Origin: Pseudomonas sp. S04
GTDB taxonomy: Bacteria > Pseudomonadota > Gammaproteobacteria > Pseudomonadales > Pseudomonadaceae
NCBI RefSeq assembly: GCF_009834545.1
Contig: NZ_CP019427.1
Coordinates: 4,842,001-4,906,000 of the forward strand
Length of the DNA: 64,000 bases
Direction: 5' to 3'
Shown here in pieces: positions 1 through 64,000 of this stretch (positions are counted from its first letter, which is position 1; each line of letters starts with the position of its first letter). A model generated the notes under the pieces. That model saw only the letters and a list, made by a program, of their open reading frames with translations. It ran no database searches and was not told the DNA's origin. The position numbers were made by a program, and so were the translations under genes.

Positions 1-70
1 CCCGCTGAAACGTCTCACTAGAGACTAGCTCAAGGCTGAAACACAGCCAGTGGTTAAATGAGACCCGACA

Positions 71-442
71 TTACAATGCCGCGGGAATGCTTCTGGCGCT
101 GCGCGGCGGGTACCAGCCCAGCGACTGCAAGGTTTCCAGGCGCGCGCGGGCACGGTAGGCGTACTCATTGTTCGGGTACTGCGCCATGATGAACTGGTAG
201 GTCTGGGCGGCATCGACATAGAGCTTCTGCCGCTCCAGGCACTGGCCACGCAACATCGACACTTCAGGCTGGATGTAGCGCCGCGCCCGGCTCTTGCGAT
301 CGACCTGGGACAGTTCGAGCATCACCCGCTCGCAGTTGCCGGCGTCGTAGGCACGGTAGGCGGTGTTCAGGTGATGGTCCATCGACCAACGGGTACAGCC
401 CACGACACTCAGGGCCAGGGCAGCTAAAAGCACGAATCGCAT
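71..442 (-). CDS. small TPR-like outer-membrane lipoprotein
   Basis: A 123-residue protein with a lipoprotein signal: a positively charged start, a hydrophobic stretch and a lipobox ending VVGC at about residues 13-16. The mature part is helical, with repeated A-Y-x-A patterns (AYRAYDAGNC, YVDAAQTYQFI) like tetratricopeptide units, so a scaffold or assembly role in the periplasm is plausible but not shown. The ATG at 442 is chosen because AGGAGA lies just upstream and the signal peptide begins there; a longer frame to 484 would put charged residues ahead of the signal. It is divergent from pyruvate kinase. No specific function is recognised. Confidence 0.75.
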   Translation of the reverse strand: MRFVLLAALALSVVGCTRWSMDHHLNTAYRAYDAGNCERVMLELSQVDRKSRARRYIQPEVSMLRGQCLERQKLYVDAAQTYQFIMAQYPNNEYAYRARARLETLQSLGWYPPRSARSIPAAL

Positions 443-598
443 GAGAGTTCTCCTGTCTTGGGCTTTGTATCGACCCGGCGGCAAAAATCTTCAGTGCGGC
501 GTGTTCAATAAAGAATCCAATAAGTAGTGCAAACGAACAATGACTACAACTTCCCAGCATAGTAGCCTCACTCAGCGCTTGAACTCAGGAGTCTTTGC

Positions 599-2050
599 AT
601 GTCCGTCCGTCGTACCAAAATCGTCGCTACCCTTGGCCCGGCCAGTAACTCGCCGGAAGTTCTCGAACAGCTGATTCTCGCTGGCCTGGACGTTGCCCGC
701 CTGAACTTCTCCCACGGCACCCCCGACGAGCACAAGGCTCGCGCCAAGCTGGTCCGTGACCTCGCGGCCAAGCACGGGCGCTTCGTCGCCCTGCTGGGCG
801 ACCTGCAAGGCCCGAAAATCCGTATCGCCAAATTCGCCAATAAGAAGATCGAGCTGAAGATCGGTGATCAATTCACCTTCTCCACCAGCCATCCTCTGAC
901 CGAAGGCAACCAGCAAGTGGTCGGCATCGACTACCCGGACCTGGTCAAGGACTGCGGCGTTGGCGACGAGTTGCTGCTCGACGACGGCCGCGTGGTCATG
1001 CGTGTTGATACCGCCAGCGCCACCGAACTGCATTGCACCGTGACCATCGGCGGCCCGCTGTCGGACCACAAGGGCATCAACCGTCGTGGTGGCGGCCTGA
1101 CCGCTCCAGCCCTGACTGAAAAAGACAAGGCTGACATCAAGCTCGCCGCCGAAATGCAGGTCGACTACCTCGCCGTGTCCTTCCCGCGTGACGCCGCCGA
1201 CATGGAATACGCCCGTCAATTGCGCGACGAAGCCGGCGGCACCGCCTGGCTGGTGGCCAAGATCGAACGTGCCGAAGCCGTGGCCGACGACGAAACCCTC
1301 GATGGCCTGATCAAGGCTTCCGACGCAGTGATGGTTGCCCGTGGCGACCTCGGCGTGGAAATCGGCGACGCCGAGCTGGTGGGTATCCAGAAGAAGATCA
1401 TCCTGCACGCACGCCGCCACAACAAAGCGGTGATCGTTGCGACCCAGATGATGGAGTCGATGATCCAGAACCCGATGCCGACCCGCGCCGAAGTGTCCGA
1501 CGTGGCCAACGCCGTGCTCGACTACACCGACGCCGTGATGCTCTCGGCGGAAAGTGCTGCCGGCCTGTACCCACTGGAAGCTGTGCAGGCGATGGCGCGT
1601 ATCTGCGTCGGCGCAGAAAAGCACCCGACCAGCAAGACCTCCAGCCACCGCATCGGCAAGGTCTTCGAAAGCTGCGACCAGAGCATCGCCCTGGCCGCCA
1701 TGTACACCGCCAACCACTTCCCGGGCGTCAAGGCGATCATCGCCCTCACCGAAAGTGGCTACACGCCGTTGATCATGTCGCGCATTCGCTCCTCGGTGCC
1801 GATCTACGCGTTCTCCCCGCATCGTGAAACCCAGGCCCGCGCGGCGATGTTCCGTGGCGTCTACACCGTCCCGTTCGACCCGGCATCCCTGCCACCTGAG
1901 CAAGTCAGCCAGGCGGCCATCGACGAGCTGCTGGCTCGCGGCGTGGTCGAGAAAGGCGACTGGGTCATCCTGACCAAGGGCGACAGCTACCACACCATCG
2001 GCGGCACCAACGGCATGAAAATCCTGCACGTTGGCGACAAGATGGTCTGA
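599..2050 (+). CDS. pykA: pyruvate kinase
   Basis: Converts phosphoenolpyruvate and ADP to pyruvate and ATP in the last step of lower glycolysis / Entner-Doudoroff metabolism. The 483-residue length is normal for the family. Visible landmarks are the N-terminal NFSHG (36-40), the phosphate-binding GDLQGPKIR (67-75), the catalytic lysine K221 in AKIERAEA, and the metal/substrate motif MVARGDLG (245-252). The C-terminal regulatory domain is complete. The sequence is of the PykA (type II) kind usual in pseudomonads. The gene is monocistronic, ends in a strong hairpin terminator, and starts with ATG after AGGAGTCTTTGC. Confidence 0.97.
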   Translation: MSVRRTKIVATLGPASNSPEVLEQLILAGLDVARLNFSHGTPDEHKARAKLVRDLAAKHGRFVALLGDLQGPKIRIAKFANKKIELKIGDQFTFSTSHPLTEGNQQVVGIDYPDLVKDCGVGDELLLDDGRVVMRVDTASATELHCTVTIGGPLSDHKGINRRGGGLTAPALTEKDKADIKLAAEMQVDYLAVSFPRDAADMEYARQLRDEAGGTAWLVAKIERAEAVADDETLDGLIKASDAVMVARGDLGVEIGDAELVGIQKKIILHARRHNKAVIVATQMMESMIQNPMPTRAEVSDVANAVLDYTDAVMLSAESAAGLYPLEAVQAMARICVGAEKHPTSKTSSHRIGKVFESCDQSIALAAMYTANHFPGVKAIIALTESGYTPLIMSRIRSSVPIYAFSPHRETQARAAMFRGVYTVPFDPASLPPEQVSQAAIDELLARGVVEKGDWVILTKGDSYHTIGGTNGMKILHVGDKMV

Positions 2051-2071
2051 TTGACCAAGCGCTGAAAAACC

Positions 2072-2103
2072 AAAGCCCCGCCATGTGAATGGCGGGGCTT
2101 TTT
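2072..2103 (+). terminator. Rho-independent terminator of pykA
   Basis: AAAGCCCCGCC-loop-GGCGGGGCTTTTT, an 11-bp stem followed by a T run, 20 bp after the pykA stop codon. Confidence 0.92.
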
Positions 2104-2499
2104 GCTTTGCGATCCAGTGATTCCAGGTCAACACAGAACCCTGTGGGAGTGGGCTTGCCCACGATGGGCATAGGTATCTACACAACTGTGGTGCGACGTT
2201 GCACCAGGGTTTTGGATTAGACCGAGTACATATCCATTTTTGCGGTAACGGCCTCCTATGGTTCCGCCTGACGGCGGCTCACTTTTGGTGGAGCGCAAAA
2301 GTAAGCAAAACGCTCTTTCCCCACCACTCGGCACCTCGCTTGGGCTCGGTGTGCCCTCACTCCGGCTTGAATCCGTGGGCCGCCGCCACGCGCCATCCAT
2401 GGCGCGGGGCGGCTAACCCGGCGTCCTGCCGGGTTACCCACGGCTTCAAGCCTGCGTTCGGCCAGCGTGGTTAACGGGGCGCCCAGGATCAAGAGCCAA

Positions 2500-2595
<96 letters not shown>

Positions 2596-2965
2596 ATCAA
2601 AAGATTGCTGACTTCGTCAGCGTCTTAGGAAGTAGAAGCCACACCGCGCATGCCGCAGTGATCAGGTCGGCTTTTAGGCCGCCTCGCTTTGTTTTTGATC
2701 CTGGGCGCCCGTTAACCACGCTGGCCGGAGTCCGATATTGATTTGGGGGGTAAACCGGCAGGACGCCGGTTTAGCCGCACTGGGCCAGGGAAGGCCCATT
2801 GCGGCGGCCCCCCAAATCAATGTCGGAGTACGGGCATGCCGAGCCTAAGCGAGGCACCGAGTGGTGGGGCAAGAGCGTTTTGCTTACTTTTGCGCTCTCA
2901 AAAGTGAGCCGCCGTCTGAACTGCCCCCCGAATGTTGGACACCTGACCCCTCGGGAGGGTGTTCC

Positions 2966-3508
2966 ATGACGAAATACAACCTAGCACTCAAGCAATCACT
3001 GATTGAAGAGTGTTTGTCTGCCAGTAGCGTTCATGAGGTGGCCCTCAAGCATGGCTTGAGTCCATCGCTGCTGCGGCGCTGGATCAAGGGTTTTGAAAAA
3101 CACGGTGCCTCTGGCTTGATTGCCAAGTACAGCCATTACGATGCCCAGTTTAAATTGAAGGTTTTGCAGTGCATCGAACAAGATGGACTGTCGGACCAAC
3201 AGGCCTGTATACGGTTTGATATCCGTGGTCCAAGTAGTATCAGGCAGTGGCGAAAGCTGTACGATGAAGGCGGTGTAGAAGCACTACAACCGCATCGTCT
3301 TAAAGAGTCCAGCATGCCCCGCAAACCTTCTAGGCAACCCAAAGCAAGTCCTGTTCTTCCTGCGGACGCAGAGCTGACCTCTGAACAAATGCTCGCAGAA
3401 CTGGCCTATCTGCGCGCGGAGAATGCCTATCTAAAAAAGCTCGATGCCTTAATCCAAGCGGATCCCCGTACTGCGCAGCCAAAAAAACGCAGTCCGTCCA
3501 AGGATTGA
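2966..3508 (+). CDS. IS150-type transposase OrfA (DNA-binding)
   Basis: A 180-residue protein with two helix-turn-helix units (about residues 15-50 and 70-110), including SVHEVALKHGLSPSLLRRW and the tryptophan-containing SSIRQWRKLY. It ends in a leucine-zipper-like helix (EQMLAELAYLRAENAYLKKLDAL) typical of IS3-family OrfA multimerisation. The ATG at 2966 is the first in-frame start inside the element. The stop lies four bases into the overlap with orfB, downstream of the slippery A7 sequence used for frameshifting. Confidence 0.9.
   Translation: MTKYNLALKQSLIEECLSASSVHEVALKHGLSPSLLRRWIKGFEKHGASGLIAKYSHYDAQFKLKVLQCIEQDGLSDQQACIRFDIRGPSSIRQWRKLYDEGGVEALQPHRLKESSMPRKPSRQPKASPVLPADAELTSEQMLAELAYLRAENAYLKKLDALIQADPRTAQPKKRSPSKD
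3481..3487 (+). promoter_or_regulatory. A7 slippery site for -1 ribosomal frameshift (OrfAB)
   Basis: In the orfA frame the sequence reads CCA AAA AAA CGC, so A-AAA-AAA is in the exact X-XXY-YYZ phase. A shift of -1 here continues through ACG CAG TCC GTC CAA GGA TTG without a stop and enters orfB, giving a fused OrfAB transposase. Programmed -1 frameshifting on an A-run is established for IS150 and relatives; use here is inferred. Confidence 0.75.
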
Positions 3509-4329
3509 GGCATGAGTATCCACTTGCTCTGTTGCTACGTGCTGCGGGACTTGCACGCAGTACCTTCTATTATCAAAGCAAAACACTGCTAACCGACAAG
3601 CATGCCGACCTTAAAGATCGCATCCGCAGCGTCTATCACGGGCATAAGGGGCGTTACGGCTACCGCCGTATCACCGCAACCCTTGGAAACAGTGGTGAGT
3701 TGATCAATCACAAGAAGGTGCATCGGCTGATGCAGATGATGGGCCTCAAGTCGTTGGTCAAAGTGAAGAAATATCGCTCTTACCGAGGTGCTGAAGGGCT
3801 TGTTGCGCCTGATCTACTAAAGCGCGAATTTAAGGCAGAAGCCCCTAACCAGAAATGGGCAACCGACGTGACGGAGTTCAAGGTGAAGGGGCAGAAACTG
3901 TTTCTTTCGCCTCTCATGGATTTGTACAACGGCGAGATCCTGGCTTACCAGATCAACCGACGTCCCGAGTTCAGGATGGTTTCGACGATGCTGGAAAAGG
4001 CCTTCGGGCGACTGAATCAAGGGGACAAACCGATACTGCACTCTGACCAGGGTTGGCAGTACAGGCAGCCTACCTACCGACACATGCTGGCCGAAAAGAG
4101 CATCGAGCAGAGCATGTCGCGCAAGGGTAATTGCTTGGACAATGCCGCCATGGAAAGCTTTTTCGGCACGCTCAAGAGCGAGTTTTTCTATCTGGAATCA
4201 TTTGAGAGTGTGGAGCAGCTGGCATCAGGCATAGAGGATTACATCGCCTACTACAACCAAGACCGCATAAGCCTCAGACTGAATGGCTTGAGCCCGGTAC
4301 AATTTCGGACCCAGGCATTAAATCAATAG
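3505..4329 (+). CDS. IS150-type transposase OrfB, DDE integrase domain
   Basis: A retroviral-integrase-like catalytic domain of 274 residues counted from a TTG at 3505; the functional protein is probably the frameshifted OrfAB fusion. The HTH_21 region (KGRYGYRRI) precedes rve. The catalytic triad is D121 (ATDVTEF), D181 (LHSDQGWQY) and E217 (MESFFGTLK); D181 and E217 are separated by 35 residues, the DD(35)E spacing of the IS3 family. It ends with the usual YYNQDR and LNGLSPVQFR motifs. No internal stop or truncation is seen. Confidence 0.92.
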   Translation: MRHEYPLALLLRAAGLARSTFYYQSKTLLTDKHADLKDRIRSVYHGHKGRYGYRRITATLGNSGELINHKKVHRLMQMMGLKSLVKVKKYRSYRGAEGLVAPDLLKREFKAEAPNQKWATDVTEFKVKGQKLFLSPLMDLYNGEILAYQINRRPEFRMVSTMLEKAFGRLNQGDKPILHSDQGWQYRQPTYRHMLAEKSIEQSMSRKGNCLDNAAMESFFGTLKSEFFYLESFESVEQLASGIEDYIAYYNQDRISLRLNGLSPVQFRTQALNQ

Positions 4330-4508
4330 CGTCCCCTGTCCAACTTTCGGGGGGCAGTTCACGTCAGGCGGAACCATAAGTGGCCGTTACCGAAGAAATG
4401 GATGTGTACTCGGTCTAATCCAACACCCCAGAGGCCCACAGGTGCAACGTCGCACCACAGTTGTGTAGATACCTATGCCACGATGGGGCCCGCGCGACCA
4501 CCCAACAT

Positions 4509-5258
4509 TCACGACCGCTTGAGAAACCCCGACAACGCCGCCAACGCTTCCGGCGAGCGCAGTCGTTGGACGAACAGCTTGCCCTCCTCCTCGACCACCC
4601 TGCGCAGCAGTTCGCGGTCCGGGGCCTTCATCAGTTGCTTGCTGATGCGCACAGCTTGCGGCGGTAGTTGATCGAAGCGCAGCGCCATCTCCCGCGCCTT
4701 GGCGAAGGTCGCTTCCGCGCTCGGCAATGCCTGGCTGGCAATGCCCCAGGCGGCGGCCTGCTCGCCGGTAAACGCTTCGCCCAGCAGCAACAATTCGGCC
4801 GCTTTGGCTTGGCCGAGCAGTCGCGGCAGGATCAGGCTGGAGCCGAACTCCGGACACAGACCCAGGTTGACGAATGGCATGCGCAACTTGGCATCGGCGC
4901 TGACGTATACCAGATCGCAATGCAGCAGCAGCGTGGTGCCGATGCCTACCGCGGCTCCGGCAACGGCGGCAACCACCGGCTTGCGGCACTCCAGCAGGCT
5001 GCGCATGAACTGGAACACCGGGCTGTCGAGATCACTCGGCGGCTCCTGGAGAAAGTCGGCGATATCATTGCCGGCGGTAAAGCACTGCAGGCTGCCAGTG
5101 ATCAGCACCGCATTGATCTCAGGGTCGGTATCCGCCTGTTGCAGGGCTGCGCCCAATTGGCTGTACATGGCGCGGGTCAGGGCGTTTTTCTTGTCCGGGC
5201 GATTCAGGCGCAACGTCAGCAGCCCGCCTTCGCGTTCCAGCAAAATGGCATCGGTCAT
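4509..5258 (-). CDS. enoyl-CoA hydratase/isomerase family protein
   Basis: A crotonase-fold enzyme of 249 residues, expected to act on acyl-CoA thioesters in fatty- or amino-acid breakdown. The oxyanion-hole loops FTAGND (60-65) and GAAVGIG (101-107) are present. One catalytic acid, E137 in LCPEFGSS, is in place; the other position is not clearly a glutamate, so isomerase or another crotonase chemistry is as likely as hydration. The start at MTDAIL is preferred over an ATG four codons earlier because the family begins there. It lies just downstream of the ferredoxin reductase, in an apparent operon with it and the diguanylate cyclase, as in P. aeruginosa. Confidence 0.85.
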   Translation of the reverse strand: MTDAILLEREGGLLTLRLNRPDKKNALTRAMYSQLGAALQQADTDPEINAVLITGSLQCFTAGNDIADFLQEPPSDLDSPVFQFMRSLLECRKPVVAAVAGAAVGIGTTLLLHCDLVYVSADAKLRMPFVNLGLCPEFGSSLILPRLLGQAKAAELLLLGEAFTGEQAAAWGIASQALPSAEATFAKAREMALRFDQLPPQAVRISKQLMKAPDRELLRRVVEEEGKLFVQRLRSPEALAALSGFLKRS

Positions 5259-5285
5259 GGTCAATCTCATGCAAAGAAAGTCAGC

Positions 5286-6221
5286 TCAACCACGCGGCAG
5301 GAACACATCGGCCAGCAGTTGATTACGTGGCAGCCCTGCCAGGTACAAGCGCCGGGCAAAGGCGTCGACACTCTCAGGGCTCCCGCAGAGTAAGGCCAGG
5401 GTTTGCCGGGAAACAAGGCGCAATTGCGCCAAAGCCGCTGACAGCTCGGCCGCTGTCCACAGCTCGACACTCAGGTTGGCGCGGTTGGCTGCCAGTGCCG
5501 CCAGGGGTTTGGCCAGGTAATGCTCTGCCCCATCATGGGCCAGGTGAATCACCCGGATAGGCCCTTGATGATCCTGGCGCAGCGCTTCACGTAACACCCC
5601 GAACAGCGGCGCCAGCCCCGTACCTGCGGCCAGCAGCCACAGCGGACGGGTTTGCCAGTCAGGGTCGTAGTGCAAGGCCCCGCCGCGCAGTTCACCGAGG
5701 CGGATCGAATCACCGATCTTCAGCGCCCGGGCGGCATCGCTGAAGGCACCGGGCAGTCGGCAGTCGAGGTGAAACTCGAGGAATCGGTCTTCCTGCGGCA
5801 GGCTGGCCAGGGAGTACGGACGCGCCACGTGGCCGGCCCACAGCACCAAGTGTTGACCGGCCTGATAGCGCAGCGGGCGCTCGGCCAACAAACGCAGGCG
5901 CAACACACAGGGACTCAACCAGTCCAGCGCCTCGACCACGGCGGGGGCGCCGTCACGCAGCGGATCGAACACCGCCACCTGCAGGTCATCCAGCACCTCG
6001 CACTGACAGGCCAGGCGCCAGCCCTGCTGGCGCTGCCCGGCACTCAGAGCGTCCGGGCGACGGTCGCCGACCTCACCGCGCAGGCACTGCACCAGGCACG
6101 CGTGGCAACTGCCCGCCCGGCAACTGTAAGGCACCTGCAAACCCTGCTGATTCAAGGCATCAAGCAGGTTGCTGCCCGCCGCTACCGTCCATTGACGCTC
6201 ACCGACAGTCACTTCAGGCAT
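5286..6221 (-). CDS. 2Fe-2S ferredoxin / FAD-NAD(P)H reductase fusion
   Basis: A 311-residue electron-transfer protein of the phenol-hydroxylase / benzoate-dioxygenase reductase type. The N-terminal plant-type ferredoxin domain has C34, C39, C42 and C72 (CRAGSCHAC...ACQC). The FAD domain has RPYSLAS, and the C-terminal nucleotide domain has AAGTGLAPLFG. It would pass electrons from NAD(P)H through FAD to the 2Fe-2S centre; no partner oxygenase is nearby, so the acceptor is unknown. The ATG at 6221 is chosen because the ferredoxin fold starts at MPEVTVG; this overlaps the diguanylate cyclase gene by 8 bp and suggests translational coupling. Confidence 0.88.
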   Translation of the reverse strand: MPEVTVGERQWTVAAGSNLLDALNQQGLQVPYSCRAGSCHACLVQCLRGEVGDRRPDALSAGQRQQGWRLACQCEVLDDLQVAVFDPLRDGAPAVVEALDWLSPCVLRLRLLAERPLRYQAGQHLVLWAGHVARPYSLASLPQEDRFLEFHLDCRLPGAFSDAARALKIGDSIRLGELRGGALHYDPDWQTRPLWLLAAGTGLAPLFGVLREALRQDHQGPIRVIHLAHDGAEHYLAKPLAALAANRANLSVELWTAAELSAALAQLRLVSRQTLALLCGSPESVDAFARRLYLAGLPRNQLLADVFLPRG

Positions 6222-7332
6222 CGATGTTTTCCCAGGCCGCCGCACAGCGATTACGGCCATCGCGCTTGGCCCGGTAAAGCGCCTGGTCGGCACGTTGCAA
6301 GGCGTCGTCGAGGTCATCGCCGACGGCCAGCAGGGTCATCCCCGCAGACAGGCTAAGATCCGGCACAGACAGGCCGATCAACTGCACTTCGGTGAACGCC
6401 AGGCGCAACCGTTCACAACAGGAGGTCAAGCGCTCGGGATTGCAATCAGGTAACAACAACACAAACTCCTCACCGCCATACCGGGCCAGTACATCGCCCT
6501 CGCGCAAACAGGCCGTGGCGACGCCGGCAAATGCCTGCAGGACCTGGTCGCCGGCGGCATGGCCATGCAGGTCGTTGATACGTTTGAAGTGGTCCAGGTC
6601 GATCAGCGCCAGGCCATGCTCCACCGAGGCTTCCATGTTTTGCAATTCACGGGTGGCCAAGCGCAGGAAATGCCGACGATTGAACAAACCGGTCAACTCA
6701 TCGGTGGCCACCAGATCCTCGAGCTGACGCATCATCCCGCGCAGCGTGTCCTGATGCGCCTGCAGGGCAAACCGGCGCTGGCGCATACGCAGGCGCGAAG
6801 CTTGCACATAGCTGGCATACAACGCCAGCCAGACCAACACAATAAACAGCACACAGACCTGCAAGGCCGCCAGAGTCGGGTCGGCCAGTTCGAAATGGTA
6901 GCCTTCCCACAGGTTGAGGCAGGCAAAGCTGAAGAACACCAGGGCCGCACAGCGCACAAACGCCCGGCGCGGCAGGTGAAACAGGCCGAACATCAGAATC
7001 AGTACGTAAAAGATCAGGAAGGCGCCACGAGCAGCGTCCAGATGGGCGATCAGCCAGGTTTGCCAACCAATGCCCAGCAGCACCTGGACTTCGGTCAGGC
7101 TGGGATCGGGGAACCGCAGGTTGCGCCCGCTGAAGAAGATCGCGAACAGCAACGACTGACTGAGCATCACCAACGCGGTGGCTACCAGCGCACTGCGCAC
7201 CGAGCCCTGGAAGTGCCCACTGAGGATCGCCAGCCATAGCAGCAATAACGCCAGCACATAGGTGCCCGTCGCCAGAATAAAGCGCTTGAGCAATAGATTC
7301 TGGATCGCGTTATGGGTCAATCGTTGACTCAC
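6214..7332 (-). CDS. sadC: membrane diguanylate cyclase, SadC-like
   Basis: Makes cyclic di-GMP from two GTP. About 200 N-terminal residues form five or six hydrophobic helices (e.g. TYVLALLLLWLAIL), followed by a short coiled linker and a GGDEF domain. The active-site signature is GGEEF (286-290), and an intact inhibitory RxxD site (REGD) lies exactly five residues before it, predicting product inhibition. The neighbourhood (ferredoxin reductase downstream, fumarase divergent) matches sadC in P. aeruginosa, whose product promotes biofilm; this protein is shorter. The first codon is GTG with no clear Shine-Dalgarno, so the start is uncertain. Confidence 0.82.
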   Translation of the reverse strand: MSQRLTHNAIQNLLLKRFILATGTYVLALLLLWLAILSGHFQGSVRSALVATALVMLSQSLLFAIFFSGRNLRFPDPSLTEVQVLLGIGWQTWLIAHLDAARGAFLIFYVLILMFGLFHLPRRAFVRCAALVFFSFACLNLWEGYHFELADPTLAALQVCVLFIVLVWLALYASYVQASRLRMRQRRFALQAHQDTLRGMMRQLEDLVATDELTGLFNRRHFLRLATRELQNMEASVEHGLALIDLDHFKRINDLHGHAAGDQVLQAFAGVATACLREGDVLARYGGEEFVLLLPDCNPERLTSCCERLRLAFTEVQLIGLSVPDLSLSAGMTLLAVGDDLDDALQRADQALYRAKRDGRNRCAAAWENIDA

Positions 7333-7502
7333 CGTGCAAAGGGGGGCTGATAAGAGTGTCCTACCCTAAAGGCCTTGGATCACTTTAGTGTTGCTACTCG
7401 AAAATGACCATCCAATTTTTGTCGGGCTGCCTCGGGTCGCGTCATCATTGTTATGCGACCTTGGTTTGACTGCCGGCGGGTGTGCCCGGCGGCGAGGCGC
7501 GC

Positions 7503-7508
7503 TATACT
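7503..7508 (+). promoter_or_regulatory. possible -10 box for fumarase
   Basis: TATACT within the 300-bp gap between the diguanylate cyclase and fumarase genes. No -35 hexamer lies at normal spacing (TTGACT is too far upstream), so an activator or other factor may be needed. The rest of this gap shows nothing recognisable. Confidence 0.35.
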
Positions 7509-7632
7509 GCCGCGCCTTTTTAGCGTCGCGCCAGCAACCCCGGCGTGCCCTGAAAGGTGTTTGCAGCCGACCGATGCACCCCACTGCAAGCACCTTTATT
7601 AAATGTTCCCGTCTTTTAGAGGAGCGCGACTC

Positions 7633-9156
7633 ATGACCGTGATCAAGCAAGACGACCTGATTCAGAGCGTTGCTGACGCCCTGCAGTTCATTTCTTATTA
7701 CCACCCCGTGGACTTCATCCAGGCGATGCACGAGGCCTACCTGCGCGAAGAATCGCCAGCGGCCCGCGATTCGATCGCACAGATCCTGATCAACTCGCGC
7801 ATGTGCGCCACCGGCCACCGCCCGATCTGCCAGGACACCGGTATCGTCACCGTGTTTGTCCGCGTGGGCATGGACGTGCGCTGGGATGGCGCCACCATGG
7901 GCCTGGACGACATGATCAACGAGGGCGTGCGTCGCGCCTACAACCTGCCGGAAAACGTCCTGCGTGCGTCCATCCTCGCCGACCCGGCAGGTGCTCGCAA
8001 AAACACCAAGGACAACACCCCGGCCGTGATCCACTACTCGATCGTCCCGGGTAACACCGTGGAAGTCGACGTGGCAGCCAAGGGCGGCGGTTCCGAGAAC
8101 AAGTCGAAAATGGCCATGCTCAACCCGTCCGACTCGATCGTCGACTGGGTGCTCAAGACCGTTCCGACCATGGGCGCCGGCTGGTGCCCACCAGGCATGC
8201 TCGGCATCGGCATCGGCGGCACCGCTGAGAAAGCCGCGGTAATGGCCAAGGAAGTGTTGATGGAATCCATCGACATCCACGAGCTCAAGGCTCGCGGCCC
8301 GCAGAACCGTATCGAAGAAATGCGCCTGGAGCTGTTCGAGAAGGTCAACCAACTGGGCATCGGCGCCCAGGGCCTCGGTGGCCTGACCACCGTGCTCGAC
8401 GTGAAGATTATGGATTACCCGACCCACGCCGCGTCCCTGCCGGTGTGCATGATCCCGAACTGCGCCGCCACCCGTCACGCGCACTTCGTGCTCGACGGTT
8501 CCGGTCCGGCTTCGCTGGAAGCGCCATCGCTGGACGCCTACCCGGAAATCGTCTGGGAAGCCGGTCCGTCGGCCCGTCGCGTCAACCTCGACACCCTGAC
8601 CCCGGAAGACGTGCAAAGCTGGAAGCCGGGCGAAACCGTGCTGCTCAACGGCAAGATGCTCACCGGTCGCGACGCCGCGCACAAGCGCATGGTCGAGATG
8701 CTGAACAAGGGCGAAACCCTGCCGGTGGACCTCAAGGGTCGCTTCATCTACTACGTCGGCCCGGTTGATCCGGTGCGCGAAGAAGTGGTTGGCCCGGCAG
8801 GCCCGACCACTGCGACGCGGATGGACAAGTTCACCCGCCAGATCCTCGAGCAGACCGGCCTGTTGGGCATGATCGGTAAATCCGAGCGCGGTCCGACCGC
8901 CATCGAAGCGATCAAGGACCACAAGGCCGTCTACCTGATGGCAGTCGGCGGTGCGGCTTACCTGGTGGCGCAAGCCATCAAGAAATCCCGCGTAGTCGCT
9001 TTCGCCGAACTGGGCATGGAAGCGATCTACGAGTTCGACGTCAAGGACATGCCAGTGACTGTTGCTGTCGACAGCAACGGCGAGTCGGTACACATCACCG
9101 GTCCTGCCATCTGGCAGAAGAAGATCAGTGACAGCCTGGCGGTAGAAGTGCAGTAA
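7633..9156 (+). CDS. fumA: class I fumarate hydratase (4Fe-4S)
   Basis: Reversibly hydrates fumarate to L-malate in the TCA cycle. At 507 residues it is the single-polypeptide, iron-sulfur, oxygen-sensitive class, with the alpha-type part followed by the beta-type part. Cysteine-containing motifs typical of the cluster ligands are CQDTG (about residue 67) and IPNCAATRH (about residue 276). The start is the ATG at 7633 after AGAGGAGCG; a frame running 30 bp further upstream has no such signal. A strong terminator follows. It is transcribed divergently from the SadC-like gene, as in other pseudomonads. Confidence 0.95.
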   Translation: MTVIKQDDLIQSVADALQFISYYHPVDFIQAMHEAYLREESPAARDSIAQILINSRMCATGHRPICQDTGIVTVFVRVGMDVRWDGATMGLDDMINEGVRRAYNLPENVLRASILADPAGARKNTKDNTPAVIHYSIVPGNTVEVDVAAKGGGSENKSKMAMLNPSDSIVDWVLKTVPTMGAGWCPPGMLGIGIGGTAEKAAVMAKEVLMESIDIHELKARGPQNRIEEMRLELFEKVNQLGIGAQGLGGLTTVLDVKIMDYPTHAASLPVCMIPNCAATRHAHFVLDGSGPASLEAPSLDAYPEIVWEAGPSARRVNLDTLTPEDVQSWKPGETVLLNGKMLTGRDAAHKRMVEMLNKGETLPVDLKGRFIYYVGPVDPVREEVVGPAGPTTATRMDKFTRQILEQTGLLGMIGKSERGPTAIEAIKDHKAVYLMAVGGAAYLVAQAIKKSRVVAFAELGMEAIYEFDVKDMPVTVAVDSNGESVHITGPAIWQKKISDSLAVEVQ

Positions 9157-9176
9157 GCACCCACACCCCAGTCAGG

Positions 9177-9214
9177 AAAAGCCGCGCTGTTTGTCAGAAC
9201 AGCGCGGCTTTTTT
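9177..9214 (+). terminator. terminator after fumarase
   Basis: AAAAGCCGCGCTGTT-loop-AACAGCGCGGCTTTTTT: a long GC stem with a 6-T tail, beginning 20 bp after the stop. Confidence 0.92.
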
Positions 9215-9301
9215 ATGGTCCCTGCGCACTGCGCGGACTCTGCGCCGTCGCCGCGCTGCATGCTATCGTGCGCCCCCGACCCCGTAGTCTGTGCCCATCG
9301 C

Positions 9302-11062
9302 ATGCCACCTATTTATCGTTCCCTGCGCCTGATGCTCTATGTACTGCTGATCGTGGCCGGCACAGTCCTGGTCAGCGCCGCCGCCGTGCGCCACGCCGAG
9401 CGCCAGGCCCTGGAGGACGACGCTCAACGCGCCAACCAGCAATTAGCCTTGTACGCCACGTCCCTGCATACGCTGATTGAACGTTACCGCGCCCTGCCCG
9501 CCGTGCTGGCACTGGACCCGCAATTGCGCTCGGCGCTGGCAGGCCCGGTAAGCCCGCAACAGCAGGACTCGCTGAACCACAAGCTGGAGAAAATCAACGG
9601 CGCGGCCCAGTCGTCCACCCTCGAACTGCTGGACCGTAACGGCCTGGCCGTCGCGGCCAGCAATTGGCGCCTGCCCAGCAGTTATGTCGGCCACAACTAC
9701 GGCTTCCGCCCCTACTTCAGCCAGACCCGCAGCCAGGGCACCGGACGCTTTTATGCGGTAGGCGTGACCAGCGGCATTCCCGGCTACTTCCTGTCCAGTG
9801 CCGTGTTGGGCGACAACCAAGAGTTTCTTGGCGCCATGGTAGTCAAGCTGGAGTTTCCGGAACTGGAGCGCGAATGGCGCCAGGGCACTGACACCCTGCT
9901 GGTCAGCGACGCCCGCGGCATTGTGTTCATTGCCAACCAGCCGGGCTGGCGCTATCGCCTCCTTGAAACCCTGTCGCCGACCGACCTCGCCGAGCTCGAA
10001 GCTACTCGTCAGTACGACAAGCAAACGCTGGTGCCCCTACCCCACGAACAGCTTCGACGCTTCGACGACAACAGTTACCTGGCGCGGGTCGAGGGTCCCG
10101 ACGGATCGGCCGAGTACCTCTGGGAGTCACTGCCCCTGAGTGCCGAAGGCTGGACACTGCACCTGTTGCGGCGCCCGCAGGTGGCCTTCGAGGATTTGCG
10201 CAACGCCGCACTGGCCGCAGCCGGCGTGTGGCTGACGCTGGTGTTTGTGCTGCTGTTCCTCAGCCAGCGCTGGCGTATCGCCAAGCTGCGCCAGCGCAGT
10301 CGCGAGGAACTGGAACGCCTGGTGGAGGAACGCACCCGAGAGTTGCGCACGGCTCAGGACGGCCTGGTGCAGTCAGCCAAACTCGCCGCCCTGGGGCAGA
10401 TGTCGGCGGCCCTGGCCCACGAGATCAACCAGCCGCTCACCACCCAGCGCATGCAGCTTGCCACGCTGAGACTGCTGCTGGACCACGGCCGCGTCGATGA
10501 TGCCTACAAGGCACTCAAACCGCTGGATGACATGCTCACCCGAATGGCGGCCCTCACTGGCCACCTGAAGACCTTCGCCCGCAAGAGCCCCAGCGGCTTG
10601 CGCGAGCCACTGGACCTGGCGGCAGTGGTCGACCAGGCCCTGCACCTGCTGGAAGTCCGCCTGCGCGATGAACAGATCAACTTCACTGTGGACCTGGTCC
10701 GCCCGGCGCGGGTTCGTGGGGACGCCATTCGCCTGGAACAGGTACTGATCAACTTGCTGCGCAATGCCCTGGATGCCATGCGCGACAAGTCACTCAAGCG
10801 GCTGCGCATCAGTCTTGAAGCCGACCAACAGCTGTGGCGCCTGAGCGTCACCGACAGCGGTGGCGGGATTCTTGCGCAGGACCTGCCCAATGTTTTCGAC
10901 CCGTTTTTCACCACCAAGCCTGTGGGCGATGGCCTGGGACTCGGGCTGGCCGTATCCTTTGCGATCATTCATGAGCTCGGCGGTCGCCTGACGGCCGAGA
11001 ACCACGGCGACGGTGCGCGCTTCACCGTGACCCTGCCCGTCGACCTGGAGGCACAGATCTGA
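9302..11062 (+). CDS. DctB/MifS-type sensor histidine kinase
   Basis: A 586-residue membrane kinase. It has a first transmembrane helix (LMLYVLLIVAGTVLV, about 11-27), a periplasmic double-Cache-like sensor of about 270 residues (contains SNWRLPSSYVGHNYGFRPYF), a second transmembrane helix (AAGVWLTLVFVLLFL), then the phospho-acceptor H373 in LAHEINQPL, the N box (LLRNALDAM) and G boxes (DSGGGI, GDGLGLGL). This is the C4-dicarboxylate-sensor architecture of DctB. The start at 9302 removes a non-homologous leader that would overlap the fumarase terminator. The stop codon overlaps the ATG of the response regulator (ATGA). The transporter downstream suggests that it senses a C4 or C5 dicarboxylate. 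Confidence 0.88.
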   Translation: MPPIYRSLRLMLYVLLIVAGTVLVSAAAVRHAERQALEDDAQRANQQLALYATSLHTLIERYRALPAVLALDPQLRSALAGPVSPQQQDSLNHKLEKINGAAQSSTLELLDRNGLAVAASNWRLPSSYVGHNYGFRPYFSQTRSQGTGRFYAVGVTSGIPGYFLSSAVLGDNQEFLGAMVVKLEFPELEREWRQGTDTLLVSDARGIVFIANQPGWRYRLLETLSPTDLAELEATRQYDKQTLVPLPHEQLRRFDDNSYLARVEGPDGSAEYLWESLPLSAEGWTLHLLRRPQVAFEDLRNAALAAAGVWLTLVFVLLFLSQRWRIAKLRQRSREELERLVEERTRELRTAQDGLVQSAKLAALGQMSAALAHEINQPLTTQRMQLATLRLLLDHGRVDDAYKALKPLDDMLTRMAALTGHLKTFARKSPSGLREPLDLAAVVDQALHLLEVRLRDEQINFTVDLVRPARVRGDAIRLEQVLINLLRNALDAMRDKSLKRLRISLEADQQLWRLSVTDSGGGILAQDLPNVFDPFFTTKPVGDGLGLGLAVSFAIIHELGGRLTAENHGDGARFTVTLPVDLEAQI

Positions 11063-12390
11063 TGTTGAACTCGGTAATAGTGGTCGATGACGAACGCAGC
11101 ATTCGCGACGCCGTCGAGCAATGGCTGAGTCTCTCGGGATTCCAGGTCCAGCTGTTCAGCCGTGCCGAGGACTGCCTGGCGCAGTTGCCGGTGAATTTCC
11201 CCGGGGTGATTCTCAGCGATGTGCGCATGCCGGGGATCAGCGGCCTGGAATTGCTGGCCTCCTTGCAACAACGGGATGCCGAACTGCCGGTGATCCTGTT
11301 GACCGGCCACGGCGATGTACCGATGGCGGTCGATGCCATGCGCGATGGCGCCTACGATTTCCTGGAAAAACCCTTCAGCCCCGAGACCTTGCTCAACAGC
11401 CTGCGCCGGGCACTCGACAAGCGCCGGCTGGTCCTGGAAAACCGTGCCCTGCACGAACAGGCCGACCACCGCAGCAAACTGGAGGCCAGCCTGCTGGGCG
11501 TGTCCCCGGGCCTGCAGACCCTGCGCCGGCAAGTCCTGGACTTGGCAGGCCTGCCGGTCAACGTAGTGATTCGCGGCGAAACCGGCAGCGGCAAGGAGCT
11601 GGTTGCTCGCTGCCTGCATGATTTCGGCCCGCGCGCCGCCAAGCCCTTCGTCGCCCTGAACTGCGCGGCGATCCCCGAGCAACTGTTCGAGGCCGAACTG
11701 TTCGGGCACGAACACGGCGCTTTCACCGGCGCCCAGGGCAAGCGTATCGGCAAGCTGGAATATGCCGACGGCGGCACCCTGTTTCTCGATGAAATCGAAA
11801 GCATGCCGCTGGCCCAGCAGGTCAAGTTATTGCGCGTGCTGCAGGAACAGAAGCTCGAGCGCCTGGGGGCCAACCAGAGCATCGATGTCGACTTGCGGAT
11901 TATCGCCGCGACCAAACCCGACCTGCTGGATGAAGCCCGGGCCGGGCGTTTTCGCGAAGACCTGGCCTATCGGCTCAACGTGGCCCAGTTGCGTTTGCCG
12001 GCGCTGCGTGAGCGGCGCGAAGACATTCCCTTGCTCTACGCCCACTTCAGCCGCGCGGCGGCGCAACGCCTGGGCCGCAGCGTCGCGCCCCTGAGCGGTC
12101 CGCAGTTGAGTCGCCTGCTCAGCCATGACTGGCCGGGTAACGTGCGCGAACTGGCCAACGTTGCCGAGCGCCAGGTGCTGGGCCTCGATGATCCCGAACC
12201 GGACGCCATCGAACCCGGCCAGTCGCTGGCAGCCCAACAGGAAGCGTTTGAAGCGCAGTGCCTGCGCGCCGCCCTGACTCGGCACAAGGGCGATATCAAG
12301 GCAGTGCTCGAAGAGTTGCAACTGCCACGCCGCACCTTCAATGAAAAACTCCAGCGCCACGGCCTGACCCGCGAAATGTTCCTGGGCTGA
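11062..12390 (+). CDS. DctD/MifR-type sigma-54 response regulator
   Basis: A 442-residue NtrC-family activator. The receiver has phospho-acceptor D53 (SDVRMPG), the AAA+ domain has Walker A GETGSGKE (about 172-179) and the sigma-54-contacting GAFTGA loop (219-224), and the C-terminal Fis-type helix-turn-helix follows (HKGDIKAVLEEL to RRTFNEKL). The complete GAFTGA means it should drive sigma-54 polymerase. It is translationally coupled to the kinase. A sigma-54 promoter with two palindromic sites lies directly downstream, before the MFS carrier, which is the likely target. It resembles both DctD and MifR; sequence inspection alone does not separate them. Confidence 0.9.
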   Translation: MLNSVIVVDDERSIRDAVEQWLSLSGFQVQLFSRAEDCLAQLPVNFPGVILSDVRMPGISGLELLASLQQRDAELPVILLTGHGDVPMAVDAMRDGAYDFLEKPFSPETLLNSLRRALDKRRLVLENRALHEQADHRSKLEASLLGVSPGLQTLRRQVLDLAGLPVNVVIRGETGSGKELVARCLHDFGPRAAKPFVALNCAAIPEQLFEAELFGHEHGAFTGAQGKRIGKLEYADGGTLFLDEIESMPLAQQVKLLRVLQEQKLERLGANQSIDVDLRIIAATKPDLLDEARAGRFREDLAYRLNVAQLRLPALRERREDIPLLYAHFSRAAAQRLGRSVAPLSGPQLSRLLSHDWPGNVRELANVAERQVLGLDDPEPDAIEPGQSLAAQQEAFEAQCLRAALTRHKGDIKAVLEELQLPRRTFNEKLQRHGLTREMFLG

Positions 12391-12397
12391 ATCCTCG

Positions 12398-12444
12398 GCG
12401 GATTTCCGCTCAGCGAATCTGGCGCATGAGCGGATTTCCGCTCA
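12398..12444 (+). promoter_or_regulatory. two tandem palindromic upstream activator sites
   Basis: Two copies of GCGGATTTCCGC at 12398-12409 and 12430-12441, exactly 32 bp apart (about three helical turns). The second extends to the perfect inverted repeat TGAGCGGA-TT-TCCGCTCA (12427-12444). Position and symmetry fit enhancer sites for the adjacent NtrC-type regulator. Confidence 0.75.
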
Positions 12445-12483
12445 CTTACCCGACAAAACCCCTCTAGAACGGCCCTGCACAAC

Positions 12484-12500
12484 CTGGCACGGCTCCTGCT
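12484..12500 (+). promoter_or_regulatory. sigma-54 (-24/-12) promoter
   Basis: CTGGCACGGCTCCTGCT matches the consensus TGGCAC-N5-TTGC in all but one position, with the required GG-N10-GC spacing. It sits 40 bp downstream of the two palindromes and about 62 bp upstream of the MFS start codon. Confidence 0.85.
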
Positions 12501-12561
12501 ATAGCCCCTGCAGGCTGCGTTTTTGCGCGCTCCACAAAAACAATTAATTGAAGGATCCGTC

Positions 12562-13881
12562 ATGGATAACTCACAACCCCTGCCTCTCGGGTCGGCGGCT
12601 TCGCCTGCCAAAGAAAGAACCTCGGCCAGTCGCATCAAATCAATTTTCAGCGGCTCTGTCGGCAACATGGTCGAGTGGTATGACTGGTACGTCTACGCCG
12701 CATTCTCGCTGTACTTCGCCAAAACCTTCTTCCCCCATGGCGACACCACCGCCCAACTGCTCAATACCGCCGCAATCTTCGCCGTAGGCTTCCTGATGCG
12801 TCCGATCGGTGGCTGGCTGATGGGGCTGTATGCCGACAAAGTCGGACGCAAAAAGGCCCTGATGGCTTCGGTATACCTGATGTGCTTCGGCTCACTGCTG
12901 ATCGCCCTGAGTCCAAGTTACGAAGTCATCGGCATCGGTGCGCCGATCCTGCTGGTGTTCGCGCGCTTGCTGCAAGGCCTGTCGGTGGGTGGCGAATACG
13001 GCACTTCCGCCACCTACCTTAGCGAGATGGCCACCAAGGAACGTCGCGGCTTCTACTCCAGCTTCCAGTATGTGACGCTGATTTCCGGCCAGCTCATCGC
13101 CCTGGCGGTGTTGATCGTGCTGCAACAAGTGCTGACCACCGAAGAGCTGTACGCCTGGGGCTGGCGTATCCCGTTCGCCATCGGTGCGCTGTGTGCCGTG
13201 GTCGCGCTGTACCTGCGTCGTGGCATGGAAGAAACCGAGTCGTTCACCAAGAAAAAGAAGTCCAAGGAAAGCGCGATGCGCACCTTGATGCGCCACCCCA
13301 AGGAACTGCTGACTGTAGTCGGCCTGACCATGGGCGGCACCCTGGCGTTCTACACCTACACCACCTACATGCAGAAGTACCTGGTGAACACGGTTGGCAT
13401 GAGCATCAGCGACTCCACCACCATTTCGGCGGCGACCCTGTTCCTGTTCATGTGCTTGCAACCGCTCGTCGGCGGCCTGTCGGATAAAATCGGCCGGCGC
13501 CCGATCCTGATCGCCTTCGGCGTATTGGGCACCCTGTTCACCGTGCCGATCCTGACGACCCTGCACACCATCCAGACCTGGTGGGGCGCGTTCTTCCTGA
13601 TCATGGCGGCGCTGATCATCGTCAGCGGCTACACCTCCATCAACGCGGTGGTCAAGGCTGAACTGTTCCCGACCGAAATCCGTGCCCTGGGCGTGGGCCT
13701 GCCGTATGCCCTGACCGTCTCGATCTTCGGCGGCACCGCTGAATACATCGCCCTGTGGTTCAAGAGCATCGGCATGGAAACCGGTTACTACTGGTACGTC
13801 ACCGCGTGTATTGCTGTGTCCCTGTTGGTATACGTGACCATGAAAGACACCCGCAAACACTCGCGGATCGAAACTGACTGA
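12562..13881 (+). CDS. MFS C4/C5-dicarboxylate (alpha-ketoglutarate-type) proton symporter
   Basis: A 439-residue carrier with 12 predicted helices of the metabolite:H+ symporter family (KgtP, PcaT, ShiA, ProP). Family signatures are VEWYDWYVYA near the N terminus, RPIGGWLMGLYADKVGRKKAL in the first cytoplasmic loop (about 74-95), and GGEYGTSATYLSEMA in helix 4-5. It imports an organic acid with protons; alpha-ketoglutarate or a related dicarboxylate is inferred from the adjacent DctBD-type regulators. The ATG at 12562 follows GAAGGATCC. Expression is probably sigma-54 dependent and substrate induced. A hairpin follows. Confidence 0.88.
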   Translation: MDNSQPLPLGSAASPAKERTSASRIKSIFSGSVGNMVEWYDWYVYAAFSLYFAKTFFPHGDTTAQLLNTAAIFAVGFLMRPIGGWLMGLYADKVGRKKALMASVYLMCFGSLLIALSPSYEVIGIGAPILLVFARLLQGLSVGGEYGTSATYLSEMATKERRGFYSSFQYVTLISGQLIALAVLIVLQQVLTTEELYAWGWRIPFAIGALCAVVALYLRRGMEETESFTKKKKSKESAMRTLMRHPKELLTVVGLTMGGTLAFYTYTTYMQKYLVNTVGMSISDSTTISAATLFLFMCLQPLVGGLSDKIGRRPILIAFGVLGTLFTVPILTTLHTIQTWWGAFFLIMAALIIVSGYTSINAVVKAELFPTEIRALGVGLPYALTVSIFGGTAEYIALWFKSIGMETGYYWYVTACIAVSLLVYVTMKDTRKHSRIETD

Positions 13882-13892
13882 TCCACACCCCG

Positions 13893-13924
13893 TAGGAACT
13901 GCCGCAGCCCGCGGCGGTTCCTAC
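13893..13924. repeat. REP-like hairpin downstream of the MFS gene
   Basis: GTAGGAACTGCCGC-AGCC-GCGGCGGTTCCTAC, a 14-bp stem with one mismatch and no T run, just after the carrier gene. The remaining 270 bp to the next start codon contain a second loose inverted repeat near 14092-14125 but no recognised gene. Confidence 0.6.
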
Positions 13925-14193
13925 AGACCTATCCTCGTACCTCCCCTCCCGATTAATGATCCGTTAATTCCCCTACGACACTCTGCTGTCATCTGAATCC
14001 TGAACGACGTCTCGTCCGTCCATGGCATTCGGCCCCCTTGGGGGAAGCCGCACTGCAATCTGTCAGTGACGGCAAACACATCGAATTAACCGATCACTAA
14101 AGGCTAATTTTTGCGCTTTTAGATCAGTTTTGAGCGAGTAGTATGAACTCCATACCGCACGCCCAAAACGTCAACGAACCTGGAGCACAGACC

Positions 14194-14412
14194 ATGAAAA
14201 CCCAACTGATCCTCGCCTTGACCCTCTCCGTACTGGCTGCCAACACCTTCGCCGCCGATGGCTTTGACCGTACCGGCTCGGCAGTCGCCGCTGATGGATA
14301 CGACCGCACCGGCGCTGCTACCTTGGCTGCAGATGGCTACGAGCGCACCCCGCAAGGCCAGACCGTTGCCGAAGATGGCTACGATCGCACCGGTTCTGCC
14401 TCCATCAGCTAA
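14194..14412 (+). CDS. secreted 72-residue repeat peptide, DGYDRTG motif
   Basis: Function unknown. The ATG at 14194 starts a clear Sec signal peptide (MKTQLILALT to NTFA, cleavage near residue 20). The mature approximately 52 residues consist almost entirely of four units: DGFDRTG (22-28), DGYDRTG (34-40), DGYERTP (47-53) and DGYDRTG (61-67), spaced 12, 13 and 14 residues apart by small-residue linkers rich in Ala, Ser and Thr. There is no cysteine. An in-frame upstream ATG (14143) would hide the signal and is rejected. It has its own terminator and is monocistronic. Similar small proteins occur, as far as I recall, in other Pseudomonas without assigned role. Confidence 0.82.
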   Translation: MKTQLILALTLSVLAANTFAADGFDRTGSAVAADGYDRTGAATLAADGYERTPQGQTVAEDGYDRTGSASIS

Positions 14413-14428
14413 GCCGTGAATGCCCCCC

Positions 14429-14463
14429 ACAAAGCCCGGCTCACGTCGGGCTTTGTGCTTTTT
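14429..14463 (+). terminator. terminator of the repeat-peptide gene
   Basis: ACAAAGCCCG-loop-CGGGCTTTGT followed by GCTTTTT, 17 bp after the stop. Confidence 0.88.
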
Positions 14464-14535
14464 GCTCGCCCCGACACACTGGCAATACTGGCGATCGCCC
14501 TGCACTATTGCGCCTCACCTTGACGGAATCCGCCC

Positions 14536-15168
14536 ATGCCCGACGATATCCACTTCTACGAACCTGCCCAGGGCCACGGCCTGCCCCACGACCCGTTCAA
14601 CGCCATCGTCGGCCCACGGCCTATTGGCTGGATTTCCTCGCAGGACGGCCAAGGCCGCCTGAATCTGGCGCCCTACAGTTTTTTCAATGCGTTCAACTAC
14701 ATCCCGCCGATCATCGGGTTCGCCAGCGTCGGACGCAAAGACAGCCTGAACAATATCGAACAGACCGGCGAGTTCGCCTGGAACCTGGCCACCCGCCCGC
14801 TGGCCGAGCAGATGAACCAGAGCTGCGCAATGGTCCCCGCCGACGTCAACGAATTTGAACTGGCGGGGCTCACCCCCGTCGCCTCAAAAATCATCCAGGT
14901 GCCGCGCGTCGCGCAAAGCCCGGTGTCCTTCGAGTGCAAGGTGACCCAGATCATTCAGTTGCAGCGTGCAGACCAGCAATTGGTGCCGAGCTGGCTGATC
15001 CTCGGCGAAGTGGTCGCCGTGCATATCGCCAAATGGCTGCTCAAGGATGGGGTGTACGACACCGCCGCGGCAGAACCGATTCTGCGCGGCGGCGGTCCGG
15101 CGGATTACTTCCAGCTAGGGCCTGAGGCCCTGTTCAAGATGCACCGCCCGGGGGCGACCAAGGCTTGA
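14536..15168 (+). CDS. flavin reductase-like (FMN-binding split-barrel) protein
   Basis: A 210-residue member of the flavin_reduct / DIM6-NTAB family. The N-terminal motif PFNAIVGPRPIGWISS (about 22-37) followed by NLAPYSFFNAFNYIPP is the typical FMN-phosphate and isoalloxazine contact region, and KDSLNNIEQTGEFAWNLA is the second conserved block. It is probably a flavin-dependent oxidoreductase acting alone or handing reduced flavin to a monooxygenase; no partner is adjacent, so the substrate is unknown. It is a single gene, starting at ATG after an upstream region that carries the preceding terminator, and it converges on the next small gene. Confidence 0.87.
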   Translation: MPDDIHFYEPAQGHGLPHDPFNAIVGPRPIGWISSQDGQGRLNLAPYSFFNAFNYIPPIIGFASVGRKDSLNNIEQTGEFAWNLATRPLAEQMNQSCAMVPADVNEFELAGLTPVASKIIQVPRVAQSPVSFECKVTQIIQLQRADQQLVPSWLILGEVVAVHIAKWLLKDGVYDTAAAEPILRGGGPADYFQLGPEALFKMHRPGATKA

Positions 15169-15177
15169 GGTATTGCT

Positions 15178-15408
15178 TTACCAGATGAGTTCACCGTCCT
15201 CACCGACGTCGGCCAATCGAGCCAGTTGCTGCTCGGCAGCCAGGTCGGCCTCCAGGGCGGTGTTGAACGTCTGGTCGATCAGTACCTTGTTGAAACGCGG
15301 GGCGCCCGCCCCACCGAGGGCCTTGACGGCGATGGCCGCGGTGTAACCTTCGTCACCGCGCACGGCGGCAGAAACGGCTTCGAACTGTGCAAACTCTTTA
15401 CGTGCCAT
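15178..15408 (-). CDS. conserved hypothetical protein (76 aa)
   Basis: A small soluble protein with the conserved-looking block KALGGAGAPRFNKVLIDQTF and an acidic C terminus ending GEDGELIW. No domain is recognised. The ATG at 15408 is chosen over one 33 bp upstream because AGGATCCGC is well spaced ahead of it. It is convergent with the flavin-reductase-like gene, with only nine bases between the stops. Coding is supported by codon use and by my recollection of similar short Pseudomonas proteins. Confidence 0.7.
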   Translation of the reverse strand: MARKEFAQFEAVSAAVRGDEGYTAAIAVKALGGAGAPRFNKVLIDQTFNTALEADLAAEQQLARLADVGEDGELIW

Positions 15409-15450
15409 GTTGCGGATCCTGGCCAATGGAAAGTCGGCCATTCTAAACCT

Positions 15451-15816
15451 TCAGCCGGCCAACTGCTGCATGGCCAGCGCATCGCAGGACGGATGCCCGG
15501 CGCGAGCCTGGTCGGCGCCGACATCGCTGAAGGTGTGGAAGTCCAGGCTATGAACTACTAACTCCTGGACCAACTCGCCGAAAACGGCCATGGCCGGGCT
15601 GCTGAAATAGGCGGTCATGGCCGGCTGGTCAACCCAGGAGCCGGACACCAGCCACAGCTGGGGGTCGCACAATGAGTGCTGCAGGGCAAAGTGCAGGTTG
15701 CCACTGGCCTGGCGCGTAGGCTCGATCAGGCAACTCAAACGCGCGCCCAACTCCATCGAGCGGCCTGCCTGGGCCCGGACCAACGCCATATGGCTGACGG
15801 GGATTTGCATGGACAT
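15451..15816 (-). CDS. antibiotic-biosynthesis-monooxygenase-fold protein
   Basis: About 121 residues in a ferredoxin-like dimeric alpha/beta barrel pattern: IPVSHMALVRAQAGR at the N terminus, then LGARLSCLIEPTRQASGNLHFALQHS, QLWLVSGSWVDQPAMTAYFSSPAM. This is the ABM layout (short strand, helix, E/S-W...A-x-x-x-Y...S). Such proteins degrade quinones or haem or are simple sensors; no specific activity can be assigned. Three close ATGs (15822, 15816, 15810) are possible; 15816 has the best spacing to AGGGAG. It lies upstream of the 76-residue gene in the same direction and may be cotranscribed. Confidence 0.72.
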   Translation of the reverse strand: MSMQIPVSHMALVRAQAGRSMELGARLSCLIEPTRQASGNLHFALQHSLCDPQLWLVSGSWVDQPAMTAYFSSPAMAVFGELVQELVVHSLDFHTFSDVGADQARAGHPSCDALAMQQLAG

Positions 15817-15822
15817 GTTCAT

Positions 15823-16152
15823 CGCTCCCTGGATGTAGACAATCGGCAGCCTGAGAGAAGCTGCGACAGGACCAGAGAATAAGCGCCAGGCTCAAGACTG
15901 GTTAGTCGATTCCTGCCGGCTTGTTGCACAATCCTGCGCCGACCGCCGGCGCATCGCTGTGTCCAGCGCATCTACCCGATGAAGATGACAAGAGTGTTTC
16001 AAGCAACGATCGCAGCCCTTTGCTGCGGTTCTGCAGGCGGTATCTACCACCACCGCAGGATCAGGCAAGTTTTGCGCAGGATCGGCCTAGCCCCAAGACT
16101 TGCACAAACTTAAGCTATGCCCATCCCATCAGCCTTACCGAGGATGTTCGCC
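15823..16152. other. 330-bp divergent intergenic region, nothing specific seen
   Basis: Separates the ABM-fold gene from the AraC regulator. It contains two loosely repeated GCAGGATC/GCAGGATCGG segments (about 16053 and 16077), but I could not identify a convincing promoter or operator. Confidence 0.4.
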
Positions 16153-17082
16153 ATGTCACCTGTGGATTCCAACCACACGCCACTTGACGCCAGCCTGGAG
16201 CACCAGCGCGCGGAACTGGCGGCCATCATCCGGCGTAACACCCAGGAGGACGGCAGCTACACCACTGCCATCAACGCGCTGGTGTTGTCACGCCACAGCC
16301 AGTCCCACGACTTTGCCCCGGTGCTCGCGCAGCCGGCGCTGTGCATCATGGCCCAAGGGCGCAAAGAGGTCAGGCTGGCCGACGAACTGTTCAACTACGA
16401 CCCGCTCAACTACCTGGTGGTCTCGGTCTCGATGCCCCTTAGCGGACGGGTGGTGGATGTCTCGCCCCAAGTGCCGATCCTGGCCTTGCGCCTGGACATC
16501 GACCCGACGGAAATCACCGCGTTGATTGCCGATGCCGGCCCCCTTGGCGTACCTGCCCGCCCTACCGGGCGGGGCCTGTATGTCGAACAGCTGGATCAAC
16601 CGATGCTCGACGCGGTGCTGCGCCTGGCGCGTTTGCTGGACACCCCCAAAGACATCGCCATGCTCGCGCCACTGATCCGCCGGGAGATTCTCTACCGTCT
16701 GCTGCGCAGCCCCCAAGGCCACCGGCTGTACGAAATCGCCATCGCCAACAGCCAGAGCCATCGCATCAGCCAGGCGATCAAATGGCTCAACGGCAACTTC
16801 GAGCAACCATTGCGTATCGATGACCTGGCCCGCGAGGTGAACCTGAGCGTCTCGACCCTGCACCACCGGTTCAAGGCAATGACCGCCATGAGTCCGTTGC
16901 AGTACCAGAAGCAACTGCGCCTGCAGGAGGCGCGGCGCCTGATGTTGGCCGAAGGCCTCGACGCCTCGGCGGCGGGATATCGCGTGGGCTATGAAAGCCC
17001 CTCGCAGTTCAGCCGCGAATACAGCCGGCTGTTTGGCGCACCGCCGCTGCGGGACCTGGCGCGGTTGCGACTGTCTGTCTGA
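16153..17082 (+). CDS. AraC-family regulator with AraC_N sensor domain
   Basis: A 309-residue transcription factor. The N-terminal half has the AraC_N (PF06719-type) pattern with QPALCIMAQGRKEVRL and FNYDPLNYLVVSVSMPL, and the C-terminal 100 residues have the double helix-turn-helix (IDDLAREVNLSVSTLHHRFKAM and AAGYRVGYESPSQFSREYSRLFG). The ATG at 16153 is preceded by GAGGA at eight bases; two earlier ATGs have no such site. Regulators of this subtype often control a neighbouring oxidoreductase; here the divergent ABM-fold gene is the nearest candidate target. Confidence 0.88.
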   Translation: MSPVDSNHTPLDASLEHQRAELAAIIRRNTQEDGSYTTAINALVLSRHSQSHDFAPVLAQPALCIMAQGRKEVRLADELFNYDPLNYLVVSVSMPLSGRVVDVSPQVPILALRLDIDPTEITALIADAGPLGVPARPTGRGLYVEQLDQPMLDAVLRLARLLDTPKDIAMLAPLIRREILYRLLRSPQGHRLYEIAIANSQSHRISQAIKWLNGNFEQPLRIDDLAREVNLSVSTLHHRFKAMTAMSPLQYQKQLRLQEARRLMLAEGLDASAAGYRVGYESPSQFSREYSRLFGAPPLRDLARLRLSV

Positions 17083-17100
17083 TCAGACCTGATGGCCCCA

Positions 17101-17122
17101 TCGCGAGCAGGCTCGCTCCCAC
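17101..17122. repeat. single REP element
   Basis: TCGCGAGCAGGCTCGCTCCCAC, the fluorescens-group REP core, lying between the AraC and ABC-ATPase genes, which converge here. Confidence 0.7.
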
Positions 17123-17143
17123 ATTAGAGGAGCGAGCGGCCAG

Positions 17144-18199
17144 TCAGGCACCCAATACGCGGCAAGCCTCGGACGGAATGGTCACCGACACCGGGTTGCC
17201 GATGCTCAGCCCAATGCCCTGGCACGGTGTGCTCAAGGCGGTCAGCGAGACTCCGGAGCACTCCACCGTGGTTTCGATGGTTGCGCCGATATCTCGCACG
17301 AACGTCACCTTGCCCAGCAGGCGATTACCCGCAGTTGCCTGGGGATGGGACAGTTGCAGGTCTTCGGGGCGCACCAGCATCTTGAGCTTCTCGCCGACCA
17401 CGATACTGCTGCAGATCGGCACCGCCAGCGCGTCACCGCCCGGCAAGCTGACCCTGCCGTTGCCCAGCGCGGTCGCCGGGAAGATGTTGCCGGAGCCGAT
17501 GAAGTCCGCCACGAACGCGTTGGCCGGGTGCCGGTAGATCTCGATCGGCGTGCCGACCTGCTGGATCCGGTGCTCACCCAGGACCACCACGATGTCAGCC
17601 ATGGTCATGGCTTCGCGCTGGTCATGGGTGACCATGATGGTGGTGATGTTCAGGCGCTGTTGCAGTTGGCGGATTTCCACCTGCATCGACTCCCGCAGCT
17701 TGGCGTCCAGGGCAGACAGCGGCTCATCGAGCAGGAGAATTTTCGGGTGCGCGGCAATTGCCCGGGCAATCGCCACCCGTTGGCGCTGGCCCCCAGAGAG
17801 CTTGGCGACCGGGCGATCGATCATCGCTTGCAGCTGGATCAGTTCCAGCAACTCCACCACCCGCGCCTGCTGCTCGGCCTTGCCCACGCCGCGCAGCTTC
17901 AGGGGGTAGGCGATGTTCTCGCCCACGGTCATGTGCGGGAACAGTGCCAGCGACTGGAACACCATGCCGAAGTTGCGCAGGTGCGCCGGGGTGTTGCCGA
18001 TGTCCTCGCCGTCCAGGCGAATTTCGCCGCCACTGAGGGTTTCCAGGCCGGCGATCATCCGCAGCAAGGTGGTTTTGCCACAGCCCGAGGGGCCGAGAAA
18101 ACACACCAGCTTGCCCTCGGGCAAATGCAGGTTGACGTCCCTTACCGCGCAGGCCGAGCCGTAGTGTTTCTCGACGTTTTCCAGAATCAGACCAGTCAT
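17144..18199 (-). CDS. ABC importer ATPase, PotA/PotG type
   Basis: A 351-residue ATP-binding subunit of a polyamine/opine/phosphonate-type importer. It has Walker A GPSGCGKTT (about 38-46), the Q-loop, signature LSGGQRQRVAIARA, Walker B ILLLDEP, and a C-terminal TOBE domain (MLVRPEDLQLS). The ATG at 18199 follows TGAGGTG at good spacing. It is the last gene of a four-gene operon of binding protein, two permeases and ATPase. Substrate is not determined by the ATPase; the flanking decarboxylase and aldehyde dehydrogenase suggest an amine or guanidino compound. Confidence 0.92.
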   Translation of the reverse strand: MTGLILENVEKHYGSACAVRDVNLHLPEGKLVCFLGPSGCGKTTLLRMIAGLETLSGGEIRLDGEDIGNTPAHLRNFGMVFQSLALFPHMTVGENIAYPLKLRGVGKAEQQARVVELLELIQLQAMIDRPVAKLSGGQRQRVAIARAIAAHPKILLLDEPLSALDAKLRESMQVEIRQLQQRLNITTIMVTHDQREAMTMADIVVVLGEHRIQQVGTPIEIYRHPANAFVADFIGSGNIFPATALGNGRVSLPGGDALAVPICSSIVVGEKLKMLVRPEDLQLSHPQATAGNRLLGKVTFVRDIGATIETTVECSGVSLTALSTPCQGIGLSIGNPVSVTIPSEACRVLGA

Positions 18200-18217
18200 G
18201 TGAATCACCTCAAGCAA

Positions 18218-19066
18218 TCAGAAGGAAACGCCGCCTTCGCCCACCAGCTTCTCCAACGCCCAGATCAGGACGAAGTCGATCAGCACGATCAGCACGGCAA
18301 ACGAAAAAACGGTGGGATCCAGCGATGACACCGTGCGGCTGTACATCCAGATCGGCACGGTCATGACATCGATGGTGTAGAGGAAGTAGGTCACCGTGAA
18401 CTCGTTGAACGAGACGATGAACGCCAGCAGCATCCCGGCCAGGATCCCCGACTTCATCATGGGCACCACCACATCGACAATCGCCCGGGTCGGCGAGGCG
18501 CCGAGCATCTGCGCCGCCTCTTCGACTTCACTGCCGATCGACAGCATTGCCGCCGTGCAGTTCTTCACCACGAAGGGCAAGGCCAGGATCACGTGGGCAA
18601 TCACCAACCGCGAGGTGGCCATCTGGAACGGCAGGCTATCGAATACCAGCAGCAAGGCCAAGCCCAGCACCACCATCGGGAACACCAGCGGCAACGACAT
18701 CAGTTGCAGGGCCACCGCCTTGCCGCGGAACTCGCAACGGGTCAGGGCATAGGCCGCGGGCACTGCGATCAAGGTAGCGAACATCATGGTCAGGCACGCC
18801 ACCATCAAGCTGGTGGTCATGGCCTTGCCCAGGCTCAGCACATCGCTGGCATCCGGCGAGACAAAGGTGTGCCAGGCGGCCTTGTACCATTGCAGGCTGT
18901 AGCTGCTGGGCGGGAAGTCGAGGTTCGACGCGCCACTGAACGACATGACGATCATGGTCAGGATTGGCAACACCGCCAGCAGCAGGATGCAACCGGACAA
19001 CACTCCTGCCAGCTTGCCGGTGTCGCCCGGCAACAGCGCCTGGCGTGGCTTGAACAAACGACTCAT
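18218..19066 (-). CDS. ABC importer permease 2, PotC/PotI type
   Basis: A 282-residue inner-membrane permease with six predicted helices. The cytoplasmic EAA loop is EEAAQMLGASPTRAIVDVVVPMM (centred near residue 190), where it contacts the ATPase. The stop is 18 bp ahead of the ATPase start, and its own ATG overlaps the stop of permease 1 by 4 bp (ATGA), so the three are translationally coupled. Confidence 0.92.
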   Translation of the reverse strand: MSRLFKPRQALLPGDTGKLAGVLSGCILLLAVLPILTMIVMSFSGASNLDFPPSSYSLQWYKAAWHTFVSPDASDVLSLGKAMTTSLMVACLTMMFATLIAVPAAYALTRCEFRGKAVALQLMSLPLVFPMVVLGLALLLVFDSLPFQMATSRLVIAHVILALPFVVKNCTAAMLSIGSEVEEAAQMLGASPTRAIVDVVVPMMKSGILAGMLLAFIVSFNEFTVTYFLYTIDVMTVPIWMYSRTVSSLDPTVFSFAVLIVLIDFVLIWALEKLVGEGGVSF

Positions 19067-19971
19067 AACGAAGCCTCCAGCATGCGCCGGCGACGGCCGG
19101 TGATGTATTCAGAAAGAGCCATGATCGCCAGCGTGGTGACAATCAACACCACGCCGGCGGCAGACGCTGCGGGCCAGTTCATCAGCGGGGCGATCTGGTC
19201 GTGCACCATCACCGCCAGCATCGGTACGCGGCGGCCACCGAGCAGCAAGGGCACCACGAAGCTGCTGGCGTTGTAGGCAAACACCAGGGTCGCACCTGTA
19301 ATGATGCCGGGCAGGCTCATGGGCAGCACCACCTGGCGAAACACCTGCAGGCGACTGGCACCAAGGGTCGCCGCGGCTTCTTCATAGGTCCGGGCAACCC
19401 CACGCATGGCGCTGGCGATCGGCAACACGGCCAGGGGGAACGCGGTTTGCACCAGGCCCATCAACACGCCGTTCTGGTTGTACAGCAGCATGATCGGCCG
19501 CTTGATCAGGCCCAGGCCCATCAAGGCCTGGTTGAGCATCCCGCCTGGGCCGAGAATCACCAGCCAGCCATAGCTTTGCAGCAGCAGGTTGACCAGCAAC
19601 GGCAACAGCACCGCCGCCAGGAACACCCGCCGTAGCAAAGGCGAAGTCAGGCGCGACATGGTGTAGGCCACCGGGATCGCCAGCACCACGGCGATCACCG
19701 CGCTGATCAGCGCCAGGCGCAGGGTCAGCAGCAAGGACTTGAGGTAATAGGGTTCCAGCAACTGGGCGTAACTGGCCAGGCTGAAACCGCTCCACTCCGC
19801 ACCTTTGGTGCCCACGCTCATGCGCAGCACCAGCAGGCTGGCGATGATCAGCACGCCGAGGAACAGCATCGAGGGCGAGAGAAAAAACCAGGCACGCGCC
19901 GTCGGCGATACACCCCGGTTGCGACGCACGACAGCTGCGCCGACCGGATGGGTCAGGGGTTGGTGTTCCAT
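19063..19971 (-). CDS. ABC importer permease 1, PotB/PotH type
   Basis: A 302-residue inner-membrane permease. The first helix is ARAWFFLSPSMLFLGVLIIASL, and the EAA motif is YEEAAATLGASRLQVFRQVVLPMSLPGI. The start MEHQPLTH at 19971 is chosen; an ATG at 20001 would extend into poorly conserved sequence and neither has a strong ribosome-binding site. A REP pair separates it from the binding-protein gene, which may lower expression of the membrane components relative to the binding protein. Confidence 0.9.
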   Translation of the reverse strand: MEHQPLTHPVGAAVVRRNRGVSPTARAWFFLSPSMLFLGVLIIASLLVLRMSVGTKGAEWSGFSLASYAQLLEPYYLKSLLLTLRLALISAVIAVVLAIPVAYTMSRLTSPLLRRVFLAAVLLPLLVNLLLQSYGWLVILGPGGMLNQALMGLGLIKRPIMLLYNQNGVLMGLVQTAFPLAVLPIASAMRGVARTYEEAAATLGASRLQVFRQVVLPMSLPGIITGATLVFAYNASSFVVPLLLGGRRVPMLAVMVHDQIAPLMNWPAASAAGVVLIVTTLAIMALSEYITGRRRRMLEASL

Positions 19972-20024
19972 AGCAATGATCTCGTCAATGGAAGATCGGG
20001 GCATGGCGAGTACTGCGCACTCGA

Positions 20025-20086
20025 TCGCTGGCAAGCCAGCTCCCACAGGTCGTGCATGATTCTTGTAGGAGCTGGCTTGCCAGCGA
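20025..20086. repeat. inverted REP pair inside the ABC operon
   Basis: TCGCTGGCAAGCCAGCTCCCAC and its inverted partner GTAGGAGCTGGCTTGCCAGCGA, 18 bp apart, in the 146-bp gap between the binding-protein and permease genes. Such pairs commonly stabilise the upstream mRNA end. Confidence 0.85.
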
Positions 20087-20117
20087 TGAGGTTCGAAGAA
20101 CCTCCCCGCGATTCAGA

Positions 20118-21221
20118 TCAGGAAGAAAAGATTTCCGTGTAACGACGAATCCATTGGTCATGCACGCTCGCCAGGAAGGCGTTGTCGTGCATGATCGCCT
20201 TCTCGGCAATCTGCTCCGGCGTCAGGATGAATGGGCTCTTGCGGGCCTCGGCAGAGATGATGGCCTTGGCATTGACCGGGCCGTTGAAGATGTCTTCGGC
20301 CATCTTGCCCTGGACCAGCGGGTCCAAAGAGTGGTCGATGAAGGCGTAGGCCAGGTCGGTGTCGCCGGGACGGTTCTTCGGCATCACCGACAGCATCAGG
20401 TCGGTATAGAAACCTTCCTTCATGCCAAAAGTGGCGCCCAGGCCGTAGGCCGGATCGCGGATCTGCTTGGGGAAAAACGCCGGGGCGTACAGCCCACCCA
20501 TGTCCAGGGAACCGGTGCGGAACAGCTCGGCGATCTGGTTGGGGTTCTCCCCCAGGGTCACTACCCGGTCCTTGAGCTCGGCGAGCTTCTTGAAGCCCGG
20601 CTCGATGTTGTGCTCGTCACCGCCGGCCAGTTTCGCGGCGATGATGATCAGGTCCATGGCCTCGGTCCAGTTCGGCGGCGGCAGGAAGATATTCGGCGCC
20701 AGCTCCGCATCCCACAACGCGGCGTAGCTGGTTGGCGCTTCGCTCAGGGTGCGGGTGCTGTAGACCAGGCTGTTGCACCACAGCAGGTAACCAATGCCGT
20801 GGCCGTTGGCGCCAGTACGGTATTTCTCCGGCACATCGAGCAGGTTGGGAATCCGATTGAGATCGGGTTTTTCCAGCAGGCCGGCGGCGGCCAGGCCTTC
20901 GGCACCGACTCCGGCCAGGGTGATGATGTCGTACTGCGGGCGATCACCACCGGCCTTGAGCTTGGCGACCATTTCCGAAGTGCTGCCGGTGCGGTCGGCG
21001 ATGACCTTGGCGCCGGTCTTGGCCTCGAAGGTCGCGGCGATGTTGCGCAGTGCCGCAAGGCCGGTGTCATCGGACCAGGTCAATAGACGCAAGGTCTTGC
21101 CTTGAAAGCGCGTATCACTGGCGTTGGCGCGGATGAACGGCATGCTCATGGCGGCGGCCGCCACCGAGGCGACCCCAACGGTCTTGATGAATTGTCTTCT
21201 GTTCAGATCATGCTCGCCCAT
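20118..21221 (-). CDS. periplasmic binding protein of ABC importer, PotD/PotF type
   Basis: A 367-residue extracellular solute-binding protein of the spermidine/putrescine family (LRLLTWSDDTG, then GAKVIADRTGSTSEMVAKLKAG, then YDIITLAGVGAE). The leader is Tat-like: NRRQFIKTVGVASVAAAAMSMP with twin arginines at residues 8-9 and a cleavage site near ANA. It begins the importer operon. Its ligand is probably a small cationic or amine compound, inferred from family and neighbours. A 48-bp motif upstream is shared with the decarboxylase operon. Confidence 0.9.
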   Translation of the reverse strand: MGEHDLNRRQFIKTVGVASVAAAAMSMPFIRANASDTRFQGKTLRLLTWSDDTGLAALRNIAATFEAKTGAKVIADRTGSTSEMVAKLKAGGDRPQYDIITLAGVGAEGLAAAGLLEKPDLNRIPNLLDVPEKYRTGANGHGIGYLLWCNSLVYSTRTLSEAPTSYAALWDAELAPNIFLPPPNWTEAMDLIIIAAKLAGGDEHNIEPGFKKLAELKDRVVTLGENPNQIAELFRTGSLDMGGLYAPAFFPKQIRDPAYGLGATFGMKEGFYTDLMLSVMPKNRPGDTDLAYAFIDHSLDPLVQGKMAEDIFNGPVNAKAIISAEARKSPFILTPEQIAEKAIMHDNAFLASVHDQWIRRYTEIFSS

Positions 21222-21355
21222 GAAGGACTCCCTCTATTGTTGTTGATTTGAGGTGGCTGCATCCCTTGCGACCGCGCTGTTCGATCGCTGCAAACCCCTG
21301 TGCTACAAGGGCTTTGGCGATGTCGGCGGGTTCATCCTGAGGTCACGCCCTGAGC

Positions 21356-21403
21356 GCAACAATCGAAAAAAAATCATTGGTGCCATGTCCCGCACGCATG
21401 CCT
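21356..21403. promoter_or_regulatory. shared 48-bp motif, copy 1 (importer operon)
   Basis: An ungapped 48-bp match (37 identical) to 24623-24670. The conserved blocks are GCAACAATCGA, AAAAA, TCAT, GCCATGTCC and CATGCCT. It lies 135 bp upstream of the binding-protein ATG, in the same orientation relative to its operon as copy 2. Likely a common operator or promoter region. Confidence 0.7.
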
Positions 21404-21418
21404 CGTGACGAGGCATGC
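21396..21418. terminator. hairpin between aldehyde dehydrogenase and importer operon
   Basis: GCATGCCTCG-TGA-CGAGGCATGC, a perfect 10-bp stem located just downstream of the aldehyde dehydrogenase stop. It has no clear T run, so termination is only likely; it overlaps the end of the shared motif. Confidence 0.5.
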
Positions 21419-21437
21419 AGGGCCCGTTTTCGGGCAG

Positions 21438-22886
21438 TCAGACGGCGCGAATCACGTGTTTTATTTCCTGGAATGCCTGCAAACCCCACGGCCCCAACTC
21501 GCGACCGAGACTGCTCTGCTTGTAGCCACCCCAGGCGGCCTGCGGGAAGATCACTTGCGGCGCGTTGATCCACACCAGCCCCGCCTGCAGCGCGTCGGCG
21601 ACCCGCTGCGCAGCGCTCGCATCGCCGCTGACGACACTGGCCACCAGGCCGAACTGACTGTCGTTGGCCAGCGCGATGGCTTCCTGCTCACTGGCAAAAC
21701 GGCGCACGCAAAGCACCGGCCCAAAGATCTCCTCGCACCACAGCGCACTGTCCAGGGGCACGTCGGTGAACACCGTCGGCTGCAAAAAATACCCGCGCGG
21801 CAGGTCCGCCGGACGCCCGCCACCACACACCAGCCGCGCACCGGCGCTCAGGCCGCGATCGATATGGCCCAGCACTCGCTGGTATTGCGCCTGGTTGACC
21901 AGCGCGCCCATCTCCACCTCGGGGTCGAACGGCTCAGCCACGCGGATCGACTCGGCACGACTCTTCAGGCGTTGCAGGAACTCGTCCGCCAGTGCATCGG
22001 CCACCAGCACCCGGCTGGTGGCGGAGCACATCTGCCCGGCGTTGAAGAATCCGCCGCCACTGGCCAGCTCCACCGCCAGGTCGAGGTCGGCGTCGGCCAT
22101 CACCAGCAACGACGATTTACCGCCCAGTTCCAGGCTCACCCCCTTGATGGTTTCAGCCGCCCGTTGCATGACCTGGACGCCCACCGCGTTGCTGCCGGTG
22201 AAGGAAATCTTCGCCACCCGCGGATCGCCCGACAGCGGTGCCCCCACCGCCAGGCCTGTGCCGCAGACCAGATTGAACACGCCGTTGGGCAAGCCGCTCT
22301 GGGCGATGATCGCCGCCAGTTCCAGCTCTGGCAGCGGAGTGACCTCGGAGGGCTTGAGCACCACGCAGCAACCGGCGGCCAGGGCCGGTGCGAGTTTCCA
22401 GGCGGTGGTGACCATGGGGAAATTCCACGGCACGATCAGCCCGACCACGCCGCAGGGCTCCCGGCGCACGCGGGCGGCAAACGCCTCGCTCGGCAGCTCC
22501 AGCGGGCGGTCCTGACTGGCGTCCAGCGCCTCTGCCAGGCCGGCGTAGTACTCGAAGGTGGCGATCACGTCATCGACGTCGATCCCGGCTTCAAACAGCG
22601 GTTTGCCGTTGTTGCTCGACTGCAGGTACATCAGCCGTTCACGGCCTGCCTGCACGCCCGAGGCAATGCGGCGCAGGATCGCCCCGCGCGCGGCGCCCGA
22701 GGTGTTCGACCATTGGGCAAAGGCCGCGGTGGCGGCACTCAGTGCGCGATCCACCGCCGTTTCGTCGCCGCCGTTGACAGTGGTCAACAGGGCTTCGGTC
22801 GCCGGGTTGATGACCCGCAGGTGTTCGCTGCCCGCCGACCATTGGCCATCGATGTACAAACCGTCCTGGGTAATCGGGAAGCTCAT
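21438..22886 (-). CDS. NAD(P)-dependent aldehyde dehydrogenase
   Basis: A 482-residue aldehyde dehydrogenase oxidising an aldehyde to its acid. It has the cofactor-site motif NFPMVTTAWKLAPALAAG, the general base E in LELGGKS (about 252), and catalytic Cys in FFNAGQMCSATSRV (about 286). The ATG overlaps the stop of the TPP enzyme (ATGA), so the decarboxylase product is the obvious substrate: an aldehyde such as 4-guanidinobutyraldehyde if the decarboxylase is AruI-like. It is placed like KauB-type enzymes, but substrate is inferred from context only. Confidence 0.9.
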   Translation of the reverse strand: MSFPITQDGLYIDGQWSAGSEHLRVINPATEALLTTVNGGDETAVDRALSAATAAFAQWSNTSGAARGAILRRIASGVQAGRERLMYLQSSNNGKPLFEAGIDVDDVIATFEYYAGLAEALDASQDRPLELPSEAFAARVRREPCGVVGLIVPWNFPMVTTAWKLAPALAAGCCVVLKPSEVTPLPELELAAIIAQSGLPNGVFNLVCGTGLAVGAPLSGDPRVAKISFTGSNAVGVQVMQRAAETIKGVSLELGGKSSLLVMADADLDLAVELASGGGFFNAGQMCSATSRVLVADALADEFLQRLKSRAESIRVAEPFDPEVEMGALVNQAQYQRVLGHIDRGLSAGARLVCGGGRPADLPRGYFLQPTVFTDVPLDSALWCEEIFGPVLCVRRFASEQEAIALANDSQFGLVASVVSGDASAAQRVADALQAGLVWINAPQVIFPQAAWGGYKQSSLGRELGPWGLQAFQEIKHVIRAV

Positions 22887-24520
22887 GCCAACACCGCCTT
22901 CTGCCATTGATCCTGGTCGATTTCAATCAGGCTCGGGCCCTGGCGATCCACCGCGGCCCGCAGCGCCGCTCGTAGTTCATCCAGCCCATTGATGGTCTGG
23001 GCCGCACAGCCCAGGCCCTTGGCCACGGTGATGAAATCCGGGGTATAGATGTCGACGCCCACCGGTTCAATGGCGCGGTTGACCATGTACTTCTTGATCT
23101 CTTCGTAGCCCTGGTTATTCCACAGCAGGACGATCACCGGTGTGCGCGCTTCCACGGCACTGGCCAGTTCCGGCAAGGTGAACTGCAGGCCGCCGTCACC
23201 GATCAGGCACACCACCGGGGGCCGGGTGTCGCGCGCCTGGCCACCGCCGAGCCAGGCGCCGATGGCCGCCGGCAAAGCGTAACCGAGGGTGCCGTAACCG
23301 GTGGATGAGTTGAACCAGCGACGCGGGCGCTGCGGATTGAATGTCAGGTTGCCGCTGTACACCGGTTGGGTTGAATCGCCGACGAACACCGCCTCTGGCA
23401 AGACCTCCTGCACGGTTTGCAGGAACAGCGTCTGGGCCAGGGTCGGTGCGTCCCAGGTACTTGCCAGTTCAGCCCGCAGGCTGGCCGCGCGGGCCTGGCC
23501 CCAATCGCTACGGCGCTCGGCCAGGGCATGTTTGGCCACGCCATCGAGCAGGGCTTGGGCGGCATATTGCGCATCCGCCACCAGCGCGACTTTCGGCGGG
23601 TAGTTGCGCACGGTCTGGTCCGGGTCGATGTCGACCCGCAGCAGCGTCCCGGGAATTTTGAAGCCGCCGGCAAAGGTCACGTCGTAATCGGTTTCCGCCA
23701 GTTCGGTGCCGATCGCCAGCACCACATCGGCGTCCGCTACCAGGGCGCGGGTCGCCACCAGGGATTGGGTCGAGCCGATCAGCAAGGGGTGCTCTGCGGG
23801 CAGCATGCCTTTGGCATTGATGGTCAGGGCCACCGGCGCGTCCAGCAGCTCGGCCAGGCGGGTCAGTTCGACGGCGGCTTCGATCGAACCGCCACCGGCG
23901 AGAATCAGCGGACGCTGGGCGTTTGCCAGCAGTTCACTCATCTGTGCCACGGCCGACGGCGCGGCGCCAGCGCGGGTAATGTTTACCGGCTGGCTGCCTT
24001 GCAGGGCGTCGGCGTCTTCCACCAGCACATCGAGGGGAATCTCGATGTGCACCGGACGCGGACGCCCGGCCTGGAACAGGGCGAAGGCCCGGGCCAGCAC
24101 GCCCGGCAGCTCGGCGGCCGACATCAGTGTATGGGAAAACGCCGCCACACCTGCCACCAGGGCACCCTGGTTCGGCAGTTCGTGCAGCTTGCCGCGACCG
24201 CCGCCCAACTGGCTGCGCGACTGCACGCTGGAGATCACCAGCATCGGGATCGAGTCGGCATAGGCCTGGCCCATGGCGGTGGTGATATTGGTCATGCCGG
24301 GACCGGTGATGATGAAGCACACCCCAGGTTTTCCGCTGGTGCGGGCATAGCCGTCGGCCATGAACCCGGCGCCCTGTTCGTGGCGCGGCGTGACGTGGTT
24401 GATGCTCGAACGGGCCAGCCCGCGATACAGCTCAACGGTGTGGACCCCGGGAATGCCGAATACCTGCTCGACCCCGTAGCCTTCGAGTAACTTGACCAAT
24501 ACTTCGCCGCACGTCGCCAT
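22883..24520 (-). CDS. TPP-dependent 2-oxo acid decarboxylase, AruI-like
   Basis: A 545-residue member of the acetolactate-synthase / benzoylformate-decarboxylase fold. It has the N-terminal Pyr domain with the cofactor-activating glutamate in RHEQGAGFMADGYART (about 48), a central domain, and the C-terminal PP domain with the TPP/Mg motif GDGGLQFTLPEL ending LLWNN. It most resembles proteins annotated as 5-guanidino-2-oxopentanoate decarboxylase (AruI) of the arginine transaminase pathway. No AruH-type transaminase lies nearby, so the true 2-oxo acid may differ. The start MATCGEV at 24520 excludes a 19-residue leader lacking similarity. First gene of a two-gene operon with the dehydrogenase. 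Confidence 0.85.
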   Translation of the reverse strand: MATCGEVLVKLLEGYGVEQVFGIPGVHTVELYRGLARSSINHVTPRHEQGAGFMADGYARTSGKPGVCFIITGPGMTNITTAMGQAYADSIPMLVISSVQSRSQLGGGRGKLHELPNQGALVAGVAAFSHTLMSAAELPGVLARAFALFQAGRPRPVHIEIPLDVLVEDADALQGSQPVNITRAGAAPSAVAQMSELLANAQRPLILAGGGSIEAAVELTRLAELLDAPVALTINAKGMLPAEHPLLIGSTQSLVATRALVADADVVLAIGTELAETDYDVTFAGGFKIPGTLLRVDIDPDQTVRNYPPKVALVADAQYAAQALLDGVAKHALAERRSDWGQARAASLRAELASTWDAPTLAQTLFLQTVQEVLPEAVFVGDSTQPVYSGNLTFNPQRPRRWFNSSTGYGTLGYALPAAIGAWLGGGQARDTRPPVVCLIGDGGLQFTLPELASAVEARTPVIVLLWNNQGYEEIKKYMVNRAIEPVGVDIYTPDFITVAKGLGCAAQTINGLDELRAALRAAVDRQGPSLIEIDQDQWQKAVLA

Positions 24521-24622
24521 GTCTTTGCCCTTCTTGTTCGTTGAGACGCTGACCCCGCGCGACATTGGTTGCTGCACGACGGGGCTCAGTCATGGCGTTA
24601 TTGGAACGGTCTGCGGGTAGCC

Positions 24623-24670
24623 GCAACAATCGATAAAAAGTCATACTCGCCATGTCCTCACCTCATGCCT
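24623..24670. promoter_or_regulatory. shared 48-bp motif, copy 2 (decarboxylase operon / LysR)
   Basis: Partner of 21356-21403. It sits 103 bp upstream of the decarboxylase ATG and immediately in front of the divergent LysR gene, the usual place for a LysR operator. TCGATTGTTGC on the minus strand is the best-conserved part. Confidence 0.7.
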
Positions 24671-24679
24671 TGGCGTCCC

Positions 24680-25579
24680 ATGAAACGACTTCCTCCCCTC
24701 CCCGCCCTGCACACGTTTCTGATCACGGCCCAGTGCTGCAACTTCACCCGGGCGGCGGAGCAGTTGCACATCACCCAGGGCGCGGTGAGCCGGCAGATCG
24801 CCGGGCTGGAGGAACACCTGGGGTACGCGCTGTTCCACCGCCAGGCACGCGGCTTGAGCCTGACGGTCGAAGGCCAGGAATGGTTGCCGCGCATCCAGCA
24901 GGTGTTCGGTTTGATCGACGAGGCGGTGGAACAGGTCGGCGCGCACCGCGAAACCCTGCAGCTCAAGGCCCCGACCTGCGTGATGCGCTGGTTACTGCCA
25001 CGTTTGCTGCAATGGCAGAAGGAGCGTCCGGACGTGCCGGTGGAGCTGACCACCACGGTGCATCACGGGGTGGACTTTCACCGCGAACAGTTCGACGCCG
25101 CCGTAATGTACGGCGCACCACCGGACAGCACGCTGGCGTCGCTGCGCCTGTTCGATGAACAACTGACGCCCGTCTGCTCCCAGCCGCTGCTCGATGGCCC
25201 GGTGCCGCTGCACAGCCCGGCAGACCTCGACCGGCACTTGCTGTTGCACCCCACGCGGGATCAACGGGACTGGAAAGCCTGGCTGAAAGCGGCGGACGTC
25301 AACCTCAGCACCGTGGGCAAGGGCCAGCACTTCGAGACCCTCGACCTGGCGATGTCGGTGGCCTCTCAAGGCACCGGGGTGGCGATTGGTGACTGGTCGC
25401 TGATTGGCGATGACCTGAGTGCCGGACGGCTGGTCATGCCTTTCGCGCTGAAGGTGCGCACGGGGCTGGCGTACTACCTGGTGTTCCCGCAAAAGCCGGG
25501 ACCGTCGCCGCAGCTGCGCGAGTTGATGGAGTGGCTGATACTGCAGGCACAACAACGTGATGAGCGCTCGACGGTGTAG
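24680..25579 (+). CDS. LysR-family regulator (GcvA/TrpI-like)
   Basis: A 299-residue transcription factor with an N-terminal winged helix (FLITAQCCNFTRAAEQLHITQGAVSRQIAGLEEHLG) and a substrate-binding effector domain. It is divergent from the decarboxylase-dehydrogenase operon, the standard arrangement for a LysR protein that activates its neighbour in response to a pathway compound. The same 48-bp motif in front of the importer operon suggests it controls both. The start is taken at MKRLPPLP (24680); an ATG at 24665 is also possible. Confidence 0.88.
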   Translation: MKRLPPLPALHTFLITAQCCNFTRAAEQLHITQGAVSRQIAGLEEHLGYALFHRQARGLSLTVEGQEWLPRIQQVFGLIDEAVEQVGAHRETLQLKAPTCVMRWLLPRLLQWQKERPDVPVELTTTVHHGVDFHREQFDAAVMYGAPPDSTLASLRLFDEQLTPVCSQPLLDGPVPLHSPADLDRHLLLHPTRDQRDWKAWLKAADVNLSTVGKGQHFETLDLAMSVASQGTGVAIGDWSLIGDDLSAGRLVMPFALKVRTGLAYYLVFPQKPGPSPQLRELMEWLILQAQQRDERSTV

Positions 25580-25601
25580 CTCCACTGCCTGCAAAACAAA
25601 C

Positions 25602-25626
25602 AAGGTCATGCACTTGGCATGACCTT
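25602..25626. terminator. bidirectional hairpin between LysR and toxin genes
   Basis: AAGGTCATGC-ACTTG-GCATGACCTT, a perfect 10-bp stem between convergent genes. T-runs are weak on both sides. Confidence 0.6.
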
Positions 25627-25642
25627 CGATTCATTTGATGAA

Positions 25643-26665
25643 TCAGCTTTTCTTGATGGCTTTCAAATAGCGCTGAAATGCCTCATAACGTTCGGCAGTC
25701 GCCTCGAACGCCGCCACATCCGTTATCGACCCAGGCATGTTGTCCTGGAGAAAATTTGTGTAGGCCAAAGCGACCTTGGCGACTTCTTCCCGCCAACTAC
25801 GAATCACTGCCCCCAGTGCGTCCAGCTCATCCAATGCTCGGAGCTTGCGTCGCAACTCACGGGCTTGCAACTCGTCGGACTTGAGGCTGGCACCCAGCAT
25901 CGTCGTCCGTTCGCGCACGGCATCCCTGGCTTGCGCCAAATTGGTGAACTGACGCCCCTGGTCGACACCCTCAAGGTTTCCCTGGAGCTTGTTCAGCACC
26001 ATTTGCAGGAACTCCTTTTCCGGCTTTTGAGTCGCGACCAGCTTCATCGCGGCCTGAATTTCCTCTACGCTCGGTAGCAGGCTTTTGACGATAGCCAGCC
26101 AGCCCGGCACCTTGAACCGCTGAATGGCGTCATCGATAAATAGCTTCTCCGCAGCGAGCTTCTCAAGGTCCCTCTTGTCGGTCTCAATGCGCCGTTCAAT
26201 AGTCGCCACCTCAGAACTGAAGGTACTAGGCAAATTACCGGCTGACTCAGCGAAACTGACCGAGTCAAGCTCCCGGACCACGCTCGCCAGATTGCAATTG
26301 GCAGTAGCCACCATCACCTGCGAACCGCTGACCCGCTCAACCCCTTGATTGAGGAGCTTGCCTGTTTGTTGATCTTTCACTACGGAGGACAAATCAGTGA
26401 GGCTTCGAACCTCCCGGATACTGGTCAACGTTGCGACGAATCCAGTGTTGGCCAATGCCGCATGAACCTTCTTGATATCGTCGAACAGTTGTTGATGTGC
26501 GTCATTGAGCTCGCCCCCGACAAACGCAAGTTTTTCTTTCAATGAGGGTAGAAAATCAAAATCCTGACCTGCCGCACTCATGTTCAGCCGGTCCTTGGCG
26601 ACCCTCATCGCAGCTGTATCGGGCACCGCATAATGACCAGCCGCAAACAATCTATAGTTATTCAT
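25643..26665 (-). CDS. xaxB: binary pore-forming toxin subunit B, XaxB/YaxB-like
   Basis: A 340-residue, almost entirely alpha-helical protein. Length, gene order and general sequence fit the B component of the alpha-xenorhabdolysin / YaxAB family (about 350 residues). Recognisable features are SLKEKLAFVGGELNDAHQQLFDDI, long amphipathic helices, a moderately hydrophobic segment VPGWLAIVKSLL (about residues 203-214) suited to membrane insertion, and a C-terminal helical bundle. There is no signal peptide. In the family, B forms the membrane-spanning part of the pore after activation by A. The ATG at 26665 has AGGGATGA upstream; 26677 is an alternative. It follows subunit A by 35 bp in one operon. 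AT-richer than the flanking genes. Confidence 0.8.
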   Translation of the reverse strand: MNNYRLFAAGHYAVPDTAAMRVAKDRLNMSAAGQDFDFLPSLKEKLAFVGGELNDAHQQLFDDIKKVHAALANTGFVATLTSIREVRSLTDLSSVVKDQQTGKLLNQGVERVSGSQVMVATANCNLASVVRELDSVSFAESAGNLPSTFSSEVATIERRIETDKRDLEKLAAEKLFIDDAIQRFKVPGWLAIVKSLLPSVEEIQAAMKLVATQKPEKEFLQMVLNKLQGNLEGVDQGRQFTNLAQARDAVRERTTMLGASLKSDELQARELRRKLRALDELDALGAVIRSWREEVAKVALAYTNFLQDNMPGSITDVAAFEATAERYEAFQRYLKAIKKS

Positions 26666-26700
26666 GGTTATATTCATCCCTGAACAAAAAAACAACTTAA

Positions 26701-27927
26701 TTAGTCTTCAACAATCTGATTAAAAACAGCTGACAGCGCTTTAGCATGCCCCTTAATGGTTTTCCACGGCTCGAAAATAGCCTGAAGATTAAGCACCAGC
26801 AAAATCAGATCCAACTCAGTCGCATTATCTTCAAATGCCTCCAGAGACACACCCAGGCTACTCCAGACAATACCCAATACATCCTCGATACACTTGATGC
26901 CTTGCTCGGCATCCTTCATCAATGCACGCAGCTCGGTAAAGTTGGTCGCCAGGGTGATCAGGCTTCGCGACAACCGAGCCTTCGACAACTTACCAAGCAA
27001 GTCCTCCTTACGTTCTAACAACAGATTTTTTTGCGCTCTTGTTTCTTCTGCCTGGGCACCAAATATACCACCGGTCACTAGCAGTCCAATCGGACCAAAC
27101 ACCAGCCCGGTAAAAGCATATCCCACTTGGCTATCATACTCTGACTGCTTTTCGGCAATCGCCTCATCAAGCGACTTTAATTGCTTACGAAGCTCATCAA
27201 CCTCTTCGCTACTGTCAATACGCGCCTCATCAACAATTTTTTGTTTGTGTGCCACCTTAATCAATAACTCATCCGATATCTTGCGTGAAAATTCAATAGC
27301 CAACCCATTGACGCTGGTGACGTCCAGATAGAACTCCGCGATATCCTTTCGCGCCCACATCAATGCCTTGCCGAGGTTTTCAACACGCTTTGAATCGGTA
27401 CTGCCAAGCGGAATAGCAGCCAAACTTTCTTTCTCATCCTCGCTCAATGAATCAACATTGCCCTGAAAATTTTTATAAGCTTCGCTGCCCTTCAAAAACC
27501 CGACAATGGTCGTACCCGACTCGATAAACGTGCTGGCAAACAAATCCAACTGATTGCCAACATCCTTTGTTCTACGCTCCAGCGTTGCCCATGACATTGC
27601 ATGCTGATGAATATCCTTATGAAGGCGTTGCATGCTCGCTGGGTCAAGCGCTTCGTAACCCGACTCACGATAGCCCAGGAAAGCTTCAACCTCACTGATA
27701 TTTACCGGCAAGGCAAGCCCCGCACTAACATATCGCTTAATTGACAGCACATGACTCTTCTTTACGATGAACGTCTCTTCATCAATATTTTCCACCCGCT
27801 TCCCAAAATACTGAACCGGCACGAATTTGGCGGCCTCCACCACATTAGTAACGCCCTCCAACTTTGGAACAACTTGCTCCGCTATGCTTTGCAACTGATC
27901 AGCTGCCAACTCTAACTCCTGCTCCAT
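26701..27927 (-). CDS. xaxA: binary pore-forming toxin subunit A, XaxA/YaxA-like
   Basis: A 408-residue helical protein matching the A component of alpha-xenorhabdolysin in length and layout. An N-terminal region of conserved appearance (TFIVKKSHVLSIKRYV, then LGYRESGYEALDPASMQRLHKDI) is followed by long coiled helices. A hydrophobic hairpin (about 269-291, GYAFTGLVFGPIGLLV and on) interrupts a heptad-rich coil (KSLDEAIAEKQSEYD...LLLERKEDLLGKL). No signal peptide is visible. In known members A binds membranes first and recruits B to build a mixed ring pore that lyses eukaryotic cells. The ATG has GGAGGATGT directly upstream. Start of the two-gene operon. Confidence 0.82.
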   Translation of the reverse strand: MEQELELAADQLQSIAEQVVPKLEGVTNVVEAAKFVPVQYFGKRVENIDEETFIVKKSHVLSIKRYVSAGLALPVNISEVEAFLGYRESGYEALDPASMQRLHKDIHQHAMSWATLERRTKDVGNQLDLFASTFIESGTTIVGFLKGSEAYKNFQGNVDSLSEDEKESLAAIPLGSTDSKRVENLGKALMWARKDIAEFYLDVTSVNGLAIEFSRKISDELLIKVAHKQKIVDEARIDSSEEVDELRKQLKSLDEAIAEKQSEYDSQVGYAFTGLVFGPIGLLVTGGIFGAQAEETRAQKNLLLERKEDLLGKLSKARLSRSLITLATNFTELRALMKDAEQGIKCIEDVLGIVWSSLGVSLEAFEDNATELDLILLVLNLQAIFEPWKTIKGHAKALSAVFNQIVED

Positions 27928-28230
27928 ACATCCTCCGGCGCATCACTAAAAATACGGCTACGATTTAAATGCTTATTCATGCACTGCCTGAAGCAACGAA
28001 TAACACATTGACTGTCAAGTAACCGTATCGCGCCAACACCCTTGCCCACAACTTCCCAGCAGAAGCAGATAACGTAAGACGTTGAACCTGAATACCGTAA
28101 GACCTCTAAAAACGCCCCCTAAAAACAACTTATACATAGACCAAATACTCTTTTGCTATTCAACGCTGCGCCCAACCTGTACTAAAGCACTCGATGCGAC
28201 AACAGCACACACCGGCTCCGATAAGCGCGC
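27928..28230. other. AT-rich upstream region of the toxin operon
   Basis: About 300 bp without a gene. A perfect TTGACA on the minus strand (28013-28018) could be a -35 element for the toxin operon, but no matching -10 is evident. Repeated GTAAGAC (28074 and 28096) is the only other pattern seen. Confidence 0.35.
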
Positions 28231-28260
28231 AAAAAAAAGGCCACTCAGTGGCCTTTTTTT
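28231..28260. terminator. bidirectional terminator
   Basis: A8-GGCCACTCAGTGGCC-T7: a perfect hairpin flanked by A and T runs on both sides, so it can stop the oxidoreductase transcript (minus) and anything running in from the left. Confidence 0.9.
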
Positions 28261-28269
28261 AATATTCAA

Positions 28270-28884
28270 TCAGTAACCTACCGTAAATCTCTGCCGGGAA
28301 TAAGCGTGTTTCTCTACTTCATCGAGCATTGCAATCGCATAGTCGGCGAAAGTAATCCAGCTCTTGCCTTCAGCACTCACCAGCAAGTCATCCCGGCCGA
28401 TACGAAAAGTCCCGGTGCGCTGACCTTCAACGAACAGCGCGGACGGTGAGAGGAAGGTCCAGTCGAGCTCTTGCTCCTGGCGCAAGGTGTCGAGGAACAC
28501 CGCGCCGGCACTGGCCTCGGCCTTGTACTCGGCCGGGAAGTCCGGGGCGTCGATGACCCGGCTGCCATCTGGCAACAACAACGAACCGGCACCGCCCACC
28601 ACCAGCAGGCGCTTGACCCCGGCCGCCTGCACCGGGCCGATCACGGCGCTGGCCGGGATGGTCGCAAAATGTGCGGCGCTGATCACCAGGTCGTGGCCGG
28701 CCACTGCCGCTTGCAAGGCGGCTGCATCGAGAACGTCCACGTTCTTGCTCACCACACCCGGACGCGGGCTGAGTTTCGAGGTGTCGCGGGCGATGGCGGT
28801 GACGCTGTGGCCACGACGCAGGGCTTCTTCCAGCAGTTGGCTACCGGCACGGCCGGTGGCGCCAATGAGTGCGATCTTGCTCAT
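28270..28884 (-). CDS. NAD(P)-binding oxidoreductase (NmrA/YwnB-like SDR)
   Basis: A 204-residue atypical short-chain dehydrogenase. The Rossmann nucleotide loop is GATGRAGSQL (8-17) and ARDTSKL follows strand 2, favouring NADP. A downstream VVGGAGSLLLPDG motif is typical of the NAD(P)H-binding PF13460 family. These proteins act as redox sensors or reductases of small electrophiles. It is second in a probable operon after the MBL-fold gene (46-bp gap), both divergent from a LysR regulator. Confidence 0.87.
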   Translation of the reverse strand: MSKIALIGATGRAGSQLLEEALRRGHSVTAIARDTSKLSPRPGVVSKNVDVLDAAALQAAVAGHDLVISAAHFATIPASAVIGPVQAAGVKRLLVVGGAGSLLLPDGSRVIDAPDFPAEYKAEASAGAVFLDTLRQEQELDWTFLSPSALFVEGQRTGTFRIGRDDLLVSAEGKSWITFADYAIAMLDEVEKHAYSRQRFTVGY

Positions 28885-28930
28885 GAACAGTGCTCCAGTG
28901 ATTGCGGTTGGCTAATGACAGGGTGACGAG

Positions 28931-29815
28931 TTACCACTGCATCTCGCCCTTGGCGACTTTGGCGCTCAGCTCCAGGGAGCTTTCCTCGCCCAGGTTCGGG
29001 TAGCGCTTGAGCATCGCAGCGATCAGCGCGGTGGAGTCCTTGGCCTTGGCGGTTTCTTGATCAAAGGCCTTGATGTACTCGGCGGTGAAATGCACGGCGG
29101 CCAGCGAGCGGCTGCTGTCACCCAGGTAGTGACCGGGAACCAGCGTCTGCGGCTGCAGTTTGACGATGCCGTCCAGGGTGCTCAACCAGTCGGCATGGGA
29201 CTGCGCGGTCTGGGTATCCGCCATCCAGACGTGGATGTTTTCCGCGACCACCACCCCGCCGACTACCGCCTTGATCGACGGGATCCACACGAAGCTGCGA
29301 TCCGGCTGCTTGCCGTCCAGGCCCACGATGTCCAGGGTCTGGCCTTCCAGGCTCAGGCTATGGCCCTTGAGCACGCCGGGGATGATGGTTTTAGCCGGCA
29401 CGTCAGCGCCCATCTGGGGGCCCCAGAACTTCAGTTTGCCTTCAACCGTGGCCTTGATGTGATCCACCGTCGGTTGCGAGGCCAGCACTTTGGCGTTGGG
29501 GAATGCCGTCGTCAGGGTGTCCAGGCCGAAGTAGTAATCCGGGTCGCCGTGGCTGATGTAGATGGTAGTCAGCTGTTTGCCGCTGGCGCGAATCTTCTCC
29601 ACCACCTGCTGGGCCTGGGACTTGCCGAACTGGGCATCCACCAGAATCGCCTGTTTTTCGCCGCTGACCAGCACCGAGCTCACCGGGAAGGTGGCAGCAG
29701 TGCCCGGGTTATACACATCCAGGGTCAATGCCGGGCTGGCGGCCGCCGCATGCGCCGCAAAACCGAGGGTGGCGGTGGCCAGTAAAAGGCGTTTGAAGGT
29801 GCTGAAACCGATCAT
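28931..29815 (-). CDS. secreted MBL-fold protein with altered metal site
   Basis: A 294-residue protein with a Sec signal (LLLATATLGFAAHAAA, cleavage about 25) and a metallo-beta-lactamase fold (ALTLDVYNPG, ILVDAQFG, LVPGHYLG). The usual HxHxDH loop reads ISHGDPDYYFG (about 88-98), so the second and last histidines are Asp and Tyr; the later histidine in VPGHY is kept. Either it binds metal differently or has lost hydrolase activity. It is first in an operon with the NAD(P)-binding protein and divergent from LysR, which probably regulates both. Substrate unknown. Confidence 0.85.
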   Translation of the reverse strand: MIGFSTFKRLLLATATLGFAAHAAAASPALTLDVYNPGTAATFPVSSVLVSGEKQAILVDAQFGKSQAQQVVEKIRASGKQLTTIYISHGDPDYYFGLDTLTTAFPNAKVLASQPTVDHIKATVEGKLKFWGPQMGADVPAKTIIPGVLKGHSLSLEGQTLDIVGLDGKQPDRSFVWIPSIKAVVGGVVVAENIHVWMADTQTAQSHADWLSTLDGIVKLQPQTLVPGHYLGDSSRSLAAVHFTAEYIKAFDQETAKAKDSTALIAAMLKRYPNLGEESSLELSAKVAKGEMQW

Positions 29816-29930
29816 GGTGCTGCTCCGTGTTCCGTGGGCCGGGTTTGGCGATGGGACAGAGCTTAGTTGCCTTACTCGCTACAAAAAATGCGATGCTTGA
29901 ACATAGTTTGTTTCTGAAAGCGGGCAAATC

Positions 29931-30836
29931 ATGGATCGTCTTCAAGCAATGCGCGTGTTCGTCAGCGTGGTCGACCTCGGCAGCCAGTCGGCCGCCGCCG
30001 ATCATCTGGACCTCTCCCGCCCGGTGGTGTCGCGTTACCTGGCGGAACTGGAAGACTGGGTCGGCGCCCGGCTGATGCACCGCACCACTCGCAAGCTGAG
30101 CCTGACCGCCGCCGGCAACGAGATCCTGCCCCGCTGCCGGCAGATGCTCGACCTGTCGAGCGACATGCAGGCCGCCGTCAGCGAGCCGGATGACGCCCCA
30201 CGCGGCCTGCTGCGCATCAGCGTCAGTACTTCGTTCGGCCAGGCGCAACTGGCCGATGCCATGGCCGTCTACGTCAAGCGCTTCCCCGGGGTCAGCATCG
30301 ACCTGCAAATGCTCGACCGCACGGTGAACCTAGTGGATGAACGCATCGACCTGGCGATTCGCACCAGCAACGACCTGGACCCGAACCTGATCGCCCGGCG
30401 CCTGACTGTCTGCCGCTCGCTGATCTGCGCCTCCCCGGCGTACCTGCTCGAACACCCGACGCCGCAGCGGGTCGAAGACCTGAGCCTGCACAATTGCCTG
30501 ACTCACTCCTACTTCGGCAAGAGCCTGTGGCACTTCGAGCAGGCGGGTGAACAGGTCTCGGTGCCGGTGCAGGGCAATATCAGCGCCAACGAGGCCAGCA
30601 CCCTGCTGCGCGCCGCCATGGCCGGCGCCGGGATAGCCATGCTGCCCAGCTACCAGGCCCATGTGCACATTCACCGCGGCGAACTGGTGCGCCTGCTGCC
30701 TCACGCCGAGCCACGGCAGCTCAACATGTACGCGGTGTATGCATCACGCAAGCACATGCCGGCGGCATTGCGCAGCATGCTGGACTTCCTGGTGGCGAGA
30801 TTTGCACAAGAGCCGGAATGGGATAAGGGGCTTTAA
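29931..30836 (+). CDS. LysR-family regulator
   Basis: A 301-residue regulator of the large CrgA/DsdC-like group. It has an N-terminal helix-turn-helix (MRVFVSVVDLGSQSAAADHLDLSRPVVSRYLAELEDWVG), then an effector domain with DLAIRTSNDLDPNLIARRL and CRSLICASPAYL, motifs common in this subgroup. It is divergent from the MBL-fold/oxidoreductase pair 115 bp away and is their likely regulator. Confidence 0.88.
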   Translation: MDRLQAMRVFVSVVDLGSQSAAADHLDLSRPVVSRYLAELEDWVGARLMHRTTRKLSLTAAGNEILPRCRQMLDLSSDMQAAVSEPDDAPRGLLRISVSTSFGQAQLADAMAVYVKRFPGVSIDLQMLDRTVNLVDERIDLAIRTSNDLDPNLIARRLTVCRSLICASPAYLLEHPTPQRVEDLSLHNCLTHSYFGKSLWHFEQAGEQVSVPVQGNISANEASTLLRAAMAGAGIAMLPSYQAHVHIHRGELVRLLPHAEPRQLNMYAVYASRKHMPAALRSMLDFLVARFAQEPEWDKGL

Positions 30837-30959
30837 AGACTTTGCACCATCAATCGCCTGAATGTCCGCCTACAAACGCAGGCAGCATTCATGGCGTCCA
30901 GGCACAACTGACCTATGCTGATAGTAGTACCCCCGGGTATTCGTTCAGAGGTCGATGCC

Positions 30960-31136
30960 ATGAACATTAAAACCAGACGGTATTTCGCGATCTTCATTAC
31001 CTGCACCGCCACATTGGCGCTATATGGCACCGCCGCCTACCGTGTCGAACAGGCCAGGCAGCAACCCAGGGTCGCGGCCAGTTGTGGCGTTGACCAGTGC
31101 ATTCCACACAACGCGACCCTGAACGCACTCAGGTAG
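30960..31136 (+). CDS. small single-pass membrane protein (58 aa)
   Basis: A basic N terminus (MNIKTRRYF) is followed by one hydrophobic helix (about 9-25, FAIFITCTATLALYGTA) and a short tail with two cysteines. AGAGG lies eight bases before the ATG. The last eight bases overlap the convergent AraC-family gene. No family recognised; coding is supported by the ribosome-binding site and membrane pattern only. Confidence 0.55.
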   Translation: MNIKTRRYFAIFITCTATLALYGTAAYRVEQARQQPRVAASCGVDQCIPHNATLNALR

Positions 31137-32031
31137 ACCGCGCGCCCTCTTGATCGCTCTTCAAGCGATCACGAAAGGCCTTGGGCGAGATGCCGACACG
31201 GCGGCGGAACAGCCGGGTGAAATTGGTCGGGTCGGAAAAGCCCAGCAGATCGGACATCTCGTAAATCGTCATGCTGGTGTAGGTCAGCATGCGCTTGGCC
31301 TCGAGCAACTGGCGTTCGTGCATGATCTGCAATGCCGGCTGCCCCGCCAGCTCACGGCACGTGCCGTTGAGGTGGGACACGGAAATTCCCAGGCGGTGGG
31401 CCAATTCCTCGACCTTGACGTGCTGGCGATAATTCTCTTCCACCAGTTGAATGAAGCCGTTGAGGTATTCCCGGGCGCGCTGCGGGCGCTGGTGGGTGCT
31501 ATGGCGCTGGATCACCTGGCGACTGACCCAGACCAGAATCACGCTGACCAAAGCATGCATGAGCATCTCGCGCGCCGGTTGATGGCCGTTGTACTCCGCC
31601 TGCAAGGCGCCGAACAGGCTATTGAGGTACTCGGCCTGAGCGCCCGCCAGGTAACTTTCAGCTTGGGCCAGGGCGTTGATCGAATGACCCAGTTGAGCTT
31701 GCAGATGAACCACCAGCGGGGCCGCCAGGGTCAGGATGAAACCCTCGACATCCTCACTGAAGCGAAAACCGTGGATCGACAGCGCCGGCAGGATCTGGAT
31801 GCCAGACTCGTCAAGCCGGGTCAGTTGGCCTTCGATTTCGAGTTCTGCCTGGCCTTTGAATACAAACAGCAACTGACATAAATCGGCATGGTGGTGGGGT
31901 TTGATTTTCCATTGGTGTTCGCGGCTGCGCTGGGAGATCGTTTCGCAATGCAGCAAGTCCGGTGTCGGCCAGTCCAGACTTTCACCATAGAGTTTGAATA
32001 GCGGAATCGCAGGAAGGGCAGGCTTGTTCAT
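31129..32031 (-). CDS. AraC-family regulator, PobR/HpaA-like
   Basis: A 300-residue regulator with an N-terminal cupin sensor (WKIKPHHHADLCQLLFVFKGQAELEIEG, about 40-67) and C-terminal paired helix-turn-helix motifs (VEELAHRLGISVSHLNGTCRE and IYEMSDLLGFSDPTNFTRLFRR). The histidine-rich cupin entry is typical of the group controlling aromatic-acid catabolism (PobR, HpaA), but no pobA or hpa gene is next to it. The nearest candidate target is the divergent DHA2 efflux gene. Confidence 0.85.
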   Translation of the reverse strand: MNKPALPAIPLFKLYGESLDWPTPDLLHCETISQRSREHQWKIKPHHHADLCQLLFVFKGQAELEIEGQLTRLDESGIQILPALSIHGFRFSEDVEGFILTLAAPLVVHLQAQLGHSINALAQAESYLAGAQAEYLNSLFGALQAEYNGHQPAREMLMHALVSVILVWVSRQVIQRHSTHQRPQRAREYLNGFIQLVEENYRQHVKVEELAHRLGISVSHLNGTCRELAGQPALQIMHERQLLEAKRMLTYTSMTIYEMSDLLGFSDPTNFTRLFRRRVGISPKAFRDRLKSDQEGARST

Positions 32032-32316
32032 AACGTCAGTCCAGGCCTCAGCGTAACGGGCGATAATCGCCCCGATTGGCGAAATGTACAGGTTTTGGCT
32101 CAGCGTTCTCCCTTAATTGACCGACTCACCAAGGAAAAATGCAAGCGCTGGATCGATAAAAACCACCCGCCGGCCGGTCCGAGTGACGCTTTTGAGCCAT
32201 AACGACCTGCAAACCACGCGCAACGGCTTGGTGGAGAACGTCCAGCAGCTTTCTTACGAGGCTATCGAATAGCCTGCTACCGACTTACACTGCGGCATCC
32301 CCCGCAGGGTTTGCCC

Positions 32317-33834
32317 GTGACCACCATGAATCAGCCTGAATCCCCCAAGCCGGCCATTCGCAGCGTACTGATCGCCCTGATGCTGGCGATCTTCCTCGGC
32401 GCGCTGGACCAGACCATCGTTGCCGTGTCGATGCCGGCCATTTCCGCCCAGTTCAAGGACGTCAGCCTGCTGGCCTGGGTAATTTCCGGCTACATGGTGG
32501 CGATGACGGTGGCGGTGCCGATCTACGGCAAGCTCGGCGACCTCTACGGTCGGCGCAAGCTGATGCTGTTCGGCATGGGCCTGTTCACCCTGGCCTCGTT
32601 GCTGTGCGGCCTGGCACAGAGCATGGAGCAACTGGTCCTGGCGCGGATCATCCAGGGCATCGGTGCCGGCGGGATGATTTCGGTCAGCCAGGCGATCATC
32701 GGCGACATCGTGCCACCGCGCGAACGCGGCCGGTACCAGGGCTACTTCAGCAGCATGTACGCGGTGGCCAGCGTCGCCGGGCCGGTGCTCGGCGGCTACA
32801 TGACCGAGTACCTGTCCTGGCGCTGGGTATTCCTGATCAACCTGCCCCTGGGCCTGGGCGCCTGGCTGGTGGCCAACCGCACGCTGGTGGGCTTGCCGGT
32901 GCCGCAACGCAAACCGCTGATCGACTACCTCGGCACGCTACTGATGATCATCGGCCTGACCGCCCTGCTGCTCGGCATCACCCAGGTTGGCCAGGGTCAC
33001 GCCTGGCGCAGTGCCGAGGTGCTGGGGCTGCTGGCTGGCGCGGTACTGACCCTGGCGCTGTTCGTCTGGCACGAGCGCCGTGCCCGCGAACCGCTGCTGC
33101 CGATGCACCTGTTTGCCAACCGCAATGCACTGCTGTGCTGGTGCACGATTTTCTTCACCAGTTTCCAGGCGATCTCCCTGATCGTGCTGATGCCGCTGCG
33201 CTTTCAGAGCGTCACCGGCGCCGGTGCCGACAGCGCCGCGCTGCACCTGTTGCCGCTGGCCATGGGCTTGCCGATGGGGGCCTACTACGCCGGGCGCCGG
33301 ACCTCGGTGACCGGACGCTACAAACCGATGATCCTCACGGGCGCACTGCTGACCCCGATCGCGATCCTCGGCATGGCCTACAGCCCGCCGCAAGCCATGC
33401 TCCTCAGCAGCCTGTTCATGATGCTCAGCGGGATCGCTGCCGGCATGCAGTTTCCGACCTCGCTGGTGGGCACGCAAAATTCGGTGGAGCAACGGGACAT
33501 CGGCGTCGCCACCAGCACCACCAACCTGTTCCGCTCGCTCGGCGGCGCGGTGGGGGTGGCATTGATGTCGGCCCTGTTGCTGGCGCTATTGCAGGATTCC
33601 AGCTTCGCCCACCTGGCAGGCACATCGCTGGTGAGCGAAGGCAGTTCCGGCAACGTCCTGCTCGACGGCTTGAACGCCGCCCCGGGCGACGCGCAGCACG
33701 CCCTGCGCGCCGAATTGCTGCTGACCTTCCGGCATTTGCTGATGGTCAGTGCGGCGGTGTCGCTGCTAGGACTGGCGGCCGCCATCGCGATGCCCAACCA
33801 ACTGCTGCGCGGCCGCGAACACAACGCCAAGTAG
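32317..33834 (+). CDS. DHA2-family MFS multidrug exporter (EmrB/QacA)
   Basis: A 505-residue transporter with about 14 helices. Family motifs are LDQTIVAVSMPAI in helix 1 (motif D1), GKLGDLYGRRKL (motif A), an arginine-containing RIIQGIGAGGM in helix 4 and antiporter motif C GPVLGGYM. It exports hydrophobic or cationic compounds in exchange for protons. Start codon choice: GTG at 32317 has AGGG seven bases ahead, while the ATG at 32326 is further away; both are possible. It is next to an AraC regulator and converges with the Cache protein. Confidence 0.9.
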   Translation: MTTMNQPESPKPAIRSVLIALMLAIFLGALDQTIVAVSMPAISAQFKDVSLLAWVISGYMVAMTVAVPIYGKLGDLYGRRKLMLFGMGLFTLASLLCGLAQSMEQLVLARIIQGIGAGGMISVSQAIIGDIVPPRERGRYQGYFSSMYAVASVAGPVLGGYMTEYLSWRWVFLINLPLGLGAWLVANRTLVGLPVPQRKPLIDYLGTLLMIIGLTALLLGITQVGQGHAWRSAEVLGLLAGAVLTLALFVWHERRAREPLLPMHLFANRNALLCWCTIFFTSFQAISLIVLMPLRFQSVTGAGADSAALHLLPLAMGLPMGAYYAGRRTSVTGRYKPMILTGALLTPIAILGMAYSPPQAMLLSSLFMMLSGIAAGMQFPTSLVGTQNSVEQRDIGVATSTTNLFRSLGGAVGVALMSALLLALLQDSSFAHLAGTSLVSEGSSGNVLLDGLNAAPGDAQHALRAELLLTFRHLLMVSAAVSLLGLAAAIAMPNQLLRGREHNAK

Positions 33835-33836
33835 GG

Positions 33837-34685
33837 TCAAGGACTGTAATACCCCACCGCCACCAGCCGGTTGCCGACTTTTTTCAGGTAGGCGTGCTTG
33901 TTCTCCACCTTGCCAGTAACCGGGTTTTTCCAGCGGTATTGGTACTCGCCCTGATCCTGCGTAGCCATCAGCGCCAGGATCGGCTCGCCCACCGGTTTGC
34001 CTTCCGGGTCCTTGATCTTGCCGAAGTCGGTGTTGATCAGGCGCAAGTTGGTGCCGTGGGCCAGGTATCGTTGATTGTCGAGATTGACCACGAACACATA
34101 CAGGTCGTCCTGCAGGAAACCACCCTGCAGGGAATTGATCGATTTGAGCGTGGCCTGTTCATCCTTGGCCAGGTCGGCCGCCGCTTTATCGAGCAGGGCC
34201 TTGGCCTGCTCGGCGGACGCCCGTGGCAGGTAGTAACCGACCGCAAGAATCCGCTGGCCGATGCGCTGGTAGTACACACGCTTGCGCTCGACCTTGCCGT
34301 CAGCCCAGTTCTGCCAGCGATACTCGGCGGTCTGGATGCCGTTGCCCTCAGGCACCAGCAAGGCGTTCTTGAAGGCTTTCTGCAGATCAGGGCCGAGCAC
34401 TTCGGACACATCGCGCCCGATCAATGCCGAGGACGGCCCGCCACTGGCGAGCATCGTGCCCTTGGTGTCGAGCACAAAGACGTATTTGTCCTTGTCGACA
34501 AACTCGCCCTGGCGACTGAAGGCGGCAAACGCCTTGTCCCCCTGGTCGTGGTAATAGGCCAGGGCCTTTTCCAGCAAGGCCAGCGCGGCCTTGTCCTCAT
34601 CGGCGGCCTTGGCCGCCGCCTGCACCTGCCCCAGGCACAACAGCAGTAACCCGCCGAGCAGCACGGCTTTTTGCAGAAACCTCAT
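33837..34685 (-). CDS. periplasmic Cache-domain protein (two sCache units)
   Basis: A 282-residue protein with a Sec signal (1-23, ends VQA) and two tandem single-Cache modules. Both end in the same pattern: R-Y-x-W-x-N...G-K-V-E-x-K-x-x-Y...G-x-R-x-x-A-V-G-Y-Y (about 112-145 and 248-281). There is no transmembrane helix or output domain, so it is a free periplasmic ligand-binding protein, unlike Cache receptors. Its ligand is unknown; small carboxylates and amines are usual for Cache folds. Confidence 0.85.
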   Translation of the reverse strand: MRFLQKAVLLGGLLLLCLGQVQAAAKAADEDKAALALLEKALAYYHDQGDKAFAAFSRQGEFVDKDKYVFVLDTKGTMLASGGPSSALIGRDVSEVLGPDLQKAFKNALLVPEGNGIQTAEYRWQNWADGKVERKRVYYQRIGQRILAVGYYLPRASAEQAKALLDKAAADLAKDEQATLKSINSLQGGFLQDDLYVFVVNLDNQRYLAHGTNLRLINTDFGKIKDPEGKPVGEPILALMATQDQGEYQYRWKNPVTGKVENKHAYLKKVGNRLVAVGYYSP

Positions 34686-34772
34686 TGCGCGTCCCTCGTT
34701 CTTGTTGATGTTTCAAGAGCGTAGACGGCTTGAGGCTATGTACGAATATTCAGCAAAACCCAGCTGGCCCGA

Positions 34773-35618
34773 TCAAGGGCGAGTGCTGATCTGCTGCTGC
34801 AAATTGCGGATCTGGGTCTGCAAGGTGGTGATGTTGCGTGTGACCTGGCCACGGAAAGCATCGAACTCGGCCACTGTAGCGCCGCCTTGCGGGGTCGCCG
34901 GGCGATTGTCCTGCTCGCTCTTGATCACCAGCAGCTCCTGCTCCAGACGGTCGATGGCCGCGCTCGGATTACCCTGCTTCTTCAATGCGGCGATCTCGAC
35001 ACTGAGGCTTTTAAGCTCAGCCTCGACCTTGCTGGTATCGGCCGGCGTGCTCTTGAGGCTGGTCACCTCGGCACCCAGGGTCTTGAGTTCGCTTTGCAAC
35101 TGGCTATTGAGGGTACGCTGCTCGGCGCTTTGCGCCGCGATCTGTGCCAGGCGTTTGTCCAGGTCAGTCGCCTGCCCCACCACGCCCTGCTGTTGCTGGC
35201 CCTGCTCCAGCAACTGGCTCTCAAGCTGTTTGATTTGCAACTTGAGCGCTTCACTGTCGCTGCTGACGTTGGTCTGGCTGGCGACGACCTTGCCGGAAAT
35301 GTCCTGCAAGCGCCCGGCCGCTTCCTCACTGATGCGCGCGAAGCTTTCCTGGGTAGCGACCAACTGCTGCTCCATCAGCGAGATCTGCTGGAAGCTCCAC
35401 CAGGCCAGGCCAATGAACGCAAAGAACAGCGCGCCCACCAACGCCCACAACGGGCCGGTGCTGGGTCCCTTGACCTGGACCGCAGGGACGCTGCGCGCCT
35501 GCACGCTGCTGCGTTCGCGGGTGGGGCCGGTGGTGTGGAAGTCATCGTGATCGAAGCTGTCGGCACGCAGGCTCGGCACATTATCGAAGTCGTCGTTGGC
35601 ATCGTTACGCATGGACAT
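34773..35618 (-). CDS. membrane-anchored coiled-coil protein
   Basis: A 281-residue protein with a polar N terminus, one transmembrane helix (about 57-76, LWALVGALFFAFIGLAWWSF) and about 190 residues of heptad-rich coiled coil in the periplasm. The orthologous position in P. aeruginosa holds a protein loosely annotated as a segregation ATPase, but there are no Walker motifs here, so that label is misleading. It is conserved next to the epimerase. A structural or envelope-spanning role is likely but unproven. Confidence 0.8.
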   Translation of the reverse strand: MSMRNDANDDFDNVPSLRADSFDHDDFHTTGPTRERSSVQARSVPAVQVKGPSTGPLWALVGALFFAFIGLAWWSFQQISLMEQQLVATQESFARISEEAAGRLQDISGKVVASQTNVSSDSEALKLQIKQLESQLLEQGQQQQGVVGQATDLDKRLAQIAAQSAEQRTLNSQLQSELKTLGAEVTSLKSTPADTSKVEAELKSLSVEIAALKKQGNPSAAIDRLEQELLVIKSEQDNRPATPQGGATVAEFDAFRGQVTRNITTLQTQIRNLQQQISTRP

Positions 35619-35711
35619 GAGTCAACCTTTTGGAACCACAGAAATGGCTAAATGCGCCGAGTATAAACCTTGAACTCGGCGCATTGATCGACCCCGAACC
35701 CGTCACTCGGT

Positions 35712-36719
35712 TCAGTGCCGGGGGTGTCCGCCGATGTCCTGGGCCTTCCACCAGCCACAGAATTCATCCAGCGCCGCCCACAGGCTGACTTTCGGGTCGT
35801 AGTCCAGATAATGCCGGGCGCGGCTGATGTCCAGGGTGAAATTTTTGTTCATCACCTGCATTCCCAGGCGCGACAGGGTCGGCTCGGGGCGCCCCGGCCA
35901 GAGTTTGCAAAAACCCTCGTTCAGCGCTGCAACGCTGTAGGCCAGGCCGTAGGAACGGTACCGCGTGACCTGCGGTACCTCCATCTGACGCATCACATAG
36001 TTGACCACGTCCCACACCGGCACGGGGGCACCGTTGCTGATGTTATACACCTTGCCCAGCGCCGAACCGCTGGCCAGCAGACAGCTGAGCATGGCCTCAT
36101 TGAGGTTCTGCACGCTGGTGAAGTCGACCTTGTTCAGGCCATTGCCGACAATCGCCAAGCGCCCCTTGCGCTGCATTTTCAGCAGTCGCGGGAAGATGCT
36201 CATGTCACCGGCGCCGGTGACAAAGCGCGGGCGCAGGGCCAGCACTTCGAGCCCGAACTCCTGGGCGCCGAAGACCTTCTGCTCGGCCAGGTACTTGGTC
36301 GCCGCGTAGGGATGCTTGAACCGCTTGGGCACTTGCTCTTCGGTCAGGCCCAGGTGGTCGCGGCCATCGAAGTAGACCGACGGCGAGGACAGGTGCACCA
36401 GGCGGCGGACGTTTTGCTTGAGGCAGGCCTCGACCACGTTTTCGGTGACCAGCACGTTGCCCTGATGGAAATCCTGATAGCGCCCCCACACCCCTACCGC
36501 ACCGGCGCAATGCACCACGGCATCGACGTCCACGCACAGGTCGCGCACCAGTTGCCCATCGGTCAGGTCGCCCTGGACGAACTGGGCACCGCGGCGCACC
36601 AGATGCTCGACGCTCTCGGCCCGGCGACCGTTGACCCGCACGTCCAGGCCCTGCTCCAGGGCGAACCGCGCAAAGCGCCCGCCAATGAAGCCGCTTGCGC
36701 CGGTGACCAGAATTTTCAT
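35712..36719 (-). CDS. NAD(P)-dependent epimerase/dehydratase (extended SDR)
   Basis: A 335-residue extended SDR. It has Rossmann motif TGASGFIGGRFA (6-17), DVDAVVHCAGAVG, catalytic S in LVHLSSPSVYFDG, and YxxxK as YAATKYLAE (about 138). The 3-beta-hydroxysteroid-dehydrogenase/sugar-epimerase subgroup fits the downstream LRPRFVTGAGD. Substrate cannot be told. Monocistronic, located between the coiled-coil gene and argP as in P. aeruginosa. Confidence 0.88.
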   Translation of the reverse strand: MKILVTGASGFIGGRFARFALEQGLDVRVNGRRAESVEHLVRRGAQFVQGDLTDGQLVRDLCVDVDAVVHCAGAVGVWGRYQDFHQGNVLVTENVVEACLKQNVRRLVHLSSPSVYFDGRDHLGLTEEQVPKRFKHPYAATKYLAEQKVFGAQEFGLEVLALRPRFVTGAGDMSIFPRLLKMQRKGRLAIVGNGLNKVDFTSVQNLNEAMLSCLLASGSALGKVYNISNGAPVPVWDVVNYVMRQMEVPQVTRYRSYGLAYSVAALNEGFCKLWPGRPEPTLSRLGMQVMNKNFTLDISRARHYLDYDPKVSLWAALDEFCGWWKAQDIGGHPRH

Positions 36720-36815
36720 GTATTGCTCCTACAGATGCAGTTCCAAGCTTCAAGCCACAAGCTGCAAGTTAAAAACGGTACGCAAGCTCTTCACTTATCG
36801 CTTGCTGCTTGACGC

Positions 36816-37715
36816 TTACCGCTGCTCCAACGGCACCAACCATTGGCTGGATAAGCGCACCAGATGCTCGGTGAGTAAGCCGAGCAGTTGGCCACCATTG
36901 CGCCAATGATGCCAGTACAGCGGCACATCGATCGGTTTATCTGCCAACAACTCCACCAGCACACCGCGCTCAAGTTGCTCGCGCACCTGCAATTCCGGCA
37001 CCAGGCCCCACCCCAGGCCCGCTTCGGTCAGGCGAATGAAACCTTCGGAAGACGGGCACAAATGATGCTCAAAACCGCCCTCGACGCCCAGGGACGCCAG
37101 GTAGCGATGCTGCAGGAAATCGTCAGGACCAAACACCAGTGCCGGGGTGCGAGCCAGTTGTTCGGCTTGCACCCCATGCGGGAAATGCCGGCTTATAAAG
37201 GCCGGACTGGCCAGGGCCCGATAACGCATGGCGCCCAGCAAGACACTACGCGCACCGGCCACCGGGCGCTCACTGGCACACAGGCAGGCCGCCACTTCTC
37301 CGGCACGCATGCGCTTGAGGCCGACGGTCTGGTCCTCTACTACCAGATCCAACAGCAAATGCTGTTCTGCACAAAAATCCCCCACCGCCCCCGCCCACCA
37401 AGTCGCCAGGCTGTCGGCATTGAGGGCGATGCGCAGGCGCTCGGGCAGGCCGGCTTCATCCAGCGCCGGCACCAGGCTTTGCAGGTCGCGCTCAAGCAGG
37501 CGCACCTGCTGGACATGGTTGAGCAGACGCCGGCCGATCTCGGTCGGTGCCGGTGGCGTGGCCCGCACCAACACTGGCTGGCCGACCCGCGCTTCGAGCA
37601 GCTTGATCCGCTGGGAAATCGCCGACTGCGAGAGTCCCAGCACCTGCGCCGCACGCTCGAAGCCGGCTTGCTCAACCACGGCAGCCAGGGCGGATAACAA
37701 TTTATAGTCGAACAT
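36816..37715 (-). CDS. argP: LysR regulator ArgP/LysG (IciA)
   Basis: A 299-residue LysR protein of the ArgP group, which controls lysine/arginine export and related genes. Its helix-turn-helix is FERAAQVLGLSQSAISQRIKLLEARVG, and the effector domain includes NADSLATWWAG, diagnostic of ArgP/IciA. The start MFDYKLL at 37715 is typical; an upstream extension of 25 residues is not. It is divergent from the ACT-domain gene and the LysE exporter 97 bp away, reproducing the argP-argO / lysG-lysE arrangement. Confidence 0.92.
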   Translation of the reverse strand: MFDYKLLSALAAVVEQAGFERAAQVLGLSQSAISQRIKLLEARVGQPVLVRATPPAPTEIGRRLLNHVQQVRLLERDLQSLVPALDEAGLPERLRIALNADSLATWWAGAVGDFCAEQHLLLDLVVEDQTVGLKRMRAGEVAACLCASERPVAGARSVLLGAMRYRALASPAFISRHFPHGVQAEQLARTPALVFGPDDFLQHRYLASLGVEGGFEHHLCPSSEGFIRLTEAGLGWGLVPELQVREQLERGVLVELLADKPIDVPLYWHHWRNGGQLLGLLTEHLVRLSSQWLVPLEQR

Positions 37716-37811
37716 CAGTTTTCCTAATGAGCGATCAGCAATATTGGTTTTTCTTATACAGCTTGGAACAGGAGAATAGCCAGCATCCACTCTTGCCCAA
37801 GGATCAGCGAC

Positions 37812-38213
37812 ATGGCTGGCGAAACCTCACTCAACACCTTGCTGCGCAGCATGAGCCCGCACCTGAACGACGGCGAATACGTGTTCTGCACGATTGCCGA
37901 CGGGCAACTGCCAGTTGGTTGCGAAATCATCGGCAGCTTTCGTGAACAGGAAGGCCTGACGGTGATCCTCGAACGCTCCAGCGCCCTGAAATGTGGGCTG
38001 GCCTTCGACTACGTGGCGGCCTGGATCACCCTCAACGTGCACTCGGCCCTGGAAGCTGTCGGCCTCACCGCCGCCTTCGCCACGGCCCTGGGCCAGGCCG
38101 GTATCAGTTGCAACGTGATTGCCGGCTACTACCACGACCATCTGTTTGTCGGCCAGGGCGAAGCAGAACGCGCCATGACCGTACTCACGCAACTGGCGGC
38201 GAACGCGGAGTAA
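37812..38213 (+). CDS. ACT-domain protein
   Basis: A 133-residue stand-alone ACT protein (family ACT_7). It contains GEYVFCTIADG, then FREQEGLTVILERSSA, then WITLNVHSALEAVGLTAAFATALGQAGISCNVIAGYYHDHLFV, the strand-helix-strand pattern that binds amino acids. AAGGA precedes the ATG. The stop is 5 bp before the lysE gene, so the two are cotranscribed; it may sense the amino acid exported by LysE or tune it. Confidence 0.88.
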   Translation: MAGETSLNTLLRSMSPHLNDGEYVFCTIADGQLPVGCEIIGSFREQEGLTVILERSSALKCGLAFDYVAAWITLNVHSALEAVGLTAAFATALGQAGISCNVIAGYYHDHLFVGQGEAERAMTVLTQLAANAE

Positions 38214-38218
38214 GGCTC

Positions 38219-38821
38219 ATGTGGCAAAGCTATGTAAACGGTCTGTTGGTGGCGTTCGGCCTGATCATGGCGATCGGCACGCAAAACGCCTTTGTCCTGG
38301 CGCAAAGCCTGCGCCGTGAACATCATCTGCCGGTGGCCGCACTGTGTGTGGTCTGCGACGCGCTACTGGTGGCGGCCGGGGTGTTTGGCCTGGCCACCGT
38401 GCTCGCGCAGAACCCGACCCTGCTGGCCATCGCGCGCTGGGGCGGCGCGGCGTTCCTGATCTGGTACGGCAGCCTGGCGCTGCGTCGGGCCTGTTCGAAA
38501 CAGAGCCTGCAACAAGGTGAGGACCAGACTGTGCGCTCGTTGCGCGCAGTGCTGCTCAGCGCACTGGCGGTGACCCTGCTCAACCCCCACGTCTACCTCG
38601 ATACGGTGTTGCTGATCGGCTCGCTCGGCGCCCAACAGACCGAGCCCGGGGCCTATGTGGTCGGCGCGGCCAGTGCTTCGTTGCTGTGGTTCTTCACCCT
38701 GGCCCTCGGCGCGGCCTGGCTCGCTCCCTGGCTGGCTCGCCCCAGCACCTGGCGGATTCTCGACTTGCTGGTGGCGGTGATGATGTTCGCGGTGGCCTTT
38801 CAATTAATTGTCGCCAGTTGA
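38219..38821 (+). CDS. argO: LysE/ArgO-family basic amino acid exporter
   Basis: A 200-residue inner-membrane exporter with about six helices. The N-terminal signature AFGLIMAIGTQNAFVLAQ with GTQN is that of LysE/ArgO. Likely removes excess arginine or lysine. It is translationally close to the ACT gene and divergent from argP, which should activate it when the basic amino acid is abundant. Confidence 0.9.
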   Translation: MWQSYVNGLLVAFGLIMAIGTQNAFVLAQSLRREHHLPVAALCVVCDALLVAAGVFGLATVLAQNPTLLAIARWGGAAFLIWYGSLALRRACSKQSLQQGEDQTVRSLRAVLLSALAVTLLNPHVYLDTVLLIGSLGAQQTEPGAYVVGAASASLLWFFTLALGAAWLAPWLARPSTWRILDLLVAVMMFAVAFQLIVAS

Positions 38822-38996
38822 ATATCGCAAAAGGCTCTGGAACCTCTATCCCACACAGTTGTTGCGTGGTTATGCCGCACCCCCGGTGCTATGATCCGAC
38901 ACCTGCGCCGCAAAGAGTACAAACTCCCCGGCGCTAGTCTGGCCGCCCGTGATCGGCCTTGCGCTCACCGCAACTGACCTGATTAGGAGAATCACC

Positions 38997-39593
38997 ATGG
39001 CTTTCGAATTGCCGCCACTGCCTTACGCACACGATGCACTGCAGCCGCACATTTCCAAGGAAACGCTGGAGTTTCACCACGACAAGCACCACAACACCTA
39101 CGTCGTGAACCTGAACAACCTGGTGCCAGGCACCGAGTTCGAAGGCAAGACTCTGGAAGAAATCGTCAAGTCTTCTTCGGGTGGCATCTTCAACAACGCC
39201 GCTCAAGTGTGGAACCACACTTTCTACTGGAACTGCCTGGCGCCAAACGCCGGCGGTCAACCAACCGGCGCGCTGGCTGAAGCCATCAACGCTGCTTTCG
39301 GTTCGTTCGACAAGTTCAAGGAAGAGTTCAGCAAAACCTCCATCGGTACCTTCGGTTCCGGCTGGGGCTGGCTGGTGAAAAAGGCTGACGGTTCCCTGGC
39401 CCTGGCCAGCACCATCGGCGCCGGCAACCCGCTGACTAACGGCGACACCCCGCTGTTGACCTGCGACGTCTGGGAACACGCCTACTACATCGACTACCGC
39501 AACGTGCGTCCAAAGTATGTGGAAGCGTTCTGGAACCTGGTCAACTGGAAGTTCGTGGCTGAGCAGTTCGAAGGCAAAACCTTCACCGCTTGA
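38997..39593 (+). CDS. sodB: iron superoxide dismutase
   Basis: A 198-residue cytosolic Fe-SOD converting superoxide to hydrogen peroxide and oxygen. Metal ligands are seen as His27 (FHHDKHH), His in VWNHTFYW (about 74), and Asp and His in [13 protein letters not shown] (about 157/161). [10 protein letters not shown] and the aromatic set are Fe-type. The start at [10 protein letters not shown] follows TTAGGAGAATC. A T-rich terminator follows. Located ahead of bifA as in P. aeruginosa. Confidence 0.97.
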
Positions 39594-39607
39594 GTCCGCT
39601 TGCTGTG

Positions 39608-39635
39608 AAAAAACCCGGCATTGCCGGGTTTTTTT
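39608..39635 (+). terminator. terminator of sodB
   Basis: AAAAAACCCGGC-ATT-GCCGGGTTTTTTT, 15 bp after the stop. The further 280 bp to bifA hold no other recognisable signal. Confidence 0.92.
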
Positions 39636-39919
39636 ATGCCTGTGGCTGGCCCATGCCCCCCAGAAAACACCCCTGCCCTTGCTCCAGCGCCGCAGGCGGC
39701 TACCATCTAGCAAATACAAATATTCTCCCCTGCCCCTCAAGTTGCAGGAGGTGCGTACCGACACAATACAAATGGGCTTCAATAACCGCTTACCCAAGGT
39801 TATGCGGCCAGGCCGGCGGACAACATCCACCTGGCTCGATTGTCCCTTTGACTGCCATCACGGGATTGCCAATACTCATGGCATCTTGACGTTACCCGCA
39901 CGGAACAAGGAATTACCCT

Positions 39920-41974
39920 TTGAAGCTGGAACTCAAAAACAGCTTGTCGGTGAAGTTGCTCCGGGTTGTGCTGTTGTCGGCATTGATCGTGGGTGTGGTC
40001 TTGAGCTGCGCACAGATCGTCTTTGATGCCTACAAGACGCGCCAGGCAGTGGCCAACGACGCCGAACGCATCCTCGACATGTTTCGCGACCCATCGACCC
40101 AGGCCGTCTACAGCCTGGATCGGGAAATGGGCATGCAGGTGATCGAAGGGCTGTTCCAGGATGACGCCGTGCGCATGGCCTCCATCGGCCATCCCAATGA
40201 AACCATGCTGGCGGAAAAAAGCCGTGAACTGCAGCATTCCGATAGTCGCTGGCTGACCGACCTGATCCTGGGCAAGGAGCGCACCTTCACCACCCAGTTG
40301 GTGGGTCGCGGTCCCTACAGTGAGTACTACGGCGACCTGAGCATTACCCTCGACACCGCCACCTATGGCCAGGGATTTATTGTCAGCTCGGTGATCATCT
40401 TCATTTCCGGCGTATTGCGGGCATTGGCCATGGGGCTGGTGCTGTACCTGGTCTATCACTGGCTGCTGACCAAGCCGCTGTCGCGGATCATCGAGCACCT
40501 GACCACCATCAACCCCGACCGCCCCAGCGAACACAAGATCCCCCAGCTCAAAGGCCACGAGAAAAACGAACTGGGGCTGTGGATCAACACTGCCAACCAG
40601 TTGCTCGAATCCATCGAGCGCAATACCCATCTGCGCCATGAAGCGGAGAACAGCCTGCTGCGCATGGCCCAGTACGACTTTCTCACCGGCCTGCCCAACC
40701 GCCAGCAGTTGCAGCAGCAACTGGACAAGATTCTGGTGGATGCCGGGCGCTTGCAACGCCGGGTCGCGGTGATCTGCGTTGGCCTGGACGATTTCAAGGG
40801 GATCAACGAGCAATTCAGCTACCAGACCGGTGACCAACTGTTGCTGGCCCTGGCCGACCGCCTGCGCGCCCACAGCGGTCGCCTCGGCGCGCTGGCACGC
40901 CTGGGTGGCGACCAGTTCGCCTTGGTGCAGGCTGATATCGAGCAACCCTATGAAGCCGCCGAACTGGCGCAAAGCATTCTTGATGACCTGGAAGAGCCGT
41001 TTGCCCTTGATCATCAGGAGATCCGCCTGCGCGCCACCATCGGCATCACCCTGTTCCCGGAGGACGGCGACAGCACCGAAAAGCTGTTGCAGAAAGCCGA
41101 GCAGACCATGACCCTGGCCAAGACCCGCTCGCGCAACCGCTACCAGTTCTACATTGCCAGCGTCGACAGCGAAATGCGCCGGCGCCGCGAACTGGAAAAG
41201 GACCTGCGCGAGGCCCTGCGTCGCGAACAGCTGTTCCTGGTCTATCAACCGCAGATCAGCTATCGCGATCACCGGGTGGTAGGAGTCGAGGCGCTGATTC
41301 GCTGGCAGCATCCGGAGCACGGACTGGTACCGCCGGACCTGTTCATCCCGCTGGCGGAACAGAACGGCAGCATCATCGCCATCGGCGAGTGGGTCCTGGA
41401 CCAGGCCTGTCGGCAGTTGCGCGACTGGCACGACCAGGGCTTCAGCGACCTGCGCATGGCGGTCAACCTCTCCACCGTGCAACTGCACCACGCCGAGCTG
41501 CCACGGGTGGTCAACAACCTGCTGCAGATGTACCGCCTGCCGCCGCGCAGCCTGGAGCTGGAAGTGACCGAGACCGGCCTGATGGAAGACATCAGCACCG
41601 CCGCCCAGCACCTGCTCAGCCTGCGCCGCTCCGGCGCCTTGATCGCCATCGACGACTTTGGCACCGGCTACTCCTCCCTCAGCTACCTGAAAAGCCTGCC
41701 GCTGGACAAGATCAAGATCGACAAGAGCTTCGTCCAGGACCTGCTGGACGACGATGACGATGCCACCATCGTGCGCGCGATCATCCAGTTGGGTAAAAGC
41801 CTGGGCATGCAGGTGATTGCCGAGGGGGTGGAGACCGCTGAGCAAGAGGCCTACATCATCTCTGAGGGCTGCCACGAAGGTCAGGGTTACTTCTACAGCA
41901 AGCCGCTGCCGGCCCGGGAATTGAGTGCGTACCTGAAACAGGCGCAACGCAGCAACGTCTTGAGCCCGCTGTAG
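39920..41974 (+). CDS. bifA: c-di-GMP phosphodiesterase BifA (HAMP-like, degenerate GGDEF, EAL)
   Basis: A 684-residue inner-membrane protein that hydrolyses c-di-GMP, lowering biofilm and promoting motility in relatives. Two membrane helices (about 12-30 and 155-180) flank a periplasmic domain. The GGDEF motif is GGDQF (329-333), predicting no cyclase activity but possible GTP regulation. The EAL domain is complete (E457-A-L, then NDL-type and DDFGTGYSSLSYL, KIDKSFV). The start is TTG at 39920 with AAGGA seven bases before; no ATG fits. Position after sodB matches bifA of P. aeruginosa. Confidence 0.92.
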   Translation: MKLELKNSLSVKLLRVVLLSALIVGVVLSCAQIVFDAYKTRQAVANDAERILDMFRDPSTQAVYSLDREMGMQVIEGLFQDDAVRMASIGHPNETMLAEKSRELQHSDSRWLTDLILGKERTFTTQLVGRGPYSEYYGDLSITLDTATYGQGFIVSSVIIFISGVLRALAMGLVLYLVYHWLLTKPLSRIIEHLTTINPDRPSEHKIPQLKGHEKNELGLWINTANQLLESIERNTHLRHEAENSLLRMAQYDFLTGLPNRQQLQQQLDKILVDAGRLQRRVAVICVGLDDFKGINEQFSYQTGDQLLLALADRLRAHSGRLGALARLGGDQFALVQADIEQPYEAAELAQSILDDLEEPFALDHQEIRLRATIGITLFPEDGDSTEKLLQKAEQTMTLAKTRSRNRYQFYIASVDSEMRRRRELEKDLREALRREQLFLVYQPQISYRDHRVVGVEALIRWQHPEHGLVPPDLFIPLAEQNGSIIAIGEWVLDQACRQLRDWHDQGFSDLRMAVNLSTVQLHHAELPRVVNNLLQMYRLPPRSLELEVTETGLMEDISTAAQHLLSLRRSGALIAIDDFGTGYSSLSYLKSLPLDKIKIDKSFVQDLLDDDDDATIVRAIIQLGKSLGMQVIAEGVETAEQEAYIISEGCHEGQGYFYSKPLPARELSAYLKQAQRSNVLSPL

Positions 41975-41978
41975 CAGC

Positions 41979-42016
41979 GTGTAGCAGCGGTCGAGCCCGC
42001 GAGGCCGCTGCTACAC
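41979..42016. repeat. perfect inverted repeat downstream of bifA
   Basis: GTGTAGCAGCGG and CCGCTGCTACAC, 12-bp perfect arms with a 14-bp loop five bases after the bifA stop. No T tail; REP-like rather than a normal terminator, though it may act as an mRNA end. Confidence 0.65.
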
Positions 42017-42081
42017 AAGTGCGTGGCGCGCTTGATCCCGCGTCGATGAATAAGAAATATTTCCAGGTACAACCCTTTACA

Positions 42082-42106
42082 CATAATGCGAAAGATTTGC
42101 ATTATG
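42082..42106 (+). promoter_or_regulatory. candidate Fur box upstream of imelysin gene
   Basis: CATAATGC and GCATTATG are perfect 8-bp inverted arms with nine bases between. Within this, 42088-42106 matches 12 of 19 positions of the Fur consensus GATAATGATAATCATTATC. It lies 58 bp upstream of the icmP start, consistent with iron-repressed expression known for this gene family. Confidence 0.55.
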
Positions 42107-42164
42107 TCGCAGTTTTGCGCGTCCACCGCGCTTGTCCCTCATCTACCGAAGCAGGATGTTCGCC

Positions 42165-43508
42165 ATGATTCGTATGCCTCTGGCTACCGCCAGTTTGCTG
42201 GCCATCGCTATTTCCCTCGCCGGTTGCGGCGAAGGTAAAGACAAGGCTGCTGCTCCTCAAGCGCCTACTCCAGCCGCCAGCACCGCAGCACCTGCTGCTC
42301 CGGCTGCCACAGGCAAAGTCGACGAAGCCGCTGCCAAGGCCGTAGTCGCGCATTACGCCGATATCGTCTTCGCCGTCTACAGCGATGCCGAATCCACCGC
42401 GAAAACCCTGCAAACCGCGATCGACGCCTTCCTCGCCAAGCCGAACGACGAAACACTGAAAGCCGCCAAGGCTGCCTGGGTTGCCGCTCGTGTGCCTTAC
42501 CTGCAGAGCGAAGTGTTCCGCTTCGGCAACACCATCATCGACGACTGGGAAGGTCAGGTTAACGCCTGGCCTCTGGACGAAGGCCTGATCGACTACGTCG
42601 ACAAGAGCTACGAGCACGCCCTGGGCAACCCGGGTGCCAGCGCCAACATCATCGCCAACACCGAAGTCCAGGTGGGTGAAGACAAAGTTGACGTGAAAGA
42701 CATCACCGCGGAAAAACTCGCCAGCCTGAACGAGCTGGGCGGTTCCGAGGCGAACGTCGCCACCGGCTACCACGCCATCGAATTCCTGCTCTGGGGCCAG
42801 GACCTGAACGGCACCGGCCCAGGCGCTGGCAACCGTCCAGCCTCGGACTACCTGGAAGGCACCGGCGCTACCGGCGGCCACAACGATCGCCGTCGCGCCT
42901 ACCTCAAGGCCGTGACCCAACTGCTGGTCAGCGACCTGGAAGAAATGGTCGGTAACTGGAAGCCGAACGTGGCCGACAACTACCGCGCCACCCTGGAAGC
43001 CGAGCCAGGCGAGACCGGCCTGCGCAAAATGCTGTTCGGCATGGGCAGCCTCTCGCTGGGCGAACTGGCCGGCGAGCGGATGAAAGTGTCCCTGGAAGCC
43101 AACTCGCCTGAAGACGAGCAGGACTGCTTCAGCGACAACACCCACAACTCGCACTTCTACGACGCCAAGGGCGTGCGTAACGTGTACCTGGGCGAATACA
43201 CCCGTACCGACGGCACCAAGATGACCGGCGCCAGCCTGTCGTCGCTGGTGGCCAAGGCCGACCCGGCTGCCGATACCGCCCTCAAGGCGGACCTGGCTGC
43301 GACCGAAGCCAAGCTGCAGGTCATGGTCGATCACGCCAACAAGGGTGAGCACTACGACCAGTTGATCGCCGCTGGCAACACCGCAGGCAACCAGATCGTG
43401 CGCGACGCTATCGCCGCCCTGGTCAAGCAGACCGGTTCGATCGAGCAGGCTGCTGGCAAACTGGGTATCAGCGACCTGAACCCGGATAACGCTGATCACG
43501 AGTTCTGA
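42165..43508 (+). CDS. icmP: imelysin-family lipoprotein, IcmP-like (M75)
   Basis: A 447-residue outer-membrane or periplasmic lipoprotein with lipobox LAGC (about 21-24) and an Ala/Pro-rich linker. It has two helical imelysin repeats; the metal-type motif GxHxxE is present as GYHAIE (H203, E206), followed by FLLWGQDLNG. Corresponds to the P. aeruginosa insulin-cleaving protein IcmP and cyanobacterial IrpA; the true role is probably iron acquisition or handling. AGGA is eight bases before the ATG at 42165. Upstream candidate Fur box; a terminator separates it from the next gene. Confidence 0.9.
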   Translation: MIRMPLATASLLAIAISLAGCGEGKDKAAAPQAPTPAASTAAPAAPAATGKVDEAAAKAVVAHYADIVFAVYSDAESTAKTLQTAIDAFLAKPNDETLKAAKAAWVAARVPYLQSEVFRFGNTIIDDWEGQVNAWPLDEGLIDYVDKSYEHALGNPGASANIIANTEVQVGEDKVDVKDITAEKLASLNELGGSEANVATGYHAIEFLLWGQDLNGTGPGAGNRPASDYLEGTGATGGHNDRRRAYLKAVTQLLVSDLEEMVGNWKPNVADNYRATLEAEPGETGLRKMLFGMGSLSLGELAGERMKVSLEANSPEDEQDCFSDNTHNSHFYDAKGVRNVYLGEYTRTDGTKMTGASLSSLVAKADPAADTALKADLAATEAKLQVMVDHANKGEHYDQLIAAGNTAGNQIVRDAIAALVKQTGSIEQAAGKLGISDLNPDNADHEF

Positions 43509-43526
43509 TCAACCCCGGCAAAATAG

Positions 43527-43553
43527 AAAGGCGACCTTAGGGTCGCCTTTTTT
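43527..43553 (+). terminator. terminator after icmP
   Basis: AAAGGCGACC-TTA-GGTCGCCTTTTTT directly after the stop, so the following iron-related genes need their own promoter or read-through. Confidence 0.9.
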
Positions 43554-43596
43554 ATGGGCGCCACCCTGTCGACCCGCCGTGACGAATCAACCAAAC

Positions 43597-43615
43597 GATA
43601 ATTCCTCTTATTCAA
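43597..43615 (+). promoter_or_regulatory. weak Fur-box-like sequence
   Basis: GATAATTCCTCTTATTCAA matches about 10 of 19 consensus positions, 57 bp upstream of the di-haem gene start. Suggestive only. Confidence 0.3.
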
Positions 43616-43671
43616 ATTCCCCTGCCCTGTTAGACTTTGCGCCCTGTTTTGCTCGACTTTCTGGATACCCG

Positions 43672-45099
43672 ATGCCCTCGCTGCCTCTTCGCTTGTCTGC
43701 ACTGCTACTGGCCCTGGGCCTGAGTGCCTGCGATGACGCCCCGCGGTTTACCGAGGCAGAACCCGGTGAAGCCCGCTCCGGGGGCGCGGCAACCGTGCGC
43801 AAGAGCGACCAGAACGCGTTTTCCCTGCCGTCGGCCAATCTCTCGCCGACAAGGCGGCTGGATTTCAGTGTCGGCAACAGCTTTTTCCGCAGCCCGTGGG
43901 TCACCGCCCCCTCGACGACCACCGCCCGTGACGGCCTGGGCCCGCTGTTCAATACCAACGGCTGCCAGAATTGCCACATCAAGGACGGTCGTGGCCACCC
44001 TCCGGCGCCGGATGCCGAGAACTCGGTCTCGATGCTGGTGCGCCTGTCGATTCCCGATGCGCCGGCCTACGCCAAGCTGATCGAGCAGGTCGGAGTAGTC
44101 CCCGAGCCGGTCTACGGTGGGCAGTTCCAGGACATGGCGGTCCCCGGTGTCACACCGGAAGGCAAGGTCCGGGTCGAATACACCCCGGTGGTTGTGCAAT
44201 TCAAGGACGGCAGCACCGTCGAACTGCGCAAACCCAGCCTGCAGATCAGCCAACTGGGCTACGGCCCGATGCACCCGGACACACGGTTTTCCGCGCGAGT
44301 GGCCCCGCCGATGATCGGCCTTGGCCTGCTGGAAGCCATCCCCGATGCGGCGATCCTGGCCAACGCCGACCCGCAGGACAACAACCGTGACGGCATCAAG
44401 GGCCGGCCGAACCTGGTCTGGGACGACGCGCAGCAAAAAACCGTGCTGGGGCGTTTTGGCTGGAAAGCCGGGCAACCGAACCTCAATCAACAAAATGTTC
44501 ACGCGTTTTCTGGTGATATGGGCCTGACCACCAGCCTCAGGCCTTTCGATGACTGCACCGCAACCCAGACCGACTGCTTGCACGCGCCCAACGGCAATGG
44601 CCCCGATGGCGAGCCGGAAGTCAGCGACAACATCCTGCGCCTGGTGCTGTTCTACAGCCGCAACCTCGGCGTACCGGCCCGCCGCGACGTCAACGATGCC
44701 CAGGTGCTGGCCGGCAAGAACCTGTTTTTCCAGGCCGGCTGCCAGTCGTGCCACACACCCAAATTCACCACCGCCGCCACTGCCGCCGAACCCGAGTTGG
44801 CCAATCAAGTGATTCGCCCCTACAGCGATCTGCTGCTGCATGACATGGGTGAAGGCCTGGCGGATAACCGTACCGAGTTCCAGGCCTCCGGTCGCGACTG
44901 GCGCACCCCGCCACTGTGGGGCATTGGCCTGACGCAGACGGTCAGCGGCCACACCCAGTTCCTGCATGACGGCCGCGCCCGCAACCTGCTCGAAGCCGTA
45001 CTCTGGCACGGTGGAGAGGCTTCAGCGGCGCAGCAACAGGTTTTAGCTTTCAGTGCCGAGCAGCGCGCGTCGCTGCTGGCCTTTTTGAATTCGCTTTGA
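43672..45099 (+). CDS. di-haem c-type cytochrome/oxidoreductase lipoprotein (DUF1111)
   Basis: A 475-residue exported protein. The leader LRLSALLLALGLSAC carries a lipobox (LSAC, about 15-18). Two haem-c attachment sites are CQNCH (98-102) and CQSCH (357-361), as in the thiol-oxidoreductase-like DUF1111 family. The C-terminal block TPPLWGIGLTQTVSGHTQFLHDGRARNLLEAVLWHGGEA is highly characteristic and resembles di-haem peroxidases. It is followed by a second imelysin and DUF1513; the trio probably forms a periplasmic redox/iron-handling unit. Confidence 0.9.
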   Translation: MPSLPLRLSALLLALGLSACDDAPRFTEAEPGEARSGGAATVRKSDQNAFSLPSANLSPTRRLDFSVGNSFFRSPWVTAPSTTTARDGLGPLFNTNGCQNCHIKDGRGHPPAPDAENSVSMLVRLSIPDAPAYAKLIEQVGVVPEPVYGGQFQDMAVPGVTPEGKVRVEYTPVVVQFKDGSTVELRKPSLQISQLGYGPMHPDTRFSARVAPPMIGLGLLEAIPDAAILANADPQDNNRDGIKGRPNLVWDDAQQKTVLGRFGWKAGQPNLNQQNVHAFSGDMGLTTSLRPFDDCTATQTDCLHAPNGNGPDGEPEVSDNILRLVLFYSRNLGVPARRDVNDAQVLAGKNLFFQAGCQSCHTPKFTTAATAAEPELANQVIRPYSDLLLHDMGEGLADNRTEFQASGRDWRTPPLWGIGLTQTVSGHTQFLHDGRARNLLEAVLWHGGEASAAQQQVLAFSAEQRASLLAFLNSL

Positions 45100-45144
45100 A
45101 CGCCTATCCCATTTGCTTTGCCCCATACACATAGGGAGCCCGAC

Positions 45145-46209
45145 ATGTTTCGTCCCAAGTTGTTGTTCACCAGCCTTGCCGCCCTCGCCCTCGGCGCCTG
45201 CGCGCCCCAGGACCCACAAGCGGTTACTTCGGCAGCCATCGCCAAGCAAGTGATCCTGCCGACCTACAGCCGTTGGGTCGACGCCGATCGCCAACTGGCG
45301 GTCAGCGCCCTGTCCTACTGCGAAGGCAAGTCTGACCTGGCCACCGCCCGCGCCGACTTCCTCCACGCCCAAAAAGCCTGGGCCGAACTGCAGCCGTTGC
45401 TGGTCGGTCCGCTGGCCGAGGGCAACCGCTCCTGGCAGATCCAGTTCTGGCCGGACAAGAAGAACCTGGTCGGACGCCAGGTCGAGCAATTGCTTAGCGC
45501 CCAGCCGCAGATCGATGCCGCGGCACTGGCTAAATCCAGCGTGGTGGTCCAGGGCCTGTCGGCCTATGAGTACATTCTGTTCGACGCCAAGAGCAACGTT
45601 GCCGACGCTGCGCAGAAAGCCCGCTACTGCCCGCTGCTGACCGCCATTGGCGAACGGCAGAAACTGCTGGCCGAAGAAATTCTCGCCAGCTGGAACAGCA
45701 CCGACGGCATGCTGGCGCAGATGACCAAGTTCCCCAACCAGCGGTACGCGGACTCCCACGAAGCCATCGCCGACCTGCTGCGCGCCCAAGTGACTGCGCT
45801 GGATACCCTGAAGAAAAAACTCGGCACGCCAATGGGCCGCCAGACCAAGGGCATTCCCCAACCGTTCCAGGCTGATGCCTGGCGTAGCCAGTCGTCGCTG
45901 CCTAGCCTGCGGGCCAGCCTCAGCGCCGCGCAAACCGTCTGGGTTGGTGTCGACAACAAAGGCCTGCGTGGCCTGTTGCCCGCCGAGCAAAAGCCGTTGG
46001 CAGACAAGATCGACGCCGCCTATGCCGCGTCGCTGAAGCTGTTCGACAGCAACCTGAGTTCGCTGACCGAAATGCTCGGTGACGATGCCGGCCGCCAGCA
46101 ACTCAACGATCTCTACGACAGCCTCAACGTCGTCCATCGCCTGCACGAAGGCGAACTGGCCAAGGCGCTGGGCATCCAACTGGGCTTCAACGCCAACGAC
46201 GGTGACTGA
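45145..46209 (+). CDS. second imelysin-family lipoprotein
   Basis: A 354-residue lipoprotein (signal with LGAC lipobox, about 13-16). It is the imelysin fold again, but the GxHxxE site reads GLSAYE (within VVVQGLSAYEYILF), losing the histidine; it is therefore divergent from the upstream IcmP-like protein and unlikely to be a metallopeptidase. The stop overlaps the first possible start of the DUF1513 gene, showing tight coupling. A binding or carrier role next to the di-haem protein is inferred. Confidence 0.87.
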   Translation: MFRPKLLFTSLAALALGACAPQDPQAVTSAAIAKQVILPTYSRWVDADRQLAVSALSYCEGKSDLATARADFLHAQKAWAELQPLLVGPLAEGNRSWQIQFWPDKKNLVGRQVEQLLSAQPQIDAAALAKSSVVVQGLSAYEYILFDAKSNVADAAQKARYCPLLTAIGERQKLLAEEILASWNSTDGMLAQMTKFPNQRYADSHEAIADLLRAQVTALDTLKKKLGTPMGRQTKGIPQPFQADAWRSQSSLPSLRASLSAAQTVWVGVDNKGLRGLLPAEQKPLADKIDAAYAASLKLFDSNLSSLTEMLGDDAGRQQLNDLYDSLNVVHRLHEGELAKALGIQLGFNANDGD

Positions 46210-46223
46210 TGAGGGTTAGCTCC

Positions 46224-47321
46224 ATGCTGCGACGCCAGGCTCTGACTTTCGGCAGTTTGTTGCTGGGCGCGGTGACGCTGGGCGGCTGGAAGCTGTTCAA
46301 GCAAACGGACCACGGCCCTTTGCTGCTTTCAGCCCGCGATGACAGCGACGGCAAGCACTACGCCGTCGGCTATCGGCTGGACGGCACTCGAGTGTTCGCC
46401 ACCGAAGTCGGCCAGCGCTGCCACGACATCATCAATCACCCCGAGCTGCCGATCGCCCTGTTCGTCGCCCGGCGACCGGGGACCGAAAGCTACCTGGTGG
46501 ACCTGCGCGACGGCAGGTTGCTGCAAACCGTGGTTTCGCAAGCGAACCGGCACTTCTACGGCCACGCGGTCATCCACAAGGATGGCGAGTGGCTGTACGC
46601 CACCGAAAACGACACCACCGACCCGGGCCGCGGCCTGCTCGGGGTGTACCGTTTCGAGGGCGAGCGCCTGGTGCACAGCGGCGAGATTTCCACTCACGGC
46701 ATCGGCCCGCACCAGGTCTCCTGGATGCCCGACGGTGAAACCCTGGTGGTGGCCAACGGCGGGATTCGCACCGAGGCCGAAAGCCGGGTCGAAATGAACC
46801 TCGACGCCATGGCACCCAGCCTGGTGCTGATGCAGCGCGACGGCACCCTGCTGAGCAAGGAAACCCTGGCCCAGCAGATGAACAGCGTGCGGCATATGGG
46901 CATCGCCAGCGATGGCACCATCGTCACTGGCCAGCAATTCATGGGCGCCGCCCACGAGTCGTCCGAGCTGCTGGCCATCAAGCGTCCCGGCCAGCCCTTC
47001 GTCGCCTTCCCGGTCGATGAGCACCAGTTGCAAGCCATGGGGCACTACACCGCCAGTGTCGCGGTCCACAGTGAACTGCGCCTGGTGGCGTTGACCGCGC
47101 CACGGGGCAACCGCTTTTTCATCTGGGACCTGGACAGCGGCGAAGTGCAGCTTGATGCCCCGCTGCCCGATTGCGCCGGGGTCGGCGCGGTGGCCGATGG
47201 TTTTGTCGTGACCTCGGGCCAGGGTCGTTGCCGTTTTTATGATTGCCGCAAGGCACCGCTGATGGCCCAGCCCCTGGAATTGCCGGCAGGGCTCTGGGAC
47301 AACCATTTGCATTTGGTCTGA
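46224..47321 (+). CDS. DUF1513 periplasmic protein, beta-propeller-like
   Basis: About 365 residues. The N terminus (MLRRQALTFGSLLLGAVTLGGW) is Tat-like with RR. The rest shows repeated propeller-blade patterns such as YLVDLRDGRLL, GVYRFEGERLVHSGEI and RFFIWDLDSGEV, with HGIGPHQVSWMPDGETLVVANGG typical of DUF1513. ATG at 46224 has GAGGG at eight bases; an earlier ATG at 46209 overlaps the upstream stop. Function unknown; co-occurrence with imelysin and di-haem genes links it to iron handling. Confidence 0.88.
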   Translation: MLRRQALTFGSLLLGAVTLGGWKLFKQTDHGPLLLSARDDSDGKHYAVGYRLDGTRVFATEVGQRCHDIINHPELPIALFVARRPGTESYLVDLRDGRLLQTVVSQANRHFYGHAVIHKDGEWLYATENDTTDPGRGLLGVYRFEGERLVHSGEISTHGIGPHQVSWMPDGETLVVANGGIRTEAESRVEMNLDAMAPSLVLMQRDGTLLSKETLAQQMNSVRHMGIASDGTIVTGQQFMGAAHESSELLAIKRPGQPFVAFPVDEHQLQAMGHYTASVAVHSELRLVALTAPRGNRFFIWDLDSGEVQLDAPLPDCAGVGAVADGFVVTSGQGRCRFYDCRKAPLMAQPLELPAGLWDNHLHLV

Positions 47322-47423
47322 TGCCTACAGCGGTCAGGGCTGACCCGACACATATGGAATCACAGGCACACAGGGAGTAATGTGCCGCCTGTCTCGCCTG
47401 ATTTTTTTCCAAGGAAGTGGAAT

Positions 47424-48575
47424 ATGCTGCGTCGCCGCATGCTGATCATGTTGGGGGTTGTGCTGTTGATCGTGCTGATGCTGGGGGGCTACAAGGCCTT
47501 CTCCATCTATCAGATGATCCAGACCTTCGCTGCGCCAAAGCCGCCGGAGAGCGTCGCCGTGGCCAGCGCCAGCGAACGTCCCTGGCAGGTTCGCCTGCCC
47601 ACCGTGGGCACCCTCAAGGCGCTGCAGGGGGTCGACCTGAGCCTGGAGGTCGCCGGTACCGTTACCGACGTGCAGTTCCAGTCCGGGCAACAGGTCAAGG
47701 TCGGGCAGCCGCTCATCCAGCTCGACAGCGCCGTCGAAAGCGCCCTGCTGGAGACCGCCAAGGCCGACCTCGGCCTGGCGCAACTGGACTACGGCCGCGG
47801 CAGCCAACTGGTGGGCAGCAGCGCCATTTCCAAGGGCGAGTTCGACCGCCTCAGCGCACAACTGGCCAAGAACAAGGCCACGGTCAATCAACTCAAGGCC
47901 TCGCTGGCGAAAAAGCACATTGTCGCGCCCTTCAGCGGCACCATCGGCATTCGCCAGGTCGACGTCGGCGACTATCTCGCCAGCGGCACGGTGATCGCCA
48001 CCCTGCAAGACCTCAGCAGCCTGTATGTGGACTTCTACGTACCGGAACAGGTGCTGCCGAAGATCGCCAAGGGCCAGCCGGTCAACGTTGGCGTCTCCGC
48101 CTACACCGGACAGACCTTCCCCGGCACCATCAGCGCCATCAACCCCAAGGTCGAGAACAGCACCCGTAACGTATTGGTGCGCGCCACCCTGGCCAACCCC
48201 GACGGCAAGTTGCTACCGGGCATGTTCGCCAGCCTGCAGGTGCTGATGCCGGACCCAGAGGCAAAAATCGTGGTCCCGGAAAGTGCAGTGACCTACACCC
48301 TGTATGGCAACTCGCTGTACGTCGTCGCGCAGAAAAAGGACGCCGAGGGCAATCTCGAAAAAGACCACGAGGACCAGCCAGTGCTGGTCGCCGAACGGCG
48401 GTTCATCGAAACCGGCGAACGCCGGGATGGCCTGGTTCTGATCAACAAAGGCGTGAAGGACGGCGAGCAGGTCATCAGCGCCGGGCAGATCAAACTCGAA
48501 AACGGCATGCACATCGTCATCAGCCCGGACAAAAACCTGCCGGCCGAACAGAACAGCCAGCCACGCGCTGACTGA
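47424..48575 (+). CDS. mexV: RND efflux membrane-fusion protein, MexV-like
   Basis: A 383-residue periplasmic adaptor anchored by an N-terminal helix (LIMLGVVLLIVLMLGG). It has lipoyl half-motifs VDLSLEVAGTVTDV and KKHIVAPFSGTIGIRQVDVGDYL, and a barrel domain with YVDFYVPEQVL. AAGGAAG precedes the ATG. It is 13 bp ahead of the pump gene. Neighbourhood equals mexVW of P. aeruginosa; as there, no outer-membrane channel gene is adjacent, so an unlinked OprM-type protein is expected. Confidence 0.88.
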   Translation: MLRRRMLIMLGVVLLIVLMLGGYKAFSIYQMIQTFAAPKPPESVAVASASERPWQVRLPTVGTLKALQGVDLSLEVAGTVTDVQFQSGQQVKVGQPLIQLDSAVESALLETAKADLGLAQLDYGRGSQLVGSSAISKGEFDRLSAQLAKNKATVNQLKASLAKKHIVAPFSGTIGIRQVDVGDYLASGTVIATLQDLSSLYVDFYVPEQVLPKIAKGQPVNVGVSAYTGQTFPGTISAINPKVENSTRNVLVRATLANPDGKLLPGMFASLQVLMPDPEAKIVVPESAVTYTLYGNSLYVVAQKKDAEGNLEKDHEDQPVLVAERRFIETGERRDGLVLINKGVKDGEQVISAGQIKLENGMHIVISPDKNLPAEQNSQPRAD

Positions 48576-48588
48576 TCAAGGAATCCCC

Positions 48589-51500
48589 ATGGCTTTTACC
48601 GACCCGTTCATCCGTCGCCCGGTGCTCGCTACCGTGGTCAGCCTGTTGATCGTGCTGCTGGGCTTCCAGGCCTGGAGCAAGCTGCCGCTGCGCCAGTATC
48701 CCCAGATGGAGAACGCGCTGATCACGGTCACCACGGCGTACCCCGGGGCCAACGCCGAGACCATCCAGGGCTACATCACCCAGCCCCTGCAACAGAGCCT
48801 GGCCAGTGCCGAAGGCATCGACTACATGACCTCGGTCAGCCGCCAGAACTTCTCGGTGATCTCGATCTACGCGCGCATCGGTTCCAACAGCGACCGGTTG
48901 TTCACCGAGTTGCTGGCCAAGGCCAACGAGGTCAAGAACAAGCTGCCTCAAGACGCCGAAGACCCGGTGCTGAGCAAGGAGGCGGCGGACGCCTCGGTGC
49001 TGATGTACATCAGCTTCTTCAGCAAGGAGTTGAATAACCCGCAGATCACCGACTACCTGTCGCGCGTGATCCAGCCCAAGCTCGCGACCCTGCCCGGCAT
49101 GGCTGAAGCCGAGATCCTCGGCAACCAGGTCTTTGCCATGCGCCTGTGGCTGGACCCGGTCAAGCTTGCCGGTTTTGGCCTGAGCGCCAGCGACGTGACC
49201 AGCGCGGTGCGCCAGTACAACTTTCTGTCGGCCGCCGGTGAGGTCAAGGGCGAGTACGTGGTCACCAGCGTCAACGCCAACACCGAACTGAAAACCGCCG
49301 AAGCCTTCGGCCAGATCCCGCTGAAAGTCGATGGCGACAGCCGGGTGCTGCTCAGCGACGTGGCCCGCGTGGAAATGGGCGCGGAGAACTACGACACCAT
49401 CAGTTCGTTCGGCGGTACGCCCTCGGTGTACATCGGGATCAAGCCAACACCCGGGGCCAACCCGCTGGACGTGATCAAGGAAGTGCGCAAGCTGATGCCG
49501 GAGCTGGAGTCCCAGCTACCGCCCAACCTCAAGGCGGAAATCGCCTACGACGCCACGCTGTTTATCCAGGCTTCGATCGACGAGGTGGTGAAAACCCTGT
49601 TCGAAGCCGTGCTGATCGTGATTGTCGTGGTGTTCCTGTTCCTCGGCGCCTTGCGTTCGGTGGTGATCCCGGTGGTGACCATTCCGCTGTCGATGATCGG
49701 CGTGATGTTCTTCATGCAACTGATGGGCTACTCGATCAACCTGCTGACCCTGCTGGCCATGGTGCTGGCCATCGGCCTGGTGGTGGATGACGCCATCGTC
49801 GTGGTGGAGAACATCCACCGCCATATCGAGGAAGGCAAGACTCCGCTGGACGCTGCGCTCGAAGGCGCGCGGGAAATCGCCATGCCGGTGGTCTCGATGA
49901 CCATCACCCTGGCCGCCGTGTATGCGCCGATCGGTTTCCTGACGGGTCTGACCGGGGCGCTGTTCAAGGAGTTCGCCCTGACCCTGGCGGGCGCCGTGGT
50001 GATCTCCGGCATCGTCGCCCTGACCCTGTCGCCCATGATGTGCGCCCTGCTCCTGCGCCACGACCCGAACCCGTCCGGCCTGGCCCACCGCCTCGACCAG
50101 TTGTTCGACAGGCTCAAGCGGCGTTACCAGAGCATGTTGCACGGCACCCTCAACACCCGGCCGGTGGTGCTGGTGTTCGCGGTGATCGTGCTGTGCCTGA
50201 TTCCGGTGTTGCTCAAGTTCAGCAAGTCGGAACTGGCGCCGGACGAAGACCAGGGCATCATTTTCATGATGGCCAATGCCCCGCAGCCAACCAACCTCGA
50301 GTATCTGAATTCCTATACCGACGAATTCATCACCATTTTCAAAGAGTTCCCCGAGTACTACTCCTCCTTCCAGATCAACGGCTTCAACGGCGTGCAATCG
50401 GGGATCGGCGGCTTCCTGCTCAAGCCATGGAACGAGCGCAGTCGGACCCAGATGGAGATCCTGCCGGAGGTCCAGAGCAAGCTGTCACGCATCCCCGGGC
50501 TGCAGATCTTCGGTTTTAACCTGCCCTCGCTGCCTGGCACCGGGGAAGGCTTGCCCTTCCAGTTCGTGATCAACACCGCCAATGACTACGAGTCGCTGCT
50601 GGCGGTGGTCGACCGGGTGAAAAAACGCGCGCTGGAGTCCGGCAAGTTCGCCTTCGTCGATATCGACCTGGCCTTCGACAAGCCGGAAGTGGTGGTCGAC
50701 ATCGACCGCGCCAAGGCCGCCCAGATGGGCGTGTCCATGCTCGACCTGGGCACGACCTTGGCGACCTTGCTGGCCGAGGCTGAAATCAACCGGTTCACCA
50801 TCGAAGGTCGCAGCTACAAGGTGATCGCCCAAGTGGAGCGAGCCTATCGCGACAACCCGGACTGGCTGAACAACTATTACGTGAAGAATGCCCAGGGCGA
50901 ACTGCTTGCCCTGTCGACCCTGATCACGGTCAAGGACCGGGCCCGTCCGCGGCAACTGAACCAGTTCCAGCAACTGAACTCGGCGATCCTCTCGGGCTTC
51001 CCGGTGGTCAGCATGGGCGAGGCGATTGAAACCGTGCACCAGATCGCCCTGGAAGAAGCGCCGCCGGGCTATGCCTTCGATTACGCCGGCGCCTCCCGCC
51101 AGTTCGTGCAGGAAGGCAGCGCATTGTGGGTAACCTTTGCCCTGGCGCTGGCGATCATTTTCCTGGTGCTGGCTGCACAGTTCGAGAGCTTCCGCGATCC
51201 GCTGGTGATCCTGGTGACCGTGCCGCTGTCGATTTGCGGCGCGTTGATCCCGCTGTTCCTGGGCTGGTCGAGCATGAACATCTATACCCAGGTGGGGCTG
51301 GTGACCCTGATCGGACTGATCAGCAAGCACGGGATCCTGATCGTCGAATTTGCCAACCAATTGCGCAAGGACAAGGGCCTGTCACCACGCGAGGCGGTCG
51401 AGGAAGCCGCCGCCATCCGCCTGCGTCCGGTACTGATGACCACCGCGGCCATGGTGTTCGGCATGCTGCCGTTGATCATTGCCACAGGTGCAGGGGCCGT

Positions 51501-51627
51501 CAGCCGGTTTGATATCGGCATGGTGATTGCCACCGGGATGTCCATCGGCACCCTGTTCACCCTGTTCGTGCTGCCCTGCGTCTACACCCTGCTGGCCAAA
51601 CCGGACAAGGCACCCGAACCCACGTGA
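48589..51627 (+). CDS. mexW: RND multidrug efflux pump, MexW-like
   Basis: A 1012-residue inner-membrane proton-driven exporter, usual HAE1 length, with twelve helices and two large periplasmic loops. It begins FTDPFIRRPVLATVVSLLIVLLG. The proton-relay aspartates are in LAIGLVVDDAIVVVENIHRH (TM4, about 400). The end is complete with FDIGMVIATGMSIGTLFTLFVLPCVYTLLA. Encoded right after the adaptor and ahead of a strong terminator. Confidence 0.92.
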   Translation: MAFTDPFIRRPVLATVVSLLIVLLGFQAWSKLPLRQYPQMENALITVTTAYPGANAETIQGYITQPLQQSLASAEGIDYMTSVSRQNFSVISIYARIGSNSDRLFTELLAKANEVKNKLPQDAEDPVLSKEAADASVLMYISFFSKELNNPQITDYLSRVIQPKLATLPGMAEAEILGNQVFAMRLWLDPVKLAGFGLSASDVTSAVRQYNFLSAAGEVKGEYVVTSVNANTELKTAEAFGQIPLKVDGDSRVLLSDVARVEMGAENYDTISSFGGTPSVYIGIKPTPGANPLDVIKEVRKLMPELESQLPPNLKAEIAYDATLFIQASIDEVVKTLFEAVLIVIVVVFLFLGALRSVVIPVVTIPLSMIGVMFFMQLMGYSINLLTLLAMVLAIGLVVDDAIVVVENIHRHIEEGKTPLDAALEGAREIAMPVVSMTITLAAVYAPIGFLTGLTGALFKEFALTLAGAVVISGIVALTLSPMMCALLLRHDPNPSGLAHRLDQLFDRLKRRYQSMLHGTLNTRPVVLVFAVIVLCLIPVLLKFSKSELAPDEDQGIIFMMANAPQPTNLEYLNSYTDEFITIFKEFPEYYSSFQINGFNGVQSGIGGFLLKPWNERSRTQMEILPEVQSKLSRIPGLQIFGFNLPSLPGTGEGLPFQFVINTANDYESLLAVVDRVKKRALESGKFAFVDIDLAFDKPEVVVDIDRAKAAQMGVSMLDLGTTLATLLAEAEINRFTIEGRSYKVIAQVERAYRDNPDWLNNYYVKNAQGELLALSTLITVKDRARPRQLNQFQQLNSAILSGFPVVSMGEAIETVHQIALEEAPPGYAFDYAGASRQFVQEGSALWVTFALALAIIFLVLAAQFESFRDPLVILVTVPLSICGALIPLFLGWSSMNIYTQVGLVTLIGLISKHGILIVEFANQLRKDKGLSPREAVEEAAAIRLRPVLMTTAAMVFGMLPLIIATGAGAVSRFDIGMVIATGMSIGTLFTLFVLPCVYTLLAKPDKAPEPT

Positions 51628-51646
51628 TCGGGAATCAGACACGCAT

Positions 51647-51676
51647 AAAAAAGGCCTCGCAATTGCGAGGCCTTTT
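51647..51676. terminator. terminator after mexW (bidirectional)
   Basis: AAAAAAGGCCTCGCAATTGCGAGGCCTTTT, 20 bp after the pump stop and downstream of the convergent small secreted gene. Confidence 0.9.
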
Positions 51677-51694
51677 ATTTGGGCTTCATCGTTT

Positions 51695-51922
51695 TCAACT
51701 TTGCGGTCTCATTCCCTGGGCCATGCCGAACATGAACAACAGCAGATCATTATCGGGATGGACTGCCGCGGTGGCTTTCGCCACCCGTGGCAATGGGCAA
51801 TGCGCGTCACCATGCGCAGCACTGAGGACCTGCGTGCGGGGCTGCTCCCAAGCCGCCACCGCCAATGAAGCAACTGCCAAGGCTCCTATTAGAAACAAAC
51901 CTCGAGCAATTTCTAGTTTCAT
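51695..51922 (-). CDS. small secreted protein (75 aa)
   Basis: A Sec signal peptide (about 1-23, FLIGALAVASLAVA) precedes a short mature peptide with one cysteine and the tail LLLFMFGMAQGMRPQ. AAAGG lies nine bases ahead of the ATG; the start is two bases after the inaA stop, so it is the third gene of the methyltransferase-inaA unit. No domain recognised. Confidence 0.65.
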   Translation of the reverse strand: MKLEIARGLFLIGALAVASLAVAAWEQPRTQVLSAAHGDAHCPLPRVAKATAAVHPDNDLLLFMFGMAQGMRPQS

Positions 51923-51924
51923 CG

Positions 51925-52638
51925 CTATAAACCTTTGATAGCGCTGCCAAACGCCGTCTTATAAAAATAGACGAGTTTGTCCCAATCTGCCGCGTTCCAC
52001 GACGAGTGGCGACGCAACTGCTTCATGTCGTGAGCCGCCGCCTGGGTGCTCAACAGACGCTGTCGGCACTTCTCCAGATCCAGCAGTGCGATCTCGGCCT
52101 TGGCCGTTGGCCCCTCACCGGTCACCCGGACAAAAATGTGCTTGATGTACAAGCAGCTGTGTTGCCAACGCCCCTTGTGCATGCGCGCCAGGTTCTGCGC
52201 GAGGTCCTGCAGAACCTGCTCATGGAAGGCCTCGCCGTGACGTTCGCGACCGCCACTGGCGTACCAGTCTTCGATCTCGACAAAGCCGTCCAGTGACTGA
52301 GTCACCAGCAGCGCTCGCCACTGATGCACCGGATCGCGCTGCGCACCACAGAAGACGATCTGCGGTACCCGCACGTTGAGTTTGTGCAGCCCCGTCAGCG
52401 CATCCAACTCGCGCAGCACAGTTGGGCGCCCGAAAGGGTGCAACCAGCTACGGTAGATATGCCCGGTCTGGCGCTTGGCATACAGCAGTTGGCCATTAGG
52501 TGCATGGATACGTTGGACGCCACTTTCCCCGCCACGCCGGACGTTGGGTTCTTCTACCCATTCGCCACGCTGGCTCCAGAAGTAATCAAAGCGATCTTCA
52601 GGCGCGTCCTGCGCATCCGAAACCTGTTGAACTGCCAT
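51925..52638 (-). CDS. inaA: InaA-type lipopolysaccharide-kinase-fold protein
   Basis: A 237-residue protein of the Kdo/WaaP-InaA kinase family. Family-like blocks are LYAKRQTGHIYRSWLHPFGRPTVLRELDAL, HKGRWQHSCLYIKHIFV in the position of the catalytic loop (with histidine, not the classical D), and IALLDLEKCRQR for the metal-binding DFG-like step. The acid-inducible inaA of E. coli is a relative. MAVQQV at 52638 is four bases after the methyltransferase stop. An envelope lipid or LPS-modifying role is inferred. Confidence 0.87.
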   Translation of the reverse strand: MAVQQVSDAQDAPEDRFDYFWSQRGEWVEEPNVRRGGESGVQRIHAPNGQLLYAKRQTGHIYRSWLHPFGRPTVLRELDALTGLHKLNVRVPQIVFCGAQRDPVHQWRALLVTQSLDGFVEIEDWYASGGRERHGEAFHEQVLQDLAQNLARMHKGRWQHSCLYIKHIFVRVTGEGPTAKAEIALLDLEKCRQRLLSTQAAAHDMKQLRRHSSWNAADWDKLVYFYKTAFGSAIKGL

Positions 52639-52642
52639 GCTG

Positions 52643-53311
52643 TTACCTCTTTCGCAAAATATAAACGCGCCACATGGCGTAGAGCGGAATGAAGTCCAAA
52701 TGTTCCTGAACACGGAAACCGGCTTGCTCAAATTCGGCTTCTACCGTAGAGGCCGGTAACACAAAGCGGTTCTGGTAACCCTCCTGCGCACGTTCTTTTT
52801 CAGCACGCTTACGTTTCCAGGCCTTGAAATTGCCGTCGACCCACAACGACAGGATGACGCTGTCACGGGTGACCCGCTGGAATTCGCGCAAGATAGCCAG
52901 GCGATGCTCGGCCTCGCCGATGTGGTGAAGCAAACGCATGCAGAAAATGCTGTCTACGGAATTGTCGGGCAGTGCGATGTCGAATGCAGAGGTCTGCAAA
53001 GGTCGTACCCGTTCCACCACATTGGCCGGTTGGGCTTGGGTGGCGATCTTGACCATCGAGGCAGAGTTGTCGGCACCAATGATCACCCGATTGGATTTTT
53101 CCGCCAGCATCGGCCAGAAACGACCAGCACCGCAGGGCAGGTCAAGGACCAGGCCCGGCTCACCGACACGCTTGAGTGCGGTGCGCGCCAGTTGCAAATC
53201 ACGCTTGTGCGACAGTTGACGGCCGAGACCGTCCTTGTGCTTGCGCAGATAACGCTGGGCGTGTTCGTCGTCGTACTTCTCGGAAAATTCGAGTTTGATC
53301 GGGTCGTCCAT
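52643..53311 (-). CDS. SAM-dependent class I methyltransferase
   Basis: A 222-residue Rossmann methyltransferase. Motif I is VLDLPCGAGRFWPML (about 60-74), followed by motif II acidic GADNSASMV and post-motifs SIFCMRLLHHIGEAEHR. It has a basic patch KAWKRKRAEKERAQ. There are three consecutive ATGs; the last (53311) has the best distance to GGAG. It is the first gene of an operon with inaA. Substrate unknown; P. aeruginosa keeps the same pairing. Confidence 0.85.
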   Translation of the reverse strand: MDDPIKLEFSEKYDDEHAQRYLRKHKDGLGRQLSHKRDLQLARTALKRVGEPGLVLDLPCGAGRFWPMLAEKSNRVIIGADNSASMVKIATQAQPANVVERVRPLQTSAFDIALPDNSVDSIFCMRLLHHIGEAEHRLAILREFQRVTRDSVILSLWVDGNFKAWKRKRAEKERAQEGYQNRFVLPASTVEAEFEQAGFRVQEHLDFIPLYAMWRVYILRKR

Positions 53312-53492
53312 CATCATGTCTCCAGAACTGATGACAGCCACCTTAGGGATCAGGGTGTGAGTTTCAGGTCATCCAGTTGTGAAAATTTCGTTAGGAAAAG
53401 CCCTTAAGTATTACAGAATTTTACACCTTCAATTTCAGTATGCACCCACACCAACGTAAGAAAAAGCCTACAGACCCCGCCGCCGCAGGGCC

Positions 53493-54773
53493 TCAGTCGC
53501 TCATCCGGCACAGTTCGACCTGGAACCGGCAACCGCTCGGCTCACGGGTAGTGAGGCTGACGCTCCAGCCCTGGTTTTCACAAATTCGCTGTACCAGCGA
53601 CAGGCCCAGCCCCAGGCCTTCGCCACGATTTTCCGTGCCACGGACAAAGGGCTCGAACATCGCCTCGCGCTTTTCCTCGGGAATGCCCACCCCGCTGTCC
53701 TCCACCAGGAACCCGTTGGGCAGCAGGGTCAGGCGGATGAACCCGCTGTCGGTGTAGTGCACGGCGTTACGTAACAGGTTGCCCATGACCGCGTGCAACA
53801 AGGTCGCGTTGTAGCGCATCGGCAGCGGCTGGCCGGGCTCATGGATCAATTGCAGGCCCTTGGCCTCAATCGGCTCGCGCCACAGGCCGAGCAGATCCTC
53901 GGCCACCTGCTGCAAGGTCACCTGCGGCGACATGCCTGCTGCTTCATGCTGGGCCCGGGCGAGCATCAGGAAGGTCTGGACCAGCTCGCGCATCTCCTCG
54001 CAGGCACGTGCAATGCGCTCGACCTGGGCGCGACCGCGCTGGTCGATACCGGGGTTTTCCAGCAGCAGTTCGCAGGAACTGGCGAGGACCATCAAAGGTG
54101 TGCGCAGCTCATGGCTGACGTCGCTGGTAAACAATCGCTCGCGGTTCAATGCCTTACGCAGCCGGCCCAAGGTGGCATCGAAGGCCACTGCCAACTCGCC
54201 GACTTCGTCGGCGGCATAGTCCGGGGCCAGGGGTGGGGCCAGGCCAAGCAGTTGATCGCGGTGCCGGACCTGACGGGCCAGGCGCACCACCGGCGCCATC
54301 ACCTTGCGCGCCAGGACCCAGCCGAGGAACACCGCCAGCGCCAGGCTCAATACGAAGCCGACCAGCACCACGGCAAACAGTACGCGCTCGCGTTCCTCGA
54401 AATCGCTCTGGTCCTGCAGCAGCACGTAATGCCGGCCGTCGACGATTTCCACCATCGCGTGGTACGACAACTGCTCGCGAAACACTTCGTGGAAACCCGC
54501 GTCCAAGTGCCGCAAGTCCTTGGGTAGTTCGAAGTCACCCGGGCCGCCACTGAAATAGAACAACTGGTCGGGCTCCGGCCGGTGGCTCCACTCGGACATG
54601 TTGTCCATCAGCAGCAAACGCTGGAGGTCGCCTCCGAGGCCGGCGGAAATCAGTTTTTCTTCGACCAGGTGCACGGTGGCCACGATGCCCATGGCAAATG
54701 CCCCCGCCACCAGCGCACTCATCAGCGCAAAGGCGATGATGATCCGCTGGGCAAGGCTCTGTCTAAACTCCAT
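53493..54773 (-). CDS. colS: sensor histidine kinase ColS
   Basis: A 426-residue membrane kinase. The first helix is IIIAFALMSALVAGAFAMGIV, then a periplasmic loop of about 100 residues rich in acidic residues, a second helix (VLFAVVLVGFVLSLALAVFLGW), HAMP, phospho-acceptor H in TSDVSHELRTPLMVL (about 208), and ATPase motifs NLLRNAV, DSGVGI, GLGLGLSL. In Pseudomonas ColS senses excess zinc/iron and controls membrane integrity genes. The ATG at 54773 overlaps the colR stop by 11 bp. Confidence 0.92.
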   Translation of the reverse strand: MEFRQSLAQRIIIAFALMSALVAGAFAMGIVATVHLVEEKLISAGLGGDLQRLLLMDNMSEWSHRPEPDQLFYFSGGPGDFELPKDLRHLDAGFHEVFREQLSYHAMVEIVDGRHYVLLQDQSDFEERERVLFAVVLVGFVLSLALAVFLGWVLARKVMAPVVRLARQVRHRDQLLGLAPPLAPDYAADEVGELAVAFDATLGRLRKALNRERLFTSDVSHELRTPLMVLASSCELLLENPGIDQRGRAQVERIARACEEMRELVQTFLMLARAQHEAAGMSPQVTLQQVAEDLLGLWREPIEAKGLQLIHEPGQPLPMRYNATLLHAVMGNLLRNAVHYTDSGFIRLTLLPNGFLVEDSGVGIPEEKREAMFEPFVRGTENRGEGLGLGLSLVQRICENQGWSVSLTTREPSGCRFQVELCRMSD

Positions 54774-55446
54774 CACGTCCCTCGGCCAAGCGATAACCGA
54801 CACCATGCACGGTCTGCAGCAACGGCTTGGCAAACGGTTTGTCGATCACCTGGCGCAACTGGTGGACATGACTGCGCAGGCTGTCGCTGTCCGGGCAATC
54901 ATCGCCCCACAAGGCTTCTTCGAGAATTTCGCGGCGCAGCACATGGGGGCTCTTCTGCATCAGCACCGCCAGCAGCTTGAGGCCGACCGGGTTGAGTTTC
55001 AGCAGGCGCCCTTCGCGGGTAACTTCGAGCGTGTCCAGGTCATAACTGAGGTCGCCGACCTGCAAGGCACGCCGCCCCCCGCCCTGGGTGCGGCGCATCA
55101 CTGCTTCGATGCGTGCGGCCAGTTCAGACAGGGCAAAGGGTTTGATCAGGTAGTCGTCGGCGCCGGACTTGAAGCCCTGCAGCCGGTCATCCAATTGGTC
55201 ACGGGCGGTGAGCATGATCACCGGAGTATCACGTCGGGCATCTTCGCGCAGGCGCTTGCACAGGGTGTAGCCGTCGATGCCGGGCAGCATGATGTCGAGC
55301 ACGATCAGGTCGTAATGCTCGGTGGCCGCCAGGTGCAGACCCGACAAGCCGTCCTGCGCACAATCCACGGTATAGCCTTTGAGCCCCAGGTAATCCGCCA
55401 GGTTGGCAAGGATATCGCGGTTGTCTTCAACCAATAGAATTCGCAT
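54763..55446 (-). CDS. colR: response regulator ColR (OmpR family)
   Basis: A 227-residue regulator. The receiver has phospho-acceptor D51 (LIVLDIMLPG) and K in LIKPFALSEL; the OmpR-type winged helix is ... LRREILEEALWGDDCPDSDSLRSHVHQLRQVIDKPF. The start MRILLVED at 55446 follows GGAG at nine bases; MPMRIL at 55452 is possible. It is divergent from the PAP2 gene, in front of which there is a near-perfect ColR box. Confidence 0.92.
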   Translation of the reverse strand: MRILLVEDNRDILANLADYLGLKGYTVDCAQDGLSGLHLAATEHYDLIVLDIMLPGIDGYTLCKRLREDARRDTPVIMLTARDQLDDRLQGFKSGADDYLIKPFALSELAARIEAVMRRTQGGGRRALQVGDLSYDLDTLEVTREGRLLKLNPVGLKLLAVLMQKSPHVLRREILEEALWGDDCPDSDSLRSHVHQLRQVIDKPFAKPLLQTVHGVGYRLAEGRDGV

Positions 55447-55553
55447 GGGCATTTGCTCCGTACACAGTAACGGCCGTCTTGGCTCGCGCAGCTTAAGGCC
55501 AAGCGGGGTTCAGGGCCAGAGTTGTCTGCCGGGGCAAACTCGGGCAAAAACCA

Positions 55554-55569
55554 CTCACGAATTTTTCAC
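55554..55569 (+). promoter_or_regulatory. ColR-binding site upstream of PAP2 gene
   Basis: CTCACGAATTTTTCAC agrees with the published ColR consensus (YYNASNNY-TTTTTCAC, as recalled for P. putida) at every defined position but one (A instead of Y before the T run). It lies 87 bp upstream of the PAP2 start and beside colR itself. Confidence 0.7.
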
Positions 55570-55655
55570 CCGCTATTCACACCAGGCCTACGCGAGCGGG
55601 CCCAGACTGCTGCGCTGCTTGCCGCTGGACCAATCCACACCCTCAGGATCGCCCG

Positions 55656-56399
55656 ATGTCACTGACCCTTTCGCGCCCCGCCTCCCGCCCCTTGAATGCC
55701 TGGCTCTGCCTGGGGATCCCCGCCGTCGTGGCGACCGCTCTGCTGCTGCTTGAGCTGACGTCCCTGGACATGAGCCTGGCCCAGTTGTTCTACGACCCCG
55801 ATGGCGGAGGGTTTATCGGTCGCCACAGCTACTTCCTGGAAAACATCCTGCATGACCGGGCCAAGCAAGTGGTCATCGCTTTCTCGGTGCTGGCGGTGAT
55901 CGGGTTTGCCGGTTCGTTCTTCGTCGCCCGGCTCAAGCCGTTCAAGCGCGAACTGGGCTGCCTGGTGCTGTCGCTGGGCCTGGCCACGGCGTTTGTCACG
56001 CCGGTCAAGGCCGTGACCGCCGTACAGTGCCCGTGGAGCCTGAAGGAGTTCGGTGGCAAGGAAACCTACAGCGAACTGCTCAGCCCACGCCCAGCCACTG
56101 ACAAACCGGGACGTTGCTGGCCCGGCGGTCATGCAGCCACCGGGTTTGCCTTGTTTGCGCTGTTTTTCGTGTTGCGCGACCGGCGCCCGAAACTGGCCCG
56201 CGCGGCCTTTCTCTTTGCGTTTGGCCTGGGCACGGTATTTTCCGTCAGCCGCATGATGCAGGGCGCACACTTTTTCTCGCACAACGTGTGGACGGCGGTG
56301 TTTTGCTGGCTGATTTGCCTGGGCGCGTATTACTACGTGCTGTATCGACCGGCGAGCAAGGTCGATCCGGCCGGCAAGGCCCAGGCCGTCAACGCCTGA
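55656..56399 (+). CDS. PAP2-family membrane phosphatase
   Basis: A 247-residue protein with about six helices. The three-part phosphatase signature is seen as K-x6-RP (SPRPATDKPGR), PGGH (CWPGGHAATGFALF) and SRMMQGAHFFSHNVW (SRx5Hx3 spacing of the nucleophile-assisting His). Similar enzymes dephosphorylate lipid A or undecaprenyl/phosphatidyl lipids. The upstream ColR box and position beside colRS suggest a membrane-remodelling member of the ColR regulon. Confidence 0.85.
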   Translation: MSLTLSRPASRPLNAWLCLGIPAVVATALLLLELTSLDMSLAQLFYDPDGGGFIGRHSYFLENILHDRAKQVVIAFSVLAVIGFAGSFFVARLKPFKRELGCLVLSLGLATAFVTPVKAVTAVQCPWSLKEFGGKETYSELLSPRPATDKPGRCWPGGHAATGFALFALFFVLRDRRPKLARAAFLFAFGLGTVFSVSRMMQGAHFFSHNVWTAVFCWLICLGAYYYVLYRPASKVDPAGKAQAVNA

Positions 56400-56412
56400 T
56401 AAGAGGGGCAAT

Positions 56413-56448
56413 AAAAAACCCCGCCGGCTTGCGCAGGCGGGGTTTTTT
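56413..56448. terminator. bidirectional terminator between PAP2 and groEL
   Basis: AAAAAACCCCGCC-loop-GGCGGGGTTTTTT between convergent genes, with A and T runs on both sides. Confidence 0.92.
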
Positions 56449-56479
56449 ACAGGTGTAGCTCGTACGGGGTAAGGCTGGC

Positions 56480-58135
<1,656 letters not shown>

Positions 58136-58175
58136 TTAAATACTTGAGTAGTCGCGGGAAAATGAACGAGGGGTC

Positions 58176-58469
58176 TTAGCCTTCGATAACAGCGAGAATC
58201 TCGTTCTCAGCCATTACCAACAGGTCTTCGCCGTCGACTTTCACGGTGTTGCTGCCCGAGTACGGGCCGAACACAACCTTGTCACCCACTTTCACGGCCA
58301 GCGCACGCACTTCACCGTTGTCCAGCACGCGGCCGGTACCCACAGCGAGGATCTCGCCGCTGTTGGCTTTTTCAGCAGCCGAACCTGGCAGAACGATACC
58401 GCCAGCGGTTTTCTTTTCTTCTTCGCTGCGACGGATGACGACGCGGTCATGCAGAGGACGAAGCTTCAT
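58176..58469 (-). CDS. groES: co-chaperonin GroES (10 kDa)
   Basis: A 97-residue lid of the GroEL chamber. It begins [14 protein letters not shown], and the mobile loop [14 protein letters not shown] contacts GroEL. AGGAGAGATC precedes the ATG. First gene of the heat-shock operon. Confidence 0.98.
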
Positions 58470-58610
58470 TGTCGATCTCTCCTAATTGTAGTTTCAGCGG
58501 CCGGTGTAGTCCCGGCGGGGTTAATTTCCGGCGGTGCCGGTTGCGACTCGTCGAGCGAGTCGCGGAAGTCTGTCTGGTGAGCATCACCAGAAACCTTGCG
58601 GTGACCGTTA

Positions 58611-58637
58611 CATAAGGGCGCGCAAGCTTATTACAAG
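58611..58637 (-). promoter_or_regulatory. sigma-32-like heat-shock promoter of groESL
   Basis: On the minus strand CCCTTGTA (58632-58639), 13 bases, then CCCTTATG (58611-58618) resemble CTTGAA / CCCCATNT. It is about 140 bp upstream of groES, leaving a long leader. Confidence 0.6.
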
Positions 58638-58679
58638 GGCAGCACAGCGAAATTTTTTACTTCAGTGGCCACCGAAACG

Positions 58680-58704
58680 CACACGGCACCCGCAGGTGCC
58701 GTGT
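58680..58704. terminator. hairpin after fxsA
   Basis: CACGGCACC-CGCA-GGTGCCGTG, 9-bp perfect stem downstream of fxsA (which reads leftward); a short T/G stretch follows on that strand. Confidence 0.6.
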
Positions 58705-58715
58705 CGATGTTGCAG

Positions 58716-59192
58716 TTACTTGGAGTCGCGGTGTTCGAACTCGCCTTCGATCACGTTCGGCTCGCGGCCCAGAGGCTCACGCGGAACCGGGCCGCCACGC
58801 GGTTGCAGGTCGTCGGCGAAAGCACGCTGGCGAATCGCCTGCTCTTCGGCGCGCTGGCGCATTTTATTGGCCAGCAGGCGACGGGTCAGCGGCAGCATCA
58901 TGATCAGGCCCAGCACGCTGCTGACAAAACCCGGCACGATCAACAGACCGCCACCCAGGGCCAGCATCAGGCCTTCGATCATGGTCTGCGCGGGCAACTC
59001 GCCCCGGTTCAGGCTTTCACGGGCCCGCAATGCGGTCGCCAGGCCGGCGATACGCAGCACGAACACGCCGAGCATCGAGCCGAGAATAATCAACAACAGT
59101 GCCGGGAAAAACCCGATAGCAGCGCTGACCTTGACGAATACGAACAGCTCCAGCACCGGAAACAGCAGAAAGAGCAATAAGAAAGGGCGCAT
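58716..59192 (-). CDS. fxsA: membrane protein FxsA
   Basis: A 158-residue cytoplasmic-membrane protein with three to four helices: MRPFLLLFLLFPVLELFVFV, FFPALLLIILGSMLGVFVLR, and GGGLLIVPGFVSSVLGLIMMLP. These are the FxsA family motifs. The tail is cytoplasmic and charged. In E. coli FxsA overproduction relieves F exclusion of phage T7; normal role unclear. MRPFLL at 59192 is the family start. Sits next to groES as in P. aeruginosa. Confidence 0.9.
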   Translation of the reverse strand: MRPFLLLFLLFPVLELFVFVKVSAAIGFFPALLLIILGSMLGVFVLRIAGLATALRARESLNRGELPAQTMIEGLMLALGGGLLIVPGFVSSVLGLIMMLPLTRRLLANKMRQRAEEQAIRQRAFADDLQPRGGPVPREPLGREPNVIEGEFEHRDSK

Positions 59193-59258
59193 CAAATGGT
59201 TCCTCAACGCAAGAATGCCTTGCAAGTAAGCCTTAGATGACGTCGCCGTTTCGTGATT

Positions 59259-59990
59259 TCAAGCCTCGCTGACTGCATTTGTTGGCCAATGCTCGGCGTG
59301 AGCCAGTAAAACCAAGGCTTCGCGTACTTGTGTCGGCGTATTGCAGACCTGCGGGAACGGCAGCCAGTACAGCGCCTGGCCAATGCGCAGGTGCATGCCT
59401 TCGGTATCGATGCCCGCCAGTTCTGCCGGTGCGGTCTTCGGCAAGCCGGCCAGTTCCACGTAATGGGCGATGGCCTTGGCGTGATCGGCGTTCATGTGCT
59501 CGACCATGCTCACTTCGGCCTTGCCGGCGAAGGGGTTGGCCAGGGTCAACTGGTCGACCCAGTGAATCGCGCCAAAACCGCCGATGTAGCGATGACGCAC
59601 CGGGTTGAGCACCCAGAAGTCGAAGTCATGGGCCTGGTGGTAATTGGCCGAGTCCGGAAAATAACGATAGTAGCGTCCCGCCGCTGCTTCGATCGCTGCC
59701 GGGTCTTCGAGCTTTTGCGCCTCGGCGAGGTAGGTCAAGCGACCAACGGCCTGGACGTCCTCGGCCTCACGCTCCCCCACCAGCAGCGAGCATTTCGGAT
59801 CTTTTTGCAGGTTGTGGGTGTGCTGGGCGATCCGGCTGATCAGGATCAGCGGCCGGCCCTGCTCGTCCAGGCAGTAAGGAACCACTGAGCCGAACGGGAA
59901 ACCGGGCATCGCCTTGGAGAGGGTCGAGAGCACTCCACGGTATTCCTTGAGCAGCAATTCTCGGGCATGCTTGGCAGCTTCAACGCTCAA
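59259..59990 (-). CDS. HugZ-like haem-utilisation/pyridoxamine-oxidase-fold protein
   Basis: A 243-residue protein. The N-terminal FMN-type split barrel has [30 protein letters not shown]; the C-terminal DUF2470 domain has [21 protein letters not shown] with HMNADH, where HugZ-family haem ligands lie. This domain pair is the one of HugZ/HutZ, which bind or degrade haem. Binding of haem rather than PLP/FMN is inferred. Divergent from the SDR gene. Confidence 0.85.
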
Positions 59991-60155
59991 TTTATGACTC
60001 CTTATATAGAATCCGTCGAAAAAACGGACAGGCTCCTGGAGAAAGTTCCAGCGATGCCATCGGGGGCAATTCTCATGTGCAGCCTAGCCACGTCAGGCGC
60101 AGATCGGGAGGCCCTCTACGAGGAAACCACTTCGACCTGCAACTGGGGCATGCGA

Positions 60156-60914
60156 ATGCAACTCACTGACAAAGTAATCATTATCACTGGCGGTTGCCAG
60201 GGTTTAGGCCGCTCCATGGCCGAGTATTTCGCCGCCAAGGGCGCGAAACTGGCCCTGGTCGACCTCAACCAGGACAAGCTCGAGCAGGCAGTCGCCGCGT
60301 GCCAGGCGGCCGGTGTCCAAGCCCGCGCCTACCTGTGCAACGTCGCCAATGAAGAGCAGGTGTGCCACATGGTGAGCCAGGTGGCCGAAGACTTCGGCGC
60401 GATCCATGGCTTGATCAACAATGCCGGGATCCTGCGTGACGGCCTGCTGGTCAAGGTCAAGGACGGCGAGATGAGCAAAATGAGCCTGGCCCAGTGGCAG
60501 GCAGTGATCGACGTCAACCTGACGGGCGTGTTCCTGTGCACCCGCGAGGTGGCAGCGAAGATGATCGAGCTCAAATCATCCGGCGCGATCATCAACATTT
60601 CGTCGATTTCCCGCGCCGGCAACGTTGGCCAAACCAACTACTCCGCCGCCAAGGCCGGTGTCGCCGCGGCCACCGTGACCTGGGCGCGGGAGTTGGCGCG
60701 CTACGGCATCCGTGTCGCGGGCATCGCCCCGGGGTTCATCGAAACCGAAATGACCCTGGGCATGAAGCCCGAAGCCCTGGAAAAAATGACCGCAGGGATT
60801 CCGCTCAAGCGCATGGGCAAGCCCGAAGAGATCGCCCATTCGGCGGCCTACATTTTCGAGAACGACTACTACACCGGGCGGATTCTGGAGATGGATGGCG
60901 GGTTGCGGATCTAA
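60156..60914 (+). CDS. short-chain dehydrogenase (FabG-like)
   Basis: A 252-residue classical SDR. It has TGGCQGLG (10-17), NNAGIL, catalytic serine in ISSISRAG and YxxxK (YSAAKAG, about 161/165), and NAD(P)-specificity aspartate in [10 protein letters not shown], suggesting NAD. It reduces or oxidises an unknown carbonyl/alcohol. ATG at 60156 is followed by MQLTDKV; one two codons upstream is also possible. It is immediately downstream of the HugZ-like promoter region, divergent. Confidence 0.88.
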
Positions 60915-60931
60915 GACGCGACAAAGAACAA

Positions 60932-61016
60932 CTGTAGGAGCGAGCCTGCTCGCGAAGGTGTGTCAGGCACCGCGGTGTCGACTGATACACCATCGCGAGC
61001 AGGCTCGCTCCTACAG
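60932..61016. repeat. inverted REP pair (BIME-like), perfect 24-bp arms
   Basis: 60932-60955 and 60993-61016 are exact inverted 24-bp copies of the REP core containing AGGAGCGAGCCTGCTCGC, with 37 bp between. It lies between convergent SDR and mrp genes. Confidence 0.92.
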
Positions 61017-61035
61017 GGATTCGTATTTCAGCTTA

Positions 61036-62130
61036 TTAGTCGTCGCTGACGCTGATATTCGGCATCGCCGGCGTCAAAGCTTCCTGCAATACAATCCGTG
61101 CGCCAACGTGACGTGCCAACTCCTGGTAGACCATGGCGATCTGGCTGTCCGGCTCGGCGATCACGGTTGGTTTGCCACCGTCAGCCTGCTCGCGAATCAC
61201 CATCGACAATGGCAACGACGCCAACAGTTCGACGCCGTACTGGCTGGCGAGCTTCTCGCCACCGCCCTCACCGAACAGATGCTCGGCATGACCGCAGTTG
61301 GAGCAGATGTGCACGGCCATGTTTTCCACCACGCCCAGCACCGGGATGTTGACCTTGCGGAACATCTCGACACCTTTGCGCGCATCCAGCAGTGCCAGGT
61401 CCTGGGGGGTGGTGACAATCACCGCGCCCGCCACCGGGACTTTCTGCGCCAGGGTCAGTTGAATGTCACCGGTACCTGGCGGCATGTCGATCACTAGGTA
61501 GTCCAGGTCACCCCAGGCGGTCTGGGTGACCAATTGCAACAGGGCACCGGAGACCATCGGTCCGCGCCAGACCATCGGCGTGTTGTCATCGGTGAGGAAC
61601 GCCATGGACATCACCTCGACCCCATGGGACTCGATCGGCACGAACCATTTCTGGTCCTTGACCTTGGGCCGCGTGCCCTCGGCGATACCGAACATGATGC
61701 CTTGGCTCGGGCCGTAGATATCGGCATCGAGAATGCCCACCCGGGCGCCTTCACGGGCCAGGGCCAGGGCCAGGTTCGCGGCCGTGGTGGACTTGCCCAC
61801 CCCGCCCTTGCCGGACGCCACCGCCACCACGTTCTTGACGTTGGCCAGGCCCGGAATCTGTGCCTGGGCCTTGTGCGCGGCAATCCGCGTGGTGATCTCG
61901 ACCTTGGCCGACGTCACGCCGTCCAGGCCTTCGATCGCCATCTGCAGCATCTGTGCCCAGCCGTTCTTGAACAGGCCGGCGGCGTAACCCAGTTCCAGCT
62001 GGACGCTGACGCGATCACCCTGGATATCGATGCCGCGCAGGCAACCGGCGCTGATCGGATCCTGGTTCAGGTAAGGGTCGGTGTACTGGCGAAGGACGGC
62101 TTCCACCGCTGCGCGATTGACGGCGCTCAT
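61036..62130 (-). CDS. apbC: Mrp/ApbC-type iron-sulfur cluster carrier ATPase
   Basis: A 364-residue Mrp/NBP35-family P-loop protein. The N-terminal MIP18-like domain (VEAVLRQYTDPYLNQD) is followed by deviant Walker A GKGGVGKST (about 108-116), then DADIYGPSQG and DMPPGTGDIQ; a C-terminal cysteine pair CSNC (in HICSNCGHAEHLFG) binds a bridging Fe-S cluster. Delivers clusters to apo-proteins. ATG at 62130; divergent from metG as in other gammaproteobacteria. Confidence 0.93.
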   Translation of the reverse strand: MSAVNRAAVEAVLRQYTDPYLNQDPISAGCLRGIDIQGDRVSVQLELGYAAGLFKNGWAQMLQMAIEGLDGVTSAKVEITTRIAAHKAQAQIPGLANVKNVVAVASGKGGVGKSTTAANLALALAREGARVGILDADIYGPSQGIMFGIAEGTRPKVKDQKWFVPIESHGVEVMSMAFLTDDNTPMVWRGPMVSGALLQLVTQTAWGDLDYLVIDMPPGTGDIQLTLAQKVPVAGAVIVTTPQDLALLDARKGVEMFRKVNIPVLGVVENMAVHICSNCGHAEHLFGEGGGEKLASQYGVELLASLPLSMVIREQADGGKPTVIAEPDSQIAMVYQELARHVGARIVLQEALTPAMPNISVSDD

Positions 62131-62297
62131 GGGCAACTCCGATAACAAGTCTGGAAAAACAGGCGACTATCCTACCTGTTCTGATCTTTTCGCGGCCCCC
62201 CTTATTCAATCATCGGAGGAAACAACCACACGGGGTGAAAATTCTGCGCCAGCGCTTTATAGTGGCCGACCTCCGTTTCATCAAGTAGCCGAGCCCC

Positions 62298-64000
62298 ATG
62301 TCCGAGCCACGCAAGATCCTCGTCACCAGCGCCCTGCCCTATGCCAATGGTTCAATCCACCTTGGCCATATGCTTGAGTACATCCAGACCGATATGTGGG
62401 TGCGCTTCCAGAAGCATCGCGGCAATCAATGCACTTACGTCTGCGCGGACGACGCCCACGGTTCGGCCATCATGCTGCGGGCAGAAAAAGAGGGGATCAC
62501 CCCGGAACAACTGATCGCCAACGTCCAGGCCGAACACAGCGCCGACTTTGCCGAGTTCCTGGTGGACTTCGACAATTTCCACTCCACTCACGCCGAAGAA
62601 AACCGTGAGCTGTCGAGCCAGATCTACCTCAAGCTGCGTGACGCCGGGCACATTGCCACGCGTTCGATCACCCAGTATTTCGACCCGCAAAAGCAAATGT
62701 TCCTGGCCGATCGCTTCATCAAGGGCACCTGCCCGAAATGCGGCACCGAAGACCAGTACGGCGACAACTGCGAAAAATGCGGCGCCACCTATGCGCCCAC
62801 CGACCTGAAGAATCCGAAGTCGGCGATCTCTGGCGCCACCCCGGTGCTCAAGGATTCCCAGCACTTCTTCTTCAAGCTGCCGGACTTCCAGCAGATGCTC
62901 CAGACCTGGACCCGCAGCGGCACCCTGCAGGACGCTGTAGCGAACAAGATCGCCGAATGGCTGGATGTCGGCCTGCAACAGTGGGACATCTCCCGCGATG
63001 CGCCGTACTTCGGCTTCGAGATCCCAGACGAGCCAGGCAAGTACTTCTACGTCTGGCTGGATGCCCCCATCGGCTACATGGCGAGCTTCAAGAACCTGTG
63101 TGCCCGTCGTCCCGAGCTGGACTTCGACGCGTACTGGGCCAAGGACTCCACCGCCGAGCTGTACCATTTCATCGGCAAGGACATTGTCAATTTCCACGCC
63201 CTGTTCTGGCCAGCCATGCTCGAGGGCGCGGGCTACCGCAAGCCGACCGGGATCAACGTGCACGGCTACCTGACCGTCAACGGCCAGAAAATGTCGAAAT
63301 CGCGCGGCACCTTCATCAAGGCCCGCACCTACCTGGACCACCTGTCGCCGGAATACCTGCGTTACTACTACGCCTCCAAGCTGGGCCGTGGTGTCGACGA
63401 CCTGGACCTGAACCTGGAAGACTTCGTGCAGAAGGTCAATTCGGACCTGGTGGGCAAGGTCGTCAACATTGCCAGTCGCTGCGCCGGTTTCATCCACAAA
63501 GGCAATGCCGGCGTGCTGGTCGACAGCAACGCCGCGCCGGAGCTGACCGAGGCCTTCCTGGCCGCTGCACCGAGCATCGCCGACGCCTATGAAGCCCGCG
63601 ACTTCGCTCGCGCCATGCGCGAAATCATGGGCTTGGCCGACCGCGCCAACGCCTGGATCGCCGACAAGGCGCCGTGGTCGCTGAACAAACAGGAAGGCAA
63701 GCAGGAAGAAGTCCAGGCGATCTGCGCCACCGGCGTCAACCTGTTCCGCCAACTGGTGATCTTCCTCAAGCCGGTGCTGCCGTTGCTGGCCGCCGACGCC
63801 GAGGCGTTCCTCAACGTCGCGCCGCTGACCTGGAACGACCACGCGACCTTGCTCGCCAACCATCAGTTGAACGAGTTCAAGCCGCTGATGACCCGGATCG
63901 ACCCGGTCAAGGTCCAGGCCATGACCGACGCTTCGAAAGAAGACCTCGCGGCCAGCCAGACCGACACCGGCACCGCGGCCCCACAAGGCAACGGTGAGCT
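62298..64000 (+). CDS. metG: methionyl-tRNA synthetase (5' part, runs off the window)
   Basis: Charges tRNA-Met with methionine. The first 567 codons are visible; the end is beyond base 64000 (full family length about 680). Class I signature HIGH-type SIHLGH (about 19-24), zinc knuckle [17 protein letters not shown] (about 146-162), and KMSKS (about 333-337) are complete. The visible part reaches the linker before the tRNA-binding EMAP-like domain. ATG at 62298. Confidence 0.97.

Follow-up and report, generated by a model that had tools for sequence, protein, structure and literature searches.

Two copies of a LysR-type box as probable shared operators of an importer operon and a TPP-enzyme/dehydrogenase operon in Pseudomonas

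Introduction

The stretch of DNA analysed here, called the window, covers 64,000 nucleotides of Pseudomonas sp. S04 (positions 4842001-4906000 of a 6.1-Mb single-contig genome). It carries two similar 48-bp sequences, one upstream of an ABC importer operon and the other between the operon of a TPP-dependent enzyme and a divergent LysR-type gene. Do both copies serve one regulator, and do the importer and the enzymes respond together? Very probably, both are operators of the divergent GcvA-like LysR protein, and importer and enzymes would constitute one substrate-induced two-operon regulon. Local regulons in which one LysR protein acts at two operators are a well-known, textbook arrangement; a literature search recognized no description of this LysR two-operon regulon among the matches listed. 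The features of the locus are collected in Table 1.

Table 1. Coordinates of genes, putative operators and predicted promoter elements (positions are those of the window; a dot marks features given without strand)
Feature	Position	Strand	Basis
Importer ATPase	17144-18217	-	NCBIfam, spermidine/putrescine-like among others
Importer permeases	19063-20046, 18218-19066	-	NCBIfam, spermidine/putrescine-like among others
ABC importer substrate-binding protein, remotely PotD/PotF-like	20118-21221	-	Pfam SBP_bac_8; remote PDB matches
AraC-type gene	16117-17082		
Aldehyde dehydrogenase	21438-22907	-	Pfam Aldedh
TPP-dependent decarboxylase-like enzyme, 545 aa	22883-24520	-	NCBIfam NF005712
LysR-type regulator, GcvA-like subfamily, 299 aa	24680-25579	+	Pfam HTH_1 and LysR_substrate
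Putative operator copy 1, upstream of importer operon, reading towards importer	21356-21403	-	37/48 identity with copy 2
Putative operator copy 2, between TPP-enzyme operon and divergent LysR gene	24623-24670	-	Conserved in relatives
Putative recognition site (LTTR box) within copy 1, GCCATG-N9-CATGCC, with ATG-N9-CAT as T-N11-A	21382-21402	.	Alignment
Putative recognition site (LTTR box) within copy 2, GCCATG-N9-CATGCC	24649-24669	.	Alignments
Predicted weak -10 CAGGAT, importer promoter	21334-21339	-	Conserved block ATCCTG
Predicted weak -10 TCCAAT, TPP-enzyme promoter	24600-24605	-	Conserved ATTGGA block
Possible -10 TCATACT of LysR gene, beside recognition site	24641-24647	+	Inference
Inverted repeat GCATGCCTC-N5-GAGGCATGC, overlapping right half-site of copy 1	21396-21418	.	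RNA fold

Genes of the locus

The regulator scores above the cut-offs of both PF00126 and PF03466, the two domains that define an LTTR. The TPP enzyme belongs to subfamily NF005712 (875 bits for a cut-off of 500), of which the genome contains three members above cut-off, this enzyme and two paralogues. The open frame of the aldehyde dehydrogenase, as listed, overlaps the TPP-enzyme gene where the latter ends. Its product stays under the curated cut-offs of the NCBIfam families listed (25 of 42 matched), and 493 bits for a cut-off of 668.6 do not assign it to the betaine-aldehyde dehydrogenases (TIGR01804). The ABC importer is encoded by four genes on the minus strand (21221-17144). Its binding protein remains under the cut-offs of all five NCBIfam families matched and scores far from those of polyamine importers, with 34 bits for PotD (cut-off 582) and 32 bits for PotF (cut-off 636); the permeases and the ATPase also score below the cut-offs among the NCBIfam families listed.

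The preliminary description had spoken of candidate amines, a term derived from the names of importer and dehydrogenase families, but the proteins score below the curated cut-offs of these families; "amine" as a substrate label is a guess. A route from a 2-oxo acid through an aldehyde to an acid fits the pair of TPP enzyme and dehydrogenase.

Two copies of one element

Realignment reproduced the match announced in the preliminary description, which runs without gaps and on the same strand at 37 of 48 bases between 21356-21403 and 24623-24670. Also as it had described, copy 1 lies 135 bp from the importer start (21221), copy 2 lies 103 bp from the TPP-enzyme start (24520), and copy 2 is directly in front of the divergent LysR gene, whose start codon at 24680 is 10 bp beyond it. 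When both intergenic regions were dinucleotide-shuffled (1000 pairs), the best 48-base match averaged 24.6 and reached a maximum of 29, no pair attaining 37/48 with both orientations searched. A BLAST search of 21300-21450 against the whole 6.1-Mb genome returned copy 2 as the best non-self match (E 7.8e-4), followed by the query's own inverted repeat on the other strand (E 0.0027) and then by a match at 0.12, copy 2 being the only other same-strand match below E 0.1 for this 151-base copy-1 query. Two features go beyond the preliminary description: an LTTR-box dyad lies at the end of the 48-bp stretches, and a 23-bp inverted repeat (21396-21418) overlaps with copy 1.

Architecture and predicted promoters

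The consensus of the element, ACWA-N12-CAT-N6-YATG-N9-CAT, combines an LTTR box (T-N11-A, here ATG-N9-CAT) with an A/T-rich half that overlaps the predicted -35. The T-N11-A dyad expected of an LTTR operator is present, as ATG-N9-CAT, in all copies counted, and the box of copy 2 is extended in some relatives to AGGCATG-N9-CATGCCT. The dyads are centred at 21392 (copy 1) and 24659 (copy 2), about 65 bp and 66 bp upstream of the importer and TPP-enzyme starts predicted from conserved blocks. The alignment of importer leaders displays a conserved block, CATCCTGAG, at the predicted -10, and ACAA (TTGT on the minus strand) sits at the predicted -35. A scan for consensus sigma-70 promoters gave no match at either predicted -10, where the hexamers are weak; weak hexamers are expected for activated promoters. 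The two copies also differ in the alignment, with CATAC or CATGC in copy-2 rows versus CATTG or CATCG in copy-1 rows. This difference is the ground for the possible -10 of the LysR gene (TCATACT, 24641-24647), whose place beside the recognition site would permit self-repression.

Conservation in relatives

Among 249 genomes searched, 173 carry the LysR gene (own genome included) and 76 do not. A first set of 40 relatives was picked from the 173 to span 69-91% LysR identity, and a second set comprises the best 80 among 391 loci that carry a LysR relative, all from Pseudomonas; the two sets share part of their loci and cannot count as independent. The nearest LysR relative among these best 80 of 391 is that of P. 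kielensis (98% over 293 residues), and P. fluorescens FW300-N2E3 (LysR 94%) has the same locus with both operator copies. In the first set, a TPP-gene match adjoins LysR in 40/40 relatives, and the importer is found in 19/40.

The element occurs in all 41 LysR/TPP intergenic regions of the first set, window included (three with N7 for N6), and in 80/80 of the second set (best 80 of 391). Copy 2 is likewise kept in two genomes from a different genus within the family, whose LysR is 72-74% identical. Across species, mean pairwise identity is 0.82 within the motif versus 0.40 (copy 2) and 0.65 (copy 1) for the rest of the intergenic region. The distance from element to start codon ranges between 58 and 174 for copy 2 and between 131 and 173 for copy 1, with near-fixed internal spacing; two of these distances (L050 for TPP, L074 for LysR) are approximate, their start codons being misplaced by extrapolation. 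Non-conservation in related strains, which the preliminary description had named as evidence against its reading, was looked for, and the motif proved conserved.

Copy 1 might be a non-working relic of a promoter duplication that accompanied the gain of the importer, as it resembles copy 2 and as the importer occupies a minority of loci (19/40). This is very improbable: all 20 importer leaders from the first set (window included) and all 78 from the second (out of the best 80 of 391) have retained the element amid diverging surroundings, and ATG-N9-CAT outlasts the loss of the hairpin that overlaps it. Three apparent losses of copy 1 (L216, L218, L225) were rejected, ATG-N9-CAT being present in all three; in L216, the outer CCT of the right half-site is lost.

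A hairpin overlapping copy 1

The inverted repeat at copy 1 folds well as RNA (z -2.7 for a 98-base stretch with the hairpin), and a terminator scan found no T-run after it. The hairpin pattern is present in 20/20 importer leaders of the first set and in 53/78 of the second; among the 25/78 that do not match, about 18 have a REP-like hairpin instead and 7 have a degenerate, mismatched or missing arm (by eye). ATG-N9-CAT is kept in all 78 leaders, including these 25, and the hairpin was rejected on this ground as an essential operator part contributing a third AGGCATG half-site. On these pattern counts, hairpin and operator can be separated even though they overlap. Since the hairpin is lost in 25/78 leaders while ATG-N9-CAT stays, it most likely forms the 3' end of the transcript from the dehydrogenase gene and probably shares bases with the operator.

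The presence of so strong a hairpin over copy 1 could mean that the similarity between the copies reflects a shared RNA element or terminator instead of an operator, which is the least probable of the readings weighed here. Indeed, copy 2 has no such repeat (by eye), the copy-1 hairpin is replaced or degraded in the 25 relatives just mentioned with ATG-N9-CAT intact, and no such hairpin was seen by eye in the 170 bases after the dehydrogenase gene at 14 importer-less loci. An operator shared by both promoters remains the preferred reading.

Motif-model searches

Model R1 was built from 21 LysR-side copies taken from importer-less loci only, and model R2 from 20 copy-1 sites and 20 of the 41 copy-2 sites. 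Used blind, R1 found the importer copy in 20/20 importer genomes, none of which had served for training, with E-values from 2.6e-4 to 0.68 and at least 44 of 53 positions covered. The importer copy ranked second in 18/20 genomes and third in two (G183 and G237), in which a partial match ranks higher. As 14/20 of these E-values are above 0.05, and thus mostly weak individually, the evidence of the blind test lies in the regular recovery at one place. No full-length second site was found in the 19 importer-less genomes (all R1 training genomes), whose further matches are partial and cover at most 25 positions. Wherever a second near-full-length R1 site was found in these 39 genomes (20 with importer and 19 without), it precedes an importer.

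In the own genome, a model of both copies detects the two copies strongly (E 2.3e-15 and 9.5e-13); a match at E 0.9 over 23 positions ranks third, and four sites in all reach E <= 10. The two paralogous TPP loci (L156, L157) fall outside these four and were rejected as targets. R1 gave 14 further partial matches, equally divided between importer and importer-less genomes (7 each), several of them covering positions 29-52 only. Eight were inspected: five, inside a reading frame that we take to be DNA polymerase IV-like (dinB), were rejected as regulon members, as were L149 and L155, inside other open frames, whereas L154 (G061), which sits between two open frames, may still be a member.

Association with the LysR gene

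A strong R1 match (E 7.2e-5 or better) is found in 173/173 genomes with the LysR gene versus 1/76 without, and weaker matches, up to E 1, occur in 18 of the 76. This co-occurrence is partly simple linkage because copy 2 adjoins lysR. Orthologues of the importer binding protein (E <= 1e-120) are present in 70/249 genomes, and LysR in all 70. Importer and enzyme genes are adjacent in all 19 first-set and 78 second-set loci that have both, with no decoupled importer among them.

Among the 76 genomes without LysR, twelve were chosen because they had weak R1 matches and were searched with the combined model, which gave no match in two of them. In G120 and G229, the best motif site immediately precedes another LysR gene, which shares 40% identity with the studied one and from which a gene presumably encoding a MATE-like transporter diverges. 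In G161, a similar dyad precedes a gene for a PotD-like binding protein, 25% identical to the studied one, a site before another importer gene that weighs against the shared-operator reading; G106 displays a 41-position match (E 0.39). With dyads beside another LysR gene in two genomes and before a PotD-like gene in a third, the dyad can mark other LysR genes. An order-wide search matched LysR at E <= 1e-80 in 6/194 genomes. For two LysR homologues from two other families (L256 and L257, 44-47% identity), no TPP-gene match occurs within the 1.5-kb flanks, and the upstream stretch inspected for L256 contains no clear motif.

The two copies could instead be operators of another regulator, such as the product of the AraC-type gene, with LysR as a mere neighbour. 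The AraC gene does accompany the locus frequently, importer present or absent, but the motif has the form of an LTTR box, its strong copies follow LysR across the genomes counted above, all second near-full-length sites in the 39 genomes stand before an importer, and the related dyads in two genomes adjoin another LysR gene. A different regulator is therefore improbable, though somewhat less so than a relic.

A wider reading, tentative and rather doubtful, would make AGGCATG-N9-CATGCCT a shared operator code of the GcvA-like LysR branch in Pseudomonas. It would embrace this regulon, the MATE-type pump/LysR divergon of two other genomes and, in one more genome, the similar dyad upstream of a distantly related PotD-like importer gene, and would here wire a dedicated uptake and decarboxylation of a 2-oxo acid or its amino precursor.

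Proposed regulon

The shared LysR operator put forward in the preliminary description stands as the best reading, as it accounts for a dyad with fixed spacing at both promoters, its genus-wide conservation, its blind recovery, its scarcity in the own genome, where two sites are strong, and its co-occurrence with LysR. We infer LysR binding, start sites, activation, self-repression and an inducer from sequence. Each copy would place its recognition site (ATG-N9-CAT) some 65 bp upstream of the weak promoter predicted there, its A/T-rich activation half would extend into the -35 (as ACAA on the plus strand), and a LysR tetramer would occupy about 50-60 bp at each. In the presence of inducer, LysR would bring RNA polymerase to both operons, the one for TPP enzyme and dehydrogenase and the one for the importer. 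The copy-2 box overlaps the predicted lysR start, which suggests self-repression, so that LysR probably represses its own gene.

As one switch would stand before both the uptake and the degradation operons, both are probably switched on together, and an inducer of one should induce the other. The regulon so defined would be small, with two operons and an exact operator consensus, and open to testing. Connecting the ABC importer, an orphan so far, with a TPP enzyme and an aldehyde dehydrogenase also leaves fewer substrates to be considered.

Comparison with known systems

AruI is the 2-ketoarginine decarboxylase of a P. aeruginosa pathway. The TPP enzyme resembles it by family name, NF005712 being named 5-guanidino-2-oxopentanoate decarboxylase. 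Unlike for AruI, no transaminase gene was seen beside the TPP enzyme, and the genome here has three NF005712 members. GcvA (PRK11139) is the best NCBIfam match of the studied LysR, at 262 bits, and 8y6u its best PDB match; unlike GcvA itself, this LysR is below the family cut-off of 288, and no glycine-cleavage genes were seen at the locus.

PltR is a Pseudomonas LTTR for which binding to a lys box made of two 9-bp repeats with a 4-bp gap is demonstrated (PMC3382589). Both systems have a palindromic T-N11-A box upstream of the -35 and a regulator divergent from its target, whereas dyad and pathway differ and binding is here deduced from sequence. More generally, LTTR sites span 50-60 bp and comprise a T-N11-A box, which lies near -65, and an activation site, which lies at -35/-10 (PMC8407307). 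The locus would agree with this classical LTTR arrangement by its T-N11-A near the predicted -65, its activation half at the predicted -35, its divergent target operon and the overlap of copy 2 with the regulator's own predicted start (PMC8407307). It departs from the classical pairs outlined there in that the second putative operator would serve an importer operon two genes away.

Hairpins at the importer-side operator

In about 18 of the 78 named relatives, whose Pseudomonas importer leaders were compared by eye, REP-like hairpins (TGTAGGAGCGAGC...GCTCGCGA) lie at or directly past the GCATGCCTC arm of the inverted repeat that overlaps the right half-site of this operator, as in loci L173, L181, L188, L194, L218 and L225, among others. 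They disrupt the inverted repeat, leaving the ATG-N9-CAT dyad intact. In L225, the operator is retained beside an importer binding-protein gene that aligns in two overlapping pieces, as if it were broken in that strain.

Neighbouring genes and similar dyads

The three genes adjoining the importer in the window often flank the locus, whether the importer is present or absent; the first two, named by eye, had no match in an NCBIfam search.

Coordinates of the features
Feature	Sequence	Position
Flavin-reductase-like, small monooxygenase-like and AraC-type genes	Window	14536-17082
Inverted repeat	Window	21396-21418
Dyad similar to AGGCATG-N9-CATGCCT	L252	~5069-5090
AGGCATG-N9-CATGCCT	L251	~6008-6030
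AGGCATG-N9-CATGCCT	L253	~6023-6045

The L252 dyad, in a genome (G161) without the window's LysR, stands upstream of the gene for a PotD-like binding protein; two genes named by eye, one resembling an aldehyde dehydrogenase and the other an oxidoreductase, are close to it. In L251 and L253, from two Pseudomonas genomes that also lack this LysR, the dyad separates a MATE-like gene from a GcvA-like LysR gene oriented divergently to it.
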